Of a DNA stretch of 64,000 nucleotides, positions 1-64,000 are shown piece after piece. Within the stretch, counting starts at the first letter, position 1; each line of letters starts with the position of its first letter. The stretch covers positions 62,001-126,000 of the forward strand of contig WLNI01000004.1 of assembly GCA_009699875.1 (NCBI GenBank), read 5' to 3'. The notes beneath the pieces are model-generated. The model worked only from the letters and a program-made list of their open reading frames with translations, did no database searches and was not told the origin of the DNA. This DNA is from Actinomycetota bacterium. GTDB lineage: Bacteria > Actinomycetota > Acidimicrobiia > Acidimicrobiales > RAAP-2. Position numbers and translations under genes: made by a program.

Positions 1-1
1 T

Positions 2-358
2 GCGGGTCGAGCAGTGGTTCTTGAATTCGCTGCGAGAGCGATAGGGACTCCCTATCAATGGGGCGGAAATGGACCATCAACCTACGACTGCTCTGGTCTG
101 GTGGTCGCTGCGTTTAAAGCGGCAGGACTCGCACTCCCCCGAACGGCTCAAGCGCAGTTCGATAGATTTGCGGCCCTAGAACCCCCAAACATTCCGGGCG
201 ATCTCATTTTCTTCGGTTCGAGCACCGTTGACATAAGCCACGTCGGAATTGAAATTGGAGAAGATTTGATGATTGACGCTCCTCATACCGGAGCATTTGT
301 TCGAATTGAGAATCAGAACTGGTCCGACGTGATTGGCTACGGGAGCCCGAGCAGCTAG
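2..358 (+). CDS. NlpC/P60 family cell-wall hydrolase, C-terminal part (5' end outside window)
   Basis: Papain-like peptidoglycan endopeptidase domain expected to act outside the membrane on peptide cross-links of the cell wall. Counting from the GTG at 14, the catalytic Cys is C26 in YDCSG, the His is H76 in SHVGIEIG, and a third polar residue, H90, lies in DAPH. The domain seems to begin at the very edge (FAARAIGTPYQWGG), and the frame is open to base 2, so any signal peptide or wall-binding domain is upstream of the window. The gene converges on gltD, and the two stop codons share the CTAG at 355-358. The family is secure; the full length and substrate bond are unknown. Confidence 0.88.
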   Translation, partial: AGRAVVLEFAARAIGTPYQWGGNGPSTYDCSGLVVAAFKAAGLALPRTAQAQFDRFAALEPPNIPGDLIFFGSSTVDISHVGIEIGEDLMIDAPHTGAFVRIENQNWSDVIGYGSPSS

Positions 359-1866
359 CGGAGAGCACTCTGGCCGGGCGTGAGTGGTACCGGTAAGTCG
401 CTGTGACCCATCAAGAATGTATCAACCGCTCCTGCAGCTGATCTGCCTTCGGCGATAGCCCAGACAATCAAACTCTGACCTCGGGTCATGTCCCCACAAA
501 CGAAGACTTTGTCGTGCGATGTCTTCCACGTTTCGTCACATGCCACATTTCCTCGAGGATCGAGGTTCAGGGCAAGTTCTGAAACAAGCGTCCCTTGCTC
601 TGGGCCGGTGAAGCCCATCGCCAACAAGACAAGGTCAGCAGGAACATCGACGACACTGTGCTCATCGCCCTCGCTCCCAGCAGAGCGATACCGAAGCGTG
701 ATGACGTTCCCGTCGGCGTCTCCCAGTAACTCTGAGGTCGCTACTTCAAAGAGCCGATCTCCGCCCTCTTCGTGAGCTGACGATGTTCTCAGTACCGTTG
801 GCCAGGTGGGCCAGGGATTCTCGGCTGCTCGGACTTCGGGAGGAGCCGCCATGATCTCTAGCTGTGTCACCGAAGATGCACCCTGGCGATGGGCTGTGCC
901 GAGGCAGTCAGCTCCTGTGTCTCCTCCGCCGATGATGATGACGTGCTTTCCGCGAGCATCAATGACTGGAGCTGCCAACGAGCGTTCCTGCACAAGATTC
1001 GATGGTTTCAGGTAGTCCATGGCAAAGTGAACGCCAGTGAGCTCGCGACCCGACACGTTGAGATCCCGTGGGATAGTCGAGCCACAGGCAAGAACAATTG
1101 CGTCAAAGGTAGACGTGAGCTGCTCTGCAGGAATGACCGTCACTGAATCGGCATTTGGTGAACTCGGCCCACGTTCTTGCCATGGTTCATGAGTATCTCG
1201 AATGTCAGATGAGGATCCGATCAAAGTCGAACACTCAAAGACCACTCCTTCGTCGACAAGCTGTTCGAGGCGACGATCAAGAACAGACTTTTCCATCTTG
1301 AACTCGGGAATCCCATAGCGTAAGAGTCCTCCAGGCTTTTGACCTCGTTCAAACACCACCACGTCGTGTCCAGCTCGAGTGAGTTGCTGTGCGGCTGCCA
1401 AACCAGCAGGCCCAGAACCGACAACGGCAACACGCTTCCCTGTTTTTACGCTTGGACGAATGGGCTTGACCCACCCCTCTTCCCAGGCGCGTTCAATAAT
1501 CTCGTACTCAATGCGCTCAATCGCGACAGGATCAGCATTGATGCCGAGGACGCAACTACCTTCGCATGGAGCAGGACAGAGCCGACCGGTGAATTCCGGG
1601 AAGTTATTCGTGGCGTGGAGCCGTTCGATTGCGGCTGACCAATCATCTCGGTACACCAGGTCATTCCATTCGGGGATCAGATTCCCAAGTGGGCATCCTT
1701 CATGGCAGAACGCAATACCGCAATCCATGCAACGAGCGCCCTGCTCGGCGGCCTCATCATGACTGAACGGTTCATAGACTTCCTTCCAATCCCGGATACG
1801 AACTGGGACGGGCCTTCTCCGGGGTAAGTGGCGATCAAAATCCAAGAAACCAGTGGTCTTACCCAT
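355..1866 (-). CDS. gltD: Glutamate synthase (NADPH) small subunit
   Basis: 503 aa, the usual size for GltD. It passes electrons from NADPH through FAD and iron-sulfur clusters to the large subunit, which makes glutamate from 2-oxoglutarate and glutamine. The N-terminal cluster ligands are visible: C46, C49, C54, C58 (CMDCG...CHEGC) and C97, C101, C105 (CPAPCEGSC). An FAD-binding [10 protein letters not shown] follows at about 150 and an NADPH-binding GGGDTGAD near 315. The start ATG at 1866 overlaps the gltB stop by 8 bases, so the two are translationally coupled in the order gltB-gltD. Nothing is missing or unusual. Confidence 0.97.
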
Positions 1867-4800
1867 GAGAGACCTCCATCACCGCTTCATCAATAGATCG
1901 ACCATCGCGTTCGGCGGCTCGAGTTGCCTCGAGGATTCTCCGGTAGTCGCGGGGCATCACTTTGACAAAGTGTGAGGCCATTTCAGAGCCTTGAGAAAGA
2001 ATCTCTTGAGCGACAGGCGATTCGGTGTCAACAACATATCTAGCGAGAAGCGACGACAACCACTCCGTATCCTCATCGTCAAGCGGTTCGAGGTCGACCA
2101 TCTCTGGATTGACGTTCGCGTCAAACGAGCCATCTTTGTTGTAGACGAAGGCTATTCCGCCTGACATCCCAGCGCCAAAGTTGCGACCAGTCGACCCTAA
2201 AACAACAACGCGTCCTCCAGTCATGTACTCGCATCCATGGTCACCGATACCTTCAACAACGGCGGTTGCTCCCGAGTTTCGAACGCAGAATCTCTCCCCA
2301 ACCTTGCCACGAAGGAAGAGCTCTCCATCAGTTGCCCCATACAAGATGACGTTGCCCGCAATGATTTGGTCTTCCGCCGAGAATGGAGCGTTGACGTCAG
2401 GCCTCACGATGAGGCGCCCTCCAGAAAGACCCTTCCCGACATAGTCGTTCGCGTCTCCAAGCAACGTCAAGGTGACGCCACGGGGAACGAACGCTCCAAA
2501 ACTCTGACCAGCCGAGCCGGTAAAGGTGACAGCGAGCGTGTTCGGCTCGAGTCCACGAGCGCCGAACCGCTTCGTTATCTCGTAGCCAGTTAAGGTGCCA
2601 ACAGTCCGATCACGATTTGTGATCGGAAGCTCCAAGTGAACAGGCGTCCCATGCTCCAGGAGATCACCGATTTGAGGAATGATTCTCTGATCGAGCGCCT
2701 TTTCGAGACCATGGTCTTGCGCTATGAGGGCTCGAGTGGGTACGCCATCGAGTGAGGACGGAGCTCCGAGCAGTGGGGTGAGATCCAGACCATAGCGCTT
2801 CCAGTGGTCAATAGCGCGTGCTGCATCAAGTAAATCGATACGGCCGATTGCGTCGTCAAGTGAAGTCAAGCCCAGAGAGGCGAGAATCTCTCGAACTTCT
2901 TCGGCTATGTATTCGAAGAATGTCTCAACAAATTCAGGTGTCCCCGAATAGCGAGCTCGTAGCTCTGGGTTTTGAGTTGCAATGCCCACGGGACAGGTAT
3001 CGAGGTGGCAGACCCGCATCATGACGCATCCTGAAACCACCAACGGAGCACTAGCGAATCCATACTCTTCGGCCCCAAGTAGTGCGGCGATGACGACATC
3101 TCGACCGGTCTTCATTTGCCCATCAACCTGGACGACGATTCTGTCGCGCAGACCATTCATCATCAGGGTCTGTTGGGTTTCTGCGAGGCCGAGTTCCCAC
3201 GGCGCTCCAGCATGTTTGAGAGAGGTCAGCGGTGCCGCTCCAGTACCACCGTCAGCGCCAGAGATCAGAACCACATCAGAGTGAGCTTTCGCAACACCTG
3301 CAGCCACCGTGCCAACGCCAACTTGAGCGACCAGTTTGACGTGAACTCGAGCTGTTGGATTCGCTGATTTGAGGTCATGGATAAGTTGCGCGATGTCCTC
3401 AATGGAATAGATGTCGTGGTGAGGTGGTGGTGAAATCAATCCCACTCCTGGGGTGGAGTGCCGAGTTTTAGCAATCCACGGTGTCACTTTATGGCCAGGG
3501 AGTTGTCCACCCTCGCCTGGTTTGGCCCCTTGTGCGATCTTGATCTGAATATCGTCAGCGTTCACGAGATACTCACTCGTCACGCCGAAACGACCTGACG
3601 CAACCTGCTTGATGGCACTGCGCCGAGAATCGCCGTTCTCGTCAGGAGTAAAGCGCTCGACGTCTTCGCCACCTTCTCCAGTGTTGGACTTTCCTCCTAA
3701 GCGATTCATCGCTATCGCCAGCGTCTCATGAGCCTCGCCCGATATTGATCCGTAGGACATTGCGCCGGTGGAGAAGCGCTTCACAATCTTCGAAATTGGC
3801 TCGACGTCGTCGATCGAGACCGTCGGAGAGGAATCTACCCTCAAGGACAAGAGACCACGAAGGGTTGATCCAATCTCCGCCTGCTCATTCACAAGAGTGG
3901 TGTACTCCTTGAAAATGTCGTAGCGCTTTGACCGGGTCGCATGTTGGAGCTTGAAGACGGTTTTTGGATTGAAAAGGTGCAACTCTCCTTCTCGCCGCCA
4001 TTGGTACTCTCCCCCAACTTCGAGCTCTCGATGCGCTCGCTCGGTGGGTCGCTCCAGATAGGCCTCATGGTGACGTTCAATTACCTCACCAGCAATCACG
4101 TCGAGACCCGCACCGCCAAGTCTGCTTGTCGTGCCAGTGAAGTACTGATCGATCACGGCTGGGTCCAAGCCAATACATTCGAATATCTGTGCGCCGGTAT
4201 ACGACGCGACCGTCGACACGCCCATTTTGGACATCACCTTCAAGATTCCTTTGCTCGCTGATTTCGCGTAGTTAAGACGTGCTTGACGAGGGCTGATTCC
4301 TTCAAGAAGACCGGTGGCAATCAGGTCATCAATACTTTCGAGGGCCAAATAGGGGTTCACGGCCGCTGCCCCGAATCCAATCAGAAGTGCGGCATGGTGA
4401 ATCTCTCGAGCGTCACCGCTCTCTACGACAAGGCCAACTTGAGTCCTGGTCTTTTCTCTCACGAGGTGTTGATGGACAGCAGCGGTCAGAAGAAGCGACG
4501 GGATAGGCAAAAGCTCTTCTGTAGAGTTCCGATCCGACAGGACAATAATGTTGGCCCCATCTCGGATGGCTTCAGAGACCCGTTCGAAGATCCCCTCGAG
4601 TGCCTGTTGCAACATTTCCCCTGCAGACTCCCCGTCTCGTGGTTGGTGGAACAGACCATCAACGGCAAAAGCTTTGAATCCAGGCGTCTCCCCATGTTCA
4701 TTCACATAGAGCAATTTGGCGAGATCATCTCGGTCAATCACAGGACGTTTAAGGAGAATTTGATGACAACTCTCGGCAGTTGGGTCCAACACATTGCGTT

Positions 4801-6427
4801 CTGGTCCGACTTTTCCAGCCATTGAGGTCACCAGTTCCTCTCGAATGGCATCAAGTGGCGGGTTAGTTACTTGAGCGAACAGTTGAGTGAAGTAGTCGTA
4901 GAGCAAACGTGGCCGCTCCGAGAGGATGGCCAAGGGCGTATCAGAACCCATAGACCCAATGGGTTCAGCGCCAGTCTTGGCCATTGGACCAACAATGATC
5001 CGAAGTTCTTCGTTTGTGTAGCCAAAGAGTTGCTGATGTGAAACGACGCTGGCGTGCTGTGGTGTCAACATCTTTCGTTCAGGCAGGTCATCGATCGACA
5101 GCAGATTCTGGTCAATCCATTCCTGATAGGGATACTCGGCAGCCAATTCTGATTTGATCTCTAAATCTTCAACGATTCGTCCGAGCGAGGTATCGACCAG
5201 GAACATTCTCCCTGGCTCAAGTCGACCTTTCTCGATCACGTGAGCTGGGTCTATGTCGAGCACACCAACTTCGCTGGCAAAGATCACGCGCCGATCATCA
5301 GTCACCCAATATCGGGCCGGACGAAGGCCATTTCGATCAAGGACCGCACCGATAACAGTTCCGTCAGTGAAGGCGACATTGGCGGGCCCATCCCACGGCT
5401 CCATCAAGCAAGAGTGAAATTCATAAAAGGCTCGTCGATCTGGATCCATCGACGTGTGGTTTTCCCATGCCTCAGGAATCATCATGAGAACAGAGTGTGC
5501 GAGTGAGCGACCACCAAGGTGAAGAACTTCCAGGACCTCATCAAACGACGCCGAGTCGCTCGCGCCGGGTGTACAAATTGGGAAGATCCGATTAATGTCG
5601 CCACTGAAATGAGGAGACGACAAAAGCGCTTCCCTTGCCCGCATCCAGTTCCTATTGCCCTGCACCGTATTGATTTCCCCGTTATGGGCGATCAAACGAT
5701 AGGGGTGGGCTAACTCCCAACTTGGGAAGGTATTAGTTGAGAAACGCGAGTGGACTAAGCCCAATGCTGATTCGAAGAGCGGATCTGAGAGGTCCAAGAA
5801 GTACTGTCGCAACTGCTCGGTCGTCAACATGCCCTTGTACACCATGGTTCGAGAGGAGAGCGAGGGCAGGTACACGCCATCGGTCTCATGCTCGATTCGT
5901 TTCCGGAAGGGATAGAGCGCTCTGTCAAGCTCCAGTCCAGATAACTGACGTGACGAGTCGCTCGACGCTATAAACACTTGCTCGATGAGGGGCTCGGCAT
6001 TGCGTGCCGTCGTTCCAAGCGTTGATCCATCTCGTGGTACTTCTCGCCACGCCACAATCTCAAGCTGTTCTTGGCGTGCCACTTCTTCGAACATCGAGTG
6101 CACACGTGCGCTTTCATCCTTACCGCCATGGACGAAGACAAGGCCAGTGCCGTACATGCCAGGCTCCGGCAGCTGCGCGCCAAGCTCTGAACGCAGGAAT
6201 GCGTCAGGGATTTGAACGAGGATTCCTGCTCCGTCTCCTGTGGATGGTTCCGCTCCAGAGGCTCCCCTATGGGCCAGGTTTTCCAGCACTGTCAGCGAAT
6301 CGGAGACAATTTTGTGACTTTTAACGCCGTCAAGGTTGGCGACAAGACCAACGCCACAGGCATCGTGTTCAAATCGCGCGTCGTAGAGACCGCTCTGAAC
6401 GGGATTGCTGGTGCGAGGTTGCGTCAT
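1859..6427 (-). CDS. gltB: Glutamate synthase large subunit
   Basis: 1522 aa from the ATG at 6427. I prefer this start to the in-frame one 32 codons upstream because an AAAGGATT ribosome site precedes it and it places the glutamine-amidotransferase nucleophile at C24 (HDACGVG), after a short propeptide as usual in GltB. Order of domains: class II glutaminase, central domain, FMN-binding synthase domain, and the C-terminal GXGXG beta-helix ([17 protein letters not shown]). The 3Fe-4S ligands are seen as [12 protein letters not shown] (C-x5-C-x4-C). Together with gltD it forms the main ammonia-assimilation route with glutamine synthetase, which is not in this window. Confidence 0.97.
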
Positions 6428-6538
6428 TACAATCCTTTCGGGCTCAGGTCTGGACTTCTCCAGATGTCGTCTCACGTTGGTAACAGCTGACTGGGACGAC
6501 GTTGGCCCGACTACAGCCCCCATACTCTATCAGCCGTT

Positions 6539-6566
6539 TTGAGGGTCAATGCAACGAACCTACGAT
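6539..6566 (+). promoter_or_regulatory. Likely promoter of thiO
   Basis: TTGAGG at 6539-6544 and TACGAT at 6561-6566 with a 16-base spacer. The predicted transcript would start near 6573, leaving a leader of about 29 bases before the GTG. The complement of 6543-6548 reads TTGACC and could serve as a -35 box for the divergent gltB, so the two promoters would overlap. I see no TPP riboswitch signature (no CTGAGA or related core) in this 174-base gap. Confidence 0.45.
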
Positions 6567-6601
6567 GAAGAGGTGTTCAGCCAACCGGGACAAACCAGCC
6601 A

Positions 6602-7723
6602 GTGAGTAGTGACTCTGACCTGCTGGTGCTCGGTGGAGGGGCCATAGGACTCACTGTGGCGTGGAGGGCATCGCTCTCTGGACTCACCGTCACGTTGATC
6701 GATCCGACACCAGGTTCGGGGGCAATGTGGGCCGCTGCGGGAATGCTCGCATCGGCAGCGGAATCTCACTTTGGAGAAGAACATCACGTGGCACTGCTGA
6801 GTGCGGCCTCTGATCGTTGGATCTCATTTTCTCGAGAACTTGAAGGCGACACAGGGCTCAATATTGGCTACGAACAAAATGGAACGCTGCTCGTCGGCCT
6901 TGATCGAGGAGACCGCCTCGAGATCGAACGGTCAGTTGAGTTCCAACGCTCACTTGGCCACAACGTCGCTGACGTCGACCTCGAGAATCTCTCAGAGGTA
7001 GAGCCGGCGCTCCTCAGCACCATCAGCGTTGCCAAACAACTGCACAATGATCACCATGTCGATCCAAGAGCACTCGGGCGAGCCCTCCTTGCTGCGCTCG
7101 AGTTGAACAATGTCTCATTGCGTACCTCTCCGGCCGATTCCCTGACGCAGTCTGCGTTAGGAGTTGAGGTGACGCTTGGAGATGGCTCGGTGATACGTGG
7201 CGACAAAGCAGTTGTCACCATGGGAGCGCACACCAATTTTCTAGAAACGGCAAACCCCCTCCCTCAAATTCGCCCTGTCAAGGGCCACATTCTTCGACTT
7301 CAAGGACCGGTGCTCTTGAAGCACACGATCCGGGGGCTTGTCCATGGACGGAGCGTCTACCTCGTTCAACGGAAAACGGGAGAGATTGTTCTCGGTGCCA
7401 CTGTCGAAGAGAAAGGATTCGATCGAACCGTACGGGCCGGAGAGGTGTTCCGGCTTCTCGATGATGCTCGACGAATTATTCCCGGAGTCGATGAGTTGGA
7501 ACTTGTTGAGACAAGTGTCGGTCTTCGACCTGGTTCCCATGACAATGCCCCTGTTGTTGAATGGGCTGAAGAAGGACGTGTCCTGGTAGCCACTGGACAT
7601 TACCGAAACGGCATTCTCCTGGCACCACTCACCGCAGACCTTGTCGTTGACATGCTCCAAGACAGACCCTCAATTCACCAGGAACTCTTCGTGTCGGCTC
7701 ATAGTCACCACAGATCATCATGA
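6602..7723 (+). CDS. thiO: Glycine oxidase ThiO
   Basis: 373 aa FAD-dependent amine oxidase of the D-amino-acid oxidase (DAO) fold. It oxidises glycine to the imine used for the thiazole ring of thiamine. The N-terminal dinucleotide-binding motif GGGAIGLTVAW is at about 10-20, and the C-terminal FAD segment ATGHYRNGILLAPLTADLV is typical of ThiO. The start is GTG. The stop codon overlaps the thiS start (ATGA, 4 bases), which strongly supports the ThiO assignment over a general amino-acid oxidase. No thiG, thiF or thiC gene follows, so the rest of the pathway must be elsewhere. Confidence 0.93.
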   Translation: MSSDSDLLVLGGGAIGLTVAWRASLSGLTVTLIDPTPGSGAMWAAAGMLASAAESHFGEEHHVALLSAASDRWISFSRELEGDTGLNIGYEQNGTLLVGLDRGDRLEIERSVEFQRSLGHNVADVDLENLSEVEPALLSTISVAKQLHNDHHVDPRALGRALLAALELNNVSLRTSPADSLTQSALGVEVTLGDGSVIRGDKAVVTMGAHTNFLETANPLPQIRPVKGHILRLQGPVLLKHTIRGLVHGRSVYLVQRKTGEIVLGATVEEKGFDRTVRAGEVFRLLDDARRIIPGVDELELVETSVGLRPGSHDNAPVVEWAEEGRVLVATGHYRNGILLAPLTADLVVDMLQDRPSIHQELFVSAHSHHRSS

Positions 7724-7923
7724 TTGAAATCACGCTGAATGGAGTTGTCACTTCTCTTCCCACCAATTCACATATTGAAGCCGTGGTGAAGATGGTTGCA
7801 CCATCTCCTAGAGGCATCGCCGTCGCCCTGAATGGCGAGGTGGTATCCCGATCACTATGGGGTTCAACGAGCTGTCAGGCAGGAGACGTCATAGAAATTG
7901 TGACCGCTGCTGCCGGAGGGTAG
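7720..7923 (+). CDS. thiS: Sulfur carrier protein ThiS
   Basis: 67 aa ubiquitin-fold protein ending in the Gly-Gly needed for adenylation and thiocarboxylate formation (TAAAGG at the C terminus). It donates sulfur for thiazole synthesis. Length and the ISxxxxVVSRSLW-type central segment fit the family. It overlaps thiO by 4 bases and is transcribed with it. The partner thiazole synthase ThiG normally follows thiS, but here a small unrelated ORF and a membrane protein follow instead. Confidence 0.93.
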   Translation: MIEITLNGVVTSLPTNSHIEAVVKMVAPSPRGIAVALNGEVVSRSLWGSTSCQAGDVIEIVTAAAGG

Positions 7924-7942
7924 CGAAGCATCTAAGGATCGC

Positions 7943-7948
7943 TAAGGT
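7943..7948 (+). promoter_or_regulatory. -10 box (TAAGGT), leaderless arrangement for the 52-aa ORF
   Basis: TAAGGT lies 7 bases before the ATG at 7956, so transcription would begin at or next to the start codon. No ribosome site is visible. The box supports both the reality and the chosen start of this small ORF, and would give the downstream membrane protein its own transcript. Confidence 0.5.
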
Positions 7949-7955
7949 TGGGTGC

Positions 7956-8114
7956 ATGACAACTACTGAAGATTTGCTTGCTGCCATCGATCAGCGCATC
8001 CTCGATGCGATCGAAGCCAAAGCAACTGGTGAGACGATCGTGCGACTCGCCGAAGCACGAGCCTGGCTGACAAACCCTGACCAACCTCATGGTGGATCTA
8101 GTCCTACCTCATGA
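7956..8114 (+). CDS. Small protein of unknown function, 52 aa
   Basis: I do not recognise the family. It is mostly helical and charged (EDLLAAIDQRILDAIEAKATG...), with no cysteine, signal peptide or membrane segment. The start is placed at 7956, not 99 bases earlier, because the longer reading would run through the thiS end and because a -10-like TAAGGT sits 7 bases upstream. Its stop overlaps the next start by 4 bases (ATGA), the coupling seen between true genes here. It may assist or regulate the membrane protein that follows, but that is only inference from position. Confidence 0.55.
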   Translation: MTTTEDLLAAIDQRILDAIEAKATGETIVRLAEARAWLTNPDQPHGGSSPTS

Positions 8115-8806
8115 GTGTCCGAACGGACGAAATTAATACGCACGACCCCCCGCAGGTCTCCGAGCGACCTGGATTCCGAGGCTGGTTTCATGTCGTCTCT
8201 TTTTTCATATTCCTCTTGGCCGCGCCAATACTCTTCATTCGATCTCCCTCAGCATGGGATACGGTCGCTATCAGTATCTACGTATTCTCGATTCTTGCCC
8301 TCTTCGGAGTAAGTGCACTCTTTCACCGAGTGCGCTGGAGCGAAACTGGTCGAAGAAAGATGCGACGTCTCGATCACTCCACGATCTTTCTGGCAATTGC
8401 TGGGAGCTACACCGCAGTTGCAGGTTTGGCGCTGAGTGGGTTGTCGCAAACTGTCATTCTGTGTTGGGTATGGACCGGTGCGATTGTCGGTCTTGTGATC
8501 CGACAATGTTGGCTCGATGCTCCGAAGTGGGTTATTGCGATTCCCTACATCGTCGTTGGATGGTCTGCCGTGATCTTTCTTCCCCAACTCCTTCACGCTC
8601 TGGGGTGCTGGGGCTTTGGATGGCTCTTAGCAGGAGGACTGTTTTACACAATTGGCGCTATTGCCTACAGCGCAAAACGCCCGAACCTCGTACCAGGCGT
8701 TTTTGGATATCACGAGGTCTTTCACGCTGGAACCGTGATGGGAGCAGCAAGTCACTACATCGTGATTCTCTACTTCGCACTTCCAATTGCAATAGCGAAT
8801 CACTAA
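8111..8806 (+). CDS. Hemolysin III / PAQR-type membrane protein
   Basis: 231 aa with about seven hydrophobic segments. Family signatures are visible: FHRVRW then RRLDHSTIFLAIAGSYT in the N-terminal half and FGYHEVFHAGTVMGAASHY near the C terminus, supplying the conserved Ser, Asp and His residues thought to bind a metal in the PAQR/YqfA/TrhA family. Bacterial members are inner-membrane proteins linked to membrane energetics or possibly amide hydrolysis; the 'hemolysin' label comes from one Bacillus protein and should not be read as virulence. It is coupled to the 52-aa ORF upstream. Confidence 0.88.
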   Translation: MSVRTDEINTHDPPQVSERPGFRGWFHVVSFFIFLLAAPILFIRSPSAWDTVAISIYVFSILALFGVSALFHRVRWSETGRRKMRRLDHSTIFLAIAGSYTAVAGLALSGLSQTVILCWVWTGAIVGLVIRQCWLDAPKWVIAIPYIVVGWSAVIFLPQLLHALGCWGFGWLLAGGLFYTIGAIAYSAKRPNLVPGVFGYHEVFHAGTVMGAASHYIVILYFALPIAIANH

Positions 8807-8908
8807 GAGGCGCTTCATTCAAGATGATTCTGTCGTTCCAGGAAGCGCAGTGAACGCAATCGGCTAACCTGGCGTTCCGCTCAAAAGAACGAAGTCGTTG
8901 TTGCGAGA

Positions 8909-8986
8909 CGGGCTGTGGCGCAGCTTGGTTAGCGCGCTTGTCTGGGGGACAAGAGGTCCCGGGTTCAAATCCCGGCAGCCCGACCA
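8909..8986 (+). tRNA. tRNA-Pro (anticodon GGG)
   Basis: Full cloverleaf. The acceptor CGGGCTG (8909-8915) pairs with CAGCCCG (8976-8982), with discriminator A and an encoded CCA (8984-8986). The anticodon stem CTTGT/ACAAG encloses loop CTGGGGG with GGG at 8944-8946. The T arm is GGG-TTCAAAT-CCC based. A small inverted repeat CGTTC/GAACG lies just upstream (about 8872-8891). Confidence 0.97.
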
Positions 8987-9029
8987 AATTTGTCAACCTT
9001 GTGCTTTGTGGTTTCAGCCTCCAGAGGTT

Positions 9030-9548
9030 CTAATCAACGCGATGGAGATGTTTCTTGAAGTACGACACGTTCTGCACGTACTGCATCGCCGAAACCTTGA
9101 TGAGCTCTCGGTTTGACCCGCCTTCTTTGATCTTGGCGGGAACCCCAAGTGCGAGCGCATCAGTAGGAACTTCCATGTTCGTAGGAACCACGGCATTCGC
9201 TCCTACCATCGCCCACGAGCAGATATGGGCGTAATGCAACACCACAGATCCAGAACCTACGAGACAATCATCATCGAGAATGCCACCTTCGATGTGGACG
9301 ATGTGGCCAACCACGCAGCGTTCTCCAATCACCGTGGGGAATCCTGGACCACAATGAATCACCGAGCCATCTTGGATCGAAGTCTGTGCTCCAATACTGA
9401 TCGTGCCGTGGTCAGCTCGCAGCACTACTCCTGGCCAAATGGACGCCTCTGGACCCACGGAGACGTCTCCGATGATGACGGCGTCTGGTGAAACATAGGC
9501 GTCAGGGTGAATCGCAGGAACCTTCTGGTCAAGACGATAAATCGGCAT
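9030..9548 (-). CDS. Gamma-carbonic-anhydrase-like hexapeptide-repeat protein
   Basis: 172 aa left-handed beta-helix protein with repeated hexapeptides (IGDVSVGPEASIWPG, IGAQTSIQDGSVIHCG, VGHIVHIEGG, VGANAVV). Of the three zinc histidines of the gamma class, two are in place (H65 in SVIH and H82 in VGH), but the third position, five residues after H82, is Glu (E87), with an extra His at 85. Activity as a carbonic anhydrase is therefore uncertain; the protein may bind metal differently or act as an acyl-transferase-like scaffold. It stands alone, transcribed from a probable leaderless promoter. Confidence 0.85.
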   Translation of the reverse strand: MPIYRLDQKVPAIHPDAYVSPDAVIIGDVSVGPEASIWPGVVLRADHGTISIGAQTSIQDGSVIHCGPGFPTVIGERCVVGHIVHIEGGILDDDCLVGSGSVVLHYAHICSWAMVGANAVVPTNMEVPTDALALGVPAKIKEGGSNRELIKVSAMQYVQNVSYFKKHLHRVD

Positions 9549-9555
9549 GCTGCGT

Positions 9556-9561
9556 AGCCTA
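9556..9561 (-). promoter_or_regulatory. -10 box (TAGGCT), leaderless arrangement for the gamma-CA-like gene
   Basis: On the minus strand TAGGCT is followed by 7 bases and the ATG at 9548. No ribosome binding site fits between them. Confidence 0.5.
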
Positions 9562-9587
9562 CGTTCACCGTAGGACCTTTGTGTTCC

Positions 9588-9782
9588 TTAATGGCTAATC
9601 CAGATAATTCCTTGATAGAGCCGGTAACCGAGATAGATCACCGTGGCGCAAATCATGAGCCAGAACTTCCAGGAGAGGGGCTTTCGCTTTCCGTCGCCAA
9701 GTTCGGTGTCACATCGATCACAATGGCCCTGTTGTGCCTCAGTATCGGTGACTACTCTGTCGCACGTGTCACACCAGGCCAC
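9588..9782 (-). CDS. Small zinc-ribbon membrane protein, 64 aa
   Basis: The first 25 residues carry two CxxC knuckles (CDTC at about 4-7 and CDRC at about 21-24) of a zinc ribbon. One hydrophobic segment follows (FWLMICATVIYLGYRLYQG, about 40-58). The protein would be anchored in the membrane with the zinc ribbon in the cytoplasm. It starts only 2 bases after the der stop, so it is the last gene of the DUF512-der unit. Function unknown. The arrangement of cysteines and the tight coupling support a real gene rather than a chance ORF. Confidence 0.75.
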   Translation of the reverse strand: MAWCDTCDRVVTDTEAQQGHCDRCDTELGDGKRKPLSWKFWLMICATVIYLGYRLYQGIIWISH

Positions 9783-9784
9783 TG

Positions 9785-11071
9785 TTAACCGACCCGCACC
9801 CGGATCTTCATCGGAGTCGCTCCAAAATCGAAACGCTCTCGGAGCGCTCTTTCTACGTAGCGAAGATACGTTTGCGGCAACCGAGCACTCGCGAAGAGTG
9901 TGAACGTCGGAGGATCGATTGCTCCTTGCACGGCGTAGCGAATTCGAGAGCCTGGAGCTGGGTGTGCCACTTGTAGGTCCCGGATTGCCCGATTGAGTGA
10001 CCCCGTTGGAACTCTCTGGTGATATGCGTCAGTGGCTTCAAAGATTGCCGGAAGGATTTTGTGAACCCCTCGACCATTGATGGCTGAAATCCTCAGAACA
10101 GGAGCAGTCCCTAAAAACGCCAACTTCTCCCCCACTGTCGCCATAACGTCTGGACGCTTATCCGCTGGGACAAGGTCCCATTTATTCAGTACGACGACAG
10201 CTGGACAGCCAGCGGCTGAGATTCGCTCGGCCAAGCGTTGATCTTGATGTGATGCACCAATGGTGGCATCAATGACAAGGAGCGCTATATCAGCTCGATC
10301 GAGTGCATCAAGAGCTCGGATAACGGAATGTTGTTCGGCACCTCGCTCCGTTCGGGCACGACGCCTCATACCTGCGGTATCGATAAATCGAAGTGGACCA
10401 TCGTCAGTCTCAACGACGGTGTCTATGGCATCTCGTGTCGTACCCGGCATATCGTGGATGACAGAGCGCTCATCGCCAATCATCTGATTGAAGAGGGTCG
10501 ACTTTCCCACATTGGGTCGACCGACAATTGCCACTCCAGTCGTAGGGTCAAAGCTGGCGAGATCCTCGTCCACATGATCCGGCAGAGCGGCTATCACCGC
10601 ATCTAGAAGATCTCCTGTCCCGCGACCGTGCAGTGCGCTCACTGGAAAAGGATCGCCGAGGCCGAGTTTTAGAAACTCCCAAATCGCACCTTCGTGAACC
10701 GCATCATCAACTTTATTCACGACCAGAATCACTGGCGTATCCATTCGATTCACAATCTTGGCTGCATCAAGATCTTCGTCCGTAATACCAACTGCGGCAT
10801 CAACGGTGAAGAGAATAACGTCGGATTCAAGCAGAGCGCGCTCAGCTTGTGCTGAAACTTTCTCGTCGAGTTCACTCCCTTTTGCCATCCAACCACCAGT
10901 GTCAACAAGTTCAAAGGGGGTGCCGCACCATTCGCTTTCAACAGCCTTTCGATCCCTCGTCACGCCAGGGTGCTCTTCCACCACAGCAATTCTGCGACCA
11001 ACAATTCGATTCATCAGGGATGACTTCCCGACATTCGGGCGACCTGCAATGACGACTCGTGGCAGGCTCAT
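9785..11071 (-). CDS. der: Ribosome biogenesis GTPase Der
   Basis: 428 aa with two tandem GTPase domains. The first P-loop is GRPNVGKSSL at about 8-17 with DTGG and NKVD; the second is GRPNVGKSTL at about 180 with DTAG and NKWD. A KH-like C-terminal domain follows, ending in the usual basic segment. Der (EngA) helps mature the 50S ribosomal subunit. It overlaps the DUF512 gene by 4 bases, an arrangement known in actinobacteria. Normal length, nothing missing. Confidence 0.97.
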   Translation of the reverse strand: MSLPRVVIAGRPNVGKSSLMNRIVGRRIAVVEEHPGVTRDRKAVESEWCGTPFELVDTGGWMAKGSELDEKVSAQAERALLESDVILFTVDAAVGITDEDLDAAKIVNRMDTPVILVVNKVDDAVHEGAIWEFLKLGLGDPFPVSALHGRGTGDLLDAVIAALPDHVDEDLASFDPTTGVAIVGRPNVGKSTLFNQMIGDERSVIHDMPGTTRDAIDTVVETDDGPLRFIDTAGMRRRARTERGAEQHSVIRALDALDRADIALLVIDATIGASHQDQRLAERISAAGCPAVVVLNKWDLVPADKRPDVMATVGEKLAFLGTAPVLRISAINGRGVHKILPAIFEATDAYHQRVPTGSLNRAIRDLQVAHPAPGSRIRYAVQGAIDPPTFTLFASARLPQTYLRYVERALRERFDFGATPMKIRVRVG

Positions 11072-12447
11072 GATAGAGATCCCACGTGGACGGCCGACTG
11101 TTCTAGGAGAGTACGAAGCGCAACACCACTGGTCTCGATTACTTCGACCTTGATTGAGAGGTCTTCGACGTGAGGACCATCGAGGAAGCGACCCTCATTG
11201 AGACAGACATCCGGCAATACGTAGCGCGCATGGCCGCCATGATCACGAAGAGTCCGCTCGATATCGCCTGCAGTCATCAAGCCGGTGACACCAATATTTC
11301 CTCCAAAGAAGCGATTCTCCACTACGAGGATTTCTACATCCGACCTTCCGAACTCGCTCAGGAGTGGACTCAGTACCTGGGCCCCATAGGCACCAGTCAC
11401 GAGTACGGGCTGTCGGTCTCGATCCGGAGAAGAAAGCGCGCTTCGCTCAGCTCGATAGCCCCATGGAGGAGCTCCATCAACCGATTGAAAGAAGCCGCCA
11501 TGGCCGTCCGCTGCGAGGTGCGTTCCTGATTGAAATTCAATTTCGAATGATTTCATCATTCCAATTCCATTTTCAATCTGAGTAAAACCTTCGAAGAATG
11601 GAGCAGGTGGACTTACGGTGTTGGCGAGCAGGTAATACTCGTCGGCGCAGAACAGTTTCCGATCCCCGAAAAGTTCACAACACGCATCTCCAAGAGAGTG
11701 AACGATCTCGATAACCGCCTGCGCTTCTTCCAACGTGTGGGGGCGCATTCCTGGTTCATTGGAGTGATCACTGACGCCCAAGGGAACAATGCCTACCGAT
11801 GCGAGAGCAGAATAACGATCCATGATGTCAAGGAGAGTTCGCTCAAGATGGACGCCGTCGTTTACTCCAGGACACACGACAACTTGACCATGAACCTCGA
11901 TGCCGGCTTCCAGCAGGATATCGAGCCACTTCAAACTTGTTGCACCTCGTGGATTTCGAAGCATTGCGGCGCGCAGATTTGGATCTGTCGTATGGATTGA
12001 AACATAGATCGGGCTGAGATGTTCTCGAATCACTCTCTCAGCGTCGAGTTCCGTGAAACGAGTCAGTGTGGTGAAGTTTCCGTAGAGAAAAGAGAGGCGG
12101 TAGTCATCATCTTTGAGGTACAAGCTCTTTCTCATGCCCTTGGGAAGTTGATAGATGAAACAGAATTCACAGTGATTGTCACAGGTACGAATTCGGTCGA
12201 AGACCGCAGAATCGACTCGAAGACCGAGGGGTTGACCGACCTCTTTGCTGATACGCAGTTTGCGGTCAATCGGCGAACCTTTTCGCTGGACCACCAGGTT
12301 GACTTCTGGGCCATCCGTGAGTTGCTGGTACTCAATCACGTCAAGGGGGACGACTCCATTGATGAGCACAAGGACGTCGCCAATTGCGAGGCCAGCCTGA
12401 GCAGCAGGAGATCCTTCTGAGACTTCACTTATTACTGGGGCCGACAC
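11068..12447 (-). CDS. PDZ / radical SAM protein with DUF512
   Basis: 459 aa. The N-terminal PDZ-like segment (about 8-65: GSPAAQAGLAIGDVLVLINGV) is followed by a radical-SAM iron-sulfur motif CxxxCxxC at C89, C93, C96 (CDNHCEFC), a radical-SAM barrel, and the C-terminal DUF512 domain (about 275-380) with a TGAYGAQVL glycine-rich patch. The reaction is not established for this family. The GTG start is supported by a TAGACT box 7 bases upstream. Coupled to der by a 4-base overlap, which hints at a role around the ribosome or tRNA, but this is inference. Confidence 0.9.
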   Translation of the reverse strand: MSAPVISEVSEGSPAAQAGLAIGDVLVLINGVVPLDVIEYQQLTDGPEVNLVVQRKGSPIDRKLRISKEVGQPLGLRVDSAVFDRIRTCDNHCEFCFIYQLPKGMRKSLYLKDDDYRLSFLYGNFTTLTRFTELDAERVIREHLSPIYVSIHTTDPNLRAAMLRNPRGATSLKWLDILLEAGIEVHGQVVVCPGVNDGVHLERTLLDIMDRYSALASVGIVPLGVSDHSNEPGMRPHTLEEAQAVIEIVHSLGDACCELFGDRKLFCADEYYLLANTVSPPAPFFEGFTQIENGIGMMKSFEIEFQSGTHLAADGHGGFFQSVDGAPPWGYRAERSALSSPDRDRQPVLVTGAYGAQVLSPLLSEFGRSDVEILVVENRFFGGNIGVTGLMTAGDIERTLRDHGGHARYVLPDVCLNEGRFLDGPHVEDLSIKVEVIETSGVALRTLLEQSAVHVGSLS

Positions 12448-12454
12448 AGGTCAA

Positions 12455-12460
12455 AGTCTA
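12455..12460 (-). promoter_or_regulatory. -10 box (TAGACT), leaderless arrangement for the DUF512-der unit
   Basis: TAGACT on the minus strand, then 7 bases, then the GTG at 12447. It lies back to back with the ispH promoter in a 58-base gap. Confidence 0.5.
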
Positions 12461-12492
12461 GGCGCTCTGCCCTGTTCGCCCTCCGAGACAAC

Positions 12493-12498
12493 TACCCT
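12493..12498 (+). promoter_or_regulatory. -10 box (TACCCT), leaderless arrangement for ispH
   Basis: TACCCT ends 7 bases before the ispH ATG at 12506, so the predicted transcript begins at the start codon. No ribosome site is present. Confidence 0.5.
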
Positions 12499-12505
12499 GA
12501 TAACC

Positions 12506-13573
12506 ATGGCCGTAGAACAAGTCCTCCTAGCCGCACCACGAGGATTCTGCGCTGGCGTCGAAAAGGCCATTAAGGCTCTCGCGTGGATGGTAAAAGTATT
12601 TGAACCACCCGTGTACTGCTACCACGAGATCGTCCACAACCAGTACGTTGTCTCCCAATTTCGCGATCAGGGCGTAATTTTCGTCGATGACGTGAACTCA
12701 GTCCCTCCTGGCGCTCCTTTGATGCTGAGTGCTCATGGTTCGGCTCCTGAAGTCGTGACGGATGCCCGGCATGAGAATCGAATAGTGATCGATGCGGTCT
12801 GTCCCTTGGTGACAAAGGTTCATCATGAGTTGAAGGTGCGCGCCAAGAAGGGCTATCAAGTCCTCTACATAGGCCACGCCATGCATGAGGAATCGGTCGG
12901 GACGATGGCGGTCGCACCAGATGCGGTCCACCTTATCGAGACCGAAGCTGACATCGAAGAAGCGAGTAGGGCAATCGAGCCGGGAACGCCAGTTGCGCTT
13001 CTGGCACAGACAACGTTAAGTCACGACGAGTGGAGTGGACTCGTTGATCTTGCTCGACAGAAATTCCCTGATCTTTGGATGCCGGGTCGCAGTGATCTTT
13101 GTTTCGCTACCACGAATCGACAAACTGCCCTCAGAGAAATTGCGTCAAGAGCCGATGCGGTAATAGTTATTGGCTCGGCAAACTCTTCGAACACGGTCGC
13201 TTTGACAACAGTTGCGTTGGCATCAGGTTGTCCTCGTGTTCTTCGAGTGAATGCAGCAGAGGAATTACCTGACGACCTCACGGGTATCGTCGGCGTCACA
13301 GCCGGCGCGTCAGCTCCCGAACGTCTCGTTGAAGACGTCATTAAGCGACTGAATCCACTCCAAGGAATCACGACGCTCGAGACGACGAAGGAAGATGAAT
13401 ATTTCCCTCCTCCGCCAGAACTCCGGGATCTTCTCCATAACCTCGAGAAAGACCAAGCACCCGAAATTGGAGCGATTCTGGCCAATGATCGCAATATTTC
13501 AGCGACACAAGTGCTCGAGGATCTTCGGCTCCGTTCGGTGGAACCAGAGCAACCCCTTGAGATGAAAGACTAA
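12506..13573 (+). CDS. ispH: 4-hydroxy-3-methylbut-2-enyl diphosphate reductase
   Basis: 355 aa. IspH reduces HMBPP to IPP and DMAPP, the last step of the MEP isoprenoid pathway, using a 4Fe-4S cluster. The three cluster cysteines are seen: C15 (PRGFCAGV), the Cys of AVCPLVTKVH near 95, and the Cys of DLCFATTNRQ near 197. The conserved HAMHEE, TQTTLS and GSANSSNT segments are also present. The C-terminal 50 residues are acidic and variable. It leads a three-gene plus-strand unit with an HD protein and a glycosyltransferase. Confidence 0.97.
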   Translation: MAVEQVLLAAPRGFCAGVEKAIKALAWMVKVFEPPVYCYHEIVHNQYVVSQFRDQGVIFVDDVNSVPPGAPLMLSAHGSAPEVVTDARHENRIVIDAVCPLVTKVHHELKVRAKKGYQVLYIGHAMHEESVGTMAVAPDAVHLIETEADIEEASRAIEPGTPVALLAQTTLSHDEWSGLVDLARQKFPDLWMPGRSDLCFATTNRQTALREIASRADAVIVIGSANSSNTVALTTVALASGCPRVLRVNAAEELPDDLTGIVGVTAGASAPERLVEDVIKRLNPLQGITTLETTKEDEYFPPPPELRDLLHNLEKDQAPEIGAILANDRNISATQVLEDLRLRSVEPEQPLEMKD

Positions 13574-13577
13574 GGAG

Positions 13578-14141
13578 ATGAGTACAACTGAGTCGAAACC
13601 AGTCTTTACCCGGATGGATGATTCCACGCGTGAAGAATGGATGGTCATAGCCCAAGAGACAATGGCCAATCAAGGACGAGTCGCAGATTCTCTCCTTGTA
13701 ATGCTTCAGCAACTCAGCGCCGTCACCGACGGTTTCGCCGTTGATCAACTCACTCACTGTCTGCAAACTGCTGCTCGAGCTGAAGCAGCTGGAGCGGACG
13801 AAGAGGTGATCGTTGCCTCGCTCCTCCATGATGTCGGCAAAGCAATCTCTGTCCCAAACCACCCGAAGATTGCCGCTGAGATTCTACGGCCGTATGTTCG
13901 TAGTGACGTATTCCACATGATCCTCGCACACCAAGATTTCCAGGGACGTCACTACTACGAACACTTAGGTCTCGACCCCAATGCTCGAGATCAGTATCGA
14001 TCGGAAGAGTGGTTCTCACTCGCAGAAACGTTTGCGGATGAGTGGGACCAGACAAGTTTTGACCCCGACGGACCGATTCCTCCCCTTTCACACTTCGAGC
14101 CCATGGTTCGAAGAGTATTTGCAACTCCACATCAACTCTAA
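13578..14141 (+). CDS. HD-domain metalloprotein, PhnZ-like
   Basis: 187 aa. HD superfamily with candidate metal ligands H60, H84/D85 (SLLHDVGK), H95, H118 (ILAHQD) and D154 or D157 (FADEWD). The combination of an AGADEEVIVASLLHD block, a late His and a C-terminal ADEWD resembles PhnZ-type mixed-valent di-iron oxygenases as much as phosphohydrolases. Without the substrate-facing residues confirmed, the reaction is open. It starts 4 bases after ispH and ends 7 bases before the glycosyltransferase, so the three are co-transcribed; no phosphonate gene is nearby. Confidence 0.82.
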   Translation: MSTTESKPVFTRMDDSTREEWMVIAQETMANQGRVADSLLVMLQQLSAVTDGFAVDQLTHCLQTAARAEAAGADEEVIVASLLHDVGKAISVPNHPKIAAEILRPYVRSDVFHMILAHQDFQGRHYYEHLGLDPNARDQYRSEEWFSLAETFADEWDQTSFDPDGPIPPLSHFEPMVRRVFATPHQL

Positions 14142-14148
14142 GGCGGCA

Positions 14149-14949
14149 ATGGCAAACCACAACAATTTAGAACGCGAGAGAATCGCGACCCTACGCTCCC
14201 ATGTCATACAACAAGCTCGTGACGAATTTGACGCTCGGTACCCTGATGTCACCTTCTCTCGCACCGTGGCGTTGATTTGCGCCTATGAGGAAGAAGGCAA
14301 TATTGGAGACGTTCTCAAGGCAATGCCCACCACGGCTTGTGGACAGGATGTAACAACGCTTGTCATCGTTGACGGTGGTTCTGATAAGACTGCAGACATT
14401 TCCAGAGAAGCAGGGGTACTCACTTTTGTATTCCCCGCCAATCTCGGACACGGTGTTGCTCTTCAAGTCGGCTACAGACTCTGCATCGAGAAGAAGGTTG
14501 ACTATGTCGTCACGCTTGATGCTGATGGGCAAAATGATCCGGGTGAGATTCCAACGATGCTTGAGCCACTCGTTGAGAATGAGTCTGATTTTGTCGTCGC
14601 TTCCCGGCGACTTGGTGTTGATACGACAACGGATCGCTTTCGAAAAGTTGGCGTGGTGTTCTTCTCGACAATCATGAATGCCATGACGGGAGCAAAATTG
14701 ACCGACACCTCGAATGGGTATCGCTCACTTCGGGTGTCCATGCTTGCAGATGTCGTCGATCGCCTTCAGCAGGAGCAGTACCAGACTGCCGAACTGTTAA
14801 TCACCTGTCTCAAGCGCGGCTGGAAAGTCACTGAGCGCCCAACGGTGTGGCTCCCCCGTCAATCGGGAACTACGAAGAAGGGCAAAAACTGGCTCTTCGG
14901 CTTTCGCTACGCACGCGTCGTGATCTCGACGTGGTGGCGTGAACGCTAA
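14149..14949 (+). CDS. Family 2 glycosyltransferase
   Basis: 266 aa GT-A fold. Motifs: ALICAYEEEGNIGDVLKAMP at the N terminus, IVDGGSDKTADI, the metal-binding DADGQNDP (DxD-like) and TSNGYRSLR. This pattern fits dolichol/polyprenyl-phosphate glycosyltransferases and cell-wall glycosyltransferases that use nucleotide sugars. The start at 14149 is preceded by TAAGGCGG, a good ribosome site, whereas the longer in-frame ORF would run inside the HD gene. The stop overlaps that of the convergent cmk::plsC gene (CTAA, 14946-14949). A polyprenyl-phosphate acceptor would fit with ispH in the same unit, but that is inference. Confidence 0.88.
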   Translation: MANHNNLERERIATLRSHVIQQARDEFDARYPDVTFSRTVALICAYEEEGNIGDVLKAMPTTACGQDVTTLVIVDGGSDKTADISREAGVLTFVFPANLGHGVALQVGYRLCIEKKVDYVVTLDADGQNDPGEIPTMLEPLVENESDFVVASRRLGVDTTTDRFRKVGVVFFSTIMNAMTGAKLTDTSNGYRSLRVSMLADVVDRLQQEQYQTAELLITCLKRGWKVTERPTVWLPRQSGTTKKGKNWLFGFRYARVVISTWWRER

Positions 14950-16268
14950 GCATTTGCTTTATTGAACGCATCTTGAAGTTGATCCCTTAGTTTCTGACTC
15001 AGCTGATGGACTGCCGAGCGAGAAACTCTCCCCTTGTCGCTCTTCTCAGGCGCCGTCATGACGTCTCCCAAGTAGAGGTGCACCTTGGCGGGACGAGGAA
15101 CTTTCGAGCCTTTCGGCATCGCCTTTGCTGACCCAGCGATTCCGAGTGGCGCAATGCTCGCACCCGTTCGTGCGCTCAAGAATGGCGCTCCCTCCAGGAT
15201 GTCGCCCAGCAGTGGTCCATCTTGCCGCGTGCCTTCTGGGAACATCACGAGCACCTGACCTTCTCGCAAGACCGCCTCTGCATGGGCCAAAGCCGAACGA
15301 TCTGCCGACTCACGATGGACGGGAAAGGCCCCCATGTTCAGCAAAAACCTTCCAAGGATTTTGTATTTCCAGAGAGAGTCTTTCGCCATGAAGAACATCT
15401 TTCGGTCTGAGGTGAATATCGCAAAACCAAAATCAACATATGAGCGATGAACCGGGGCGATGATGACAGGACCACTCTCAGGGATTGTTCCGGGGCCTTC
15501 GAGCTTGGGGCGAAACCATGCCTTCATGATGAGGTAGACCAGCCGACGTAAAACTCGATAGGTCAATGTTCTATTGGGATTCGGGACGAAGATCGCACCT
15601 CGTCCAGGCGAGGGGCGGCGACTTTGAGATTGCTCGCTCATACCCCCCCCTTTCTCAGTGAGCCGCTGAAGGACCATTTCAATGATCTCATCAACAGCAA
15701 GCGAAGTGGTGTCAATCACCCACGCATCCTGAGCAGCGCTCAGAGGCGATGCAGATCTGGTCGAATCAATCTCATCTCGCCTCGCTACCGAGGCAGGATC
15801 TTCTTCGGATCGCCGACGCGCTCGCTCTGCTGACGACGCAGTCAGAAACAGCTTGATGTCGGCATCAGGGAAGACCACCGTTCCAATGTCGCGTCCTTCC
15901 ACGACACCCCCTTGGTGGGATTCCGCCCACTCGCGTTGTCGAGAAACGAGGACTTCCCTCACCGCAGGATTGGCGGCGACCAGTGAAACGGCAGCATTGA
16001 CGTTTTCGCTTCTCAGCGAAGCCGAGAAATCAATCTCATTCACATACGCACCATTATCAAAACCAAGTGAGGCAGCCTTCGCAAACACGGCGATCTCATC
16101 ATTATTCGAAGGCTCGAGGCCAGCGTGAAGAGCAGCGGCAGCGAGCGCTCGATAGGAAGCCCCGGTGTCGAGGACATCAAGTTCTAAGCGTGCAGCCAGG
16201 GCCCGTGCAAGTGTTGATTTCCCTGATCCAGCTGGACCGTCAATCGCAATAATCAAGTGAGAGCTCAT
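14946..16268 (-). CDS. Cytidylate kinase fused to 1-acylglycerol-3-phosphate acyltransferase
   Basis: 440 aa. Residues 1-206 are cytidylate kinase: P-loop GPAGSGKST at about 11-19, EGRDIGTVVFPDADIKLFL, and RRRSEE in the lid. From M210 the chain is a PlsC-type acyltransferase with HRSYVD (H-x4-D) and FPEGTR. CMP kinase makes CDP; PlsC makes phosphatidic acid. At the join, minus-strand AAA is followed by eight G (15643-15650) and TATGAGC. With seven G the kinase frame would stop at TGA overlapping the PlsC ATG at 15641 (ATGA), giving 209- and 231-aa proteins. So the fusion could be a real fusion, a slippage site, or a one-base sequencing error. It overlaps aroA by 4 bases. Confidence 0.9.
   Translation of the reverse strand: MSSHLIIAIDGPAGSGKSTLARALAARLELDVLDTGASYRALAAAALHAGLEPSNNDEIAVFAKAASLGFDNGAYVNEIDFSASLRSENVNAAVSLVAANPAVREVLVSRQREWAESHQGGVVEGRDIGTVVFPDADIKLFLTASSAERARRRSEEDPASVARRDEIDSTRSASPLSAAQDAWVIDTTSLAVDEIIEMVLQRLTEKGGGMSEQSQSRRPSPGRGAIFVPNPNRTLTYRVLRRLVYLIMKAWFRPKLEGPGTIPESGPVIIAPVHRSYVDFGFAIFTSDRKMFFMAKDSLWKYKILGRFLLNMGAFPVHRESADRSALAHAEAVLREGQVLVMFPEGTRQDGPLLGDILEGAPFLSARTGASIAPLGIAGSAKAMPKGSKVPRPAKVHLYLGDVMTAPEKSDKGRVSRSAVHQLSQKLRDQLQDAFNKANA
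15639..15650 (-). other. G8 homopolymer over the cmk/plsC junction, with internal plsC start
   Basis: Eight G in a row on the minus strand (plus-strand C at 15643-15650) directly before TATG. The tract also reads as a ribosome binding site (AAAGGGGGGGG) for the ATG at 15641. It is the longest G or C run I noticed in the window. Its length alone sets whether one fused or two overlapping reading frames exist. Confidence 0.85.
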
Positions 16269-17551
16269 GAGAGTCGTGCGAGGTCGCTCTCGAAATTGGG
16301 GTAGCTCGACATCACAGTCTCAAATCCTGAGATGTCCGCTCCCCCACCCACCACGCCAGCGATTGCAGCTGCCATTGCCACCCGGTGATCACCTTCGGCA
16401 TCGATGACCAAATGAGAAAACGAGGCTGACCCTCGCCCCTCGACGTACAAATCGTCACCCTCGGACCACGCTCGGGCGCCGAGCCCTTCGGCGAGTTCCT
16501 TTGACTTTTCGAAGCGGTCTGATTCTTTTAGCCTTAGTTCGCCGACGTCAACAAAGCGAGTGATTCCAGTTGCCGCCGCCGCAGCGACCACCAAGATCGG
16601 AACCTCATCGAGTGAAGGAATCTCTTCAGCACGCACTTCTGTGGCGATCAGAGCTGCGGGAAGGGCTTGAACGTCAAGGTTGCCGTCAGCGTCGAACCTC
16701 TTTAGTAATTGTCCACCCATTCGCTCCAACACCTCTAAGAAGCCGGTTCGAGTAGCTCCCGGGTAGAGGCCAGTCGTCGTGATCGAACCTGATCTAGCGA
16801 GGAGGCCAGCGACGATGAAAAATGCACCTTGAGAGGGATCAGAAGGAATGATCCAGTTCCTTGGTGCCAACGTGCTCGGACGGAGCGTTATCACGAGGTG
16901 GTCGTTGATACGTTCTCGAGTGAGAGCAGCGCCAGCAAACAGCAACATTTCCTCGGTGTGAGGGCGGGTCTCAATCGCTTCCCTGACAACTACGTCTTCT
17001 GTCCCTCGGAGTCCTGCAAGAAGGATCGCCGATTTGACTTGGGCGCTTGTCACTGGCGTCGTGTAGTCGATTCCACCGAGAACGCCACCTTCGACAGAGA
17101 CTGGGAGGGTTACTTGCGGTCCCACGCCGGTCACCGTGGCGCCCATTTCACGAAGAGGAACAGCCACTCGGTCCATTGGACGTCGCGAGAGTGATCCATC
17201 CCCTATGAACCTGTGGACGCCTTCGATGGAGGCGACCACGCCCATCAGCAGTCGTAAGGTTGTTCCCGAATTTCCGCAGTCCAAGCTTGCGCTTGCGGGA
17301 TGAATCGATGCTCCCGCCCCTTGCACCTCCACGCGAGAAGGTGCAAGAACTTTGAAGCGAGCCCCGAGTTGTTCCATGATGACTTGAGTGCCAGCGACAT
17401 CATTTCCATTCGATAATCCAGAGATTGTGGATGTCCCTTCCGTCATGGCGCTGAGGATAAGAGCACGGTGGGAAATCGACTTGTCTCCTGGAGGCGCAAT
17501 TGAACCGTTCAGTTCTTTCTTCGGTTGAATGATGGTGGAAGGCGTAGCCAT
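16265..17551 (-). CDS. aroA: 3-phosphoshikimate 1-carboxyvinyltransferase (EPSP synthase)
   Basis: 428 aa. Joins shikimate-3-phosphate and PEP on the way to chorismate. N-terminal GDKSISHRALIL, the LDCGNSGTTLRLL loop, SLSRRPMDR and the C-terminal RLKESDRF motif are present. The GNSGTT loop follows the normal residue pattern of the class I enzyme. It lies 2 bases after tyrA and overlaps cmk::plsC by 4 bases, in a run of chorismate-pathway genes (aroH, tyrA, aroA). Confidence 0.97.
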   Translation of the reverse strand: MATPSTIIQPKKELNGSIAPPGDKSISHRALILSAMTEGTSTISGLSNGNDVAGTQVIMEQLGARFKVLAPSRVEVQGAGASIHPASASLDCGNSGTTLRLLMGVVASIEGVHRFIGDGSLSRRPMDRVAVPLREMGATVTGVGPQVTLPVSVEGGVLGGIDYTTPVTSAQVKSAILLAGLRGTEDVVVREAIETRPHTEEMLLFAGAALTRERINDHLVITLRPSTLAPRNWIIPSDPSQGAFFIVAGLLARSGSITTTGLYPGATRTGFLEVLERMGGQLLKRFDADGNLDVQALPAALIATEVRAEEIPSLDEVPILVVAAAAATGITRFVDVGELRLKESDRFEKSKELAEGLGARAWSEGDDLYVEGRGSASFSHLVIDAEGDHRVAMAAAIAGVVGGGADISGFETVMSSYPNFESDLARLS

Positions 17552-17553
17552 GA

Positions 17554-18642
17554 TTACAACTCCAGGGAGGAGCTGGAGAATCCCCTTTGGTTCAGTGCCT
17601 CGACAAAGCGCTGCGCGTGCTTCGTTTCGACGACCAGGATAAGAACGCCTCTGTCACCTTCAATGCTGTGCGCGATCTCAATATCAACCACACTGACGCC
17701 TAGATCACTTGCAGTTGAGGTCACACTGGCCAACACACCAGGTTGATCTGGAACTGGGAGACGCACTTGCGTGAGTCGCTCCCGGTTGATCGTGCCACCA
17801 GGAAGGGCATTTCTCGCAAGCGACGCAGTGGACAGGACCTCACTCAGATTCGACTTTCGTTGCTTATCAACATCGTCTCGAAGGTTCGAAAGTCTCTCTA
17901 TGAGATGGGTAAGTCCATCCGATATCGCTTTGTGGTTCTCAATGACGAGATCAGGCCAGATGCCAGGATCACCAGCTGCGACTCTCGTCATATCTCTGAA
18001 TCCACCGGCGGCCAGTTGCAGGAGAGCGCCATCGCTTTGCGCAGCAAGGCTCGCTTCGTTCATGAGGGATGCTGCTACCAAATGGGGGACGTGGCTCACT
18101 AAAGCAACAAGGCGATCATGATCTTCTGGTGAAAGAGCCAGTGTGTGTGCACCAATTTCATGGAGGATAGACACACAACGCACATAGGTCTCTGGAGGCG
18201 TGGATTCGTGTGGCGTGAGGACCCAGGTCGCTCCGACAAAGAGGTCAGATCGAGATCCCGTGTTGCCAATCTGTTCTGAACCGGCCATGGGATGGCCACC
18301 GATGAAGCGAGGGTCACCGACTGAAGAGCAAATTGATGACTTCACTCCTGCCATGTCCGTGACAATAAGAGAGGGGTCCGTGTGTCGTTGGAGCGCATCG
18401 AGGGCCACCATGGCAACTTGGTTGGAAGGGACAGCGATCACAATGAATGTTGAGTTCGAATCGTCTCCTTCGACATCAATGATGCCGTTTTTGAGTGCCT
18501 GACTAATCACTACAGGATCTGTATCAACTCCACTCACGTGCCAACCATTTTGTCGAAGTGCGAGGCCAATGGATCCGCCAATGAGTCCGACTCCAATAAT
18601 GGTTGCCCGGCGCTCCAGAATCTCGCTACTGAGGGAGGTCAT
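17554..18642 (-). CDS. tyrA: Prephenate dehydrogenase with ACT domain
   Basis: 362 aa. Converts prephenate to 4-hydroxyphenylpyruvate in tyrosine synthesis. NAD-binding motif GVGLIGGSIGLALRQ at about 17-31, and GGHPMAGSE plus the conserved His in VSHVPHLVAASL of the catalytic domain. The C-terminal 70 residues form an ACT domain (PVPDQPGVLASVTSTASDLG), suggesting feedback by an aromatic amino acid. It overlaps the upstream aroH gene by 17 bases and is 2 bases from aroA. Confidence 0.95.
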   Translation of the reverse strand: MTSLSSEILERRATIIGVGLIGGSIGLALRQNGWHVSGVDTDPVVISQALKNGIIDVEGDDSNSTFIVIAVPSNQVAMVALDALQRHTDPSLIVTDMAGVKSSICSSVGDPRFIGGHPMAGSEQIGNTGSRSDLFVGATWVLTPHESTPPETYVRCVSILHEIGAHTLALSPEDHDRLVALVSHVPHLVAASLMNEASLAAQSDGALLQLAAGGFRDMTRVAAGDPGIWPDLVIENHKAISDGLTHLIERLSNLRDDVDKQRKSNLSEVLSTASLARNALPGGTINRERLTQVRLPVPDQPGVLASVTSTASDLGVSVVDIEIAHSIEGDRGVLILVVETKHAQRFVEALNQRGFSSSSLEL

Positions 18643-18997
18643 CTCGAAGGCCCTTTGCGTCGTGGAGGTACACGTGATGGAGTTCGCCTCGTGGCAGGGA
18701 CGTGGAAATATGCATCATGACCCGGATACATCGCTCGGTGGCTCCAACCACAGGAATCTCTTGCGCACACATCAAGGGAACCTCGCCAAATCCGTTCAAT
18801 CGAGCAGGAGTCGCTGGGAACGCTGAGACGATGTCGTGTGTAGCGGTGAAGAAGATGCTGATCACATCGTCAACGCTCAGGGAGTTCTGATCCATCATTT
18901 GCTGAAGGAGTTCTTGTGTCCTTTCGGCAACCTGCTCCGGAGTATCTGCGTGAAGTGTGGTTGCTCCACGCAGCGCTCTCACCATTGACTGTTCCAT
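18626..18997 (-). CDS. aroH: Chorismate mutase, AroH class
   Basis: 123 aa, the trimeric Bacillus-type fold rather than the helical AroQ type. VRALRGATT with the substrate-binding Arg near the N terminus, then PARLNGFGEVPLMCAQE and CIRVMMH with the second active-site Arg. Converts chorismate to prephenate and feeds tyrA directly downstream. A second ATG four codons in (18985) would match the length of the Bacillus protein; neither start has a strong ribosome site, so the exact N terminus is uncertain. Confidence 0.94.
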   Translation of the reverse strand: MEQSMVRALRGATTLHADTPEQVAERTQELLQQMMDQNSLSVDDVISIFFTATHDIVSAFPATPARLNGFGEVPLMCAQEIPVVGATERCIRVMMHISTSLPRGELHHVYLHDAKGLRDDLPQ

Positions 18998-19009
18998 AGA
19001 GAGTAAAGA

Positions 19010-19762
19010 CTACTTGGGAGTGGCCACCATCACTGGTGGCCGTTCTTGGATGAGCGCTGAAGCGAGACGAGTGACTTCTTTCACCGTCAATTCTCGGTAC
19101 TCACCGGGTTTTAGGGTTGCGTCCCCGACTCCACCGATTCGAGTCCGAACAAGTCGCACCACTGGGTGGCCAACGGCGTCACACATCCGTCGAACCTGGC
19201 GGTTACGCCCCTCATGAATTGTGATCCGTAGGAGTCCTTCACTGACGCGAGAAACCTTTGCTGGTGCTGTCATACCGTCTTCAAGTGCCACGCCTTCTCG
19301 CAGGGAGCGCACTGAGGCTGGTGTTGGGTCTCCGTGCACCTGAGCGAGATACTCCTTCTCAACACCCTTCGAAGGGTGCATGAGGTCCTGCGCGAGATCG
19401 CCGTCGTTCGTCAAGATAATCAGACCTTCTGTCATGAGATCCAATCGGCCCACTGGGAAAACTCGCGGTTCATCTGGAACCAAACTCAAGATGGTAGGTC
19501 GACCCTCAGGATCAGCGGCCGTGGTCACAACTCCAGGTGGCTTGTTGAGGAGGTAGTGCACGAGCCCAGGAGCAACTGGTGCGAGGATTCCATCTACTTC
19601 GATCCGAACTTCCGAGGGCGCAACCCGGTCACCAATGGTGGCGAGCTTCCCGTCGATCGTCACCCGTTCGTCAAAGATCAGGGTCTCGCAGTGCCGACGA
19701 CTTCCATAGCCCGCCCGTGCCAACACCTTCTGGAGCCGTTCGACCGGCTCACTCTCTGTCAT
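19010..19762 (-). CDS. 23S/16S rRNA pseudouridine synthase, RsuA/RluB family
   Basis: 250 aa. An S4 RNA-binding domain at about 8-65 (RLQKVLARAGYGSRRHCETLI) is followed by the pseudouridine-synthase domain with the catalytic Asp in GRLDLMTEGLIILTNDG. Positionally it equals the RluB-like gene next to scpB in mycobacteria and firmicutes. It overlaps scpB by 4 bases, so it belongs to the scpAB unit. The target uridine cannot be read from sequence alone; RluB-type is most likely from context. Confidence 0.93.
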   Translation of the reverse strand: MTESEPVERLQKVLARAGYGSRRHCETLIFDERVTIDGKLATIGDRVAPSEVRIEVDGILAPVAPGLVHYLLNKPPGVVTTAADPEGRPTILSLVPDEPRVFPVGRLDLMTEGLIILTNDGDLAQDLMHPSKGVEKEYLAQVHGDPTPASVRSLREGVALEDGMTAPAKVSRVSEGLLRITIHEGRNRQVRRMCDAVGHPVVRLVRTRIGGVGDATLKPGEYRELTVKEVTRLASALIQERPPVMVATPK

Positions 19763-20331
19763 GTCGTTGGAGAGTCCGTCAAATCGTCTGCGAGGCGAAC
19801 TGCCTCTTCAGAGTCGGGCAAAAGTGTCTCGGGCCGAGGGAGTTGCGTTAGCGAGGAGAGGCCGAGGCGATCAAGGAATATCTCTGAGGTCCCATAGAGA
19901 ATTGCCTGTCCAGGTCCATCAGCCATACCAACAATATCGATGTAGCCCCGTTGTTCTAAGAGACGGACGACACCGTCAACATTGACGCCGCGAAGTGCTG
20001 CGATTTGCGCCCGTGAAACGGGTTGGCGATAGGCCACGATTGCCAGCGTTTCGAGAGCGGCTGTAGAGAGCCGTGCAGACACTTCGCGTTGTGCGAACTT
20101 TTGTACGACGTCAGCAACACTTGGATTCGTCTGGAGACGCCACCCGGAAGCTAACTCCACAAGGACAAACCCACGATTCGACGTGATCAAATCTTGCTGG
20201 ATGGTTTCCAACGCCGTCGTGACGTCGTCGAGGGCTGCCCCCGTTAGGTCAGAAAGGCTCTTTGCGTCGACGGGCTCGAGTGCGACGGTGAGGACTGCCT
20301 CGAGCGCACAGGTCAATTCATTAGCCTTCAT
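19759..20331 (-). CDS. scpB: Segregation and condensation protein B
   Basis: 190 aa from the ATG at 20331, chosen because a GGAGG site lies 9 bases upstream and the longer reading would run inside scpA. Two winged-helix domains (LTCALEAVLTVALEPV and LETLAIVAYRQPVSRAQIAALRG VNVDG) are typical. ScpB dimerises and works with ScpA and SMC in chromosome organisation. It overlaps scpA by 11 bases. No smc gene lies in the window. Confidence 0.95.
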   Translation of the reverse strand: MKANELTCALEAVLTVALEPVDAKSLSDLTGAALDDVTTALETIQQDLITSNRGFVLVELASGWRLQTNPSVADVVQKFAQREVSARLSTAALETLAIVAYRQPVSRAQIAALRGVNVDGVVRLLEQRGYIDIVGMADGPGQAILYGTSEIFLDRLGLSSLTQLPRPETLLPDSEEAVRLADDLTDSPTT

Positions 20332-21112
20332 AATCGTCAACCTCCAGTGATCCAGAAATGATGTCATCGGGGTGCACTTCGTCCCCGATCCAGGCAATGA
20401 CAAGATCTCCAAACGTTGTTCCCTGCCCTAGCGACACCCTCCCCAATTTACAGAGTTCCAAGATGGCTAAGAAGTGAACAATAATTTCGAGCCGCTCATA
20501 GATGCCTGCAACAAGTTCACGGAAACTCGTACGCCCTCGTCGAGGCAGGTCGAGCGCCAGTGTCGCAACTGTCTCAGCTACGGTGATCGAGTCAATAGTG
20601 ACGTGACTGAGGTCGACCTGCTCTGTCGAGACCTCTTCGACTGAGCGTTCGTAGGCGGCAAGCAGTTTCTCTAGAGTGACACCAACGAGGAGGTCGGGAG
20701 GCACAATCTCAAAGTCCTGATCAAGACCAACCGCACGAGGAATTGTGTGGGTCACGGATTCCAGCAGACCTGCGAACAAATCGGCAGCAGCGGCGTAGGC
20801 TCGTAATTCGAGGAGTCGAGCCAAGAGAAGGTCACGCTCTTCCCATCCAACCATCTCTTCGTCATTTTCAACCTCGTCTGGGCCAGGAAGCAGGCGGCGG
20901 CTCTTCATCTCAAGAAGAATTGCTGCGACTAAGAGGAAGTCACTTAATATGTCCATCGGTAACTGGCCTTGGGCGTTCACAACCTCTTGGACGAAGGCAT
21001 CAACAACAGGTGCGAGTTCGATGTCGAGGATGTCGAGCTCGTGACTTGAGACGAGATTCAACAGCAGTTCGATTGGCCCGTTGAAGACCGGAGTTTCCAC
21101 GACGTAGGTCAC
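20321..21112 (-). CDS. scpA: Segregation and condensation protein A (kleisin)
   Basis: 263 aa. N-terminal FNGPIELLLNLVSSHELDILDI and the C-terminal winged helix that contacts the SMC cap (RTSFRELVAGIYERLEIIVHFLAILELCKLG) are visible, with an acidic variable middle. It bridges SMC heads together with ScpB. The GTG start is supported by TAGTCT 6 bases upstream. In mycobacteria a ParA-like gene precedes scpA; here trpS diverges instead. Confidence 0.95.
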   Translation of the reverse strand: MTYVVETPVFNGPIELLLNLVSSHELDILDIELAPVVDAFVQEVVNAQGQLPMDILSDFLLVAAILLEMKSRRLLPGPDEVENDEEMVGWEERDLLLARLLELRAYAAAADLFAGLLESVTHTIPRAVGLDQDFEIVPPDLLVGVTLEKLLAAYERSVEEVSTEQVDLSHVTIDSITVAETVATLALDLPRRGRTSFRELVAGIYERLEIIVHFLAILELCKLGRVSLGQGTTFGDLVIAWIGDEVHPDDIISGSLEVDDYEG

Positions 21113-21118
21113 GCCATG

Positions 21119-21124
21119 AGACTA
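21119..21124 (-). promoter_or_regulatory. -10 box (TAGTCT), leaderless arrangement for scpA
   Basis: TAGTCT on the minus strand, then 6 bases, then the GTG at 21112. It would drive the whole scpA to cmk::plsC unit. Confidence 0.5.
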
Positions 21125-21184
21125 CCGAACCTTTCGAGGCCGTGAGTCATACTGCGGATGCCGAGCATCCGGGTCAACTTCTCG

Positions 21185-21190
21185 TAACAT
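21185..21190 (+). promoter_or_regulatory. -10 box (TAACAT), leaderless arrangement for trpS
   Basis: TAACAT ends 6 bases before the trpS ATG. The 84-base gap shared with scpA has no T-box or tryptophan leader peptide that I can see. Confidence 0.5.
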
Positions 21191-21196
21191 AGGCCC

Positions 21197-22180
21197 ATGG
21201 CTCGTGTCCTTTCTGGAATCCAACCTTCGGGCGACCTCCACCTTGGAAACTATTTTGGAGCGGTCAGGAACTGGGTTTCAGACCAGGAACGCACCGACGC
21301 TTTCTTCTGTGTGGTCGATCTTCACGCATTGACCCAATCTCTTGACCCGGAAGATCTTCGACGCCAGTCTTTAGACCTGGCTTGTGTCTTGTTGGCAGCT
21401 GGGATTGATCCAGAAAAATGCACCTTATTCCTGCAAAGTCATGTCCCCTCTCACCAGCAACTGGCGTGGATCCTCGAATGTTCGGCGACCTTCGGGGAGC
21501 TCAAGCGAATGACACAGTTCAAAGACAAAGCTGGCGACCAAGAGGCGGTACGAGTAGGGCTCTTTACATATCCCGTCCTGATGGCGGCCGATATTTTGCT
21601 CTACGACGCCAATGAAGTCCCAGTAGGAGACGACCAACGCCAGCACCTTGAACTCACGAGAGAGATCGCCAATCGCTTCAATAATCGCTACGGACAAACC
21701 TTCGTCGTTCCGACCGCCACGATCCCTAAGGTGGGCGCTCGCGTCATGGACCTCCAGCACCCTGAGCGAAAGATGTCAAAATCAGTCAACTCTCCACTTG
21801 GAACTATTGGCATTCTCGATAAGCCAGTAGAGATCGAAAAAAAGATCAAAAAGGCCGTCACTGATAATGATGGGATCGTTTCGTTCGATGTGGAAGCGAA
21901 ACCAGGATTAGCCAACCTCTTGACATTGTTTGGAGCGTGCCTCGGCGAGGACCCCGAAGAGATCTCAAAGCGATACGAACGATACGGAGACCTCAAAAAG
22001 GATGTCGCAGAAGCGTTGATTGAATCCCTCCGACCTCTCCAGGAGCGCTACCAAACCTTCAGTGCTGATATCCCAGAGGTCCTCCGCATCTTGCATCACG
22101 GTGCTCTCAAGGCTCGAGAGGTAGCTGAGGTGACGTATCAGCGGGCTGCAGACGCCGTCGGACTTGTGAGCGAGGCCTAA
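21197..22180 (+). CDS. trpS: Tryptophanyl-tRNA synthetase
   Basis: 327 aa class I synthetase. The HIGH-type motif is in PSGDLHLGNYFGAV (about 9-22) and KMSKS in RKMSKSVNSPLG near 195. GDDQRQHLELTREIANRF, which contacts the substrate, is present. Typical bacterial length. It sits alone between the divergent scpA unit and the convergent dksA-like gene, whose end is only 7 bases away, leaving no room for a conventional terminator. Confidence 0.97.
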   Translation: MARVLSGIQPSGDLHLGNYFGAVRNWVSDQERTDAFFCVVDLHALTQSLDPEDLRRQSLDLACVLLAAGIDPEKCTLFLQSHVPSHQQLAWILECSATFGELKRMTQFKDKAGDQEAVRVGLFTYPVLMAADILLYDANEVPVGDDQRQHLELTREIANRFNNRYGQTFVVPTATIPKVGARVMDLQHPERKMSKSVNSPLGTIGILDKPVEIEKKIKKAVTDNDGIVSFDVEAKPGLANLLTLFGACLGEDPEEISKRYERYGDLKKDVAEALIESLRPLQERYQTFSADIPEVLRILHHGALKAREVAEVTYQRAADAVGLVSEA

Positions 22181-22187
22181 CGACTAT

Positions 22188-22523
22188 CTAGTCCAGCGAG
22201 CTACAGGTGATGCAGAGAGGCGTCATAGGAAGAGCCGCTAAGCGTTCGCTTCCAATTTCTTTTTGACACTTTATGCATCGTCCGTAGGTGCCGTCCTCGA
22301 GACGAATAAGAGCATCTTCAACTTCGGTCAATGTGCCCTTCAGTTCCGAGGCCAATACCTCTGCTTCTCCACGCTCTGCCGTCACCTGAGAGGTGTCGGC
22401 GAAATTTGGGTCATAGGAGAGAGATCCGCTCTCCCCTAGACCAAGATCGCTGAGCTCATGCTCGATGCGAACCCTTTCGCCTTCGAGAATTTCTCGTTCA
22501 TCTCCATGGGGCTCAATCGACAT
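22188..22523 (-). CDS. DksA/TraR family zinc-finger protein
   Basis: 111 aa. A coiled N-terminal half with the conserved DPNFADTSQVTAERGEAEVLA is followed by a four-cysteine zinc finger (CIKC...CITC) after LEDGTYGRC. The family includes DksA-like RNA polymerase secondary-channel binders and many actinobacterial proteins of unproven role. The acidic tip residues of DksA cannot be assigned here, so regulation of transcription is plausible but not shown. It follows xerD by 26 bases on the same strand. Confidence 0.88.
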   Translation of the reverse strand: MSIEPHGDEREILEGERVRIEHELSDLGLGESGSLSYDPNFADTSQVTAERGEAEVLASELKGTLTEVEDALIRLEDGTYGRCIKCQKEIGSERLAALPMTPLCITCSSLD

Positions 22524-22549
22524 GGCATGACCTTACGCCTAAAACGGCT

Positions 22550-23485
22550 TCATGTCGGGGTCGGCCCAGACGCCCGTGGGTGAGCATTTGTGTATGCCAC
22601 CACAAGATGGTCCTGTGACACTTTTGTGTAGATCTGTGTTGTCGCCACCGAGGAATGCCCCAAAAGCTCTTGTACGACCCGAACGTCTGCACCATGGGCG
22701 AGCATATGAGTCGCGCATGAGTGACGAAGGACGTGTGGACTGACCACTGACTCAAGTCCTGCTCGTTCAGCGCGCTTCTGTACCATGAGATGAATGCCCT
22801 GACGGGTGATCCGTTTCGCTCGCTGATTGAGAAAAAGAGCGTGTTGGTCCTCTCGGGACAACGACTTTTCTCCGATGAGACGACTTCTCCCGAGAGGGCT
22901 CGTCCACGAGCTCACCGCTTCGTGGGCTGCTCGACCAACCGGGACTAATCGCTCTTTGTCTCCTTTGCCGATCAGGCGAAGAAGTCCTTCGTCGTAGGAC
23001 AGATCTGAAAGGTTCAGCGTAACGATTTCGGAGACTCGAGCTCCCGTCCCGTAGAGCAACTCGAGTACTGCCCGATCTCGAAGAGAAAGTGGGTCATCTC
23101 CAGAGATGCTCTCAAGCAACCGAAGAACGCTGTCTTCACTCAGTGCCTTTGGGATTCGAGAAGGAACACGCACAGCGCTGGCGTTGACGCTCGGATCCAC
23201 AGAAAGCGCTCCCTCATCGAGGAGAAACGTATAGAGACCCTTGATGGCTGATCGCGATCGGGCAATCGATGCTGATGCCTTCTTCTCGTTCCGCAATCGA
23301 TCTAGGTGAGAGTCAATGTCGGCGGGCTGTGCGGTGGTTACCTTTCGGCCCATTGTCTCGAGTGACTCTTCATAGCGGAGAAGATCTTGACGATAACTTT
23401 GTACCGTTCGAGGTGAACGGCCCTTCTCGATAGTTAACCAATCGAGGTAGGCCTCGCCGACGAGATCGAGTCGTTTAGATGCCAT
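22550..23485 (-). CDS. xerD: Tyrosine site-specific recombinase XerD
   Basis: 311 aa. An N-terminal SAM-like core-binding domain is followed by the catalytic domain with Arg in GTGARVSEIV, Lys in GKGDKERLVP, HxxR in HVLRHSCATH, the second His in LGHSSVATT and the nucleophile Tyr in QIYTKVS. It resolves chromosome dimers at dif together with XerC. Position between a Nudix gene and scpA matches XerD of mycobacteria. It overlaps the Nudix gene by 11 bases. I did not find a dif site here. Confidence 0.94.
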   Translation of the reverse strand: MASKRLDLVGEAYLDWLTIEKGRSPRTVQSYRQDLLRYEESLETMGRKVTTAQPADIDSHLDRLRNEKKASASIARSRSAIKGLYTFLLDEGALSVDPSVNASAVRVPSRIPKALSEDSVLRLLESISGDDPLSLRDRAVLELLYGTGARVSEIVTLNLSDLSYDEGLLRLIGKGDKERLVPVGRAAHEAVSSWTSPLGRSRLIGEKSLSREDQHALFLNQRAKRITRQGIHLMVQKRAERAGLESVVSPHVLRHSCATHMLAHGADVRVVQELLGHSSVATTQIYTKVSQDHLVVAYTNAHPRASGPTPT

Positions 23486-24014
23486 GTCGACGGGCCGTCA
23501 GCGAGAGAGCCAGACACGTTGTGGCGTCTTGGATTCTCCCTCCCTCCATCATTTCGATCGCTTCAGAGAAGGGAAGAAACGAAACCCGAGCATCCCATTC
23601 TTCGACACCTTCTGGTTGGCGCTCCCCACGAGAGATGTTCGTGGCGAGGAAGATCTCCGTGCGTTGAGAGCTAAATCCAGGAGAGTTAAGGAAGACTCCA
23701 AGAGACTCGAAACTCTCAGCGCGTATTCCCGTTTCTTCATACAGTTCTCGCTGTGCTGTTTCTCTCCCCGCCTCGCCCAAGTGATCACACGTTCCAGCGG
23801 GTATCTCGAAGATCCGATGTTCGACAGCGGCCCGATACTGCTCGAGGAGAACAACGTTGAAGGATTCGTCGATGGCGATAATCGCAACGGCACCTGGATG
23901 GACCACCACTTCTCGATCAAAGACCTCATCTCCATGGCGAACAAATCGGCGTTCGAGGTCGACGACGAAGCCCTCGTAGATGGTTTCAGTACGCTCGATA
24001 GCGAAACCGAGCAT
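23475..24014 (-). CDS. Nudix hydrolase, ADP-ribose pyrophosphatase type
   Basis: 179 aa. The Nudix box reads GE-x7-RELYEETGI, preceded by EIPAGTCDHLG, with one extra residue between G and E compared with the strict pattern, as in many actinobacterial ADP-ribose pyrophosphatases. The downstream SPGFSSQRTEIFLA is the usual ADPRase marker. It likely splits ADP-ribose into AMP and ribose-5-phosphate. Lies between pyrG (11-base gap) and xerD, the same order as in mycobacteria. Confidence 0.92.
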   Translation of the reverse strand: MLGFAIERTETIYEGFVVDLERRFVRHGDEVFDREVVVHPGAVAIIAIDESFNVVLLEQYRAAVEHRIFEIPAGTCDHLGEAGRETAQRELYEETGIRAESFESLGVFLNSPGFSSQRTEIFLATNISRGERQPEGVEEWDARVSFLPFSEAIEMMEGGRIQDATTCLALSLTARRHGI

Positions 24015-24025
24015 GAAGTCCTCGC

Positions 24026-27318
<3,293 letters not shown>

Positions 27319-27321
27319 TGG

Positions 27322-28167
27322 CTATTCGTGTCCCTGACGAAGACTCTCTCGAAGGCGGCGACCCAACCCAGGCTCCGCCAGCGTGACCACGTGAAGTCGA
27401 CGAGGCTCCCGTCGGCATTCCACTCGGTCTCCTGGCGTCAAGGTAGCAATACTCACGCCATCGACGACGCAGACCGCTGGTCGCTCGCCCACGACATCGA
27501 GACTGACGACTTGATCTCCAGAGAGCACCACGCTGCGATCAATCACGAAATGGGGAGCGACTGGCGTCATCACAAATCCATCAAGATCTGGCGAGAGGAC
27601 AGGGCCTCCGGCTGAAAGGTTGTAGGCGGTCGACCCCATAGGAGATGCGATCAACACGCCATCAGCTGAGAAATGCATGAACGGCTCTCCATCGATTCCA
27701 GCTGCAAGACGCACCACGTGCCCCGGTACGGTCTTCTCGACTGATACCTCATTCACCGCAAAGATCGTTTCATGGACCAGTGGCCCTTCTCGGACGCTGA
27801 TGGCGAGGCCAAGGCGCTCCTCCACGACAACGTGGCCTTCAAGGGCTCGTCGGATGACGCCATCAAGTTCGGTGGGAGGAACGTCAAGCAAGTAGCCAAC
27901 TCGGCCAAAATTCACGCCCAGGATTGGTACGTCAAGCTCATGAGCTCGCTTCGCTGCACGCAGAAATGTTCCATCGCCTCCGAGACTCACGATCAAAGAG
28001 GGCGAGAGCGCAGCGAGTTCAAGGCTTGCCTGATCTTCCGCTCCATCAGTGAAGACGACAACGCCGACAGAGAGTCCACTCTCCTCGAGGCGAGACGCTG
28101 TCTCTCGAGCAGCCTCCATTGCATCTTGGCGACCACCGTGCACGATGAAGGCGACTGTCTCGCTCAT
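27322..28167 (-). CDS. nadK: NAD kinase
   Basis: 281 aa. Phosphorylates NAD to NADP. The GGDGTFLRAAK motif near 60 carries the catalytic Asp, followed by GVNFGRVGYL and the C-terminal SPMGSTAYNLSAGGP. It overlaps tlyA by 4 bases and leads directly into recN. The presence of nadA about 13 kb away is the only other NAD gene in the window. Confidence 0.97.
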   Translation of the reverse strand: MSETVAFIVHGGRQDAMEAARETASRLEESGLSVGVVVFTDGAEDQASLELAALSPSLIVSLGGDGTFLRAAKRAHELDVPILGVNFGRVGYLLDVPPTELDGVIRRALEGHVVVEERLGLAISVREGPLVHETIFAVNEVSVEKTVPGHVVRLAAGIDGEPFMHFSADGVLIASPMGSTAYNLSAGGPVLSPDLDGFVMTPVAPHFVIDRSVVLSGDQVVSLDVVGERPAVCVVDGVSIATLTPGDRVECRREPRRLHVVTLAEPGLGRRLRESLRQGHE

Positions 28168-28988
28168 CGCAGTTCACTCGCCTTCTGCAAAGACACAGCA
28201 ATCTGTTGGTCGATATCCTCGACGCCCCGAAGTGCGCCAACACGTGCATGAATAAGAAATTCTGCGTTTCCGGCGGGTCCTAAGACTGGAGAGTTCACAA
28301 CCCCCATGATGCCGGTTCCAGCGGCCTGGAGTGCGCCACACACCCCCTCTATGGCTGATTGACGGACTTTTTCGCTTCGAATCACACCTTGTCCTTCGCT
28401 TACGACGTCATGATCGGCCTCAAACTGGGGTTTGCACAACACAATGAGATCTCCATCACTGCCCGCCAACTCAGCGAGATGTGACACTAACGGTCGCAAG
28501 GAGGTGAAGGAAAGGTCGGCGGTGACCATTGATGGTTCACGTTCAGGAAGTGCTGCTTTCGATGCCTCTTCTCTCGTGAGGGATCGAATATTGGTCCTCT
28601 CTAGGCTCACAACTCTGCTGTCGCTTCGCAAGAGTTCGTGGAGTTGGCCGTAGCCAACATCCACACTCAATACCCGACATGCACCATGAGACAGAAGACA
28701 CTGAGTAAAACCTCCTGTTGCGCTGCCCGCATCAATCACCGTTCGACCGCTGACCGCCACGTCAAAGATGCTGAGCGCTGCGTTCAACTTCTGGCCAGCA
28801 CGACTCACAAACTCTGAGGGTGATTCTCTGAGAGATATTGCATCATCCCCTGCAACTTGGCGAGCTGCATTCAGGGCTATCGACCCAGAAACCAGGACAC
28901 GGGACTGTTCGATCAACACGTGCGCCTCGGCAACGTCGGCGCAAAGACCACGCGAGACCATTGCTTTGTCGAGAGATTGTCGAGCCAC
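28164..28988 (-). CDS. tlyA: TlyA family rRNA 2'-O-methyltransferase
   Basis: 274 aa. An N-terminal S4 domain (SLDKAMVSRGLCADVAEAHV) is followed by an FtsJ-type methyltransferase (SRAGQKLNAALSIF, DAGSATGGFTQCLL, with the K-D-K-type residues in VTADLSFTSLR and LCKPQFE). In mycobacteria TlyA methylates 16S and 23S rRNA cytidines, which affects capreomycin binding. It follows the 91-aa ORF directly at 28989 with no gap. Confidence 0.95.
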   Translation of the reverse strand: MARQSLDKAMVSRGLCADVAEAHVLIEQSRVLVSGSIALNAARQVAGDDAISLRESPSEFVSRAGQKLNAALSIFDVAVSGRTVIDAGSATGGFTQCLLSHGACRVLSVDVGYGQLHELLRSDSRVVSLERTNIRSLTREEASKAALPEREPSMVTADLSFTSLRPLVSHLAELAGSDGDLIVLCKPQFEADHDVVSEGQGVIRSEKVRQSAIEGVCGALQAAGTGIMGVVNSPVLGPAGNAEFLIHARVGALRGVEDIDQQIAVSLQKASELR

Positions 28989-29264
28989 TCAGTCACCACG
29001 CTGAGTGAGAAATGACGTGCATGTCTCAATCGTGGCACCTGCTCGTCGTGCCGTCTGGCCTGAGTTCGCAAGGACGTCTCGGATGATTATTGCGGCGAAG
29101 CCTGGAAGTCGTGGAGCGATGCGTTGAAACACATTCGACAGAGTGTCACCACCATCACTCAGGAGACTCTTTGATCGAGCGGACGTCACGGTCTCTAAAA
29201 CTCGAAACGCATCGATGAATGGAGAGAGGTCGACAGACAATGTGTCACGAGAAAGTGGGCGCAT
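28989..29264 (-). CDS. Uncharacterised 91-aa protein between HAD phosphatase and tlyA
   Basis: I do not recognise a family. It has no signal peptide or membrane segment. It appears mainly helical (SVDLSPFIDAFRVLETVTSA, PRLPGFAAIIIRDVLANSG) with one Cys near the end. Start ATG at 29264 is 3 bases from the HAD stop and its stop abuts the tlyA start, so it is translated as part of that operon. Small ORFs are also found at this spot in other actinobacteria, which supports a real gene; its role is unknown. Confidence 0.7.
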   Translation of the reverse strand: MRPLSRDTLSVDLSPFIDAFRVLETVTSARSKSLLSDGGDTLSNVFQRIAPRLPGFAAIIIRDVLANSGQTARRAGATIETCTSFLTQRGD

Positions 29265-29267
29265 CGA

Positions 29268-30020
29268 TTAAGCCCCCAAAGCCCTAGTGACGACGTCAAG
29301 CAAGGTTGCGCCTTCGATTGCTGGAACAATCTCTGATGGTGGTGTCGCCTCAGAGCGGACAAGGCCAAACGGGACTCCAAGGGCGTGGGCGAATGCTCCA
29401 TCGGTCGAAGGTCGGTCACCAATGACCATCGCGACGTTGTCGGAGCGTTCCCGAACGAGCGCCACCATGGCCGCTCCTGGTTTTCCGGCGATGACCGGCA
29501 CCTGCTCGGCTGCGGTAGCGATTGCCGCAATGAAGGCGCCGGTTCCTGGGAGGAGCCCAGTTGGCGTTGGGTGCGTTGGGTCATCGTTGGTTGCGATGAA
29601 ACGCGCGCCAGTTCGAATGGCCTGGGACGCATGAGTGATGGTGTCAAAATCAAAAGAGCGATTCCAGCCGACGATCACTGCATCGAATGGAGGATCAAGA
29701 CGAAAACCTCGCTCTTCCCCGGCGTGGTGCACTCCAGTATCAGCAAAAATCAGCACCGATGAATCTTCTGGAACCAGACTGACGGCAGCGAGAGCGGAAC
29801 TGACGATCTCCTCAGGTGCAGCATCGATGCCTACGCGCTCGAGGCGAGTTTGAAGCGTTTCAATTGTGGGCGATGAGTTATTTGTAGCGAAGATGATTTG
29901 AATGCCATGCTCTCTGAGCATTTCTATCGCTCTGTCGACTCCAGGAAGGGCCTCACCGCCGAGCCACACGACGCCATCGAGATCGATGACAACCGCTCCC
30001 TCACCTGAAGCGAGAACCAT
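29268..30020 (-). CDS. HAD-superfamily hydrolase, NagD-like
   Basis: 250 aa from the ATG at 30020, which overlaps the universal-stress gene stop by one base (TAATG). I reject the longer in-frame start because it adds 12 residues inside that gene. Motif I is VVIDLDGVVWLGG, motif II is ATNNSSPT, and motif III/IV includes GKPGAAMV and MVIGDRPSTDGAFA. Members dephosphorylate small phosphates such as nucleotides or glycerol phosphate. The same gene order (HAD, small ORF, tlyA) is known in mycobacteria. Confidence 0.92.
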   Translation of the reverse strand: MVLASGEGAVVIDLDGVVWLGGEALPGVDRAIEMLREHGIQIIFATNNSSPTIETLQTRLERVGIDAAPEEIVSSALAAVSLVPEDSSVLIFADTGVHHAGEERGFRLDPPFDAVIVGWNRSFDFDTITHASQAIRTGARFIATNDDPTHPTPTGLLPGTGAFIAAIATAAEQVPVIAGKPGAAMVALVRERSDNVAMVIGDRPSTDGAFAHALGVPFGLVRSEATPPSEIVPAIEGATLLDVVTRALGA

Positions 30021-30466
30021 TACTTCTTGTGGTGGGGAATCACAACAACGGGACAACTCGCATGGTGGACGCAGTGCATCACGACAGAGCCCACCAATAT
30101 GCTTCCCACGTCACTATGACCTTTCGAGCCAAGAACGAGCAGATCAGCGTCTCTGCTTCGATTCACCAGCACATCACCGGGATGTCCTTGCTGGGCGTCT
30201 TTGATTACGTTGACGTTCAATTTCTGTGTGATCGTGGCCAGAACTGATTCAATGGTTTCAGTGGCGTAATTCGTCAACTCCTCGCCACTCACCGTCGCAG
30301 AGGACACTGATCCCAGAGCCTCTCCCATGCCGAGCCAAACCGCCGGCGACTGAAACACGCAGAGCAAGCGAAGGTCAGATCCGCGAAGTGCCGCTTCCGC
30401 GTAGGCCCAACTAGCCGCCTCAATTGAGCTCTTTGAACCATCAATTCCAACGATAATTTCAGACAC
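30020..30466 (-). CDS. Universal stress protein, UspA family
   Basis: 148 aa from the GTG at 30466 (a start 12 codons upstream at 30502 is possible). I prefer 30466 because AGGAAAGCGAGG lies just before it and the family normally begins at the first beta strand (SEIIVGIDGS). The ATP-binding pattern G-x2-G-x9-GS is seen in GSKGHSDVGSILVGSV. A TACGCT about 22 bases upstream may be the -10 box. Role in stress survival is inferred from family. Confidence 0.92.
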   Translation of the reverse strand: MSEIIVGIDGSKSSIEAASWAYAEAALRGSDLRLLCVFQSPAVWLGMGEALGSVSSATVSGEELTNYATETIESVLATITQKLNVNVIKDAQQGHPGDVLVNRSRDADLLVLGSKGHSDVGSILVGSVVMHCVHHASCPVVVIPHHKK

Positions 30467-30525
30467 AGTGCCTCGCTTTCCTGTCTCCAGCGTAGTGGTC
30501 ACACCTCAGAGATCTCGGCCGAACG

Positions 30526-31326
30526 CTACGTTGCTCCATGGGTGCCTCTCTCGATGGCTCGAATTGCGGCTCGATCAGCGACACCGGGCGTGCCGAGACC
30601 GACGCCGAGGGGAAGCTCAACATGCAGCTCTTCACTCGAATCAAGAGCAATATGTGCTTCGACCACGCCACATCGAACGAGATGCCCACCCACCTTTCGA
30701 TCACTCGAGATGAAGTGAAAATGGTAACCAGGTATTTCAATGCCCGCTGTTCGATCAGGAAAACGAAACCCAACCAAGGTGCCGTGCGCCCGACGAACGC
30801 TCCACTCTGATTGATCCTTCACAACCTCCGACAGAAGTGGAAACGGCTCCTGTTGTTCGTCGATACTTCGCAGAAGCAGGTCACGGAATGAACCATGAAC
30901 TTTGACCGCCACGATTGTCATTGGATCGGGGACCAAAGCGTCGACGTACGCGTAGATCTCGGTGTCGTCAATGTCGGCAATCTCATGTTCGGCGTCAGCG
31001 CCAAAGCGACACACGACGGCAAACGGAGTTTGAAGAGTGTGCTCAACATTAATTATTTGTTGATCTGATTTCACAACAAACGCGTCGCCGTCGAGGATGA
31101 TCAACTCTCCCCCGAGATGTTGGACCGTGCCAATTCCGAAATCGCCGTGACTGAGAACTTCGCCGATTGTGGTGTCTCCATCGAAGCGACCTTCCATCAG
31201 AGCATCAAGCGTTCCGACTTGGAAGGCCGTATGTTCTTGGCTCGGGTCATGGATAAATCCTTGATGCGTCAGTGCTTTGATGTGGAGCGCTCCGAGGAGC
31301 CGGTCATCAATAATGTCTCGGGCCAT
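30526..31326 (-). CDS. budA: Alpha-acetolactate decarboxylase
   Basis: 266 aa. Family core is plain: QVGTLDALMEGRFDGDTTIGEVLSHGDFGIGT-type N-terminal region, then VKVHGSFRDLLLRS and the zinc histidines in PGYHFHFISSDRKVGGH. It converts 2-acetolactate to acetoin. No acetolactate synthase or butanediol dehydrogenase is nearby, so it may divert surplus acetolactate from branched-chain amino-acid synthesis. It stands alone at the end of the minus-strand run, with its own probable leaderless promoter. Confidence 0.93.
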   Translation of the reverse strand: MARDIIDDRLLGALHIKALTHQGFIHDPSQEHTAFQVGTLDALMEGRFDGDTTIGEVLSHGDFGIGTVQHLGGELIILDGDAFVVKSDQQIINVEHTLQTPFAVVCRFGADAEHEIADIDDTEIYAYVDALVPDPMTIVAVKVHGSFRDLLLRSIDEQQEPFPLLSEVVKDQSEWSVRRAHGTLVGFRFPDRTAGIEIPGYHFHFISSDRKVGGHLVRCGVVEAHIALDSSEELHVELPLGVGLGTPGVADRAAIRAIERGTHGAT

Positions 31327-31332
31327 GCCAAA

Positions 31333-31338
31333 ACCGTA
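31333..31338 (-). promoter_or_regulatory. -10 box (TACGGT), leaderless arrangement for budA
   Basis: TACGGT on the minus strand, then TTTGGC, then the ATG at 31326. It is paired with the opposite-facing box of the hydrolase in a 96-base gap. Confidence 0.5.
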
Positions 31339-31410
31339 GCAATCGCAACCGAGATTCAGGTGAAGGCAGAATCGAGAGGCGACAAGTCAGCTCTCTCTTG
31401 CCGATTACTT

Positions 31411-31416
31411 TAGGAT
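31411..31416 (+). promoter_or_regulatory. -10 box (TAGGAT), leaderless arrangement for the alpha/beta hydrolase
   Basis: TAGGAT ends 6 bases before the ATG at 31423 and no ribosome site intervenes. Confidence 0.5.
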
Positions 31417-31422
31417 CAAAGT

Positions 31423-32139
31423 ATGGCGACCTTTGTTCTCGTTCATGGGGCTATGCACGGTGGATGGTGTTGGCGAGATGTTCGAGTCATCTTGAACTCG
31501 CAAGGCCATGAAGTATTCACGCCCACACTGACCGGACAGGGAGAGAGGGCCCACCTTCTAACACCTCAGATTGGTCTCGCTACGCATGTCCAGGACATCG
31601 TGGCCCTCCTTGAATGGGAAAATCTCTCCGAGGTTCATCTGGTGCTCCACAGTTACGCCGGGGTCCTGGCCGGACCGTGTGTCGAAGAGTCGGGTGGAAG
31701 GATTGCGTCGATCACCTTCGTCGGAGCCTTCCTGGCTGATGACGGTGAGAGTTTGCTTGACGTAGAACCTCCTGAGATAGCTAACCGATATCGCTCGCTC
31801 TCAGTCGAAGAGGGTGACGGATGGAGAATTCCGGCATCACCAGCGTTTCTCGAACAGTGGGGAGTGACTGATCCTGATCTCGTCGAGTGGATCGCACCTC
31901 GGCTCACGGACTTTCCTCTTGCTTGTGCGGCCGACAAAGTGCACTTTGCGCAGAGGGTTCTTGAACGCCTGCCGATGTCCTACGTGCGCCATACCGATCC
32001 TCCCCTGCACAGCCTCGATACTTCGTACGAGCGAGCGGTGCTCCGCGGCTTCACGACCTTTGACGTGGCGTGTGGGCATGACGTGATGGTCCAGGCGCCC
32101 AAGGAACTCGCTGGCATTCTCCAGCGGATTGCTTCGTAA
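31423..32139 (+). CDS. Alpha/beta hydrolase, esterase/hydroxynitrile-lyase-like
   Basis: 238 aa. N-terminal FVLVHGAMHGGWCWRDV oxyanion region, nucleophile Ser in VLHSYAGVLAG, and the catalytic His in ACGHDVMV near the C terminus. The GHGWCW-type start and HSYAG nucleophile match the plant salicylate-esterase/hydroxynitrile-lyase branch and bacterial EstC-like proteins. Substrate unknown. The gene diverges from budA and is followed by a stem-loop and by a tRNA on the other strand. Confidence 0.88.
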   Translation: MATFVLVHGAMHGGWCWRDVRVILNSQGHEVFTPTLTGQGERAHLLTPQIGLATHVQDIVALLEWENLSEVHLVLHSYAGVLAGPCVEESGGRIASITFVGAFLADDGESLLDVEPPEIANRYRSLSVEEGDGWRIPASPAFLEQWGVTDPDLVEWIAPRLTDFPLACAADKVHFAQRVLERLPMSYVRHTDPPLHSLDTSYERAVLRGFTTFDVACGHDVMVQAPKELAGILQRIAS

Positions 32140-32140
32140 C

Positions 32141-32184
32141 GGCGTCTTCAGGAATCGTTCTCACCTGATTCCGAGACTCACGCC
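32141..32184 (+). terminator. Two-part stem-loop after the hydrolase gene, possible terminator
   Basis: An outer stem GGCGT (32141-32145)/ACGCC (32180-32184) encloses an inner perfect stem GGAATC (32151-32156)/GATTCC (32167-32172). It begins one base after the stop codon. No U-run follows, so termination, if any, would not be the classical intrinsic type. Confidence 0.4.
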
Positions 32185-32232
32185 AAAGCAGAAATCTTCA
32201 CGCTCCTACCACCTGACAGAGGAGAAGATGAG

Positions 32233-32316
32233 TGTCGAAGGGGGGACTTGAACCCCCACGCCCTTGCGGGCACCAGCCCCTCAAGCTGGCGCGTCTGCCA
32301 ATTCCGCCACTTCGAC
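32233..32316 (-). tRNA. tRNA-Leu (anticodon GAG)
   Basis: Class II tRNA on the minus strand. Acceptor GTCGAAG/CTTCGAC, anticodon stem CCAGC/GCTGG around loop TTGAGGG (anticodon GAG), a long variable arm TGCCCGCAAGGGCGT and a T arm GGGGG-TTCAAGT-CCCCC. CCA is not encoded, unlike tRNA-Pro in this window. TAGGGT about 32 bases upstream could be its -10 box. Confidence 0.96.
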
Positions 32317-32372
32317 TTGGGATTGCTACTGAAGTAGTTACCCTAGCAAAACCTCAGATCGGCTTATTCCGC

Positions 32373-34052
32373 CTACGGTGCGCTTGCGGTGATCAGTTTC
32401 CAACTCAGAAGCGCCGACAGCGTCCCTGGTGGATAAGGATTCAGTACGACACCATCAATATCTGTCGACCATGCCAGAACGTCTGGCTCTGTGAATAGCG
32501 GGAGGGATGGCATCGTCGACCACAGTGCGTTGTCAATCGTTTCGTAGAGTGGGACGGCATCGGTGGGGTTCATATTCATTGATGCTTGCGTGGCGAGAGT
32601 GTTCAACGACTTTTTCTGATAGCCGGCCCAGTAAATCGAATTTGGACCAATTGAGGAGGTCGTAAACCAAGCGGCGCTGTGTGCAGCAAAGAGATCGGTC
32701 GGCCGAGCGAGGATCCCGGACATGGTCTTGGCGGTACGTAGGTTCTGAGCGACGACCACCGATGAGGGAACAAAGGAGATTCGAACCTTGATGCCTTGGG
32801 CACCAAGTTGCAGTCGGATGAGCGAGGCAGTCTTGAGTGACCAGTAGTCATCAAGGGGAGCTTCCATCGAGAGAGTGAAAGGTTGGCCTTGGGACGTCAC
32901 CCAGACTCGGTTGCTCAGGTGGTAGCCCGCCCGGTTGAGCGCCTTCTTTGCTCTGGACGCGGAAGAGCGGCTGACTGGCAGCGTTGAGGTCGTCGTCGGA
33001 TCAGTTGCTGTCGACGCGGTGAGTGGGGTGTAGTTCGGTTGACCTTGGGCGATGAGGTGACTCGTTGCTGGAGTGATGTAGGTATCAATCTGTCCAACAC
33101 TGTCTTGAATGAGACGAGTTCGGTTGATCAAGAGAGAGATTGCTTGGCGAACTCCGAAAGGTAGACCGCCTCGCGTGGTCGCGAAATCGAGGCTGACGAT
33201 ACGGTTCGAGAAATCGACGTGACTCGAGACGCCGGGTTCAGAGACAATACCCTCAAGAACACCCGGGGAGAACCACGTTGCCTCAGCAAGACCGGCTTGG
33301 AGCGGCGTGGTGAATTGCGTTGCGGAAGCGTTGACACCACCACTCAAGGTGATTTCTGAGAACATCGCTGCAGGACCCCACCACCGAGGGTTGGGAACCA
33401 GTGTGATTGCAGATGGCGACGCCGAAGCAATGACGTAGGGACCAGCTGAAAGATCTGTTGCGGCAGAGGGTAAAGAGCAGGACGCCAGTTCGGACGTCGA
33501 GACGGTGGCGGGAAGGAGTGGGCTAAAGAGCGCCCGCCAGTTACTCGTCGGAGTCGAGAATTTAACGAGGACCTGGCTCGCATTCTTCCCCTTCTTGATG
33601 GAGACAACTTGTCGGTATTGGGTGGCGGCTGGGCCGACCCCCTTGGCGCCCCACTTCCATGTCGTTACAAAATCACTAAGGCCAATTGCTCGGTTGTCGA
33701 CCCACGTTGCTCCCTTCTTGATCGAATAGATCACCACCAACGGTTTGAGGCTCTGGACTTCTGCCTGATCAAGAAACGACGTGGCTTGAGTGATCGTCCC
33801 CTTCGGAGTCGACGTGAATGCCTCTGGCAGAACCAAAGAAAGTGCCTGAACCGTGGAAGCAGATGGATTTGCCCCTACGGGGTCACATCCAGCGAAGGGC
33901 TCAGGGAGCGAAGAGCTCAGGCCAGTTTCTGGCGAGGAAGAGGCTGCGCCAACTTGAGGACTTGAACTGAGGAGCACCAAACAAAGAGGAAGTGCCACAG
34001 CGACAGACACGACGCGTCCGCAGAGGCGAAGCACGCCGTCGTGGATGGTCAC
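32373..34052 (-). CDS. Extracellular solute-binding protein, family 5 (peptide/nickel type)
   Basis: 559 aa. Basic N terminus and a hydrophobic stretch (about 13-30, VVSVAVALPLCLVLL) form a signal peptide; no lipobox Cys follows closely, so it is likely secreted or wall-held rather than a lipoprotein. Family 5 features include KKGATWVDNRAIGLSDFVTTW and the FATTRGGLPFGVRQAISLLINR hinge-type segment. The GTG start overlaps the secG stop by 4 bases. No permease or ATPase gene is near; a matching transporter lies about 17 kb away at 51486-55345. An LpqW-like regulatory role is an alternative. Confidence 0.85.
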   Translation of the reverse strand: MTIHDGVLRLCGRVVSVAVALPLCLVLLSSSPQVGAASSSPETGLSSSLPEPFAGCDPVGANPSASTVQALSLVLPEAFTSTPKGTITQATSFLDQAEVQSLKPLVVIYSIKKGATWVDNRAIGLSDFVTTWKWGAKGVGPAATQYRQVVSIKKGKNASQVLVKFSTPTSNWRALFSPLLPATVSTSELASCSLPSAATDLSAGPYVIASASPSAITLVPNPRWWGPAAMFSEITLSGGVNASATQFTTPLQAGLAEATWFSPGVLEGIVSEPGVSSHVDFSNRIVSLDFATTRGGLPFGVRQAISLLINRTRLIQDSVGQIDTYITPATSHLIAQGQPNYTPLTASTATDPTTTSTLPVSRSSASRAKKALNRAGYHLSNRVWVTSQGQPFTLSMEAPLDDYWSLKTASLIRLQLGAQGIKVRISFVPSSVVVAQNLRTAKTMSGILARPTDLFAAHSAAWFTTSSIGPNSIYWAGYQKKSLNTLATQASMNMNPTDAVPLYETIDNALWSTMPSLPLFTEPDVLAWSTDIDGVVLNPYPPGTLSALLSWKLITASAP

Positions 34053-34279
34053 TGCAGGCGCAGAGCAAGCGTCAACGTCGTGAACGCAAAAATAAGTGAA
34101 ACCGCAACTGTGATTCTGTCTAAGTTCTTTTCAACCACAGTCGAACCTTGGGCCGCTGAACCCACCGACCCTCCGAACATGTCCGAGAGTCCCCCGCCTC
34201 GACCACTGTGCATGAGGATCAGAAAGATCAGCGCTAAGGCCGAAATAACTTCAATTCCTACATAAATTCCTGTAATCAC
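34049..34279 (-). CDS. secG: Preprotein translocase subunit SecG
   Basis: 76 aa with two hydrophobic segments (IYVGIEVISALALIFLILMH and the C-terminal ITVAVSLIFAFTTLTLAL) joined by the GRGGGLSDMFGG loop typical of SecG. It is part of the SecYEG channel. It follows tpiA by 17 bases, the order gap-pgk-tpiA-secG being common in actinobacteria. Confidence 0.95.
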   Translation of the reverse strand: MITGIYVGIEVISALALIFLILMHSGRGGGLSDMFGGSVGSAAQGSTVVEKNLDRITVAVSLIFAFTTLTLALRLQ

Positions 34280-34296
34280 GCCGTCCTCCTCTCGAA

Positions 34297-35103
34297 TCAG
34301 GTAGCCGAAGAACCGTAGCAGGTGGCCACGGCTTCAATCATGGCAGCAAAACTCTCACCCTCTAAGGAGGCGCCACCCACTAGGAGCCCATCAATATCGG
34401 GCTGAGCGACGTAGTCGAGAGTATTTTCAGGTTTCGCAGATCCTCCGTACAGGATCCTCATTTCATCGGCTACCTCGCCGCGAGCATCTTTCAGAAGTGA
34501 CCGAAGATAAGAGCAGACTTCTTGAGCATCGTCACCAGATGCTGCGAGACCTGTCCCAATGGCCCATATTGGTTCGTAGGCCAATACGGTTCGTTCTTCA
34601 CTTCCGGCAGCGATTCCGGTGAGCGCCGAATTGACCTGGTGAGCTAGGACTTCTTTGGTGACGCCGTCCTCGTGCTCCTCTTGGGTCTCACCGACACAGA
34701 TGATGGGGATCATTCCCCCTCCATGGACCGCAACCGTGGTCGCCGCAACATCGGCGTCACTCATTGCGTAGATCTGTCGACGCTCAGAGTGGCCAATGAT
34801 GACGTGACTCACGGATAGGCGCCGAAGCATCTCGACGCTCACTTCCCCCGTATAGGCACCGTGCTCGTGAGCAGAGCAGTGCTGAGCTCCCAAGAAGACT
34901 GGAAGCGACTCTGCACCGATGATTCCCTCGACACTTCGCAGGTCTGTAAATGGAGGATGGACCGAAACGTCAATATTCGAGGAGGCAATCGAGCGTAATC
35001 GCAAGCCTAAATCGGCAATGAGGTGAATTGCCTCAACATGGTCCTTATTCATCTTCCAGTTTCCAGCAACCAGTGGACGACGTAGGGATTTCTTTTTACT
35101 CAC
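34297..35103 (-). CDS. tpiA: Triosephosphate isomerase
   Basis: 268 aa. Catalytic Lys in AGNWKMN, His in IIGHSERRQ, Glu in AYEPIWAIGTG, and the phosphate loop GGSAKPEN. Interconverts dihydroxyacetone phosphate and glyceraldehyde-3-phosphate. The start overlaps the pgk stop by 4 bases. A short basic extension (MSKKKSLRRP) precedes the barrel. Confidence 0.97.
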   Translation of the reverse strand: MSKKKSLRRPLVAGNWKMNKDHVEAIHLIADLGLRLRSIASSNIDVSVHPPFTDLRSVEGIIGAESLPVFLGAQHCSAHEHGAYTGEVSVEMLRRLSVSHVIIGHSERRQIYAMSDADVAATTVAVHGGGMIPIICVGETQEEHEDGVTKEVLAHQVNSALTGIAAGSEERTVLAYEPIWAIGTGLAASGDDAQEVCSYLRSLLKDARGEVADEMRILYGGSAKPENTLDYVAQPDIDGLLVGGASLEGESFAAMIEAVATCYGSSAT

Positions 35104-36275
35104 TTCGCCACCCGTGGAGCATTGCTTGCATGACGGAGCGCTGTAAGCGCTGGTAAGTCTCCAAATTCCAAAAATTCCAGCGATGCGCCCCCGCCAGTGG
35201 ACAGAAAATCAATCTGGCCAGCAAGCCCGAAATCCTCTGCCGCTCTGGCACTGTCTCCACCACCAACCACGCTTGTTCCTTTCGTATTGGCCACTGCTTC
35301 TCCGACCGTTCTCGTTCCTTGTGCGAAACGGGCGTCTTCAAAGACGCCAACCGGTCCATTCCACAGTACTGTTCCAGCCGACGTAATGGCTTCGGCAAAG
35401 CGTTCTGCGCTTTGTGGACCGACGTCGAGGCCCATCCATCCATCAGGGATATCACCTCTGTAGGTCACGACATCGCCCTGCGTACAGTTCGCACCAAACG
35501 ATGAACCAGGCGACAGTGCGATGACGTCTGTTGGAAGAAGGATCTCACACGGACCATCGAGAATCTCTTGACACTCCTTCAGCAGGGATTCATCGAGCAA
35601 GGAGGCTCCCACGCCTCGACCCTGTGCGGCGAGAAATGTAAACGCCATTCCCCCGCCGATAATGATGGTGTCAGTCTTTTTTACAAGCGTCTTGAGGACG
35701 CCAAGTTTGTCAGCAACCTTGGATCCACCAATGATCGCCACGAAAGGAACGTCGGGCTCGAGAAGGAGACCACCGAGTACTTCAACCTCTTTCTCGAGAA
35801 GGCGTCCTGCTGCGCTCGGTACGAATTGAGGCGGACCTACGACTGAGGCGTGATTCCTATGAGACGCTCCGAACGCGTCGTTGACGTAAGCGTCGAAGCC
35901 CTTAATCAGCTCTTTCACAAACTCGACGTCGTTTGCTTCTTCACGCGGATCAAATCGCACATTCTCGATGACCTCAACGTCGTCGATGTACGTTGCGAGA
36001 CGGGTTGCGATTGGGCCGACCGCCAGCTGAGGTACCGAGGTCCCGTGTGGGCGACCCACGTGCGTACAACACACGACCTCTGCCCCTTGGTCCTGCAGCC
36101 ACTGCAGTGTTGGAACTGCGGATCTGATCCGAAAGTCATCTTCAATAACGGTTCCGTTCTCATCCTCGCCTAACGGAACATTGAGATCACTTCGTACCAA
36201 AATACGCTTTCCAGATATAGCGCCGAGGTCTTCAAGAAGTGGCAGTCCATCGAGTGCTGCCGGACGCATGGTCAT
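35100..36275 (-). CDS. pgk: Phosphoglycerate kinase
   Basis: 391 aa from the ATG at 36275, which overlaps the gap stop by 4 bases; the longer ORF start at 36329 would lie inside gap. Substrate site KRILVRSDLNVP near the N terminus, THVGRPHGT, the hinge region, and the nucleotide-binding GGGDSARAAEDFG near the C terminus. ATP-forming step of glycolysis. Confidence 0.97.
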   Translation of the reverse strand: MTMRPAALDGLPLLEDLGAISGKRILVRSDLNVPLGEDENGTVIEDDFRIRSAVPTLQWLQDQGAEVVCCTHVGRPHGTSVPQLAVGPIATRLATYIDDVEVIENVRFDPREEANDVEFVKELIKGFDAYVNDAFGASHRNHASVVGPPQFVPSAAGRLLEKEVEVLGGLLLEPDVPFVAIIGGSKVADKLGVLKTLVKKTDTIIIGGGMAFTFLAAQGRGVGASLLDESLLKECQEILDGPCEILLPTDVIALSPGSSFGANCTQGDVVTYRGDIPDGWMGLDVGPQSAERFAEAITSAGTVLWNGPVGVFEDARFAQGTRTVGEAVANTKGTSVVGGGDSARAAEDFGLAGQIDFLSTGGGASLEFLEFGDLPALTALRHASNAPRVAK

Positions 36276-37294
36276 GCCGAGCGGCCAACAATTTCTACAA
36301 GATCGACAAGTCGGTTGGCATATCCCCACTCATTGTCGTACCAGCCGAGAACTTTGACCAAACTCTTTTCGTCATCAATTCCCTGCACCATGGTTAGCCC
36401 TGCGTCAAACGTGCAGGACGCCGGGCTGCCTTCGATGTCCGAAGAAACGATCTCATCTTCCGTGTAGATGAGCACGTTTGAGAGCGGACCGGTCGAGGCT
36501 GCCTTGGCAAAAGCTGCATTAACGTCAGCGACACTTGGAGAGCCATTCACGACTGCAGTGAAGTCAGTAATCGACCCGGTCGGCACAGGGACACGAAGAG
36601 ACGTGCCATCCAGACGACCTTGCATCGATTGCAGAACAAGGCCAGTAGCGCGTGCCGCACCCGTTGAGCTGGGCACAATGTTGACCGCTGCTGCTCTGGC
36701 ACGACGCAAGTCAGTGTGGGGAAGGTCGAGAAGATTCTGATCATTCGTGTAGGCGTGAACCGTCGTCATCAATCCCGAGACAACTCCAAACGTATCGTCA
36801 AGGACCTTGACCATCGGCACAAAGCAGTTCGTGGTGCAGGACGCGTTCGAAACCACGTCGTCTTTTCCTGGGTCATATTGGTCATCGTTCACTCCAACCA
36901 CAAATGTGGCGTCCGCTCCGGTCGCTGGTGCGGAGATCACCACCTTCCGAGCTCCTCCAGCGAGATGAACTGCAGCATCTTCACGTTTTGTAAATCGGCC
37001 GGTTGACTCTACGACAACGTCAACGTCGAGCGACTTCCACGGGAGATCCCCCGGATCGCGCTCGGATAACACCTTGATGCGCTGGTCGCCGACAACAAAG
37101 AAATCTCCGTCGACGGTCACCGTTCCATTGAATCGACCTTGCGTCGAGTCGTAGCGCAGGAGGTGGGCGTTCATCTCTGGGGAAGTCAGATCATTGACCG
37201 CAACAATCTCGACGTCTGCCCCTCGTTCATAGGCTGCTCGAACAAAGCCTCTCCCAATTCGCCCAAAACCATTAATTCCAACTCGAACCGTCAC
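36272..37294 (-). CDS. gap: Glyceraldehyde-3-phosphate dehydrogenase
   Basis: 340 aa. NAD-binding GINGFGRIGRG at the N terminus and the catalytic SNASCTTNC near 155. An Asp after the beta strand in VEIVAVNDLTS fits NAD specificity. It is the first of the glycolytic run gap-pgk-tpiA. Its start lies inside the end of yvcK (23-base overlap), so no gene such as whiA intervenes. Confidence 0.97.
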   Translation of the reverse strand: MTVRVGINGFGRIGRGFVRAAYERGADVEIVAVNDLTSPEMNAHLLRYDSTQGRFNGTVTVDGDFFVVGDQRIKVLSERDPGDLPWKSLDVDVVVESTGRFTKREDAAVHLAGGARKVVISAPATGADATFVVGVNDDQYDPGKDDVVSNASCTTNCFVPMVKVLDDTFGVVSGLMTTVHAYTNDQNLLDLPHTDLRRARAAAVNIVPSSTGAARATGLVLQSMQGRLDGTSLRVPVPTGSITDFTAVVNGSPSVADVNAAFAKAASTGPLSNVLIYTEDEIVSSDIEGSPASCTFDAGLTMVQGIDDEKSLVKVLGWYDNEWGYANRLVDLVEIVGRSA

Positions 37295-38186
37295 GTATTG
37301 CCCCTTCTCTCTCGTTGTCTACGAACAAACCTCGAAGAACACTTGCCAACTTCTGCGGATCATGAACTTTGCCATTCTCGCCCTTGAGGTCACAATCCTG
37401 AACTTGACCAACAACGTCTCCTAGCCCCATACCTGCCGACGTGTCACAGATGGTGACGTCGATCGGTATGCCATGTCTTTCGAGAGCCTGTTGGTGATCG
37501 GAAACACTGTAGCCACCAGATTCAGGCTGCTCAGGGAGCAGGTTACAGACAAATACCCGTTGCGCCCTGCTTTTCCTAAGCGCGGCAACGATCCCAGGTG
37601 TTGCGGCAGCCGCGAGAACGCTGGTGTACAAAGAGCCTGGACCAATAATGATCTGTTCGGCAGCGACAATGGCTTCGAGAACAGCTGCCGGTATCTCGGG
37701 ATTGCTTGGAAGGGTTGAAACAATCTGATTATCCCCTTCTTGGCCAACTGCAACTTGGCCTATCGCCATTCTTTCTCCCACGATGGAGCGAAGCGTGACA
37801 GGTCCCGTCGTCGCCGGCAGCACGCGGCCCTTGAGTTCTAGGAGTCGTGATGCCTCATCCACACCCCTCACGAGATCGCCGGTGGATTCGATGAGGCCTG
37901 CAAGGAGAAGGTTGCCCAGCGCATGCCCAGCAAGTTCTCCTTCTCGATATCGCTGACTCATCACTTGCGCCAATACCGAGTCATCAGCCGCAAGTGCGAC
38001 GAGGCATTTCCTGAGATCACCGAGGGCGGGAACTCCAAGGAGTTCACGAAGGCGACCACTGGAGCCACCGTCGTCGGCGACCGATACCACTGCGGTGACG
38101 TTCTCAGCGTAGGTGCGAGCTGCGGAAAGCGTCACGGCAGTCCCATGCCCTCCGCCGACAGCCACCACACGAATTGGTTGCGTCAT
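37272..38186 (-). CDS. yvcK: Gluconeogenesis factor YvcK/CofD-like protein
   Basis: 304 aa from the ATG at 38186 (ATGA overlap with the rapZ stop); the longer frame is within rapZ. VVAVGGGHGTAVTLSA at the start is the nucleotide-binding loop of this CofD-like fold, followed by VSVADDGGSSGRLRE and IIGPGSLYTSVLAAAA. In Bacillus and mycobacteria the protein binds UDP-sugars and controls peptidoglycan synthesis and carbon use. Its last 23 bases overlap gap. Confidence 0.94.
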   Translation of the reverse strand: MTQPIRVVAVGGGHGTAVTLSAARTYAENVTAVVSVADDGGSSGRLRELLGVPALGDLRKCLVALAADDSVLAQVMSQRYREGELAGHALGNLLLAGLIESTGDLVRGVDEASRLLELKGRVLPATTGPVTLRSIVGERMAIGQVAVGQEGDNQIVSTLPSNPEIPAAVLEAIVAAEQIIIGPGSLYTSVLAAAATPGIVAALRKSRAQRVFVCNLLPEQPESGGYSVSDHQQALERHGIPIDVTICDTSAGMGLGDVVGQVQDCDLKGENGKVHDPQKLASVLRGLFVDNEREGAIRDGSSWN

Positions 38187-39037
38187 CGATCGATATCTCG
38201 ATGAAAGGTTGAGAGTGGATGTCCCATGACGCGAAGGCGCCGTCCGAGTTCTTCTGTTAAAGCAACCGATCGATGTCGCCCGCCAGTGCACCCGATACCA
38301 ATCGTGAGGTAACTCTTCCCTTCGCGAGAGTAAAGAGGAAGAAGCGGTTCAAAGAGCTCAATCGTCTTCTGCACGAACTCCTCTGTTTCTGGCTGTCCGA
38401 GAACAAATTTCTTCACGTCTTCATCGAGCCCTGAAAGCTCTCGCAGTTCTTCATCCCAGTAAGGATTAGGGAGAAACCGAACATCGAGCACGATGTCGAC
38501 GTCAAGAGGAAGACCATGCTTGAAGCCGAATGACAACAGCGTCGTGCGCATAGTTTCGTTTGCTTCAGTTTCACCAAAAAGCTCGTTGATTCTTGAACGC
38601 AATTGGTTCGAGTTGAGTTCACCGGTCTCTAGGACGATGTCTGCTCGACTTTTCATGGGCTCAAGCGATACTCGCTCTTGAGTGATCGCAGCCTCTACCC
38701 CGGCGTCAGAATGCGGGTGTCGGCGCCGAGTCCCCTCGTAGCGACGGACGAGAACATCGTCTGGGGCCTCAAGGAAGAGAACTCGAACGCTGTGCGCACC
38801 TTCTCGCAACTGTTCGATCGCAACCAAATATTCTTCGGCGTCGCTCCCGCCGGTTCTCCCGAGAATCAATGCGACACGAGAGACCTCGGATCCAGGCCCA
38901 CTTACAAGTTCACCCATCCGAGGGATGATCGAAGGGGGCAAGTTGTCGATCACAAACCAGCCAAGATCTTCGAGGCAGGCTCCCGCGGTCGAACGACCAG
39001 CACCCGAAAGACCCGAGACAATTACGAATTCAGCCAT
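38183..39037 (-). CDS. rapZ: RapZ/YvcJ family nucleotide-binding protein
   Basis: 284 aa from the ATG at 39037, within the last codons of uvrC (8-base overlap). The Walker A reads GLSGAGRST with Arg in place of the usual Lys, a form also known from other actinobacterial RapZ proteins. The C-terminal domain GCTGGRHRSVALTEELGRRL is highly characteristic. In E. coli RapZ binds GlmZ RNA; in actinobacteria the role is less clear. Operon order uvrC-rapZ-yvcK is conserved. Confidence 0.94.
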   Translation of the reverse strand: MAEFVIVSGLSGAGRSTAGACLEDLGWFVIDNLPPSIIPRMGELVSGPGSEVSRVALILGRTGGSDAEEYLVAIEQLREGAHSVRVLFLEAPDDVLVRRYEGTRRRHPHSDAGVEAAITQERVSLEPMKSRADIVLETGELNSNQLRSRINELFGETEANETMRTTLLSFGFKHGLPLDVDIVLDVRFLPNPYWDEELRELSGLDEDVKKFVLGQPETEEFVQKTIELFEPLLPLYSREGKSYLTIGIGCTGGRHRSVALTEELGRRLRVMGHPLSTFHRDIDR

Positions 39038-40955
39038 CGCTGAATTCTGCCGTCTTTTGGGGCCCTGTGGTTCCGCTCGCCCCAGGACGGGGGTGAAGGG
39101 CATCAAAGACAGCCTGGCCAACTGTTGAAGGCAGCCACGCCTCAGCCTGGAGGTCAGCTGGACTGAGTCCTCGGAGGGCCTCCACAGACCCAAAACGATC
39201 GAGGAGTCGTTCTTGACGGCTTGGCCCGAGACCGGGAATACCGTCGAGAATACTCGCCGTCATTGCCTTGCCACGTGTGGATCTATGGAATCCAATGGCG
39301 AAGCGGTGTGCTTCGTCTCGAATTCGTTGAAGAAGGAACAGCGCCTCAGAGCCTCGCTCTAAACGTACTGGCTCGCGAGAAGCAGGGCGAAATACCTCTT
39401 CAAACTTCTTCGCCAGTGAGGCGACTTCAGTGACTTCAGTGAGTCTCAACTCCTGGAGGATGTCAACAACAACTCCGAGTTGGCCCTTGCCCCCATCTAT
39501 GAGGAGAAGGTCGGCGGGCGCAGCAAATCCACGCGTCCCAGTCTTCGTTCTTGGCTCTTCCCTCCATCTCAGTAAGCGTCGTCGAAGTACTTCGGCCATA
39601 GCGGCATAGTCATCGTTACCTTCAACCGATTTCACCGTGAAATGGCGATACGCCTTCTTGACGGGAAGCCCATCTTCAAAAACAACCATCGAGCCCACGT
39701 ACGAAGAACCTTGGAGATGGCTCATGTCGTAACACTCGATACGAAAAGGTGGCCGAGGCAGCGACAGTGCCTCTTGGAGTTCTACGAGAGCTCTCGAGCG
39801 AGAGTTGTAGTCGCTGGCTCGACGAAGGCGATCTCGCTCAAGCGTTTCGGTGGCGTTGAGTTCGGCGAGCTCGATGAGGTGACGCTTCTGACCCCGCTTT
39901 GGGGTCGTGAGGTGAACCGGCGTGCCGCGACGTTCACTCAACCAGTCCCTTAAGGTTTGATCTTCTCCAACGTCGTGCGAGAGGGCAATCAACCCTGGAA
40001 CGTAGGACGCTGGATCGCCATAAACGTCTCGCAGAACGGTTGCTTGCAGCGTTTGATCGTCAAGCGCCTCAACCAGGTCAGCCACGCTCACACTTCGCCC
40101 AACAATTCGTCCATGACGAATATGGATCGAGACAGCCGCTATCTGAAGATCATCATGGCGGACACCCACCACGTCAAGGTTCTCGTTATCAGCCAGAACA
40201 AGTTCCTGCGTCTTTGCTGCCTCATTCATGGCCTCGATATCGTCTCGGAGCTTTGCGGCCTTTTCGAAATCTAAGTCAGCGGAGGCCTGCTTCATACGCG
40301 ACTCAATCGCTCCAACGATTGGAGAGATATTGCCTGAGAAGAAGTCGATAAACCCTTCGAGGTGCTTGGCATACACCTCTGGTTCGACGGCGCCGATACA
40401 CGGCCCAGAACACCGTTCGATATCGAAGAGCAGACAAGGACGACCAGACCTCTTGTGGCGGTCGAACTTTTTATCAGGACAAGAGCGGACGGGAAATGTC
40501 GGGAGTAAGAGATCAACCGTTTGACGAAGCGAGCGGGCGTGGCTGAACGGTCCAAAGTAGCGGGTTCCTTTCCTCCGCACCCCCCTCGTAACCACGGGAC
40601 GTGGCCACTCGTGCGCCATGGTGAGTGCGAGCCAGGGATAGCTCTTGTCGTCTTTCAGTCTGATGTTGTAGTGAGGGAGGAATGATTGGATCAGCGAATG
40701 CTCGAGCTCAAGCGCATCGACCTCGCTGGCCGTCACAACCCAATCAACCTTCGATGCAGCAGCCACCATCTGAGCAGTTCGAGGATGGAGTGAGCGGGGA
40801 TCTTGGAAATACGACGTCACCCGATTCCTGAGTGATCGAGCCTTTCCTACGTAGAGAACCCTCCCCTGCTCATCAAGGAACTGATAGCAACCAGGCTGAT
40901 CTGGAATCGTCTCTCGAGTCGGGCGGTTCTTCACCTCACCATCGTGGCACTTCAT
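39030..40955 (-). CDS. uvrC: Excinuclease ABC subunit C
   Basis: 641 aa from the ATG at 40955 (a TTG three codons earlier or a GTG ten codons later are alternatives; no start has a clear ribosome site). GIY-YIG nuclease domain at the N terminus (GCYQFLDEQGRVLYVGKARSL-type start), a UvrB-binding helix (FEKAAKLRDDIEAM), the RNase-H-like endonuclease domain (ECYDMSHLQGSSYVGSMVVF, LLIDGGKGQL) and C-terminal helix-hairpin-helix motifs (IPGLGPSRQERLLDRFG). It makes both cuts in nucleotide-excision repair with uvrA and uvrB nearby. Confidence 0.96.
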   Translation of the reverse strand: MKCHDGEVKNRPTRETIPDQPGCYQFLDEQGRVLYVGKARSLRNRVTSYFQDPRSLHPRTAQMVAAASKVDWVVTASEVDALELEHSLIQSFLPHYNIRLKDDKSYPWLALTMAHEWPRPVVTRGVRRKGTRYFGPFSHARSLRQTVDLLLPTFPVRSCPDKKFDRHKRSGRPCLLFDIERCSGPCIGAVEPEVYAKHLEGFIDFFSGNISPIVGAIESRMKQASADLDFEKAAKLRDDIEAMNEAAKTQELVLADNENLDVVGVRHDDLQIAAVSIHIRHGRIVGRSVSVADLVEALDDQTLQATVLRDVYGDPASYVPGLIALSHDVGEDQTLRDWLSERRGTPVHLTTPKRGQKRHLIELAELNATETLERDRLRRASDYNSRSRALVELQEALSLPRPPFRIECYDMSHLQGSSYVGSMVVFEDGLPVKKAYRHFTVKSVEGNDDYAAMAEVLRRRLLRWREEPRTKTGTRGFAAPADLLLIDGGKGQLGVVVDILQELRLTEVTEVASLAKKFEEVFRPASREPVRLERGSEALFLLQRIRDEAHRFAIGFHRSTRGKAMTASILDGIPGLGPSRQERLLDRFGSVEALRGLSPADLQAEAWLPSTVGQAVFDALHPRPGASGTTGPQKTAEFSDG

Positions 40956-40995
40956 TGAACACAACGAGAGCGCTACAAGAAGGACCGAGACCGCC

Positions 40996-41001
40996 TAGGA
41001 T
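40996..41001 (+). promoter_or_regulatory. Predicted -10 box (TAGGAT) of nadA
   Basis: TAGGAT in CCTAGGATGTAACC. A start near 41008 would make a 113-base 5' leader, in contrast to the near-zero leaders of many genes here. No convincing -35 box is seen. Confidence 0.4.
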
Positions 41002-41007
41002 GTAACC

Positions 41008-41120
41008 ACGGGCCTGGAATCCCGCATACACAACAGAGTCTTGAGGCCGACATACCCGCGGAAGGGCGACCAGGCTGTCCCCGCCGGCCACTATCAAGAC
41101 GATCCCTGTGGGGGCTCAAG
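41008..41120 (+). promoter_or_regulatory. Structured 5' leader of nadA, candidate riboswitch
   Basis: A perfect helix GTCTTGA (41038-41044)/TCAAGAC (41094-41100) is extended by GGCC (41045-41048)/GGCC (41086-41089). Inside lie a CCC/GGG hairpin (41055-41057/41064-41066) and a competing GGCG/CGCC pairing (41065-41068/41082-41085). A 5' hairpin CGGG (41009-41012)/CCCG (41021-41024) exposes CCTGG, complementary to CCAGG at 41070-41074; the match extends to seven pairs if the 5' stem opens. A GGGGG ribosome site (41110-41114) can pair with CCC at 41104-41106 or with TCCCC at 41078-41082. It does not match any riboswitch core I can recall with confidence. Confidence 0.5.
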
Positions 41121-42236
41121 ATGATAAAAATTTCAGCGTCAATGCCAGCGTCCTATCGAGAAACGTCCCCTGACGATCTCGATCAACGTATTCAAAGAGC
41201 CAAGGCGACGCTTGGCGAGCGCCTTCTCATTCTTGGCCACCATTATCAAATGGACGAGGTCATGAAGTTCGCCGATGCAGCAGGCGACTCCTTTGGACTC
41301 TCGAGAATTGCCGCGGAACGATCAGATGCTGATCTCGTTGTCTTTTGCGGTGTCCATTTCATGGCTGAGTCGGCCGATATTCTCACCGGACCACACCAGC
41401 GAGTCATCCTGCCTGATCTCGCTGCAGGGTGTTCGATGGCGGATATGGCCGATATCGATCAAGTCGAAGCTGCGTGGAGCGATCTTTCGCAGGTTGTTGA
41501 CACGGAACGCGTCATGCCAATTACCTACATGAACTCAACGGCAGCCATCAAGGCATTCGTAGGGCGACATGGCGGCGCAGTTTGCACCTCATCGAATGCA
41601 AGAGCCGTACTTGAATGGGCATTTGCGAACGACGAAGCTGGACGGCCTCGCTCAGACAAAGTGCTGTTCTTCCCAGACCAACATCTTGGACGAAATACAG
41701 CACTCACCATGGGATATGAGACCTCAGAGATGTCGCTCTGGGATCCCGCACACAGGAACGGTGGATTGAGCGAGCGAGAAATGAAAGAGTCGACGTTTCT
41801 TCTCTGGAAGGGACACTGTTCAGTCCATATGCGGTTCACGACCGAACAAATAGAAGAGTTCCGACGCACGCACGAGAATGCTCTCGTCGTTGTTCATCCA
41901 GAATGTTCGCAAGAGGTCGTCGGTGCCGCTGATGCATCAGGGTCGACCGATTTCATTATTCGCTACGTCGAAGCTACCCCGCCGGGGTCCTCTATCGGTA
42001 TTGGGACTGAGGTTCACCTGGTGAAGCGGTTGGCCGATACCTATCCCGACCGCACCATTGTCTGCCTTGACTCTGAGGTGTGCCCCTGCATCACGATGTC
42101 GAGAATCGACGCTCCTCATCTGGCATGGGTCCTTGAAGAAGCAGTCGAAGGGCGCATCAGAAATCAAATCACAGTCGAAGGTGAAACCCAAGCGTGGGCG
42201 AAAGTTGCGCTTGAACGTATGCTCGCTATTACGTGA
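41121..42236 (+). CDS. nadA: Quinolinate synthase A
   Basis: 371 aa. Condenses iminoaspartate with dihydroxyacetone phosphate to quinolinate in NAD synthesis, using an oxygen-sensitive 4Fe-4S cluster. Conserved segments: ILGHHYQMDEVMKFAD, VVFCGVHFMAESADIL, PDLAAGCSMADM (cluster Cys), ITYMNSTAAIKAF, FFPDQHLGRN, VHPECSQEV (second Cys) and EVCPCITMS (third Cys). nadB and nadC, its usual neighbours, are absent; a YccF gene overlaps its end by 4 bases. The preceding leader may control it. Confidence 0.96.
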   Translation: MIKISASMPASYRETSPDDLDQRIQRAKATLGERLLILGHHYQMDEVMKFADAAGDSFGLSRIAAERSDADLVVFCGVHFMAESADILTGPHQRVILPDLAAGCSMADMADIDQVEAAWSDLSQVVDTERVMPITYMNSTAAIKAFVGRHGGAVCTSSNARAVLEWAFANDEAGRPRSDKVLFFPDQHLGRNTALTMGYETSEMSLWDPAHRNGGLSEREMKESTFLLWKGHCSVHMRFTTEQIEEFRRTHENALVVVHPECSQEVVGAADASGSTDFIIRYVEATPPGSSIGIGTEVHLVKRLADTYPDRTIVCLDSEVCPCITMSRIDAPHLAWVLEEAVEGRIRNQITVEGETQAWAKVALERMLAIT

Positions 42237-42628
42237 GTTTTCTTCGAGTCGTCGGAAACATACTCTGGCTTTTCACTGTAGGCCTTGCTCTCGCGATCAG
42301 CCTGGCGATAAGTGGGATCATCATGTTCATCAGCATCATTGGAATCCCCTTTGGCATTCAAGCGTTCAAACTCGTTGTCTACGTGCTGTGGCCTTTTGGA
42401 TCAGAAGTCGTTCAAGTCTCAGCGAGTACGCCAGGATGTATCGGAAACGTTTTATGGTTCGTCCTCGGCGGGCTTCCCGCCGCCCTCATTGCGTTGCTCT
42501 TTGGGCTCGTCGCCTTTGTAACGATCATTGGCATCCCGCTCGGGTTGATTCTGATTCGAATGGTGCCGCTCTTGGCCTTCCCCTTTGGAAAAGAAGTTGT
42601 CCCCCGTCGGGAGACGGCGACGCCTTAA
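42233..42628 (+). CDS. YccF-domain inner membrane protein
   Basis: 131 aa. Two repeated hydrophobic units each ending in a short polar motif ([22 protein letters not shown] and [22 protein letters not shown]-type) are the hallmark of the YccF family. About four membrane segments. Function unknown. The GTG start overlaps the nadA stop (GTGA), so it would share nadA's leader and any control. The stop shares TTAA with the convergent uvrA stop. Confidence 0.88.
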
Positions 42629-45480
42629 CTTTTGACAAGGAGCGGAGCGAGAACCTGTCCGGTGTAGCTTTTCTTTTTCTTCACCAGTTGTTCTGGCGTC
42701 CCTTCAGCAACCAAGGTTCCACCGAGGTACCCGCCCTCTGGTCCAAGATCCACGATCCAGTCGGCTGATTTCACAACATCGAGGTTGTGTTCAATAACTA
42801 AGACGGTGTTCCCGCTATCCACCAGGCGTTGGAGCACACTCAGGAGTCGCGCGACGTCTTCGAAATGAAGTCCAGTCGTTGGTTCGTCGAGCACGTAAAA
42901 CGTATGACCAGTTGGTCGTCGACTGAGTTCAGTTGAAAGCTTGATCCTCTGAGCTTCTCCACCTGAAAGCTGTGGAGCGGGCTGGCCCAAGCGCACATAG
43001 CCAAGTCCTACGTCCACAAGCGTTTGGAGATGACGCTTAATCGGGGGTTGGTTATCAAAGAACTCAAGTGCTTCGGCGACAGGCATATTCAGAACATCAG
43101 CGATTGATTTGCCTCTGAAGAGGACTTCGAGGGTCTCTCGGTTGTAGCGCGACCCTCCACAAATCTCACAGGGGACGTAGACGTCAGGGAGAAAATGCAT
43201 CTCGATCTTTAGCGTCCCGTCTCCGGCACATGCTTCGCAACGTCCTCCTTTCACGTTGAAAGAGAAACGTCCTTGTTGGTAACCGCGAACCTTGGCTTCT
43301 TGGGTCATCGCGAAGAGTTTTCGAATGTGATCAAACACTCCCGTATACGTCGCTGGGTTCGAGCGAGGAGTTCGGCCAATGGGCTGTTGATCAACCGCAA
43401 CGACCTTGTCAATCTGTTCGATTCCTGAGATGGATTTGTGCAGACCCGGCATATCTTTCGAACGATGGATTCGATGCTGGAGGTCCTTCAAAAGGATCTC
43501 ATTGACCAATGTTGACTTGCCGGACCCTGAGACACCAGTCACAGCGATCATGGTGCCGAGTGGAAACGAGACGTCAATGTTCTTCAGGTTGTGCTCGGTG
43601 GCGCCGTGAACGGTGATCTCGTGGCCTGAGCCCTTCCGACGAGTCGTTGGAACATCAATCACCCGAGTTCCAGAGAGATACTGCCCGGTGACGGAATTCT
43701 TATTGGCTAGGAGCCCCTGTCGACCAGTGACAGGCCCTGCATGGATTATTTCGCCGCCGTGCTCCCCCGCCCCGGGGCCAACATCAACGACATAGTCAGC
43801 ACTTCGTATGGTTTCCTCGTCATGCTCAACAACAATCACGGTATTGCCAATGTCTCGCAGTCGCTCGAGCGTTCCGATTAAGCGTTTGTTGTCACGCTGA
43901 TGCAGGCCGATGGAAGGTTCGTCCAGCACATAGAGCACGCCAACCAGCCCACTCCCGATTTGACTCGCCAATCGAATCCGTTGCGCTTCACCTCCTGAGA
44001 GCGTCGCAGCGCCGCGATTGAGGGAGAGGTAGTCCAAGCCGACGTCAAGCAGGAAATTCATTCGCTCGAGAATCTCTCTGACCACCCGATCAGCAATCAT
44101 CTGTTCTCTTTCAGAGAGTTCGAGCGTCGAAAGAAAAGAAACAGCATCAGAGATGGAGAGGGCGCACACGTCAGCAATACTTTTCTCGCCGATCCTGACA
44201 GCCAAGCTTTCGGGTTTGAGTCGTGAGCCGTCACACGTTGGACAGTTCACTTCGCGCATGTACTGTTCGATCTGTTCTCGAGAGTGATCGGAGTCTGCTT
44301 CACCGTGCCGTCGAGCGAGCCACGGGATAATTCCCTCGAATGCCGTTGAATACGAACGGCTTCGTCCAAAGCGATTTCGATACTTGATCGAAACCTTCTT
44401 CGCTCCCGTTCCATAGAGAACGACCTTCTTGTCTTTTGCTTTCAGTGATTTCCACGGAGTGTCGGGCGAAAATTCCCCAACATCTGCTACTCCGTTCAGC
44501 ATCGCTTCAAAGTAAGAACTTCGAGATCCCGACCATGGACCAATTGCTCCTTCGGAGAGGCTCAGCTCAGGATCAACGATGACAAGTGCAGGATCAACTT
44601 CAAAACGGGTGCCGAGGCCCGCACAATGTGGACATGCGCCATAGGGTGAGTTGAAGGAAAAACTTCGGGGAACAGGCTCTTCGAAACTGGTTCCACAGGT
44701 GGTGCATGCGAGGTGCTCGCTGAACGTCAATGGATCATCGACGTCCGTCCCATCCTTGTCTACGACCTGAACCTCAGCGATTCCTCCGGCCAGGGTCAAC
44801 GCCTGCTCCATCGACTCGGTCAGACGCTGGCGCATGTCCTTCTTCAAAACAAGCCGGTCGACGACGACCTCAATGGTGTGCTGTTCGTAACGCGCGAGCT
44901 CCAAAGAAGATCGATCGGAGAGTTCAATGGATACCCCATCGACACGTGCCCTCGAAAAACCTTCAGACGCGAGGTCATCAAGCAAGGTTGAGTACTCCCC
45001 TTTTCGTCCTCTGACGATCGGGGCCAAGACGAGAAACCGTGTCCCTTCCTTCAGGGCTAAGACTCGGTCGACTATCTGCTGAGGAGTTTGACGAGCGACG
45101 GGAATCCCACAGGTTGGACAGTGCGGACGCCCAGCTCGGGCAAAGAGAAGTCGGAGATAGTCGTAGACCTCGGTGATCGTTCCCACCGTCGAACGAGGGT
45201 TTCTCGAGGCAGATTTCTGATCAATAGAAATCGCTGGCGAGAGTCCTTCGATAAAATCAACGTCGGGTTTGTCCATCTGACCCAAGAACTGACGGGCGTA
45301 GGCAGAGAGAGACTCGACATAGCGCCGTTGGCCCTCGGCGTAGATGGTGTCGAATGCCAGCGATGACTTCCCCGATCCGGAGAGACCCGTAAAGACAATA
45401 AGTTTCTCTCGCGGCAAATCAAGTGAGACATCCTTGAGATTGTGTTCTCGAGCACCCTTGATAATTAACCGATCCGCCAC
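42625..45480 (-). CDS. uvrA: Excinuclease ABC subunit A
   Basis: 951 aa. Two ABC ATPase modules: Walker [15 protein letters not shown] at about 32-45 and [13 protein letters not shown] near 655; signature loops [15 protein letters not shown] and [15 protein letters not shown]. Zinc fingers with CPTC/CTTC and CEACAGDG...CEIC. First damage sensor of nucleotide-excision repair. The GTG start is 6 bases from TAGCCT, a probable leaderless promoter, so uvrA can be expressed apart from uvrB upstream. Confidence 0.98.
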
Positions 45481-45486
45481 AGGCGG

Positions 45487-45492
45487 AGGCTA
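45487..45492 (-). promoter_or_regulatory. -10 box (TAGCCT), leaderless arrangement for uvrA
   Basis: TAGCCT on the minus strand, then CCGCCT, then the GTG at 45480. I could not find a LexA-type inverted repeat in this 27-base gap. Confidence 0.5.
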
Positions 45493-45507
45493 GCGGAAAG
45501 TTGGCTG

Positions 45508-47556
45508 TTATCGGGTTGGCGGCTCACTGATCGGGTCACTCGTCCCAAGCGTTGCCAAGAGAGCGTGCAACTCATCGCGGAGCATGGCGGCTTCCTCGAA
45601 CTTCAGGGCGTCGGCCGCTTCCATCATGGCCGTTTCAAGAGCAGCGGCAACGACCTGAGGATCGTCACCCACAGAGGTGAGAATCTCTGAAGGAACCGGC
45701 GCCGACGGGCGAGATCGCGTTCCGCCCTTTTTCTTGCTTTGCCCAGAGGGCGAGCGAAGGCGACCCAGAATATCCGTGACCGCTTTTGTGACGGTCACTG
45801 GGTCGATTCCATGTTCAGCGTTATAGCCAATCTGAACCTGTCGTCGACGCTGCGTGACTGAGACCGCAGCTCGCATTGAGTCAGTCAAGTTATCGGCATA
45901 AAGAATCACATGCCCTCGAGCATTCCGTGCTGCTCGACCCATTGTCTGGATCAGAGCTGACCGAGATCGGAGGAAGCCTTCCTTGTCTGCATCGAGAATC
46001 ACGACAAGGGAGACTTCGGGTAGATCAAGTCCTTCTCTGAGCAGGTTGATGCCAATAAGTACATCGAAACGTCCGAGCCGAAGGTCACGAAGAATCTCGA
46101 TTCTCTCAATCGTGTCAATATCGGAGTGAAGGTATTCGACTCGAATTCCCGCCTCCGCCAGGAACGTGGTCAGGTCCTCTGCCATTTTCTTGGTCAATGT
46201 CGTAATTAGTACCCGGCCACCAAGCGCAACCTCCTTGCCGATTTCCACTCGCAGATCGTCTATCTGGCCTTTTGTGGGTCGAATCTCTACTTCGGGATCA
46301 AGGAGGCCAGTAGGACGGATGATTTGTTCGGCAATTTGATCTGAGTGCTCGTATTCGAAGGGTCCCGGAGTTGCACTCACGAAGATCGCCTGGGGGACGA
46401 TTTCTTGAAACTCTTCGAAAGTTAATGGGCGGTTGTCTTTCGCAGATGGCAACCGAAAGCCATGTTCAACGAGGACGTCCTTTCTTGAACGGTCTCCCGC
46501 AAACTGACCACGAATCTGCGGCAGGGCAACGTGGCTCTCGTCCACAACCACCAACAGATCACGGGGGAAGAAGTCGATAAGCGTGAAGGGTCGCTCTCCT
46601 TCGGCTCTGCCATCAAAATGGCGGCTGTAATTCTCTACCCCTGAACAAACTCCTGTCTCAGCGAGCATCTCAAGATCATGCTCGGTGCGAGTCCGTAGTC
46701 GCTGTGACTCAAGAAGCGACCCCGCGGCATCAAACTCACCGAGTCGAACTCTTAGTTCGTCTTCGATGGCGATAATCGCACGACGAGTCGTTTCATCACC
46801 AGCAACGTAATGGGTCGCCGCGAAGATGATGATTTCATCAAGAGGCTCGCCCACGTCACCCGTCAAGGTATCGAAGGACGAGATTTTTTCAATGATGTCA
46901 CCGAAGAGTTCGATGCGAATGCCCGATTCTTCGTACACCGGATGCACTTCGACAGTGTCACCTTTTGATCGAAACGTCCCTCGCGTTAGCGACAGATCGT
47001 TTCGGCTGTACTGCAAATCGACGAAACGACGCAAAATATCCCTCTGGTCGATCTCATCTCCGACACGAAGAGCGAGAACCTTGCTTTGATATTCCTCGGG
47101 GGATCCGAGCCCATAGATACACGAGACCGACGCGACGACCACGGTGTCTCGACGTGTGAGAAGTGATGAAGTAGCGGCATGACGGAGTCGATCAATCTCA
47201 TCATTAATCGACGAGTCCTTTTCGATGAACGTGTCCGTACGAGGGATGTACGCCTCAGGTTGGTAGTAGTCGTAATACGAAACGAAAAACTCAACTCGAT
47301 TGTTCGGTAACAGCTCTCGTAATTCGGAGGCCAATTGAGCTGCAAGCGATTTGTTTGGTTCGATAATTAGCGTTGGACGTTGTACCGCCTCAATGGTCCA
47401 CGCAATCGTGGCAGTCTTTCCACTCCCAGTAATCCCCTCGAGAGTCTGAAATCGAAGCCCATCGTTAATCCCATTGGCCAAGGTTGCGATTGCTGTCGGC
47501 TGATCACCCGCTGGCTGAAAGGGCGACACAACCTCGAATCGCTCGTCTTTAGCCAT
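45508..47556 (-). CDS. uvrB: Excinuclease ABC subunit B
   Basis: 682 aa from the ATG at 47556, which lies in the last bases of coaE (8-base overlap); the longer ORF start is out of place inside coaE. Walker A GITGSGKTATIAW, the beta-hairpin region FVSYYDYYQPEAYIPRTDTF, the DEAD-like VVDESHV, helicase motif VI GRAARNARGHVI and the C-terminal UvrC-binding helix KFEEAAMLRDELHAL. Verifies damage and recruits UvrC. Confidence 0.97.
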   Translation of the reverse strand: MAKDERFEVVSPFQPAGDQPTAIATLANGINDGLRFQTLEGITGSGKTATIAWTIEAVQRPTLIIEPNKSLAAQLASELRELLPNNRVEFFVSYYDYYQPEAYIPRTDTFIEKDSSINDEIDRLRHAATSSLLTRRDTVVVASVSCIYGLGSPEEYQSKVLALRVGDEIDQRDILRRFVDLQYSRNDLSLTRGTFRSKGDTVEVHPVYEESGIRIELFGDIIEKISSFDTLTGDVGEPLDEIIIFAATHYVAGDETTRRAIIAIEDELRVRLGEFDAAGSLLESQRLRTRTEHDLEMLAETGVCSGVENYSRHFDGRAEGERPFTLIDFFPRDLLVVVDESHVALPQIRGQFAGDRSRKDVLVEHGFRLPSAKDNRPLTFEEFQEIVPQAIFVSATPGPFEYEHSDQIAEQIIRPTGLLDPEVEIRPTKGQIDDLRVEIGKEVALGGRVLITTLTKKMAEDLTTFLAEAGIRVEYLHSDIDTIERIEILRDLRLGRFDVLIGINLLREGLDLPEVSLVVILDADKEGFLRSRSALIQTMGRAARNARGHVILYADNLTDSMRAAVSVTQRRRQVQIGYNAEHGIDPVTVTKAVTDILGRLRSPSGQSKKKGGTRSRPSAPVPSEILTSVGDDPQVVAAALETAMMEAADALKFEEAAMLRDELHALLATLGTSDPISEPPTR

Positions 47557-48160
47557 TCCTCTTCTCTCGATCCACAAGTTGAGACCAGAGGTTTTCTGCT
47601 TGAGCGACGAGATGATCTCTGTCGGAGTCATTCTCAATCAAGTAGTCAGCAAATTCTCTCCGCTCATCACGTGAAATTTGTGCCGCAATCCTGGCGGATG
47701 CATCATCTCGATCGAATTGTCGCTGCGAAATCAAGCGCTCGAGTGCGAGATCTGGCGGACAATCAACGACGACGATGCAATCAAGTCCAAGTGTTGCTTT
47801 GTGCTCTTTTGTGTACAGCGGAATTGCGTAGAGGGCGATCCCTCCAGCGTCTTCAACGGATTTTCGCTTCGCAGCCATGGTGCTACCGATGACGGGGTGA
47901 GTTATTCGGTTGAGGGCTTCGAGTGCCTCAGGGTCGCCGAACGCCTTGCTCGCCATAATTTTGCGATCTAAGTGACCGTCCCCATCCAGAATCTCCGGAC
48001 CGAAATGTTCAACGAGTTGGTCGAGTGTTGCGGAGGGGGGCTCTACGACTTCTCGAGCAATGACGTCTGCGTCAATTAACGTCGCTCCCCTCTCGACGAG
48101 AAGGTCAGCAAGGGCGGACTTCCCTGAACCAATCCCTCCCGTAATGCCTACAGCCAACAT
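47549..48160 (-). CDS. coaE: Dephospho-CoA kinase
   Basis: 203 aa. P-loop GGIGSGKSALADLL at about 8-21, the DADVIARE motif, and LIDADV/HPVIG segments. Final step of coenzyme A synthesis. A GGAG site lies 6 bases before the ATG. It lacks the GrpB-like C-terminal extension found in mycobacterial CoaE. It leads the coaE-uvrB pair. Confidence 0.95.
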   Translation of the reverse strand: MLAVGITGGIGSGKSALADLLVERGATLIDADVIAREVVEPPSATLDQLVEHFGPEILDGDGHLDRKIMASKAFGDPEALEALNRITHPVIGSTMAAKRKSVEDAGGIALYAIPLYTKEHKATLGLDCIVVVDCPPDLALERLISQRQFDRDDASARIAAQISRDERREFADYLIENDSDRDHLVAQAENLWSQLVDREKRNG

Positions 48161-48228
48161 TTCGAACTCCTCAAAGCGATCGTCGTGCCTTCTTCCAACG
48201 TAGCCACTCCCGCATGCAGCTCTTTGCC

Positions 48229-49713
48229 CTAACTGCGGGCTGGACGATCTGGCAGAACGGGGGCATCTCGGCCAGTTCCAGCGCTGGAGCTTCCTTCGTG
48301 GTACTCCTCCTCGACATTCACCTTCCAGATATCGTTCGTCGCTCCGTGGATGTTGTCGATGGTCAGCATGGCGGTGTACATCGAGTGGTCTTGGTTGTTG
48401 TACTTGTGCATCCCATTTCGACCAATGAGGTGCAGATTTGGTGCGACCCCCTCGAGATAGCCGGAGATCTTGGCCACATTCTCTCGGTAGTTTGAATCGT
48501 AATAGGGGTAAGCCTTTTTGACCCTCACGACATAGCCAGCCTCAACAAGCGTTGGGTCAACCAGTCCCAATGTGGCGAGTTCACGCTTTCCTCGCTCTAT
48601 GAGTTCATCATCAGTCGAAGCCCAGAGTGCGTCGCCTTCAAAGACGAAATATTCCAGACCCAGGCACGTCCGTCCTTCTTTGACCATAAACGGAGACCAT
48701 GATCCAAAATTTTGAATGCGCCCCACGGCAACATCTGAAGAGTGGATATAGATCCAGTTGTCTGGAAAGCCCGAACTCTCGGGTACCACGAGAGCCACCG
48801 TCAAAAAATCACGGTAATGAAGGCCCGAGCCAGCGTTCGCAATGTCGAATGGAGGCGGAGGGCTGAGGGAAGCCACCAACTCGGTCATCGGCATGGTGGA
48901 GATGACGTGCGAAGCCGAAATCTCTTCTGTCCGTCCGTCGGAGTAGACAACGCTCACGGACGAGGCGCTTTCGTCTTGATGATTAATTCCCACAACGCGG
49001 GCACCAAGCTCAACTCGTCCGCCCGCAGCTATGACGAGATCGCGACAGCGCTCCCACATCATGCCCGGACCAAACTTCGGATATTGGAACTCCTCGATCA
49101 AACTTGTGATCTCTGTTTGATTGCGCTTTGGAAGGAGTGCATTGACAATGGCGTTGCCGAGCGACAATCCTTTGACACGTTGCGCTGCCCAGTCGGCGGG
49201 CATGTCCTTGACAGGAACTCCCCAGACTTTTTCGGTATACGTCTCGAAAAATCTTCGGTAGAGCCTCCATCCAAACCGAGCCACCAACCAATTTTCATAG
49301 TTGCTTTGATCCTTTGGTGGTCGAAGTTGCGCCCAAACGTAGGACAGCACGCAGCGAACCGCTTCGATCACCCCAAGATTTTTCAGAGCGTTCGATGCTT
49401 TCAGTGGATAGTCGTAGTACTTCCCCTCGTAGAAGATGCGACTCATCCGAGGGCGTAGAAGAAAGTCCTCATCAGGCAGGATCTCATGCCATAAGCTCTC
49501 TACTTCAGGAACTTTGGTGAAGAACCGGTGGCCGCCGATATCAAAACGCCAGCCGTCACGCTCGACAGTCTGCGAGATTCCCCCAACCACGTTGTCAGCC
49601 TCAAGGACAATGACCTCGTCACCCCGCTTGACTGCCTCGTACGCAGCAGTGAGTCCAGCGGGACCCGCCCCTATGACCACAATGGGCCCAGCAGATGCCC
49701 GTGGTTCGCTCAT
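48229..49713 (-). CDS. FAD-dependent oxidoreductase, UDP-galactopyranose-mutase/amine-oxidase-like
   Basis: 494 aa. N-terminal FAD motif VVIGAGPAGLTAAYEAVKRG at about 11-30, then LEADNVVGGISQT and FDIGGHRFFTK. The middle has a YTEKVWGVPVKDM segment and the C terminus NLHLIGRNGMHKYNNQDHSM, a pattern seen in UGM-like proteins of polysaccharide clusters. Possible work on a nucleotide-linked or lipid-linked sugar. It follows the GT-C glycosyltransferase at 49779 on the same strand, consistent with surface-polysaccharide work. Exact reaction unknown. Confidence 0.85.
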   Translation of the reverse strand: MSEPRASAGPIVVIGAGPAGLTAAYEAVKRGDEVIVLEADNVVGGISQTVERDGWRFDIGGHRFFTKVPEVESLWHEILPDEDFLLRPRMSRIFYEGKYYDYPLKASNALKNLGVIEAVRCVLSYVWAQLRPPKDQSNYENWLVARFGWRLYRRFFETYTEKVWGVPVKDMPADWAAQRVKGLSLGNAIVNALLPKRNQTEITSLIEEFQYPKFGPGMMWERCRDLVIAAGGRVELGARVVGINHQDESASSVSVVYSDGRTEEISASHVISTMPMTELVASLSPPPPFDIANAGSGLHYRDFLTVALVVPESSGFPDNWIYIHSSDVAVGRIQNFGSWSPFMVKEGRTCLGLEYFVFEGDALWASTDDELIERGKRELATLGLVDPTLVEAGYVVRVKKAYPYYDSNYRENVAKISGYLEGVAPNLHLIGRNGMHKYNNQDHSMYTAMLTIDNIHGATNDIWKVNVEEEYHEGSSSAGTGRDAPVLPDRPARS

Positions 49714-49778
49714 TCAATGCCGTCCTGCATAGAACTGTGACTCTATCGCCCTCGTGTTGTGAAGAAGCGATGCCTGGC

Positions 49779-51404
49779 CTAGGGAGCCGAATGGCTGTAT
49801 TCGATCAAGGTCATTGACTGGAAATACGTCTGCGGCAGAGCCACCACCCACGTCTGGGCGGTCCAACCAGCCTGAGCGTTGAAGGCTTGGACCAACTGCG
49901 TACACGCAGGACCACTCGCTCCATAGCCGGGCGACCAAATAACCCATACATGATTCGTCCCAGCAAGCGCATCGGTCTTCGCCACAAAATCTGCCGGCGC
50001 CGTTGCCGCAAGCGTGTCGTCGTAGTTAACCCAGTTCACGATATTTGGAGAAGTAAATCTTGGGTAACCCACACTCGTGACAGTCCCGTCGGGCAGGACC
50101 CGTAGAACGCTTGGTCCCAGTTCGTCAGGGCAAAAGACAGCAACGTCTCCGGGCTGGGCATTTGTGACGAGCGAATTGACGATCTCAACGGCTTGGGTTC
50201 GCTGAGTGCGGCTCTCTTGATAGCCGCCCACCAAAAGGCCGCAAACGATGACTGCGCTCAGGGCAACACGGAGCACTGAGGAGGAGAATGTCTGGATCCC
50301 CACCGCGAGGAAGATCATGAGCGGCACATACACCACGGCGCCGTAGCGAGGCGTGTACGCAGTGTCACTGTAGTGAGACACCACAACTCCAAGCACGAGT
50401 GTGCCGAACACAATCCATGCGAGGAATCGTCCTTTGACCTCCATCTTGAGATTGATCCGAAACTCCCATCGTGAAAGGGCGGTGCCGAAAAGGGCAAGGG
50501 CGAACAACAGAATGAAGAGAACCTCTATCCCCCGCTGGCGCAAATCCGACTTTGCGATCTGGAGCGCCTGATTGGAGTTGAAGTGAAACACCGCTACGAG
50601 AGCAGTCAAAAAGTTTGGTGGATCACCCCACGGCGTTCCCGTGTGTGAGCGTTGGTACAGAAATGTTGGAAGCCACGGCAGGAATGCCACCCCAGTGAGC
50701 ACTAAGGCACCAAGACCAAATTGAGCAGCACGTTTTGTCTTCTGGTCTTTGCTCAGAAGGAGCGCGCCGAGGAACCACACGCCAAGAGTAAGGAAGAGGT
50801 AGAAGCTCCAGTACTGCGTATAGGCAAGTGCGCCAGCAACCAGCGCTACGGAGACGAGACGGCGCCATGAAGGAGATTCAAAGAGTCGTGCTAACGCTCC
50901 GACGCCGAGCGCTGTCAGCAACATCACTAACGAATACATACGCGCTTCAGTGGCGTAATAGGTCGCGAACGATGACGCGCCAAGCAGCGCGGCAGCAAGG
51001 ACGCCTACTTCGAATCCCCAGATCCGTTTGACGACGAAGTAGGTGACTACGATTGTTCCTACTGAGATCAACCCAGAGAGCGAACGAACTGCAAAATCAG
51101 AACTGCCGAACAACTGCATCCAAAAGTGCAGGAGGTAGTAGTAGAGCGGCGGGGCTCCATCTTGCTTGAGCAGTCCCTGGATTTGATCAAGCGGCGCATT
51201 GGCGATGTTGACGGATTGCGCCTCGTCCAGCCACAGCTGTGAGGTTGTTGCGAACCGCAGCCAGAGGCCAACTCCCGCCTCTACGACGAGAAACACGAGT
51301 GCCAGCCATCGAAGTGACCCGACCACCGGTTGAAAGCCAGTTGGGCGCCATCGCTCCCAGCGGGCCCCCTCTACCGGCTTCTTGAGTATCTCTTCCTGTG
51401 GCAT
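49779..51404 (-). CDS. GT-C membrane glycosyltransferase (GT39/ArnT-like)
   Basis: 541 aa with roughly ten hydrophobic segments. An acidic first outer loop (QLWLDEAQSVNIA, the DE pair expected to be catalytic), then DGAPPLYYYLLHFWMQLFG, is the ArnT/PMT pattern for use of polyprenyl-phosphate sugars. A periplasmic-type C-terminal domain of about 130 residues follows the last membrane segment. Likely glycosylates a lipid or surface polymer outside the membrane. It diverges from the ABC operon, with a TAGCAT 6 bases before the start. Confidence 0.87.
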   Translation of the reverse strand: MPQEEILKKPVEGARWERWRPTGFQPVVGSLRWLALVFLVVEAGVGLWLRFATTSQLWLDEAQSVNIANAPLDQIQGLLKQDGAPPLYYYLLHFWMQLFGSSDFAVRSLSGLISVGTIVVTYFVVKRIWGFEVGVLAAALLGASSFATYYATEARMYSLVMLLTALGVGALARLFESPSWRRLVSVALVAGALAYTQYWSFYLFLTLGVWFLGALLLSKDQKTKRAAQFGLGALVLTGVAFLPWLPTFLYQRSHTGTPWGDPPNFLTALVAVFHFNSNQALQIAKSDLRQRGIEVLFILLFALALFGTALSRWEFRINLKMEVKGRFLAWIVFGTLVLGVVVSHYSDTAYTPRYGAVVYVPLMIFLAVGIQTFSSSVLRVALSAVIVCGLLVGGYQESRTQRTQAVEIVNSLVTNAQPGDVAVFCPDELGPSVLRVLPDGTVTSVGYPRFTSPNIVNWVNYDDTLAATAPADFVAKTDALAGTNHVWVIWSPGYGASGPACTQLVQAFNAQAGWTAQTWVVALPQTYFQSMTLIEYSHSAP

Positions 51405-51410
51405 GGGTCA

Positions 51411-51416
51411 ATGCTA
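51411..51416 (-). promoter_or_regulatory. -10 box (TAGCAT), leaderless arrangement for the GT-C gene
   Basis: TAGCAT on the minus strand, then TGACCC, then the ATG at 51404. Confidence 0.5.
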
Positions 51417-51449
51417 GTGAGGCGAGAGGCTCAAAGGGGTTTTCTCACC

Positions 51450-51455
51450 TATCAT
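51450..51455 (+). promoter_or_regulatory. Likely -10 box (TATCAT) of the dipeptide-type ABC operon
   Basis: TATCAT about 30 bases before the first permease ATG at 51486. The leader contains GGAGGGG 2-8 bases before the start, so this unit is SD-led, unlike its divergent neighbour. Confidence 0.45.
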
Positions 51456-51485
51456 CTTGCGAGTGGCGACAAGGACTGGAGGGGT

Positions 51486-52433
51486 ATGACGAGATTCGTG
51501 TTGCGACGGCTTATTGCATTGATCGCCATTCTCTTCTGCATCTCCGTTGGCGCATTCTTTCTCATTCACTTGCTTCCTGGTGATCCAACCGTCACGATTC
51601 TTGGTCCCAATGACACCCCTGAAAACAGGAATGCTCTCCTCAAGGAGCTCGGGCTCAATCTCCCACTTTGGCAGCAATACCTGACATGGATTTGGAATGT
51701 GTTACAGGGAAACCTCGGTCAATCGTTCATTACTCACCAGTCAGTTAGCAAGATCATTTCATCGGCATTTCCGATTGACCTTGAGCTCATCATCCTTTCT
51801 CAAATTATGGCGCTCGGGTTTTCGATTCCTCTAGCCATCGCTTCTGCACGGCGCCCAAATGGACTCCTCGACCGGGCATCGACGACGACGAGTTTTGGAA
51901 TGTTGGCAATCCCTCCATTTATTCTGATCGTTGTTTTAGTTTTGCTGTTCTCCATCCACCTCCATATTTTCCCTGGACCTGGCTCATACGTGCCGTTCCA
52001 ACAGGACCCAATCTCCAACCTCCATACGATGATCCTGCCTGCGATCGTGTTAATGGTTGGATCAACCACCATCTACTTCAGACTGCTGAGGGCCGACCTC
52101 ATCGCCACACTCCAACAGGATTTCATTACCGTGGCTCGGTCAAAAGGGCTCTCAGATCGCTACATCATGTGGCGCCACGCGCTCCGACCGTCCTCGCTGT
52201 CGCTACTTGCCTCAGCCGGGCTCAACATCAGTGGACTGGTGGCAGGGGCCTTTGTCGTTGAATATCTCCTCGCCATCCCAGGATTGGGATTTGAACTGGT
52301 GAACTCAATTCAGCAAGTCGACTACCTTTCGGTGCAGAGCATCACGCTGTTTGTCGCAGTGGTTATCGTCCTCATCAACTTCATCATTGACTTCCTCTTC
52401 ACTGTCGTCGACCCAAGGATTGCCCGTGAGTAA
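51486..52433 (+). CDS. Peptide-type ABC transporter permease, DppB family
   Basis: 315 aa from the ATG at 51486 (GGAGGGG site just upstream). N-terminal TRFVLRRLIALIAILFCISV membrane segment with the HLLPGDP motif, five further hydrophobic stretches, and the cytoplasmic coupling loop DFITVARSKGLSDRYIMWRHALRP. It forms the pore with the DppC-like partner whose start overlaps its end by 8 bases. Substrate could be di/oligopeptides, nickel or glycosides; not fixed by sequence. Confidence 0.94.
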   Translation: MTRFVLRRLIALIAILFCISVGAFFLIHLLPGDPTVTILGPNDTPENRNALLKELGLNLPLWQQYLTWIWNVLQGNLGQSFITHQSVSKIISSAFPIDLELIILSQIMALGFSIPLAIASARRPNGLLDRASTTTSFGMLAIPPFILIVVLVLLFSIHLHIFPGPGSYVPFQQDPISNLHTMILPAIVLMVGSTTIYFRLLRADLIATLQQDFITVARSKGLSDRYIMWRHALRPSSLSLLASAGLNISGLVAGAFVVEYLLAIPGLGFELVNSIQQVDYLSVQSITLFVAVVIVLINFIIDFLFTVVDPRIARE

Positions 52434-53313
52434 TATCCCAACTGCCGCCGATTCGATCCCTGCACTCACGGGTAGCAGTGACATTGCGAAGAAGAAGCGA
52501 TTCGACGTAGGACTCGTATTCTGGATCTTCACTCTCTGGATTGCCATCACCGTGCTCGCAGCCATCTTTGCTTCCCTTCTGGGCCTGCAAGACCCCAATC
52601 AAGGCAACTATGACATCCTGAATCAAGGACCGACCACCGCACACTGGTTTGGCACCGATGACTTAGGTCGCGACATCTTCAGCCGCGTCATTTACGGCGC
52701 TCGAGTCTCGTTGACGGTCGGATTTGGTGCGCTCACGATCGGAATGATCATTGGTGGCACACTCGGCATGATTGCGGCTTACCGACGTGGTCCAGTCGAC
52801 ATCATCGTGAGTTCGGCTTCGTACGTGATGTTGGCCTTCCCTGCACTTGTGGCCGTGATTGCGATCGTCGCTTTTTGGGGCCATGAGATTTGGAAGATCA
52901 CCATCATCATCGGCGTCGCCTCCATCCCACTGGTGTTCCGTGTGGTGCGGGCAGCCACTCTTTCGTACGCCACACGTGACTTTGTCACGGCTGCAAAATC
53001 ACAAGGGGCGACCGACTGGCGCATTATTACAAAGGAACTTTTTCCGAACGTCCTCCCCGCAATTATTTCGTTCTATCTCATTGGCGTTGCGAGCGTCATC
53101 ATCCTTGAGGGTGCGCTGGCATTTTTGGGTCTGAGCGTGCAGCCGCCCACGGCGTCATGGGGAAACATGATCAGTGAGTCTCGGACCTATTTAAGCCAGA
53201 ACCCCTGGCTCGTGCTCTTCCCCTCTCTTGCCATGGTCTTCTTTCTCGTGGCCCTGAACTTGATCGGCGACATCCTTCGTTCGACCCTTGATGTACAAGA
53301 GAGTCAACTATGA
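52426..53313 (+). CDS. Peptide-type ABC transporter permease, DppC family
   Basis: 295 aa from the GTG at 52426. N-terminal OppC_N-like segment with one membrane helix, then HWFGTDDLGRDIFSRVIYGARVSL, a strong DppC/OppC signature, and the EAA coupling loop DFVTAAKSQGATDWRII. Five to six membrane segments. It overlaps the ATPase gene by 4 bases. Confidence 0.94.
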   Translation: MSNIPTAADSIPALTGSSDIAKKKRFDVGLVFWIFTLWIAITVLAAIFASLLGLQDPNQGNYDILNQGPTTAHWFGTDDLGRDIFSRVIYGARVSLTVGFGALTIGMIIGGTLGMIAAYRRGPVDIIVSSASYVMLAFPALVAVIAIVAFWGHEIWKITIIIGVASIPLVFRVVRAATLSYATRDFVTAAKSQGATDWRIITKELFPNVLPAIISFYLIGVASVIILEGALAFLGLSVQPPTASWGNMISESRTYLSQNPWLVLFPSLAMVFFLVALNLIGDILRSTLDVQESQL

Positions 53314-54380
53314 CCATGGCCTCAGAACGTTCCGAGAACTTTCCTATCCACGACGAGAATCCAGGACCACTCCTCAAAGTTCGTGATCTCCGCACGACGT
53401 TCACGACACCTCGTGGAAAATTGAATGCCGTTGATGGGGTCTCCTTTGATCTTGCTCGGGGAGAAACTCTCGGAATTGTTGGTGAATCCGGCTCAGGTAA
53501 GACGGTGCTCTCTCGGTCGATCATGAGTCTGCTGCCTCGAAGCGGCTTAGAGCAGTCGGGGTCGATCGAATTTGAGGGCATTGAGATGCTCAGTGCGACT
53601 CCAGACGTGCTCCGCACACTCTGGGGGGCGAAAATTTCAATGGTGTTCCAGGACCCGATGACCTCTCTCAATCCGGTCGTGCGAATTGGCCGACAGATCA
53701 CGGAGTCCCTGCGACTTCACACCGGCATGGATAAAACCGAAGCCAACGCAATGGCGGTTTCTCTCTTAACCCAGGTGGGCATTCCCTCGCCAGAGCAGCG
53801 GGTCCGCAATTACCCCCATCAACTCTCTGGAGGGATGCGCCAACGAGTCATGATTGCAATTGCTCTCGCATGCTCACCTCGGCTTGTCCTCGCTGACGAG
53901 CCAACAACCAGCCTTGACGTCACCGTCCAAGCGCAGATCCTCGATGTCTTAGCCAAACTCCAGGAAGAGCGTCACATGTCGGTGATCTTGGTCAGCCATG
54001 ACCTTGGCGTCGTGGCCACTCGAACCGACAGGATCGCCGTGATGTACGGCGGGAGAATTGTTGAAATAGCTCCCACGGATCGACTGTTCCGTGCAATGGC
54101 AATGCCCTACACAAAAGCCCTTGTCGCATCGACTCCTCGTCTCTCTCAACCCAGTCATGTCCGTCTCACCGCAATCGAGGGTCGCCCGCCAGACTTGGTG
54201 CATCTTCCGAAGGGCTGTGCCTTCTCACCCCGTTGCAGTTACGCAACAGACAAATGCCACAGCGAGGTTCCACCGCTCACGGCTTCGAGAGACAACGCCT
54301 CACACCTCTTTGCCTGCTGGAATCCGCTTCCAAGCACTCCAGTGGCCATCACCACCACTCCTGGGAGCTCCGCTTCATGA
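53310..54380 (+). CDS. Peptide-type ABC transporter ATPase, DppD family
   Basis: 356 aa. Walker [14 protein letters not shown] at about 60, Q-loop [11 protein letters not shown], signature [15 protein letters not shown], Walker [13 protein letters not shown]. The C-terminal oligopeptide/dipeptide domain holds a four-cysteine set ([15 protein letters not shown]...ACW) that matches the 4Fe-4S-binding pattern reported for DppD/DppF ATPases. It overlaps the next ATPase by 4 bases (ATGA). A start two codons later is equally possible. Confidence 0.95.
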
Positions 54381-55345
54381 CGAGTATGCCAACCCCCCTG
54401 TTGTCAATTCAAGACCTGTTCGTCCATTTCAAAAAGGGTCGAGAAGTTGTTCAAGCAGTCTCTGGCGTGAGCTTTGATGTGGTCCAAGGTGAAACATTGG
54501 GCATCGTTGGTGAGTCTGGATGCGGGAAGTCCACCACCGGGCGTGCCATCGTGCAGATTGAAACGCCGAATTCGGGAGCAGTTGTCTTTGACGGCACGGA
54601 TCTCACGAAACTGAAACGTTCGCAACTTCGAAAAGCTCGGACCGGAATCCAAATGATCTTTCAGGATCCAATTTCGTCTCTGAATCCTCGACGCAAGATC
54701 AACGACATCGTCGCTGAGCCCTTAGATATCTGGAAGAGCGAAACTGGTGAAGAGCGAGACAGCACCGTCCGCCAGATGCTCGAAGCAGTGGGGCTCGACC
54801 CCGAGATCACCGGTAACCGATATGCCCGGGAATTCTCGGGTGGCCAGTGTCAACGGATCAGCATCGCTCGTGCTCTGGTGATGCGGCCAAAGCTCTTGAT
54901 CTGCGACGAAATGGTGTCGTCGCTTGACGTGTCGGTCCAAGCGCAAATTCTGAATCTTCTTGAAGACCTGAAGGCTCGCTATGGTCTCACGGTCATCTTC
55001 ATCGCTCACGACCTCGCAGTTGTCAAGAACGTGAGCGATCGGGTTGCCGTCATGTATTTAGGGCGCATCTGCGAAGTGGCCCCTTCCGACATGCTGTATT
55101 CAAATCCAGCACATCCCTACACCGAAGCATTGTTATCCTCGGCCTTAGAGCCCGATCCTTCCGCTCCGTCCGCTCGAATCTTGCTGAGTGGCGAGCCTCC
55201 TAGCCCGATCAACCCCCCTTCTGGGTGTCGATTTCGGACTCGATGCCCGAGAGCCGAGGACCGATGCGCTCGAGAAGTTCCGGAACTGAGGGAAGTAGGT
55301 CCAGGCCATAGCGTGGCGTGCCACTTCCCCCTCGTGCGTGCCTAA
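54377..55345 (+). CDS. Peptide-type ABC transporter ATPase, DppF family
   Basis: 322 aa from the ATG at 54377, chosen for the 4-base overlap with dppD. Walker A GESGCGKSTTGRA, Q-loop FQDPISSLNPR, signature FSGGQCQRISIARAL, and Walker B LICDEMVSSLD; the glutamate after Walker B Asp is present. A C-terminal GCRFRTRCPRAEDRC...ACH again gives a four-cysteine set. Completes a permease-permease-ATPase-ATPase operon that lacks its own binding protein. Confidence 0.95.
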   Translation: MTSMPTPLLSIQDLFVHFKKGREVVQAVSGVSFDVVQGETLGIVGESGCGKSTTGRAIVQIETPNSGAVVFDGTDLTKLKRSQLRKARTGIQMIFQDPISSLNPRRKINDIVAEPLDIWKSETGEERDSTVRQMLEAVGLDPEITGNRYAREFSGGQCQRISIARALVMRPKLLICDEMVSSLDVSVQAQILNLLEDLKARYGLTVIFIAHDLAVVKNVSDRVAVMYLGRICEVAPSDMLYSNPAHPYTEALLSSALEPDPSAPSARILLSGEPPSPINPPSGCRFRTRCPRAEDRCAREVPELREVGPGHSVACHFPLVRA

Positions 55346-55468
55346 CCGCTGAACCGCAAGGTATCTCTGGCAGCCAACCCTCGATTCGACGTGTCTGTCG
55401 ATCGATAACTAGGGTTTCTCCTCAAGGGATTCAGACCCAGATCTGAGCACAGCGCAAGGGGGAACACT

Positions 55469-56635
55469 ATGAACTGGAACGGCGAAGAGATTCGGGTCAT
55501 CGATAGCGACACGCACCTCACGGAGCCTCACGATCTCTGGACGGCCCAGGCCCCAGCATCGCTCAAAGACAAGATGCCTCATGTCGCCGATGTTGATGGT
55601 GAAGCGCAATGGGTTATCGGAGGAGAGATCCTTGGGCGTGCCGGTGGTGGAGGCGTCATTGGACGAGACGGTTCAAAGATCAACGCGCAAAAAGGACTTT
55701 TTGAGTGGACTATTGACGATATCCATGAGGGTGCGTACAACCCGAAGGTTCGCGTCGAGATGATGGACGAGATGGACATCTACGCTGAGGTCCTGTACCC
55801 CAACGTCATCGGTCTTGGCGGGCAAGGCATCTCTGAAGTCGTCACCGATTTGCCCTTTCGCCTTTCTCTCCTTCAGATGTACAACGACCACATGAGTGGA
55901 GTCCAAGAAGGATCGGGCACCCGCCTCCTTCCCATGGGTGTGCTTCCCTCCTGGAGCGTTGACGCCTGTGTTGCTGAAGCTGAGCGTCTTCACAAAATGG
56001 GTTTCCGAGGCGTCAATATGACGTCGGACCCTCAAGATCTTGGTGCTCCGGACTTGGCGAGTCCTGCGTGGGACCCGCTCTGGGCCACCTGTAGCTCCTT
56101 GGGTCTTCCCGTTCACTTCCACATTGGAGCGAGCCTGACCACGATGAACTTCTATGGAAGCTATCCATGGCCTTCTCAGCAACAAGACGTTGCCCTCGGA
56201 ATTGGTGGGACGATGCTGTTCATCGGAAACGCCAGAGTTGTCGTGAACGTGATCTGCTCTGGACTGTTGGATCGATTCCCCGATCTCAAGATGGTTTCCG
56301 TTGAGAGTGGTTGTGGATGGATTCCATTCATTCTTGAGACGCTCGACTACGAAATGGAAGAGAATGCTCCGCAGTTGCTCTCTGAGCTCGCACTCAGGCC
56401 CTCTGAGTACTTCAAGCGCCAGTTCTATGCAACAACCTGGTTCGAACGCAAGCATCTCCCAGAAACGGTCGCTGCCGTCGGTGAGGACAACATCATGTTT
56501 GAAACCGACTTTCCACATCCAACCTGCATCTTCCCTCACCCTTTGAAAACTGCGGCGCAGAATATGGAAGGGCTCTCTGATGAGGTACAGAGGAAGATCC
56601 TGAGTCATAACGCTGTCAAGCTCTATCGACTCTAG
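55469..56635 (+). CDS. Amidohydrolase family 2 (metal-dependent hydrolase/decarboxylase)
   Basis: 388 aa TIM-barrel protein. VIDSDTHLTEPHDLW at the N terminus, a His in LPVHFHIGAS, a conserved VSVESGCGWIPF, and the late Asp in FETDFPHPTC supply the metal site of the ACMSD/dihydroxybenzoate-decarboxylase branch. The AAGGGGG ribosome site lies 7 bases before the ATG. It follows the ABC operon by 123 bases with no coding sequence between; a link to imported substrate is possible but only positional. Confidence 0.9.
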   Translation: MNWNGEEIRVIDSDTHLTEPHDLWTAQAPASLKDKMPHVADVDGEAQWVIGGEILGRAGGGGVIGRDGSKINAQKGLFEWTIDDIHEGAYNPKVRVEMMDEMDIYAEVLYPNVIGLGGQGISEVVTDLPFRLSLLQMYNDHMSGVQEGSGTRLLPMGVLPSWSVDACVAEAERLHKMGFRGVNMTSDPQDLGAPDLASPAWDPLWATCSSLGLPVHFHIGASLTTMNFYGSYPWPSQQQDVALGIGGTMLFIGNARVVVNVICSGLLDRFPDLKMVSVESGCGWIPFILETLDYEMEENAPQLLSELALRPSEYFKRQFYATTWFERKHLPETVAAVGEDNIMFETDFPHPTCIFPHPLKTAAQNMEGLSDEVQRKILSHNAVKLYRL

Positions 56636-56814
56636 AGATCTTCTCGGCTTATCTCTTGGAAGCGAGAACCTCTAGGCACGGACCTCACATGATTGTGCGA
56701 GTCCTCGCGATGCGGCGAGCTTGTGAGTAACCTTCGAGTTAACGAACAGGAATAGCTACTTGGACTCGATGTCGTTTGTTCGTTGCATCGCCGAACTTCA
56801 CAGGAGATCTTCAG

Positions 56815-57360
56815 ATGAACCCACGTTTTCTCGTCGCAGGAATCACGCTCAGTATCGGTGCAATTGGTCTCGCAGGATGCTCTTCCACTACGTCGAGCAG
56901 CACTTCGACGACCACCGCCTCATCGACAACAGCGCCTGCGACCACCACGACGAGCATTCCCAAAAACGGGGCGGTCAACCTTGACATCAATCCAGCGGTC
57001 AGCTCCCAACTTCTCGCAACTGGTGCCGCACTTCTCGGCGCTCCGGTGAGTCAATACAGCGGCCTAGCACCAGGTCTCACCTACTACGCGTATGACAATG
57101 GAACAAAGACGTATTACGCAAGCGCGAGATTGGTCCCCTCACCCGTTCCCACTGGTGCACAACCCAGCGAAGCACAGATCAGCAGCCAGGATGATGGTTC
57201 GTACCTTCTTTACCAAATGCCTCTCGGTGGAGCCTGGACTGCATATCGAGACGGATCATCTGGGCCGAATACACCCTGTCCAACAGGCATCACTCTTCCA
57301 AGCGACGTGGTGACGTTATGGGGATGGCCAGCGGGTAGTTGCCGCCCAAGTGGTGTCTAG
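56815..57360 (+). CDS. Ser/Thr-rich lipoprotein of unknown function
   Basis: 181 aa. A lipoprotein signal with lipobox GLAGC (Cys 22) is followed by a low-complexity Ser/Thr linker (about 23-50) and a globular part with no motif I recognise. The start at 56815 is preceded by CAGGAGATC, a clear ribosome site; the longer ORF adds 13 residues without a signal sequence at the N terminus. Exported and lipid-anchored. Its stop is 13 bases from the convergent hydrolase. Confidence 0.8.
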   Translation: MNPRFLVAGITLSIGAIGLAGCSSTTSSSTSTTTASSTTAPATTTTSIPKNGAVNLDINPAVSSQLLATGAALLGAPVSQYSGLAPGLTYYAYDNGTKTYYASARLVPSPVPTGAQPSEAQISSQDDGSYLLYQMPLGGAWTAYRDGSSGPNTPCPTGITLPSDVVTLWGWPAGSCRPSGV

Positions 57361-57373
57361 ATTCAGATCAACA

Positions 57374-58234
57374 CTATTTATTGATTGAGTCAGCAAACTC
57401 AAGGAGTTGTGGAGCAAGAAGTGGCCACCGCTCAAAGAGGCCGCCACCTGCTTGTGCTCCTTCCATCCGTTCGATCCACTCTCGATCGCCCCAAGGTGGT
57501 TCGACGAGCGTGTTGTGCGGAAGAAGAGATGCCACCGTCTCTGAGGTGATTCGTGTGTGGTGCGGATCACTTTGGCCACTTCGAAACACCAAACTGGGAA
57601 ACGTAATGTTGGCAAAGTCTTTGTCGCCGAGCCCTGGCACCGTGACGCCAACTTGGGGGCAGTAGATCTCCATCCATCGCTCCATCGTTGCGAGGAAGGC
57701 ATCTCGGTCTTGCGAGAGCAAGATGTCCCGATTGCGAGGATTCCTCTCCTGGGCCTCTTGCCATTCAGGAAGTGCAGCAACTGCTTCCATTCCCCCCGTG
57801 AAGGCTTCCCGGAAAGAGTCACCTCCGTAGACCATGGCCAGTGTGAGAAGACCGTAGAGCCCTCCAGAGATCCAGAGCATTGCAAGACCCGACACCCTTT
57901 CAGGTTCTCTAACTGAAGCCAAGAGCGACACGCGTGCTCCTCCCGATCCGCCCATAATCATGGTCGGCCCGAGATCTAAGTGACGAAGAAGCCCTACGAG
58001 CGTGTCCGCCTGCATCTGAGACTCAGAGTCTCCCCGAAAACAGAGATCCGACTCCCCTGTGTTTGGACGATCCCAGATCACGACCGAGTTGCCCTTCGAA
58101 GCTAACTCCTCAGCGAGCGTTCTCACGCCGGGTGTGTCTTTCGAAAAGCGCCCCCCTGGCGTGATGATCCACGGTCGCCCTTCGCCTATGAGTTCATAGG
58201 AAATATTTAATCCATCGATCGTTGCAACTGCCAT
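57374..58234 (-). CDS. Alpha/beta hydrolase
   Basis: 286 aa from the ATG at 58234, which has an AAGGGGGG ribosome site; the longer open frame runs antisense through rpsA and is rejected. Motifs: GRPWIITPGGRFSK oxyanion region, IWDRPNTGESD, nucleophile Ser in MGGSGGARVSLL, and an acidic residue and His expected later (the C-terminal His is not obvious; a segment near DREWIERMEGA has none), so activity should be checked. Substrate unknown. Confidence 0.85.
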   Translation of the reverse strand: MAVATIDGLNISYELIGEGRPWIITPGGRFSKDTPGVRTLAEELASKGNSVVIWDRPNTGESDLCFRGDSESQMQADTLVGLLRHLDLGPTMIMGGSGGARVSLLASVREPERVSGLAMLWISGGLYGLLTLAMVYGGDSFREAFTGGMEAVAALPEWQEAQERNPRNRDILLSQDRDAFLATMERWMEIYCPQVGVTVPGLGDKDFANITFPSLVFRSGQSDPHHTRITSETVASLLPHNTLVEPPWGDREWIERMEGAQAGGGLFERWPLLAPQLLEFADSINK

Positions 58235-58271
58235 TGCCCCCCTTGGTACAAGTGTCAGATAGTGGCGTGAA

Positions 58272-59717
58272 CTACGCAGTCGGTGTGTCTGGGCTCTCTT
58301 GCTGAGCTTCTTCGACGGCGATCTCCGCTTCTCCAGGAGCTTCGACGACGACTGTCTCATCGACGACAGCAACCTCGCCAGGTGCTCCGTCAGCAGAGGG
58401 CGCGCCGCCCGCTTGTGCCGTTGCTTCCTGCGCATACTCGGCCCATGCGGCCTGTGCTTCGGTCTCAGGCGTAAATTCTGCCTCTGAGTAGTCGAAGCCG
58501 ATGTAGTTTCCTTCCGCATCGTAGGCGTGATCTCCGAAGGCCTCTCGGTACTCCTCTGAGACTTCGCCACCCTCAGCGGCTTGCTTGATCGAAAGACTGA
58601 TTCGACGACGCTGGAGATCGATTTCGATGATCTTGACCCACAACTCTTCGCCTGGGTTCACCACTTGCTCAGGCAGATCGACGTGGTGGCCCGCCATCTC
58701 TGAAATGTGCACGAGGCCCTCTATGCCGTCTCCAACTTGAACGAATGCTCCAAAGGGAACAAGTTTGGTGATTCGACCATAAACAAGTTGTCCTTCTTGG
58801 TGAGAATCTGCAAACTCTTGCCAGGGGTCAACCTGGGTGTTTTTCAACGACAAGCTAATGCGTTCTTTATCGAGGTCAACGTCCAAGACCTCGACGTCAA
58901 CTTCATCACCCACGGTCACGACCGAAGATGGGTGCTCGACGTGCTTCCAGCTGAGTTCAGAGACGTGAATCAAACCATCCATACCGCCAAGGTCTACGAA
59001 TGCTCCAAAGTTCACAACCGAAGAGACCACGCCCTTGCGTCGTTCGCCTGGCTTGAGGTTCTGCAGGAAGTCGCCACGCTGCTCTTTTTGTGCTTCTTCG
59101 AGCCACGCACGACGAGAGAGAACAACATTGTTGCGGTTACGGTCGAGTTCAATAATTTTGGCTTCGATCTCTTGGCCGATGTAGGGCTCAAGCTCACGTA
59201 CTCGACGAAGTTCAACTAGTGAAGCGGGAAGGAACCCTCGAAGACCAATATCGACGATCAAGCCACCCTTCACCACTTCGATGACTGGTCCTTTGACCAC
59301 GCCTTCGCTGTTTTTGATTTTCTCAATGTCACTCCACGCTCGCTCGTATTGCGCACGCTTCTTCGAAAGAATCAGTCGACCTTCTTTGTCTTCTTTCTGA
59401 AGAACAAGTGCCTCGATTGGCTCGTTGAGCGACACGATTTCGGACGGATCTACATCGTTTCGAATCGAGAGTTCTCGAACCGGGATGACTCCTTCTGACT
59501 TGTATCCAATGTCGACAAGAACCTCGTCACGGTCAATCTTGACAACCGTTCCAGCGACAAGGTCACCGTCTTCAAATTCGACGATGGTAGTGACCATTGC
59601 ATTTTCGAGTTCAGGACCTTGAAGGTCGTCGGCGACAATCTGGCGAGGGATATACTTGCCGTCCTTGTCGAAGGTGCCCATTGCTTCGGGCGAGAGGGTG
59701 ACGGTGACGTCTGGCAT
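58272..59717 (-). CDS. rpsA: 30S ribosomal protein S1
   Basis: 481 aa with four S1 RNA-binding repeats: about 50-120 (GDLVAGTVVKIDRDEVLVDIG), 137-200, 225-293 (GVVSSVVNFGAFVDLGGMDGLIHVSEL) and 310-378 (GRITKLVPFGAFVQVGDGIEGLVHISEM). An acidic, Ala/Glu-rich tail follows. Four repeats and an acidic tail are usual for actinobacterial S1. It follows polA with a 107-base gap holding its likely promoter and a hairpin leader. Confidence 0.96.
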   Translation of the reverse strand: MPDVTVTLSPEAMGTFDKDGKYIPRQIVADDLQGPELENAMVTTIVEFEDGDLVAGTVVKIDRDEVLVDIGYKSEGVIPVRELSIRNDVDPSEIVSLNEPIEALVLQKEDKEGRLILSKKRAQYERAWSDIEKIKNSEGVVKGPVIEVVKGGLIVDIGLRGFLPASLVELRRVRELEPYIGQEIEAKIIELDRNRNNVVLSRRAWLEEAQKEQRGDFLQNLKPGERRKGVVSSVVNFGAFVDLGGMDGLIHVSELSWKHVEHPSSVVTVGDEVDVEVLDVDLDKERISLSLKNTQVDPWQEFADSHQEGQLVYGRITKLVPFGAFVQVGDGIEGLVHISEMAGHHVDLPEQVVNPGEELWVKIIEIDLQRRRISLSIKQAAEGGEVSEEYREAFGDHAYDAEGNYIGFDYSEAEFTPETEAQAAWAEYAQEATAQAGGAPSADGAPGEVAVVDETVVVEAPGEAEIAVEEAQQESPDTPTA

Positions 59718-59771
59718 GGAGAAACCAACTTCCAGGGGGTGATCACGCTGGGATCGCTAGGGAATGGGACA

Positions 59772-59804
59772 CCGGCCGCCAGCGTTGGCCGGATTCCAAG
59801 ATTA
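59772..59804 (-). promoter_or_regulatory. rpsA -10 box and 5'-terminal leader hairpin
   Basis: On the minus strand TAATCT (59804-59799) is followed after 6 bases by CCGGCC (59792-59787), a 9-base loop and GGCCGG (59777-59772). The predicted transcript begins about where the hairpin begins, so the roughly 75-base rpsA leader would carry a 5'-terminal stem of six GC pairs. No U-run follows, so it is not a simple terminator for polA. Confidence 0.45.
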
Positions 59805-59824
59805 CCACCCCGCCAGGAGGCCCT

Positions 59825-62569
59825 CTACCCTTTGGCCGACGCCCAAGAATCTCCCCAGCCAAGCGAGACTCGCAATGGAACACTGAGCGATGCAGCCCCG
59901 GTGAGCTCTTCTCTGGTGGCTACCTCAACGGCCTCTCGTTCAGCGGGAGGAACCTCGACGATGACCTCATCATGGACCTGAAGCACAATTCTCGACTCTC
60001 GGCCTTCTTGTCGCAGCCGGGTATCAAGGCGGACGAGAGCAACCTTGAAGATGTCGGCGGCGAGGCCTTGTATTCCAGCGTTCATGGCTTGACGTTCCGC
60101 GGCGGCTTGGGCACCCCGCGTGCCGCTGAAGAGCTCGGGAAGTGGTCGAATACGACCAAGTTCCGTCCTCGTAAATCCCTGGACTTTGGCTTCGGCCACA
60201 GTTCGATCCATGTAGTCCTTGACCCCGGGGTAGGCAGTGAAATATCGCTCCATGATCTCTTTGGCTTCTCCGACGCTGGTCCCAAGGCGATTTGCAAGAC
60301 CAAAGGCCTCCATGCCGTAGGCCAAGCCGTAGGAGACCATCTTGGCGTATTCACGCTGCTCGTAACTAACGTCAGAGAGGTCCACTGAAAAGACATCGGC
60401 CGCCATCGAGCGGTGAATATCTTCCCCTTTTTCGAACGCTGCAAGAAGGCCAGGGTCGCCTGCAAGATGCGCAATGATCCGCAACTCCACTTGGTCGTAG
60501 TCTGCGACTAAAAATTCCCACCCAGGTGACGGAATAAAAGCCTCTCGGAAGCGTCGACCCTCTTCGCTGCGCACAGGGATGTTGTGGAGATTTGGCTGCT
60601 CAGAACTGAGTCGGCCGGTGCGCGCCACCGTCTGTTTGAACGTTGCGTGAATCCGGCCATCGGCATGGATTTCGTGAAGGAGGCTTTCACCATAGGTTGA
60701 GCGAAGTTTTTCCAACTCTCGATACGACAGCAATTCCTCGATGATCGGATGTGTTCCTATGAGTTTTTCCAAGGTACCCGCATCGGTCGAAAATCCTGTT
60801 TTGGTTTTGCGACCCTTGGGGAGATCAAGATCTTCGTAGAGCACCTGTTGAAGTTGCTGGGTTGAGTTCACCTTGAATGGGCGGCCCGCCATCTCCTGGA
60901 TTGATGCCTCTAGCGCACGCGCTCTTGTTGAGAGATCATCAGCAATGTGTTGCAGGACCTCTCGGTCAATGAGAATTCCTCGATCTTCCATCCGTGCAAG
61001 CACCAGGACGAGAGGCAATTCGATTCCTTCATAGAGTTCGGTCAAGCCTTCTTCATCTAGCAGTGGCTCAAGATGATCGAGGACAACGTCAACGTTCACG
61101 ACGTCTTCGGCGAAACTCACCTGGTCGTGTTCGAGGTCAAGGGCGAGTTCACCATCAGGTCGAGCGGTACTCGACGTCTCAATCTCGGGCAGATATCTCC
61201 GAAGTACTCCAGCCAGGCTGAAGTCACCCGCAGCCGCATCGAGGAGGTAGGCGGCTAATCCAACATCACCTTGAGGAACCTTCGGTTCGACGCCGCTGCG
61301 CAGTGCCTCTCGCAGAAGGATCTTGCTGTCACTCGCTCGAATGGGAAATTCACTCGCAAGGAGGCCACGTCCAGCTGGGCTCTCACTCGCCACGATGGCA
61401 ACGTCGCTTGCGCCACGCAGGGCGACCGCCAGATCTCCTCCTGGAGCGTCGATGCCGAGAACGTGCACGTCTGCAGTACACTGTTTCGCGAGTGCGATGG
61501 CCTCTTTTCCGAGGACAACCTTTGCTGTCCGATGAACAGCGGTCGATGATGTTTTCGGACGCGTTTTCGATGACGTGCCCTTCGACGGTGCCGCTGCTGC
61601 CGGTTGTACCTTTGAAGTTTTGCGCTTTGGCGTGAGCACGGCACCTGACGGCGCCCCCGTGCCTTCTCCGAGGCTTCCTGCGTCAAGCATCTCAGCAGTA
61701 CGCGTCCATAATCGGCGCATTTCAAGGCGTTCGTAGAAGGCCTCGACATCATCTCGGACCCATCCTCCGAGCTCTAGATCTGCCGGGTCGATGTCGAGCG
61801 GGACGTCTCGAATGAGCTGCATCACGTCATAGTTCTGGCGCGCAAGACTCTCATTCTCTGTCATGTTTTCTTTTAGCTTTGGAGTCATCTCGTCGAGATG
61901 ATCGAAGATCCCATCGAGGTCTCCGTAAGTGTTCAAAAGTTTTGCTGCCGTCTTCTCACCCACTCCAGGTACTCCGGGAAGATTGTCAGAGGGGTCTCCT
62001 CTCATAGCTGAAAGCATCGAGTAGCGGGCCGGTTCAACGCCAGTTCGCTCAATGATTCCTGCCTCGTCGTAGAGCGAATAGTCGCTCACTCCCCTCCGGT
62101 TATAGAGAACACGAACAAAGGGGTCTTCGACGAGTTGGAAGCAGTCTCTGTCCCCCGTGACGACAACGACCTCCCTTTTCTCGTCCCGAGCCCGAGTCGC
62201 CAGCGTGGCGAGCACGTCGTCAGCTTCGAACCCTTCGACCTCGATCAAAGGGATATTCAGAACCTCAACTAACTCACGGACAAGATCAAACTGGGGCAGA
62301 AGATCGTCAGGTGTCTCATCACGGCCCCCTTTGTAGTCATCCACGAGCTCGTCACGAAAGGTGCCGCCCGGAAGATCAAAGGCAACAGCGAGCGCTCCGG
62401 GCGAATGATCTCGAATCAGGCTTAGCAACATCGACGCAAAGCCATGGACTGCATTGGTGACCAACCCATCCGACGTGGCAAGTTCAGGGGGAAGTGCGAA
62501 GAAGGCTCGGAACACCAGCGACATTCCATCGAGAACAAAGATGGGTTGCTGATTCGAGGATTCCGCCAT
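59825..62569 (-). CDS. polA: DNA polymerase I
   Basis: 914 aa. The N-terminal 5'-3' exonuclease has FVLDGMSLVFRAF and VTGDRDCFQLV. The middle 3'-5' exonuclease-like domain lacks the DxE of Exo I (GIDAPGGDL at that place), so proofreading is probably lost, as in other actinobacteria and Taq. The polymerase domain is intact: QTVARTGRLSSEQPNLHNIP, DYDQVELRIIAHLAGD, YAKMVSYGLAYGM and QVHDEVIVEVP. The start shares one base with the pdtaR stop (TAATG). Confidence 0.97.
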   Translation of the reverse strand: MAESSNQQPIFVLDGMSLVFRAFFALPPELATSDGLVTNAVHGFASMLLSLIRDHSPGALAVAFDLPGGTFRDELVDDYKGGRDETPDDLLPQFDLVRELVEVLNIPLIEVEGFEADDVLATLATRARDEKREVVVVTGDRDCFQLVEDPFVRVLYNRRGVSDYSLYDEAGIIERTGVEPARYSMLSAMRGDPSDNLPGVPGVGEKTAAKLLNTYGDLDGIFDHLDEMTPKLKENMTENESLARQNYDVMQLIRDVPLDIDPADLELGGWVRDDVEAFYERLEMRRLWTRTAEMLDAGSLGEGTGAPSGAVLTPKRKTSKVQPAAAAPSKGTSSKTRPKTSSTAVHRTAKVVLGKEAIALAKQCTADVHVLGIDAPGGDLAVALRGASDVAIVASESPAGRGLLASEFPIRASDSKILLREALRSGVEPKVPQGDVGLAAYLLDAAAGDFSLAGVLRRYLPEIETSSTARPDGELALDLEHDQVSFAEDVVNVDVVLDHLEPLLDEEGLTELYEGIELPLVLVLARMEDRGILIDREVLQHIADDLSTRARALEASIQEMAGRPFKVNSTQQLQQVLYEDLDLPKGRKTKTGFSTDAGTLEKLIGTHPIIEELLSYRELEKLRSTYGESLLHEIHADGRIHATFKQTVARTGRLSSEQPNLHNIPVRSEEGRRFREAFIPSPGWEFLVADYDQVELRIIAHLAGDPGLLAAFEKGEDIHRSMAADVFSVDLSDVSYEQREYAKMVSYGLAYGMEAFGLANRLGTSVGEAKEIMERYFTAYPGVKDYMDRTVAEAKVQGFTRTELGRIRPLPELFSGTRGAQAAAERQAMNAGIQGLAADIFKVALVRLDTRLRQEGRESRIVLQVHDEVIVEVPPAEREAVEVATREELTGAASLSVPLRVSLGWGDSWASAKG

Positions 62570-63177
62570 TAGGAAGGCGCCAATGTACCCTCGACGATTG
62601 CGGTGGCGACGTCTCGCATGCGTGAACGTGTCTGCATCGCTGACTGCTGGACGAAGCTAAAGGCTTCATTCTCGTTCAGACCGAAGTTATCCATAAGCAT
62701 CGCTTTGGCTTCATCCACCAGCCGACGTGTCTCAATCTTGTCGTCAGCTGCTTTCCCGGACGTGTCGCTTGTGAGCTCCTCGGCGATCGCACGATCTTCT
62801 CGAGCCTCATTGAGTATCTTGTCGATTGCCGGAATGAGTTCTGCTTTTCGGAAGGGTTTCACGAGATAGGCCGCTACACCGGCGTCTCTAGCATCTTGAA
62901 TCAGATCTCTTTGACTAAACGCAGTCAGCAGGAGAATGGGGATGTCTTGTGTTCGAGCGATTTCTCGCGCAGCAGAAACGCCATCGAGTCCGGGCATTTT
63001 GATATCGAGAATGACAAGATCAGGATGATGTTCGCTCACCAGTGTGACGGCTTCATCGCCTCGTCCAGTTTCAGCGACAACCTGAAATCCAGTCTCCTCA
63101 AGGATCTCTTTAAGATCGAGACGGATAATCGCTTCATCATCTGCGATGACGACTCGGACGACACGCTCCTCATCCAT
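62569..63177 (-). CDS. pdtaR: ANTAR-domain response regulator, PdtaR-like
   Basis: 202 aa. The receiver domain has VIADDEAIIRLDL, the phospho-acceptor Asp in LVILDIKMPGLDG and Lys in YLVKPFRKAE. The C-terminal ANTAR domain (TRRLVDEAKAMLMDNFGLNENEAFSFVQQSAM-type, about 145-200) binds paired RNA stem-loops to prevent termination. In mycobacteria PdtaR is also close to polA. Its kinase (PdtaS) is not in the window. Stop and start overlaps tie it to the coiled-coil ORF upstream and polA downstream. Confidence 0.93.
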   Translation of the reverse strand: MDEERVVRVVIADDEAIIRLDLKEILEETGFQVVAETGRGDEAVTLVSEHHPDLVILDIKMPGLDGVSAAREIARTQDIPILLLTAFSQRDLIQDARDAGVAAYLVKPFRKAELIPAIDKILNEAREDRAIAEELTSDTSGKAADDKIETRRLVDEAKAMLMDNFGLNENEAFSFVQQSAMQTRSRMRDVATAIVEGTLAPS

Positions 63178-63476
63178 CAGCCGACCTCAAGTGCTACATC
63201 ATCGAGAAGCTCGTCACGCTCAATTTCAAGCTCAGAAATCTGTTGGGCCGCAATGTCACGAGCCTTGTGAGCGAGTTCGGCGTGGCGAGATGCCTCAGCG
63301 TGTTCTTTGATGGCTAAGGGGGTTTCGCTGACCATTGCTCGAACCCGCAGGCTCTCCACTTCTTCGTCGAGAACCTCGATCTGCTCGTTGAGCACAGCGA
63401 CATCAGCGCGCAGCGTCACGACACGTGATTGCAGGTCCTGAACCCTTCGTCGAACAGAGGCTTGTCGCACGGCCAC
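63177..63476 (-). CDS. Coiled-coil protein of unknown function, 99 aa
   Basis: I do not recognise a family. From the GTG at 63476 the protein is nearly all heptad-like helix (VQDLQSRVVTLRADVAVLNE, then EEVESLRVRAMV), rich in Glu, Arg and Ala, with no membrane segment. I moved the start from 63626 because the longer form would lie antiparallel-free inside menC. The stop shares a base with the pdtaR start. It may be a partner of PdtaR or simply an operon member. Confidence 0.6.
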   Translation of the reverse strand: MAVRQASVRRRVQDLQSRVVTLRADVAVLNEQIEVLDEEVESLRVRAMVSETPLAIKEHAEASRHAELAHKARDIAAQQISELEIERDELLDDVALEVG

Positions 63477-63477
63477 A

Positions 63478-64000
63478 TCATAGAGTGTCGGACCTGTCGT
63501 ACGTTCTCGGCGAGTCGCCAACAGTCCAGGAATAGGCAAGCCTCCGATACGCCTCTTGTGGCCACGGGCCAACGCCAGGCTCGAGGTAGAGCGGTTGTGC
63601 TCTGTCGAGAGGGCCAGCCAACGCACAAGGATCCTCAGTCAAATAGAGCGATGGTGCTCCGACGTCAGAGATGAGCGTCGCTGCTGGGAGCGCCGCTAAG
63701 GAGCCAAGAAGGGCCCGACCGAGCCCTGTTTCGAAGAGTCCGCCGAAGAAACACGCGAGACCAGCTTCTTCTGCTTGCGAAAGGACACCAAGGGCAACCC
63801 GCACACCTCCAAGGCGAGATGGTTTGAGACACAGCGCTTGTGCGGCCTCGTAGCGAATCGCATCTCTGGCCGCTCGGAGAGATGAGATCGACTCGTCGAG
63901 ACATACCGGAGTCTTAATTTCCTTACAGAGAGTGGCTGATCCAGTTAGGTTCGACGCCAAATACGGCTGTTCCAGACACGTCAATTCCAAGGTGTCGAGC
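63478..64000 (-). CDS. menC: o-Succinylbenzoate synthase, C-terminal part (5' end outside window)
   Basis: At least 173 residues of an enolase-superfamily protein. Visible are the LDTLELTCLEQP strand, CLDESI with the metal-ligand Glu/Asp, and KPSRLGGV with the general-base Lys, then GGLFETGLGRALLGSLAALP. This ordering fits MenC of menaquinone synthesis better than other family members, but without the N-terminal half dipeptide epimerase or a related racemase cannot be fully excluded. The open frame continues to the window edge. Confidence 0.8.
   Translation of the reverse strand, partial: LDTLELTCLEQPYLASNLTGSATLCKEIKTPVCLDESISSLRAARDAIRYEAAQALCLKPSRLGGVRVALGVLSQAEEAGLACFFGGLFETGLGRALLGSLAALPAATLISDVGAPSLYLTEDPCALAGPLDRAQPLYLEPGVGPWPQEAYRRLAYSWTVGDSPRTYDRSDTL

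Follow-up and report, generated by a model that had tools for sequence, protein, structure and literature searches.

Upstream of nadA, in a stretch of 64,000 nucleotides from contig WLNI01000004.1 of an Actinomycetota bacterium (hereafter, the window), the divergent genes uvrC and nadA are separated by a 155-base gap that contains a TAGGAT hexamer and a GC-rich leader. The question raised by this locus was whether the leader is a regulatory RNA and, if so, what it would sense. The original prediction had placed a candidate NAD-pathway riboswitch here, and the elements on which it was based, i.e., the leader, the TAGGAT box, an interrupted helix, a CCTGG/CCAGG loop match and a maskable ribosome site, were all recovered at the same positions (Table 1). 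The long helix joins 41038-41049 with 41085-41100 through 12 pairs with one break. When the window was compared with all 4227 Rfam families, the leader gave no match, either at gathering score or at E ≤ 10; two tRNA genes (8909-8983 and 32233-32316) were the only above-cut-off matches in the window. Moreover, the single-sequence fold of the leader was no more stable than that of dinucleotide shuffles (z −0.22). The case therefore rests on comparison with relatives and not on folding energy.

Table 1. Elements of the nadA leader and the adjoining gene, in window coordinates
Feature	Position	Strand	Support
-10 promoter hexamer TAGGAT	40996-41001	+	sequence; TANNNT in relatives
P1 hairpin, CGGG 41009-41012 with CCCG 41021-41024	41009-41024	+	6/6 pairs covary
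Kissing pseudoknot, 5' partner CCUGG (P1 loop), pairs with 41070-41074	41013-41017	+	comparative pairing
Linker P1-P2, consensus ACAUAUC in relatives	41025-41037	+	partly conserved
P2 5' strand GUCUUGA, partner UCAAGAC 41094-41100	41038-41044	+	7/7 pairs covary
P3 5' strand GGCCG, partner 41085-41089	41045-41049	+	invariant penultimate C41048:G41086
8-nt bulge ACAUACCC (consensus ACANCCCC), putative ADP/NAD+ pocket, no binding data	41050-41057	+	column counts; NAD+-I bulge (PMC7297122)
P4 5' strand GCGG, partner 41081-41084	41058-41061	+	covaries GCGG/CCGC, GUGG/CCAC, GAGG/CCUC
P5 hairpin, 41064-41068 with 41076-41080, loop ACCAGGC 41069-41075	41064-41080	+	covariation
Kissing pseudoknot, 3' partner CCAGG (tip of P5)	41070-41074	+	comparative pairing
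3' strands of P4, P3 and P2	41081-41100	+	covariation
P6, UCCC 41103-41106 against Shine-Dalgarno GGGGG 41110-41114, putative expression platform	41103-41114	+	covariation
nadA, quinolinate synthase, putatively regulated gene	41121-42236	+	NCBIfam TIGR00550 above cut-off

Distribution and gene context of the leader

A plain DNA search of 198 related genomes with positions 40940-41160 as the query found the leader in 99 of them, 64 from the same family and 35 from other families of the order. The recovered loci aligned end to end, and the hairpin, bulge and loop were common to them. Second DNA matches in two genomes (G173 and G211) might have been additional copies beside other genes, but they were rejected, their covariance-model scores being at chance level. 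A covariance model built from 45 sequences (R1) then detected the motif in 176 of 397 genomes searched within the order, with a single copy in the window's own genome (window 41009-41114), and in 396 genomes drawn from the phylum it gave one match outside the order, still within the class. With a second model, built from 100 diverse sequences (R2), the genomes with the motif in other orders of the class were now 40, and no motif was found in the other classes of the phylum sample. Taken together, the DNA search, R1 and R2 yielded about 276 genomes from a single class of Actinomycetota, inferred to be Acidimicrobiia. Two metagenome bins labelled Acidobacteriota, L196 (REEB343) and L234 (REEB240), carried the motif as well; their NadA was 62-64% identical to that of the window, and they are probably mislabelled Acidimicrobiia. 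Within the window's own family, the switch is absent in places. Genus g6 (G027-G029, G030 and G031) has a close NadA but showed no leader match in the DNA search, and a model search of the g6 genomes G027 and G031 detected no motif; in genus g21, most genomes were without a close NadA.

The gene downstream of the motif was nadA in all 120 of the matches that could be checked, out of 121 aligned. These comprised 99 of 100 aligned matches, the other locus having too little DNA, and 21 of 21 from other orders. The distance from the motif to nadA was mostly 0-15 nt in the 100 aligned matches. On the other side, 97 of 100 relatives had a TANNNT box in the 22 nt before P1, mostly 5-9 nt from it, where shuffles gave 11 and a control stretch lying further upstream gave 4. 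This arrangement makes it very likely that the transcript would begin at the foot of P1, at about 41007-41009, a start inferred from the position of the box. A transcription start downstream of 41100 would have refuted the original prediction, and the recurrence of the box in relatives opposes such a start.

Covarying helices and the kissing-loop pseudoknot

All six helices covary. In the 100-sequence alignment, changes on both sides were observed in 31 of 36 pairs, pairing stood at 94.8%, with shuffles at 82.5%, and the covariation score was 0.391, compared with 0.157 in shuffles and ≤0.08 when the strands were slid. The shuffle counts are uncorrected for relatedness, whereas the sliding control does correct for it. 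The same covariation was recovered from 21 sequences of other orders that had played no part in building the model. Thus, conservation and covariation, whose absence in relatives would have spoken against the original prediction, are present across many families, the order and the class. The reading of the leader as an ordinary 5' UTR that folds by chance because of its GC content agrees with the single-sequence energy, which was no better than that of shuffles, but it is already refuted by this class-wide conservation and covariation, and we regard it as practically excluded. Two mutually exclusive inner stems had also been proposed; one set, P4 and P5, is conserved and covaries, and no conserved alternative to it was found. 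In a few members (f39, f61 and L322), P4 and P5 were merged into one helix. The ACAUAUC consensus of the linker is explained by no pairing, and this segment may contact the ligand or the groove of P3.

The match between the two loops, predicted to form a pseudoknot, turned out to be real. Each of the 98 sequences in which both sides carry letters kept the pairing, through seven combinations (CCUGG/CCAGG, CCCGG/CCGGG, CCGGG/CCCGG, CUCGG/CCGAG, CCCAG/CUGGG, CCAGG/CCUGG and CUUGG/CCAAG), several of which recur in different families. In this region, 491 of 491 cells were paired and both sides change in three of the five pairs, and the covariation score was reached by none of 500 shuffles. The covariance model contained no pseudoknot, yet this pairing covaries. 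Collectively, the covarying helices, the pseudoknot and the leader position after a promoter show a conserved structured RNA with the features of a cis-regulatory element. One divergent relative from another order of the class (L323, 545-602) kept the bulge as ACAUCCCC together with P2-P4, and showed no match to the 5' hairpin and a different apical loop; it may have lost the kissing contact, or it may be an intermediate. It was also considered as a link to the tandem NAD+-I architecture and rejected, the bulge being present but without a kissing loop or an RF03013 match.

The bulge core and its likeness to NAD+-I

Over 100 sequences, the columns of the 8-nt bulge contained A in 95, C in 100, A in 99, any letter at the fourth position, and then C in 82, 96, 99 and 98. 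The penultimate pair of P3 was C:G in 100 of 100, and in 21 of 21 sequences of other orders, with the neighbouring pair taking four standard types. Crystal structures of NAD+-I (the nadA motif, RF03013) show that in domain 1 a ACANCCCC bulge separates coaxial helices and that the penultimate C:G pair contacts ADP through its minor groove; the C6U/G47A change abolished ADP binding (PMC7297122). C41048:G41086 of the window corresponds to that ADP-contacting C6:G47.

The support from Rfam for this likeness is weak. A cmscan of ten short cores, taken from different families, against the 4227 Rfam families gave four matches at E ≤ 10, all of them to RF03013 nadA, at 15.3-18.6 bits and aligned on the bulge; in the relative L030, the sole Rfam match was again RF03013 nadA. 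The RF03013 scores of relatives ranged from 14.1 to 18.6 bits, all below the gathering cut-off of 37.5 bits. In 148 genomes of the order, none exceeded this cut-off, and the whole-genome RF03013 matches there were rejected as candidates, since they were below cut-off and at places other than the motif. Random sites elsewhere in these genomes reach 20-25 bits with RF03013, so that homology cannot be established from Rfam alone. The identity claim is made because the pocket letters, the invariant contact pair and the gene combine. The original prediction could not match the core of a known NAD+ riboswitch; once relatives are compared, the core does match the ADP-binding bulge of NAD+-I, although the window itself gives no Rfam match. 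The window's variant bulge, ACAUACCC, may hide the core from Rfam.

Like domain 1 of NAD+-I, this RNA lies upstream of nadA, has coaxial helices split by the 8-nt bulge that is followed by a G:C pair, carries the invariant C:G pair of the ADP A-minor contact, and has a Shine-Dalgarno sequence masked downstream. The criterion that NAD+-I controls NAD+ biosynthesis genes is met here by the position before nadA, the control itself being inferred. The architecture differs, however. NAD+-I has two domains and this RNA one; the 7-bp P1a is replaced by a 4-bp P4 and an asymmetric loop, whose 3' strand is 0-1 nt in nearly all members, and there is no equivalent of the 3'-strand GYG that pairs to the bulge. 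The tandem bulged domain 2, which holds the ribosome site in NAD+-I, is also absent, and the few nucleotides that separate the motif from the start of nadA in most members leave no room for it. Instead, the apical loop is engaged in a kissing contact by a hairpin at the 5' end, which replaces domain 2 and the pairs between the bulge and the internal loop. The host also differs: according to PMC7749635, the 101 examples of NAD+-I are limited to Acidobacteria, whereas this RNA was found in Acidimicrobiia. The ubiB variant of the nadA motif (Malkowski 2019) likewise re-uses the ADP domain modularly in a variant architecture; according to the description in PMC7297122, it keeps two domains and the 8-nt bulge with 7-bp spacing, and this RNA differs in lacking the two domains and that spacing. 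NAD+-II (the pnuC motif) shares the NAD pathway, a pseudoknot and probable translational control, and it differs in architecture; it reads the nicotinamide side (PMC7749635, PMC10085692), and its Rfam model gave no match from the window or relatives when the 4227 families were searched at E ≤ 10.

We therefore read the leader as a cis-acting riboswitch of the nadA mRNA and a new architectural variant of NAD+-I, to which we assign a probability of about 80%, with the ligand, the direction of switching and the coupling to P6 inferred. The proposal of a NAD-pathway riboswitch before nadA is thus supported by conservation, covariation and an NAD+-I-like bulge, and NAD+ as its ligand remains an inference. 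The same data could instead describe a distinct third class of NAD+ riboswitch that reached the same ADP-binding bulge independently and does not descend from NAD+-I. The sub-threshold RF03013 scores, the lack of the P1a length, the GYG loop and the tandem domain, a kissing hairpin without counterpart in NAD+-I and a host phylum other than Acidobacteria would all fit such an origin. Nevertheless, it would require that seven specified bulge letters, variability at the fourth position, a penultimate pair fixed as C:G, the next G:C and the same gene coincide with those of NAD+-I (PMC7297122), and we consider it possible but unlikely. On a related and equally tentative proposal, which we would not favour at present, the RNA would be a separate NAD+ class widespread in Acidimicrobiia, in which the bulge, the kissing hairpin and the ACAUAUC linker jointly make up one pocket that takes both halves of NAD+; if true, it would have a specificity against ATP that NAD+-I lacks.

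The nature of the ligand admits a further doubt, as the recognisable pocket reads the ADP half only. The RNA might sense the energy state through ADP or ATP, or else a different coenzyme that contains ADP, for example CoA. The ATP/ADP alternative has to be taken seriously, since NAD+-I shows no discrimination of its own: its full-length RNA binds ATP no less well than NAD+ (PMC10702441). Every checked instance of the motif, however, precedes nadA, which favours NAD+; the same association was used to argue for the ligand of NAD+-I (PMC9971707). We judge these other ligands rather improbable. Covariation reveals RNA structure and not a ligand, so that the leader could also be bound by a protein regulator or serve as an mRNA stability element with no binding of a small molecule, but the unpaired positions under the strongest conservation coincide exactly with those of an established coenzyme pocket, and we consider such a role very unlikely.

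No earlier report of this RNA was found in the open-access literature, and Rfam 15 contains no family that it matches above cut-off; priority is uncertain, as the subscription literature, including Malkowski 2019, was outside the search. As a variant of NAD+-I, it would add about 276 genomes in another phylum to a riboswitch described as rare (101 examples) and restricted to Acidobacteria (PMC7749635), and would demonstrate the portability of the ADP module proposed in PMC7297122. Since it combines a single pocket with a kissing hairpin, it would make the nicotinamide reading of NAD+-I and its failure to reject ATP (PMC10702441) testable in one short RNA.

Proposed switching and the ribosome site

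As a variant of NAD+-I, the leader probably responds to NAD+ as an OFF switch for nadA translation; binding and switching are both inferred, with no ligand data. In the mechanism that we propose, the coaxial P2-P3-P4-P5 arm would carry the ADP-binding bulge ACANCCCC beside the invariant C:G pair, and P1 would close the fold through its kissing contact with the tip of P5. NAD+ would bind through its ADP half and close this arm. When NAD+ is plentiful, the closed fold would favour the adjacent P6, and P6 would hide the Shine-Dalgarno sequence and stop nadA translation, as proposed for NAD+-I.

The evidence for the last step is uneven. Across relatives, P6 was paired in 83% of cells and its covariation was above that of all 500 shuffles, and the claim of a maskable ribosome site is upheld to this extent. 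The window's own P6 is weak, and in the computed ensemble the Shine-Dalgarno sequence pairs more with other segments; in some families the hairpin is also weak, or no Shine-Dalgarno sequence was recognised (13 of 97). Forcing the aptamer helices in nearest-neighbour folding neither freed nor hid the Shine-Dalgarno sequence clearly. A thermodynamic switch between the aptamer-formed and aptamer-free states was thus not supported, as no clear change in Shine-Dalgarno pairing was obtained, and the coupling of P6 to the aptamer is therefore unproven. At the other end of nadA, a YccF-domain gene (window 42233-42628) overlaps the stop codon and is probably co-transcribed with it.
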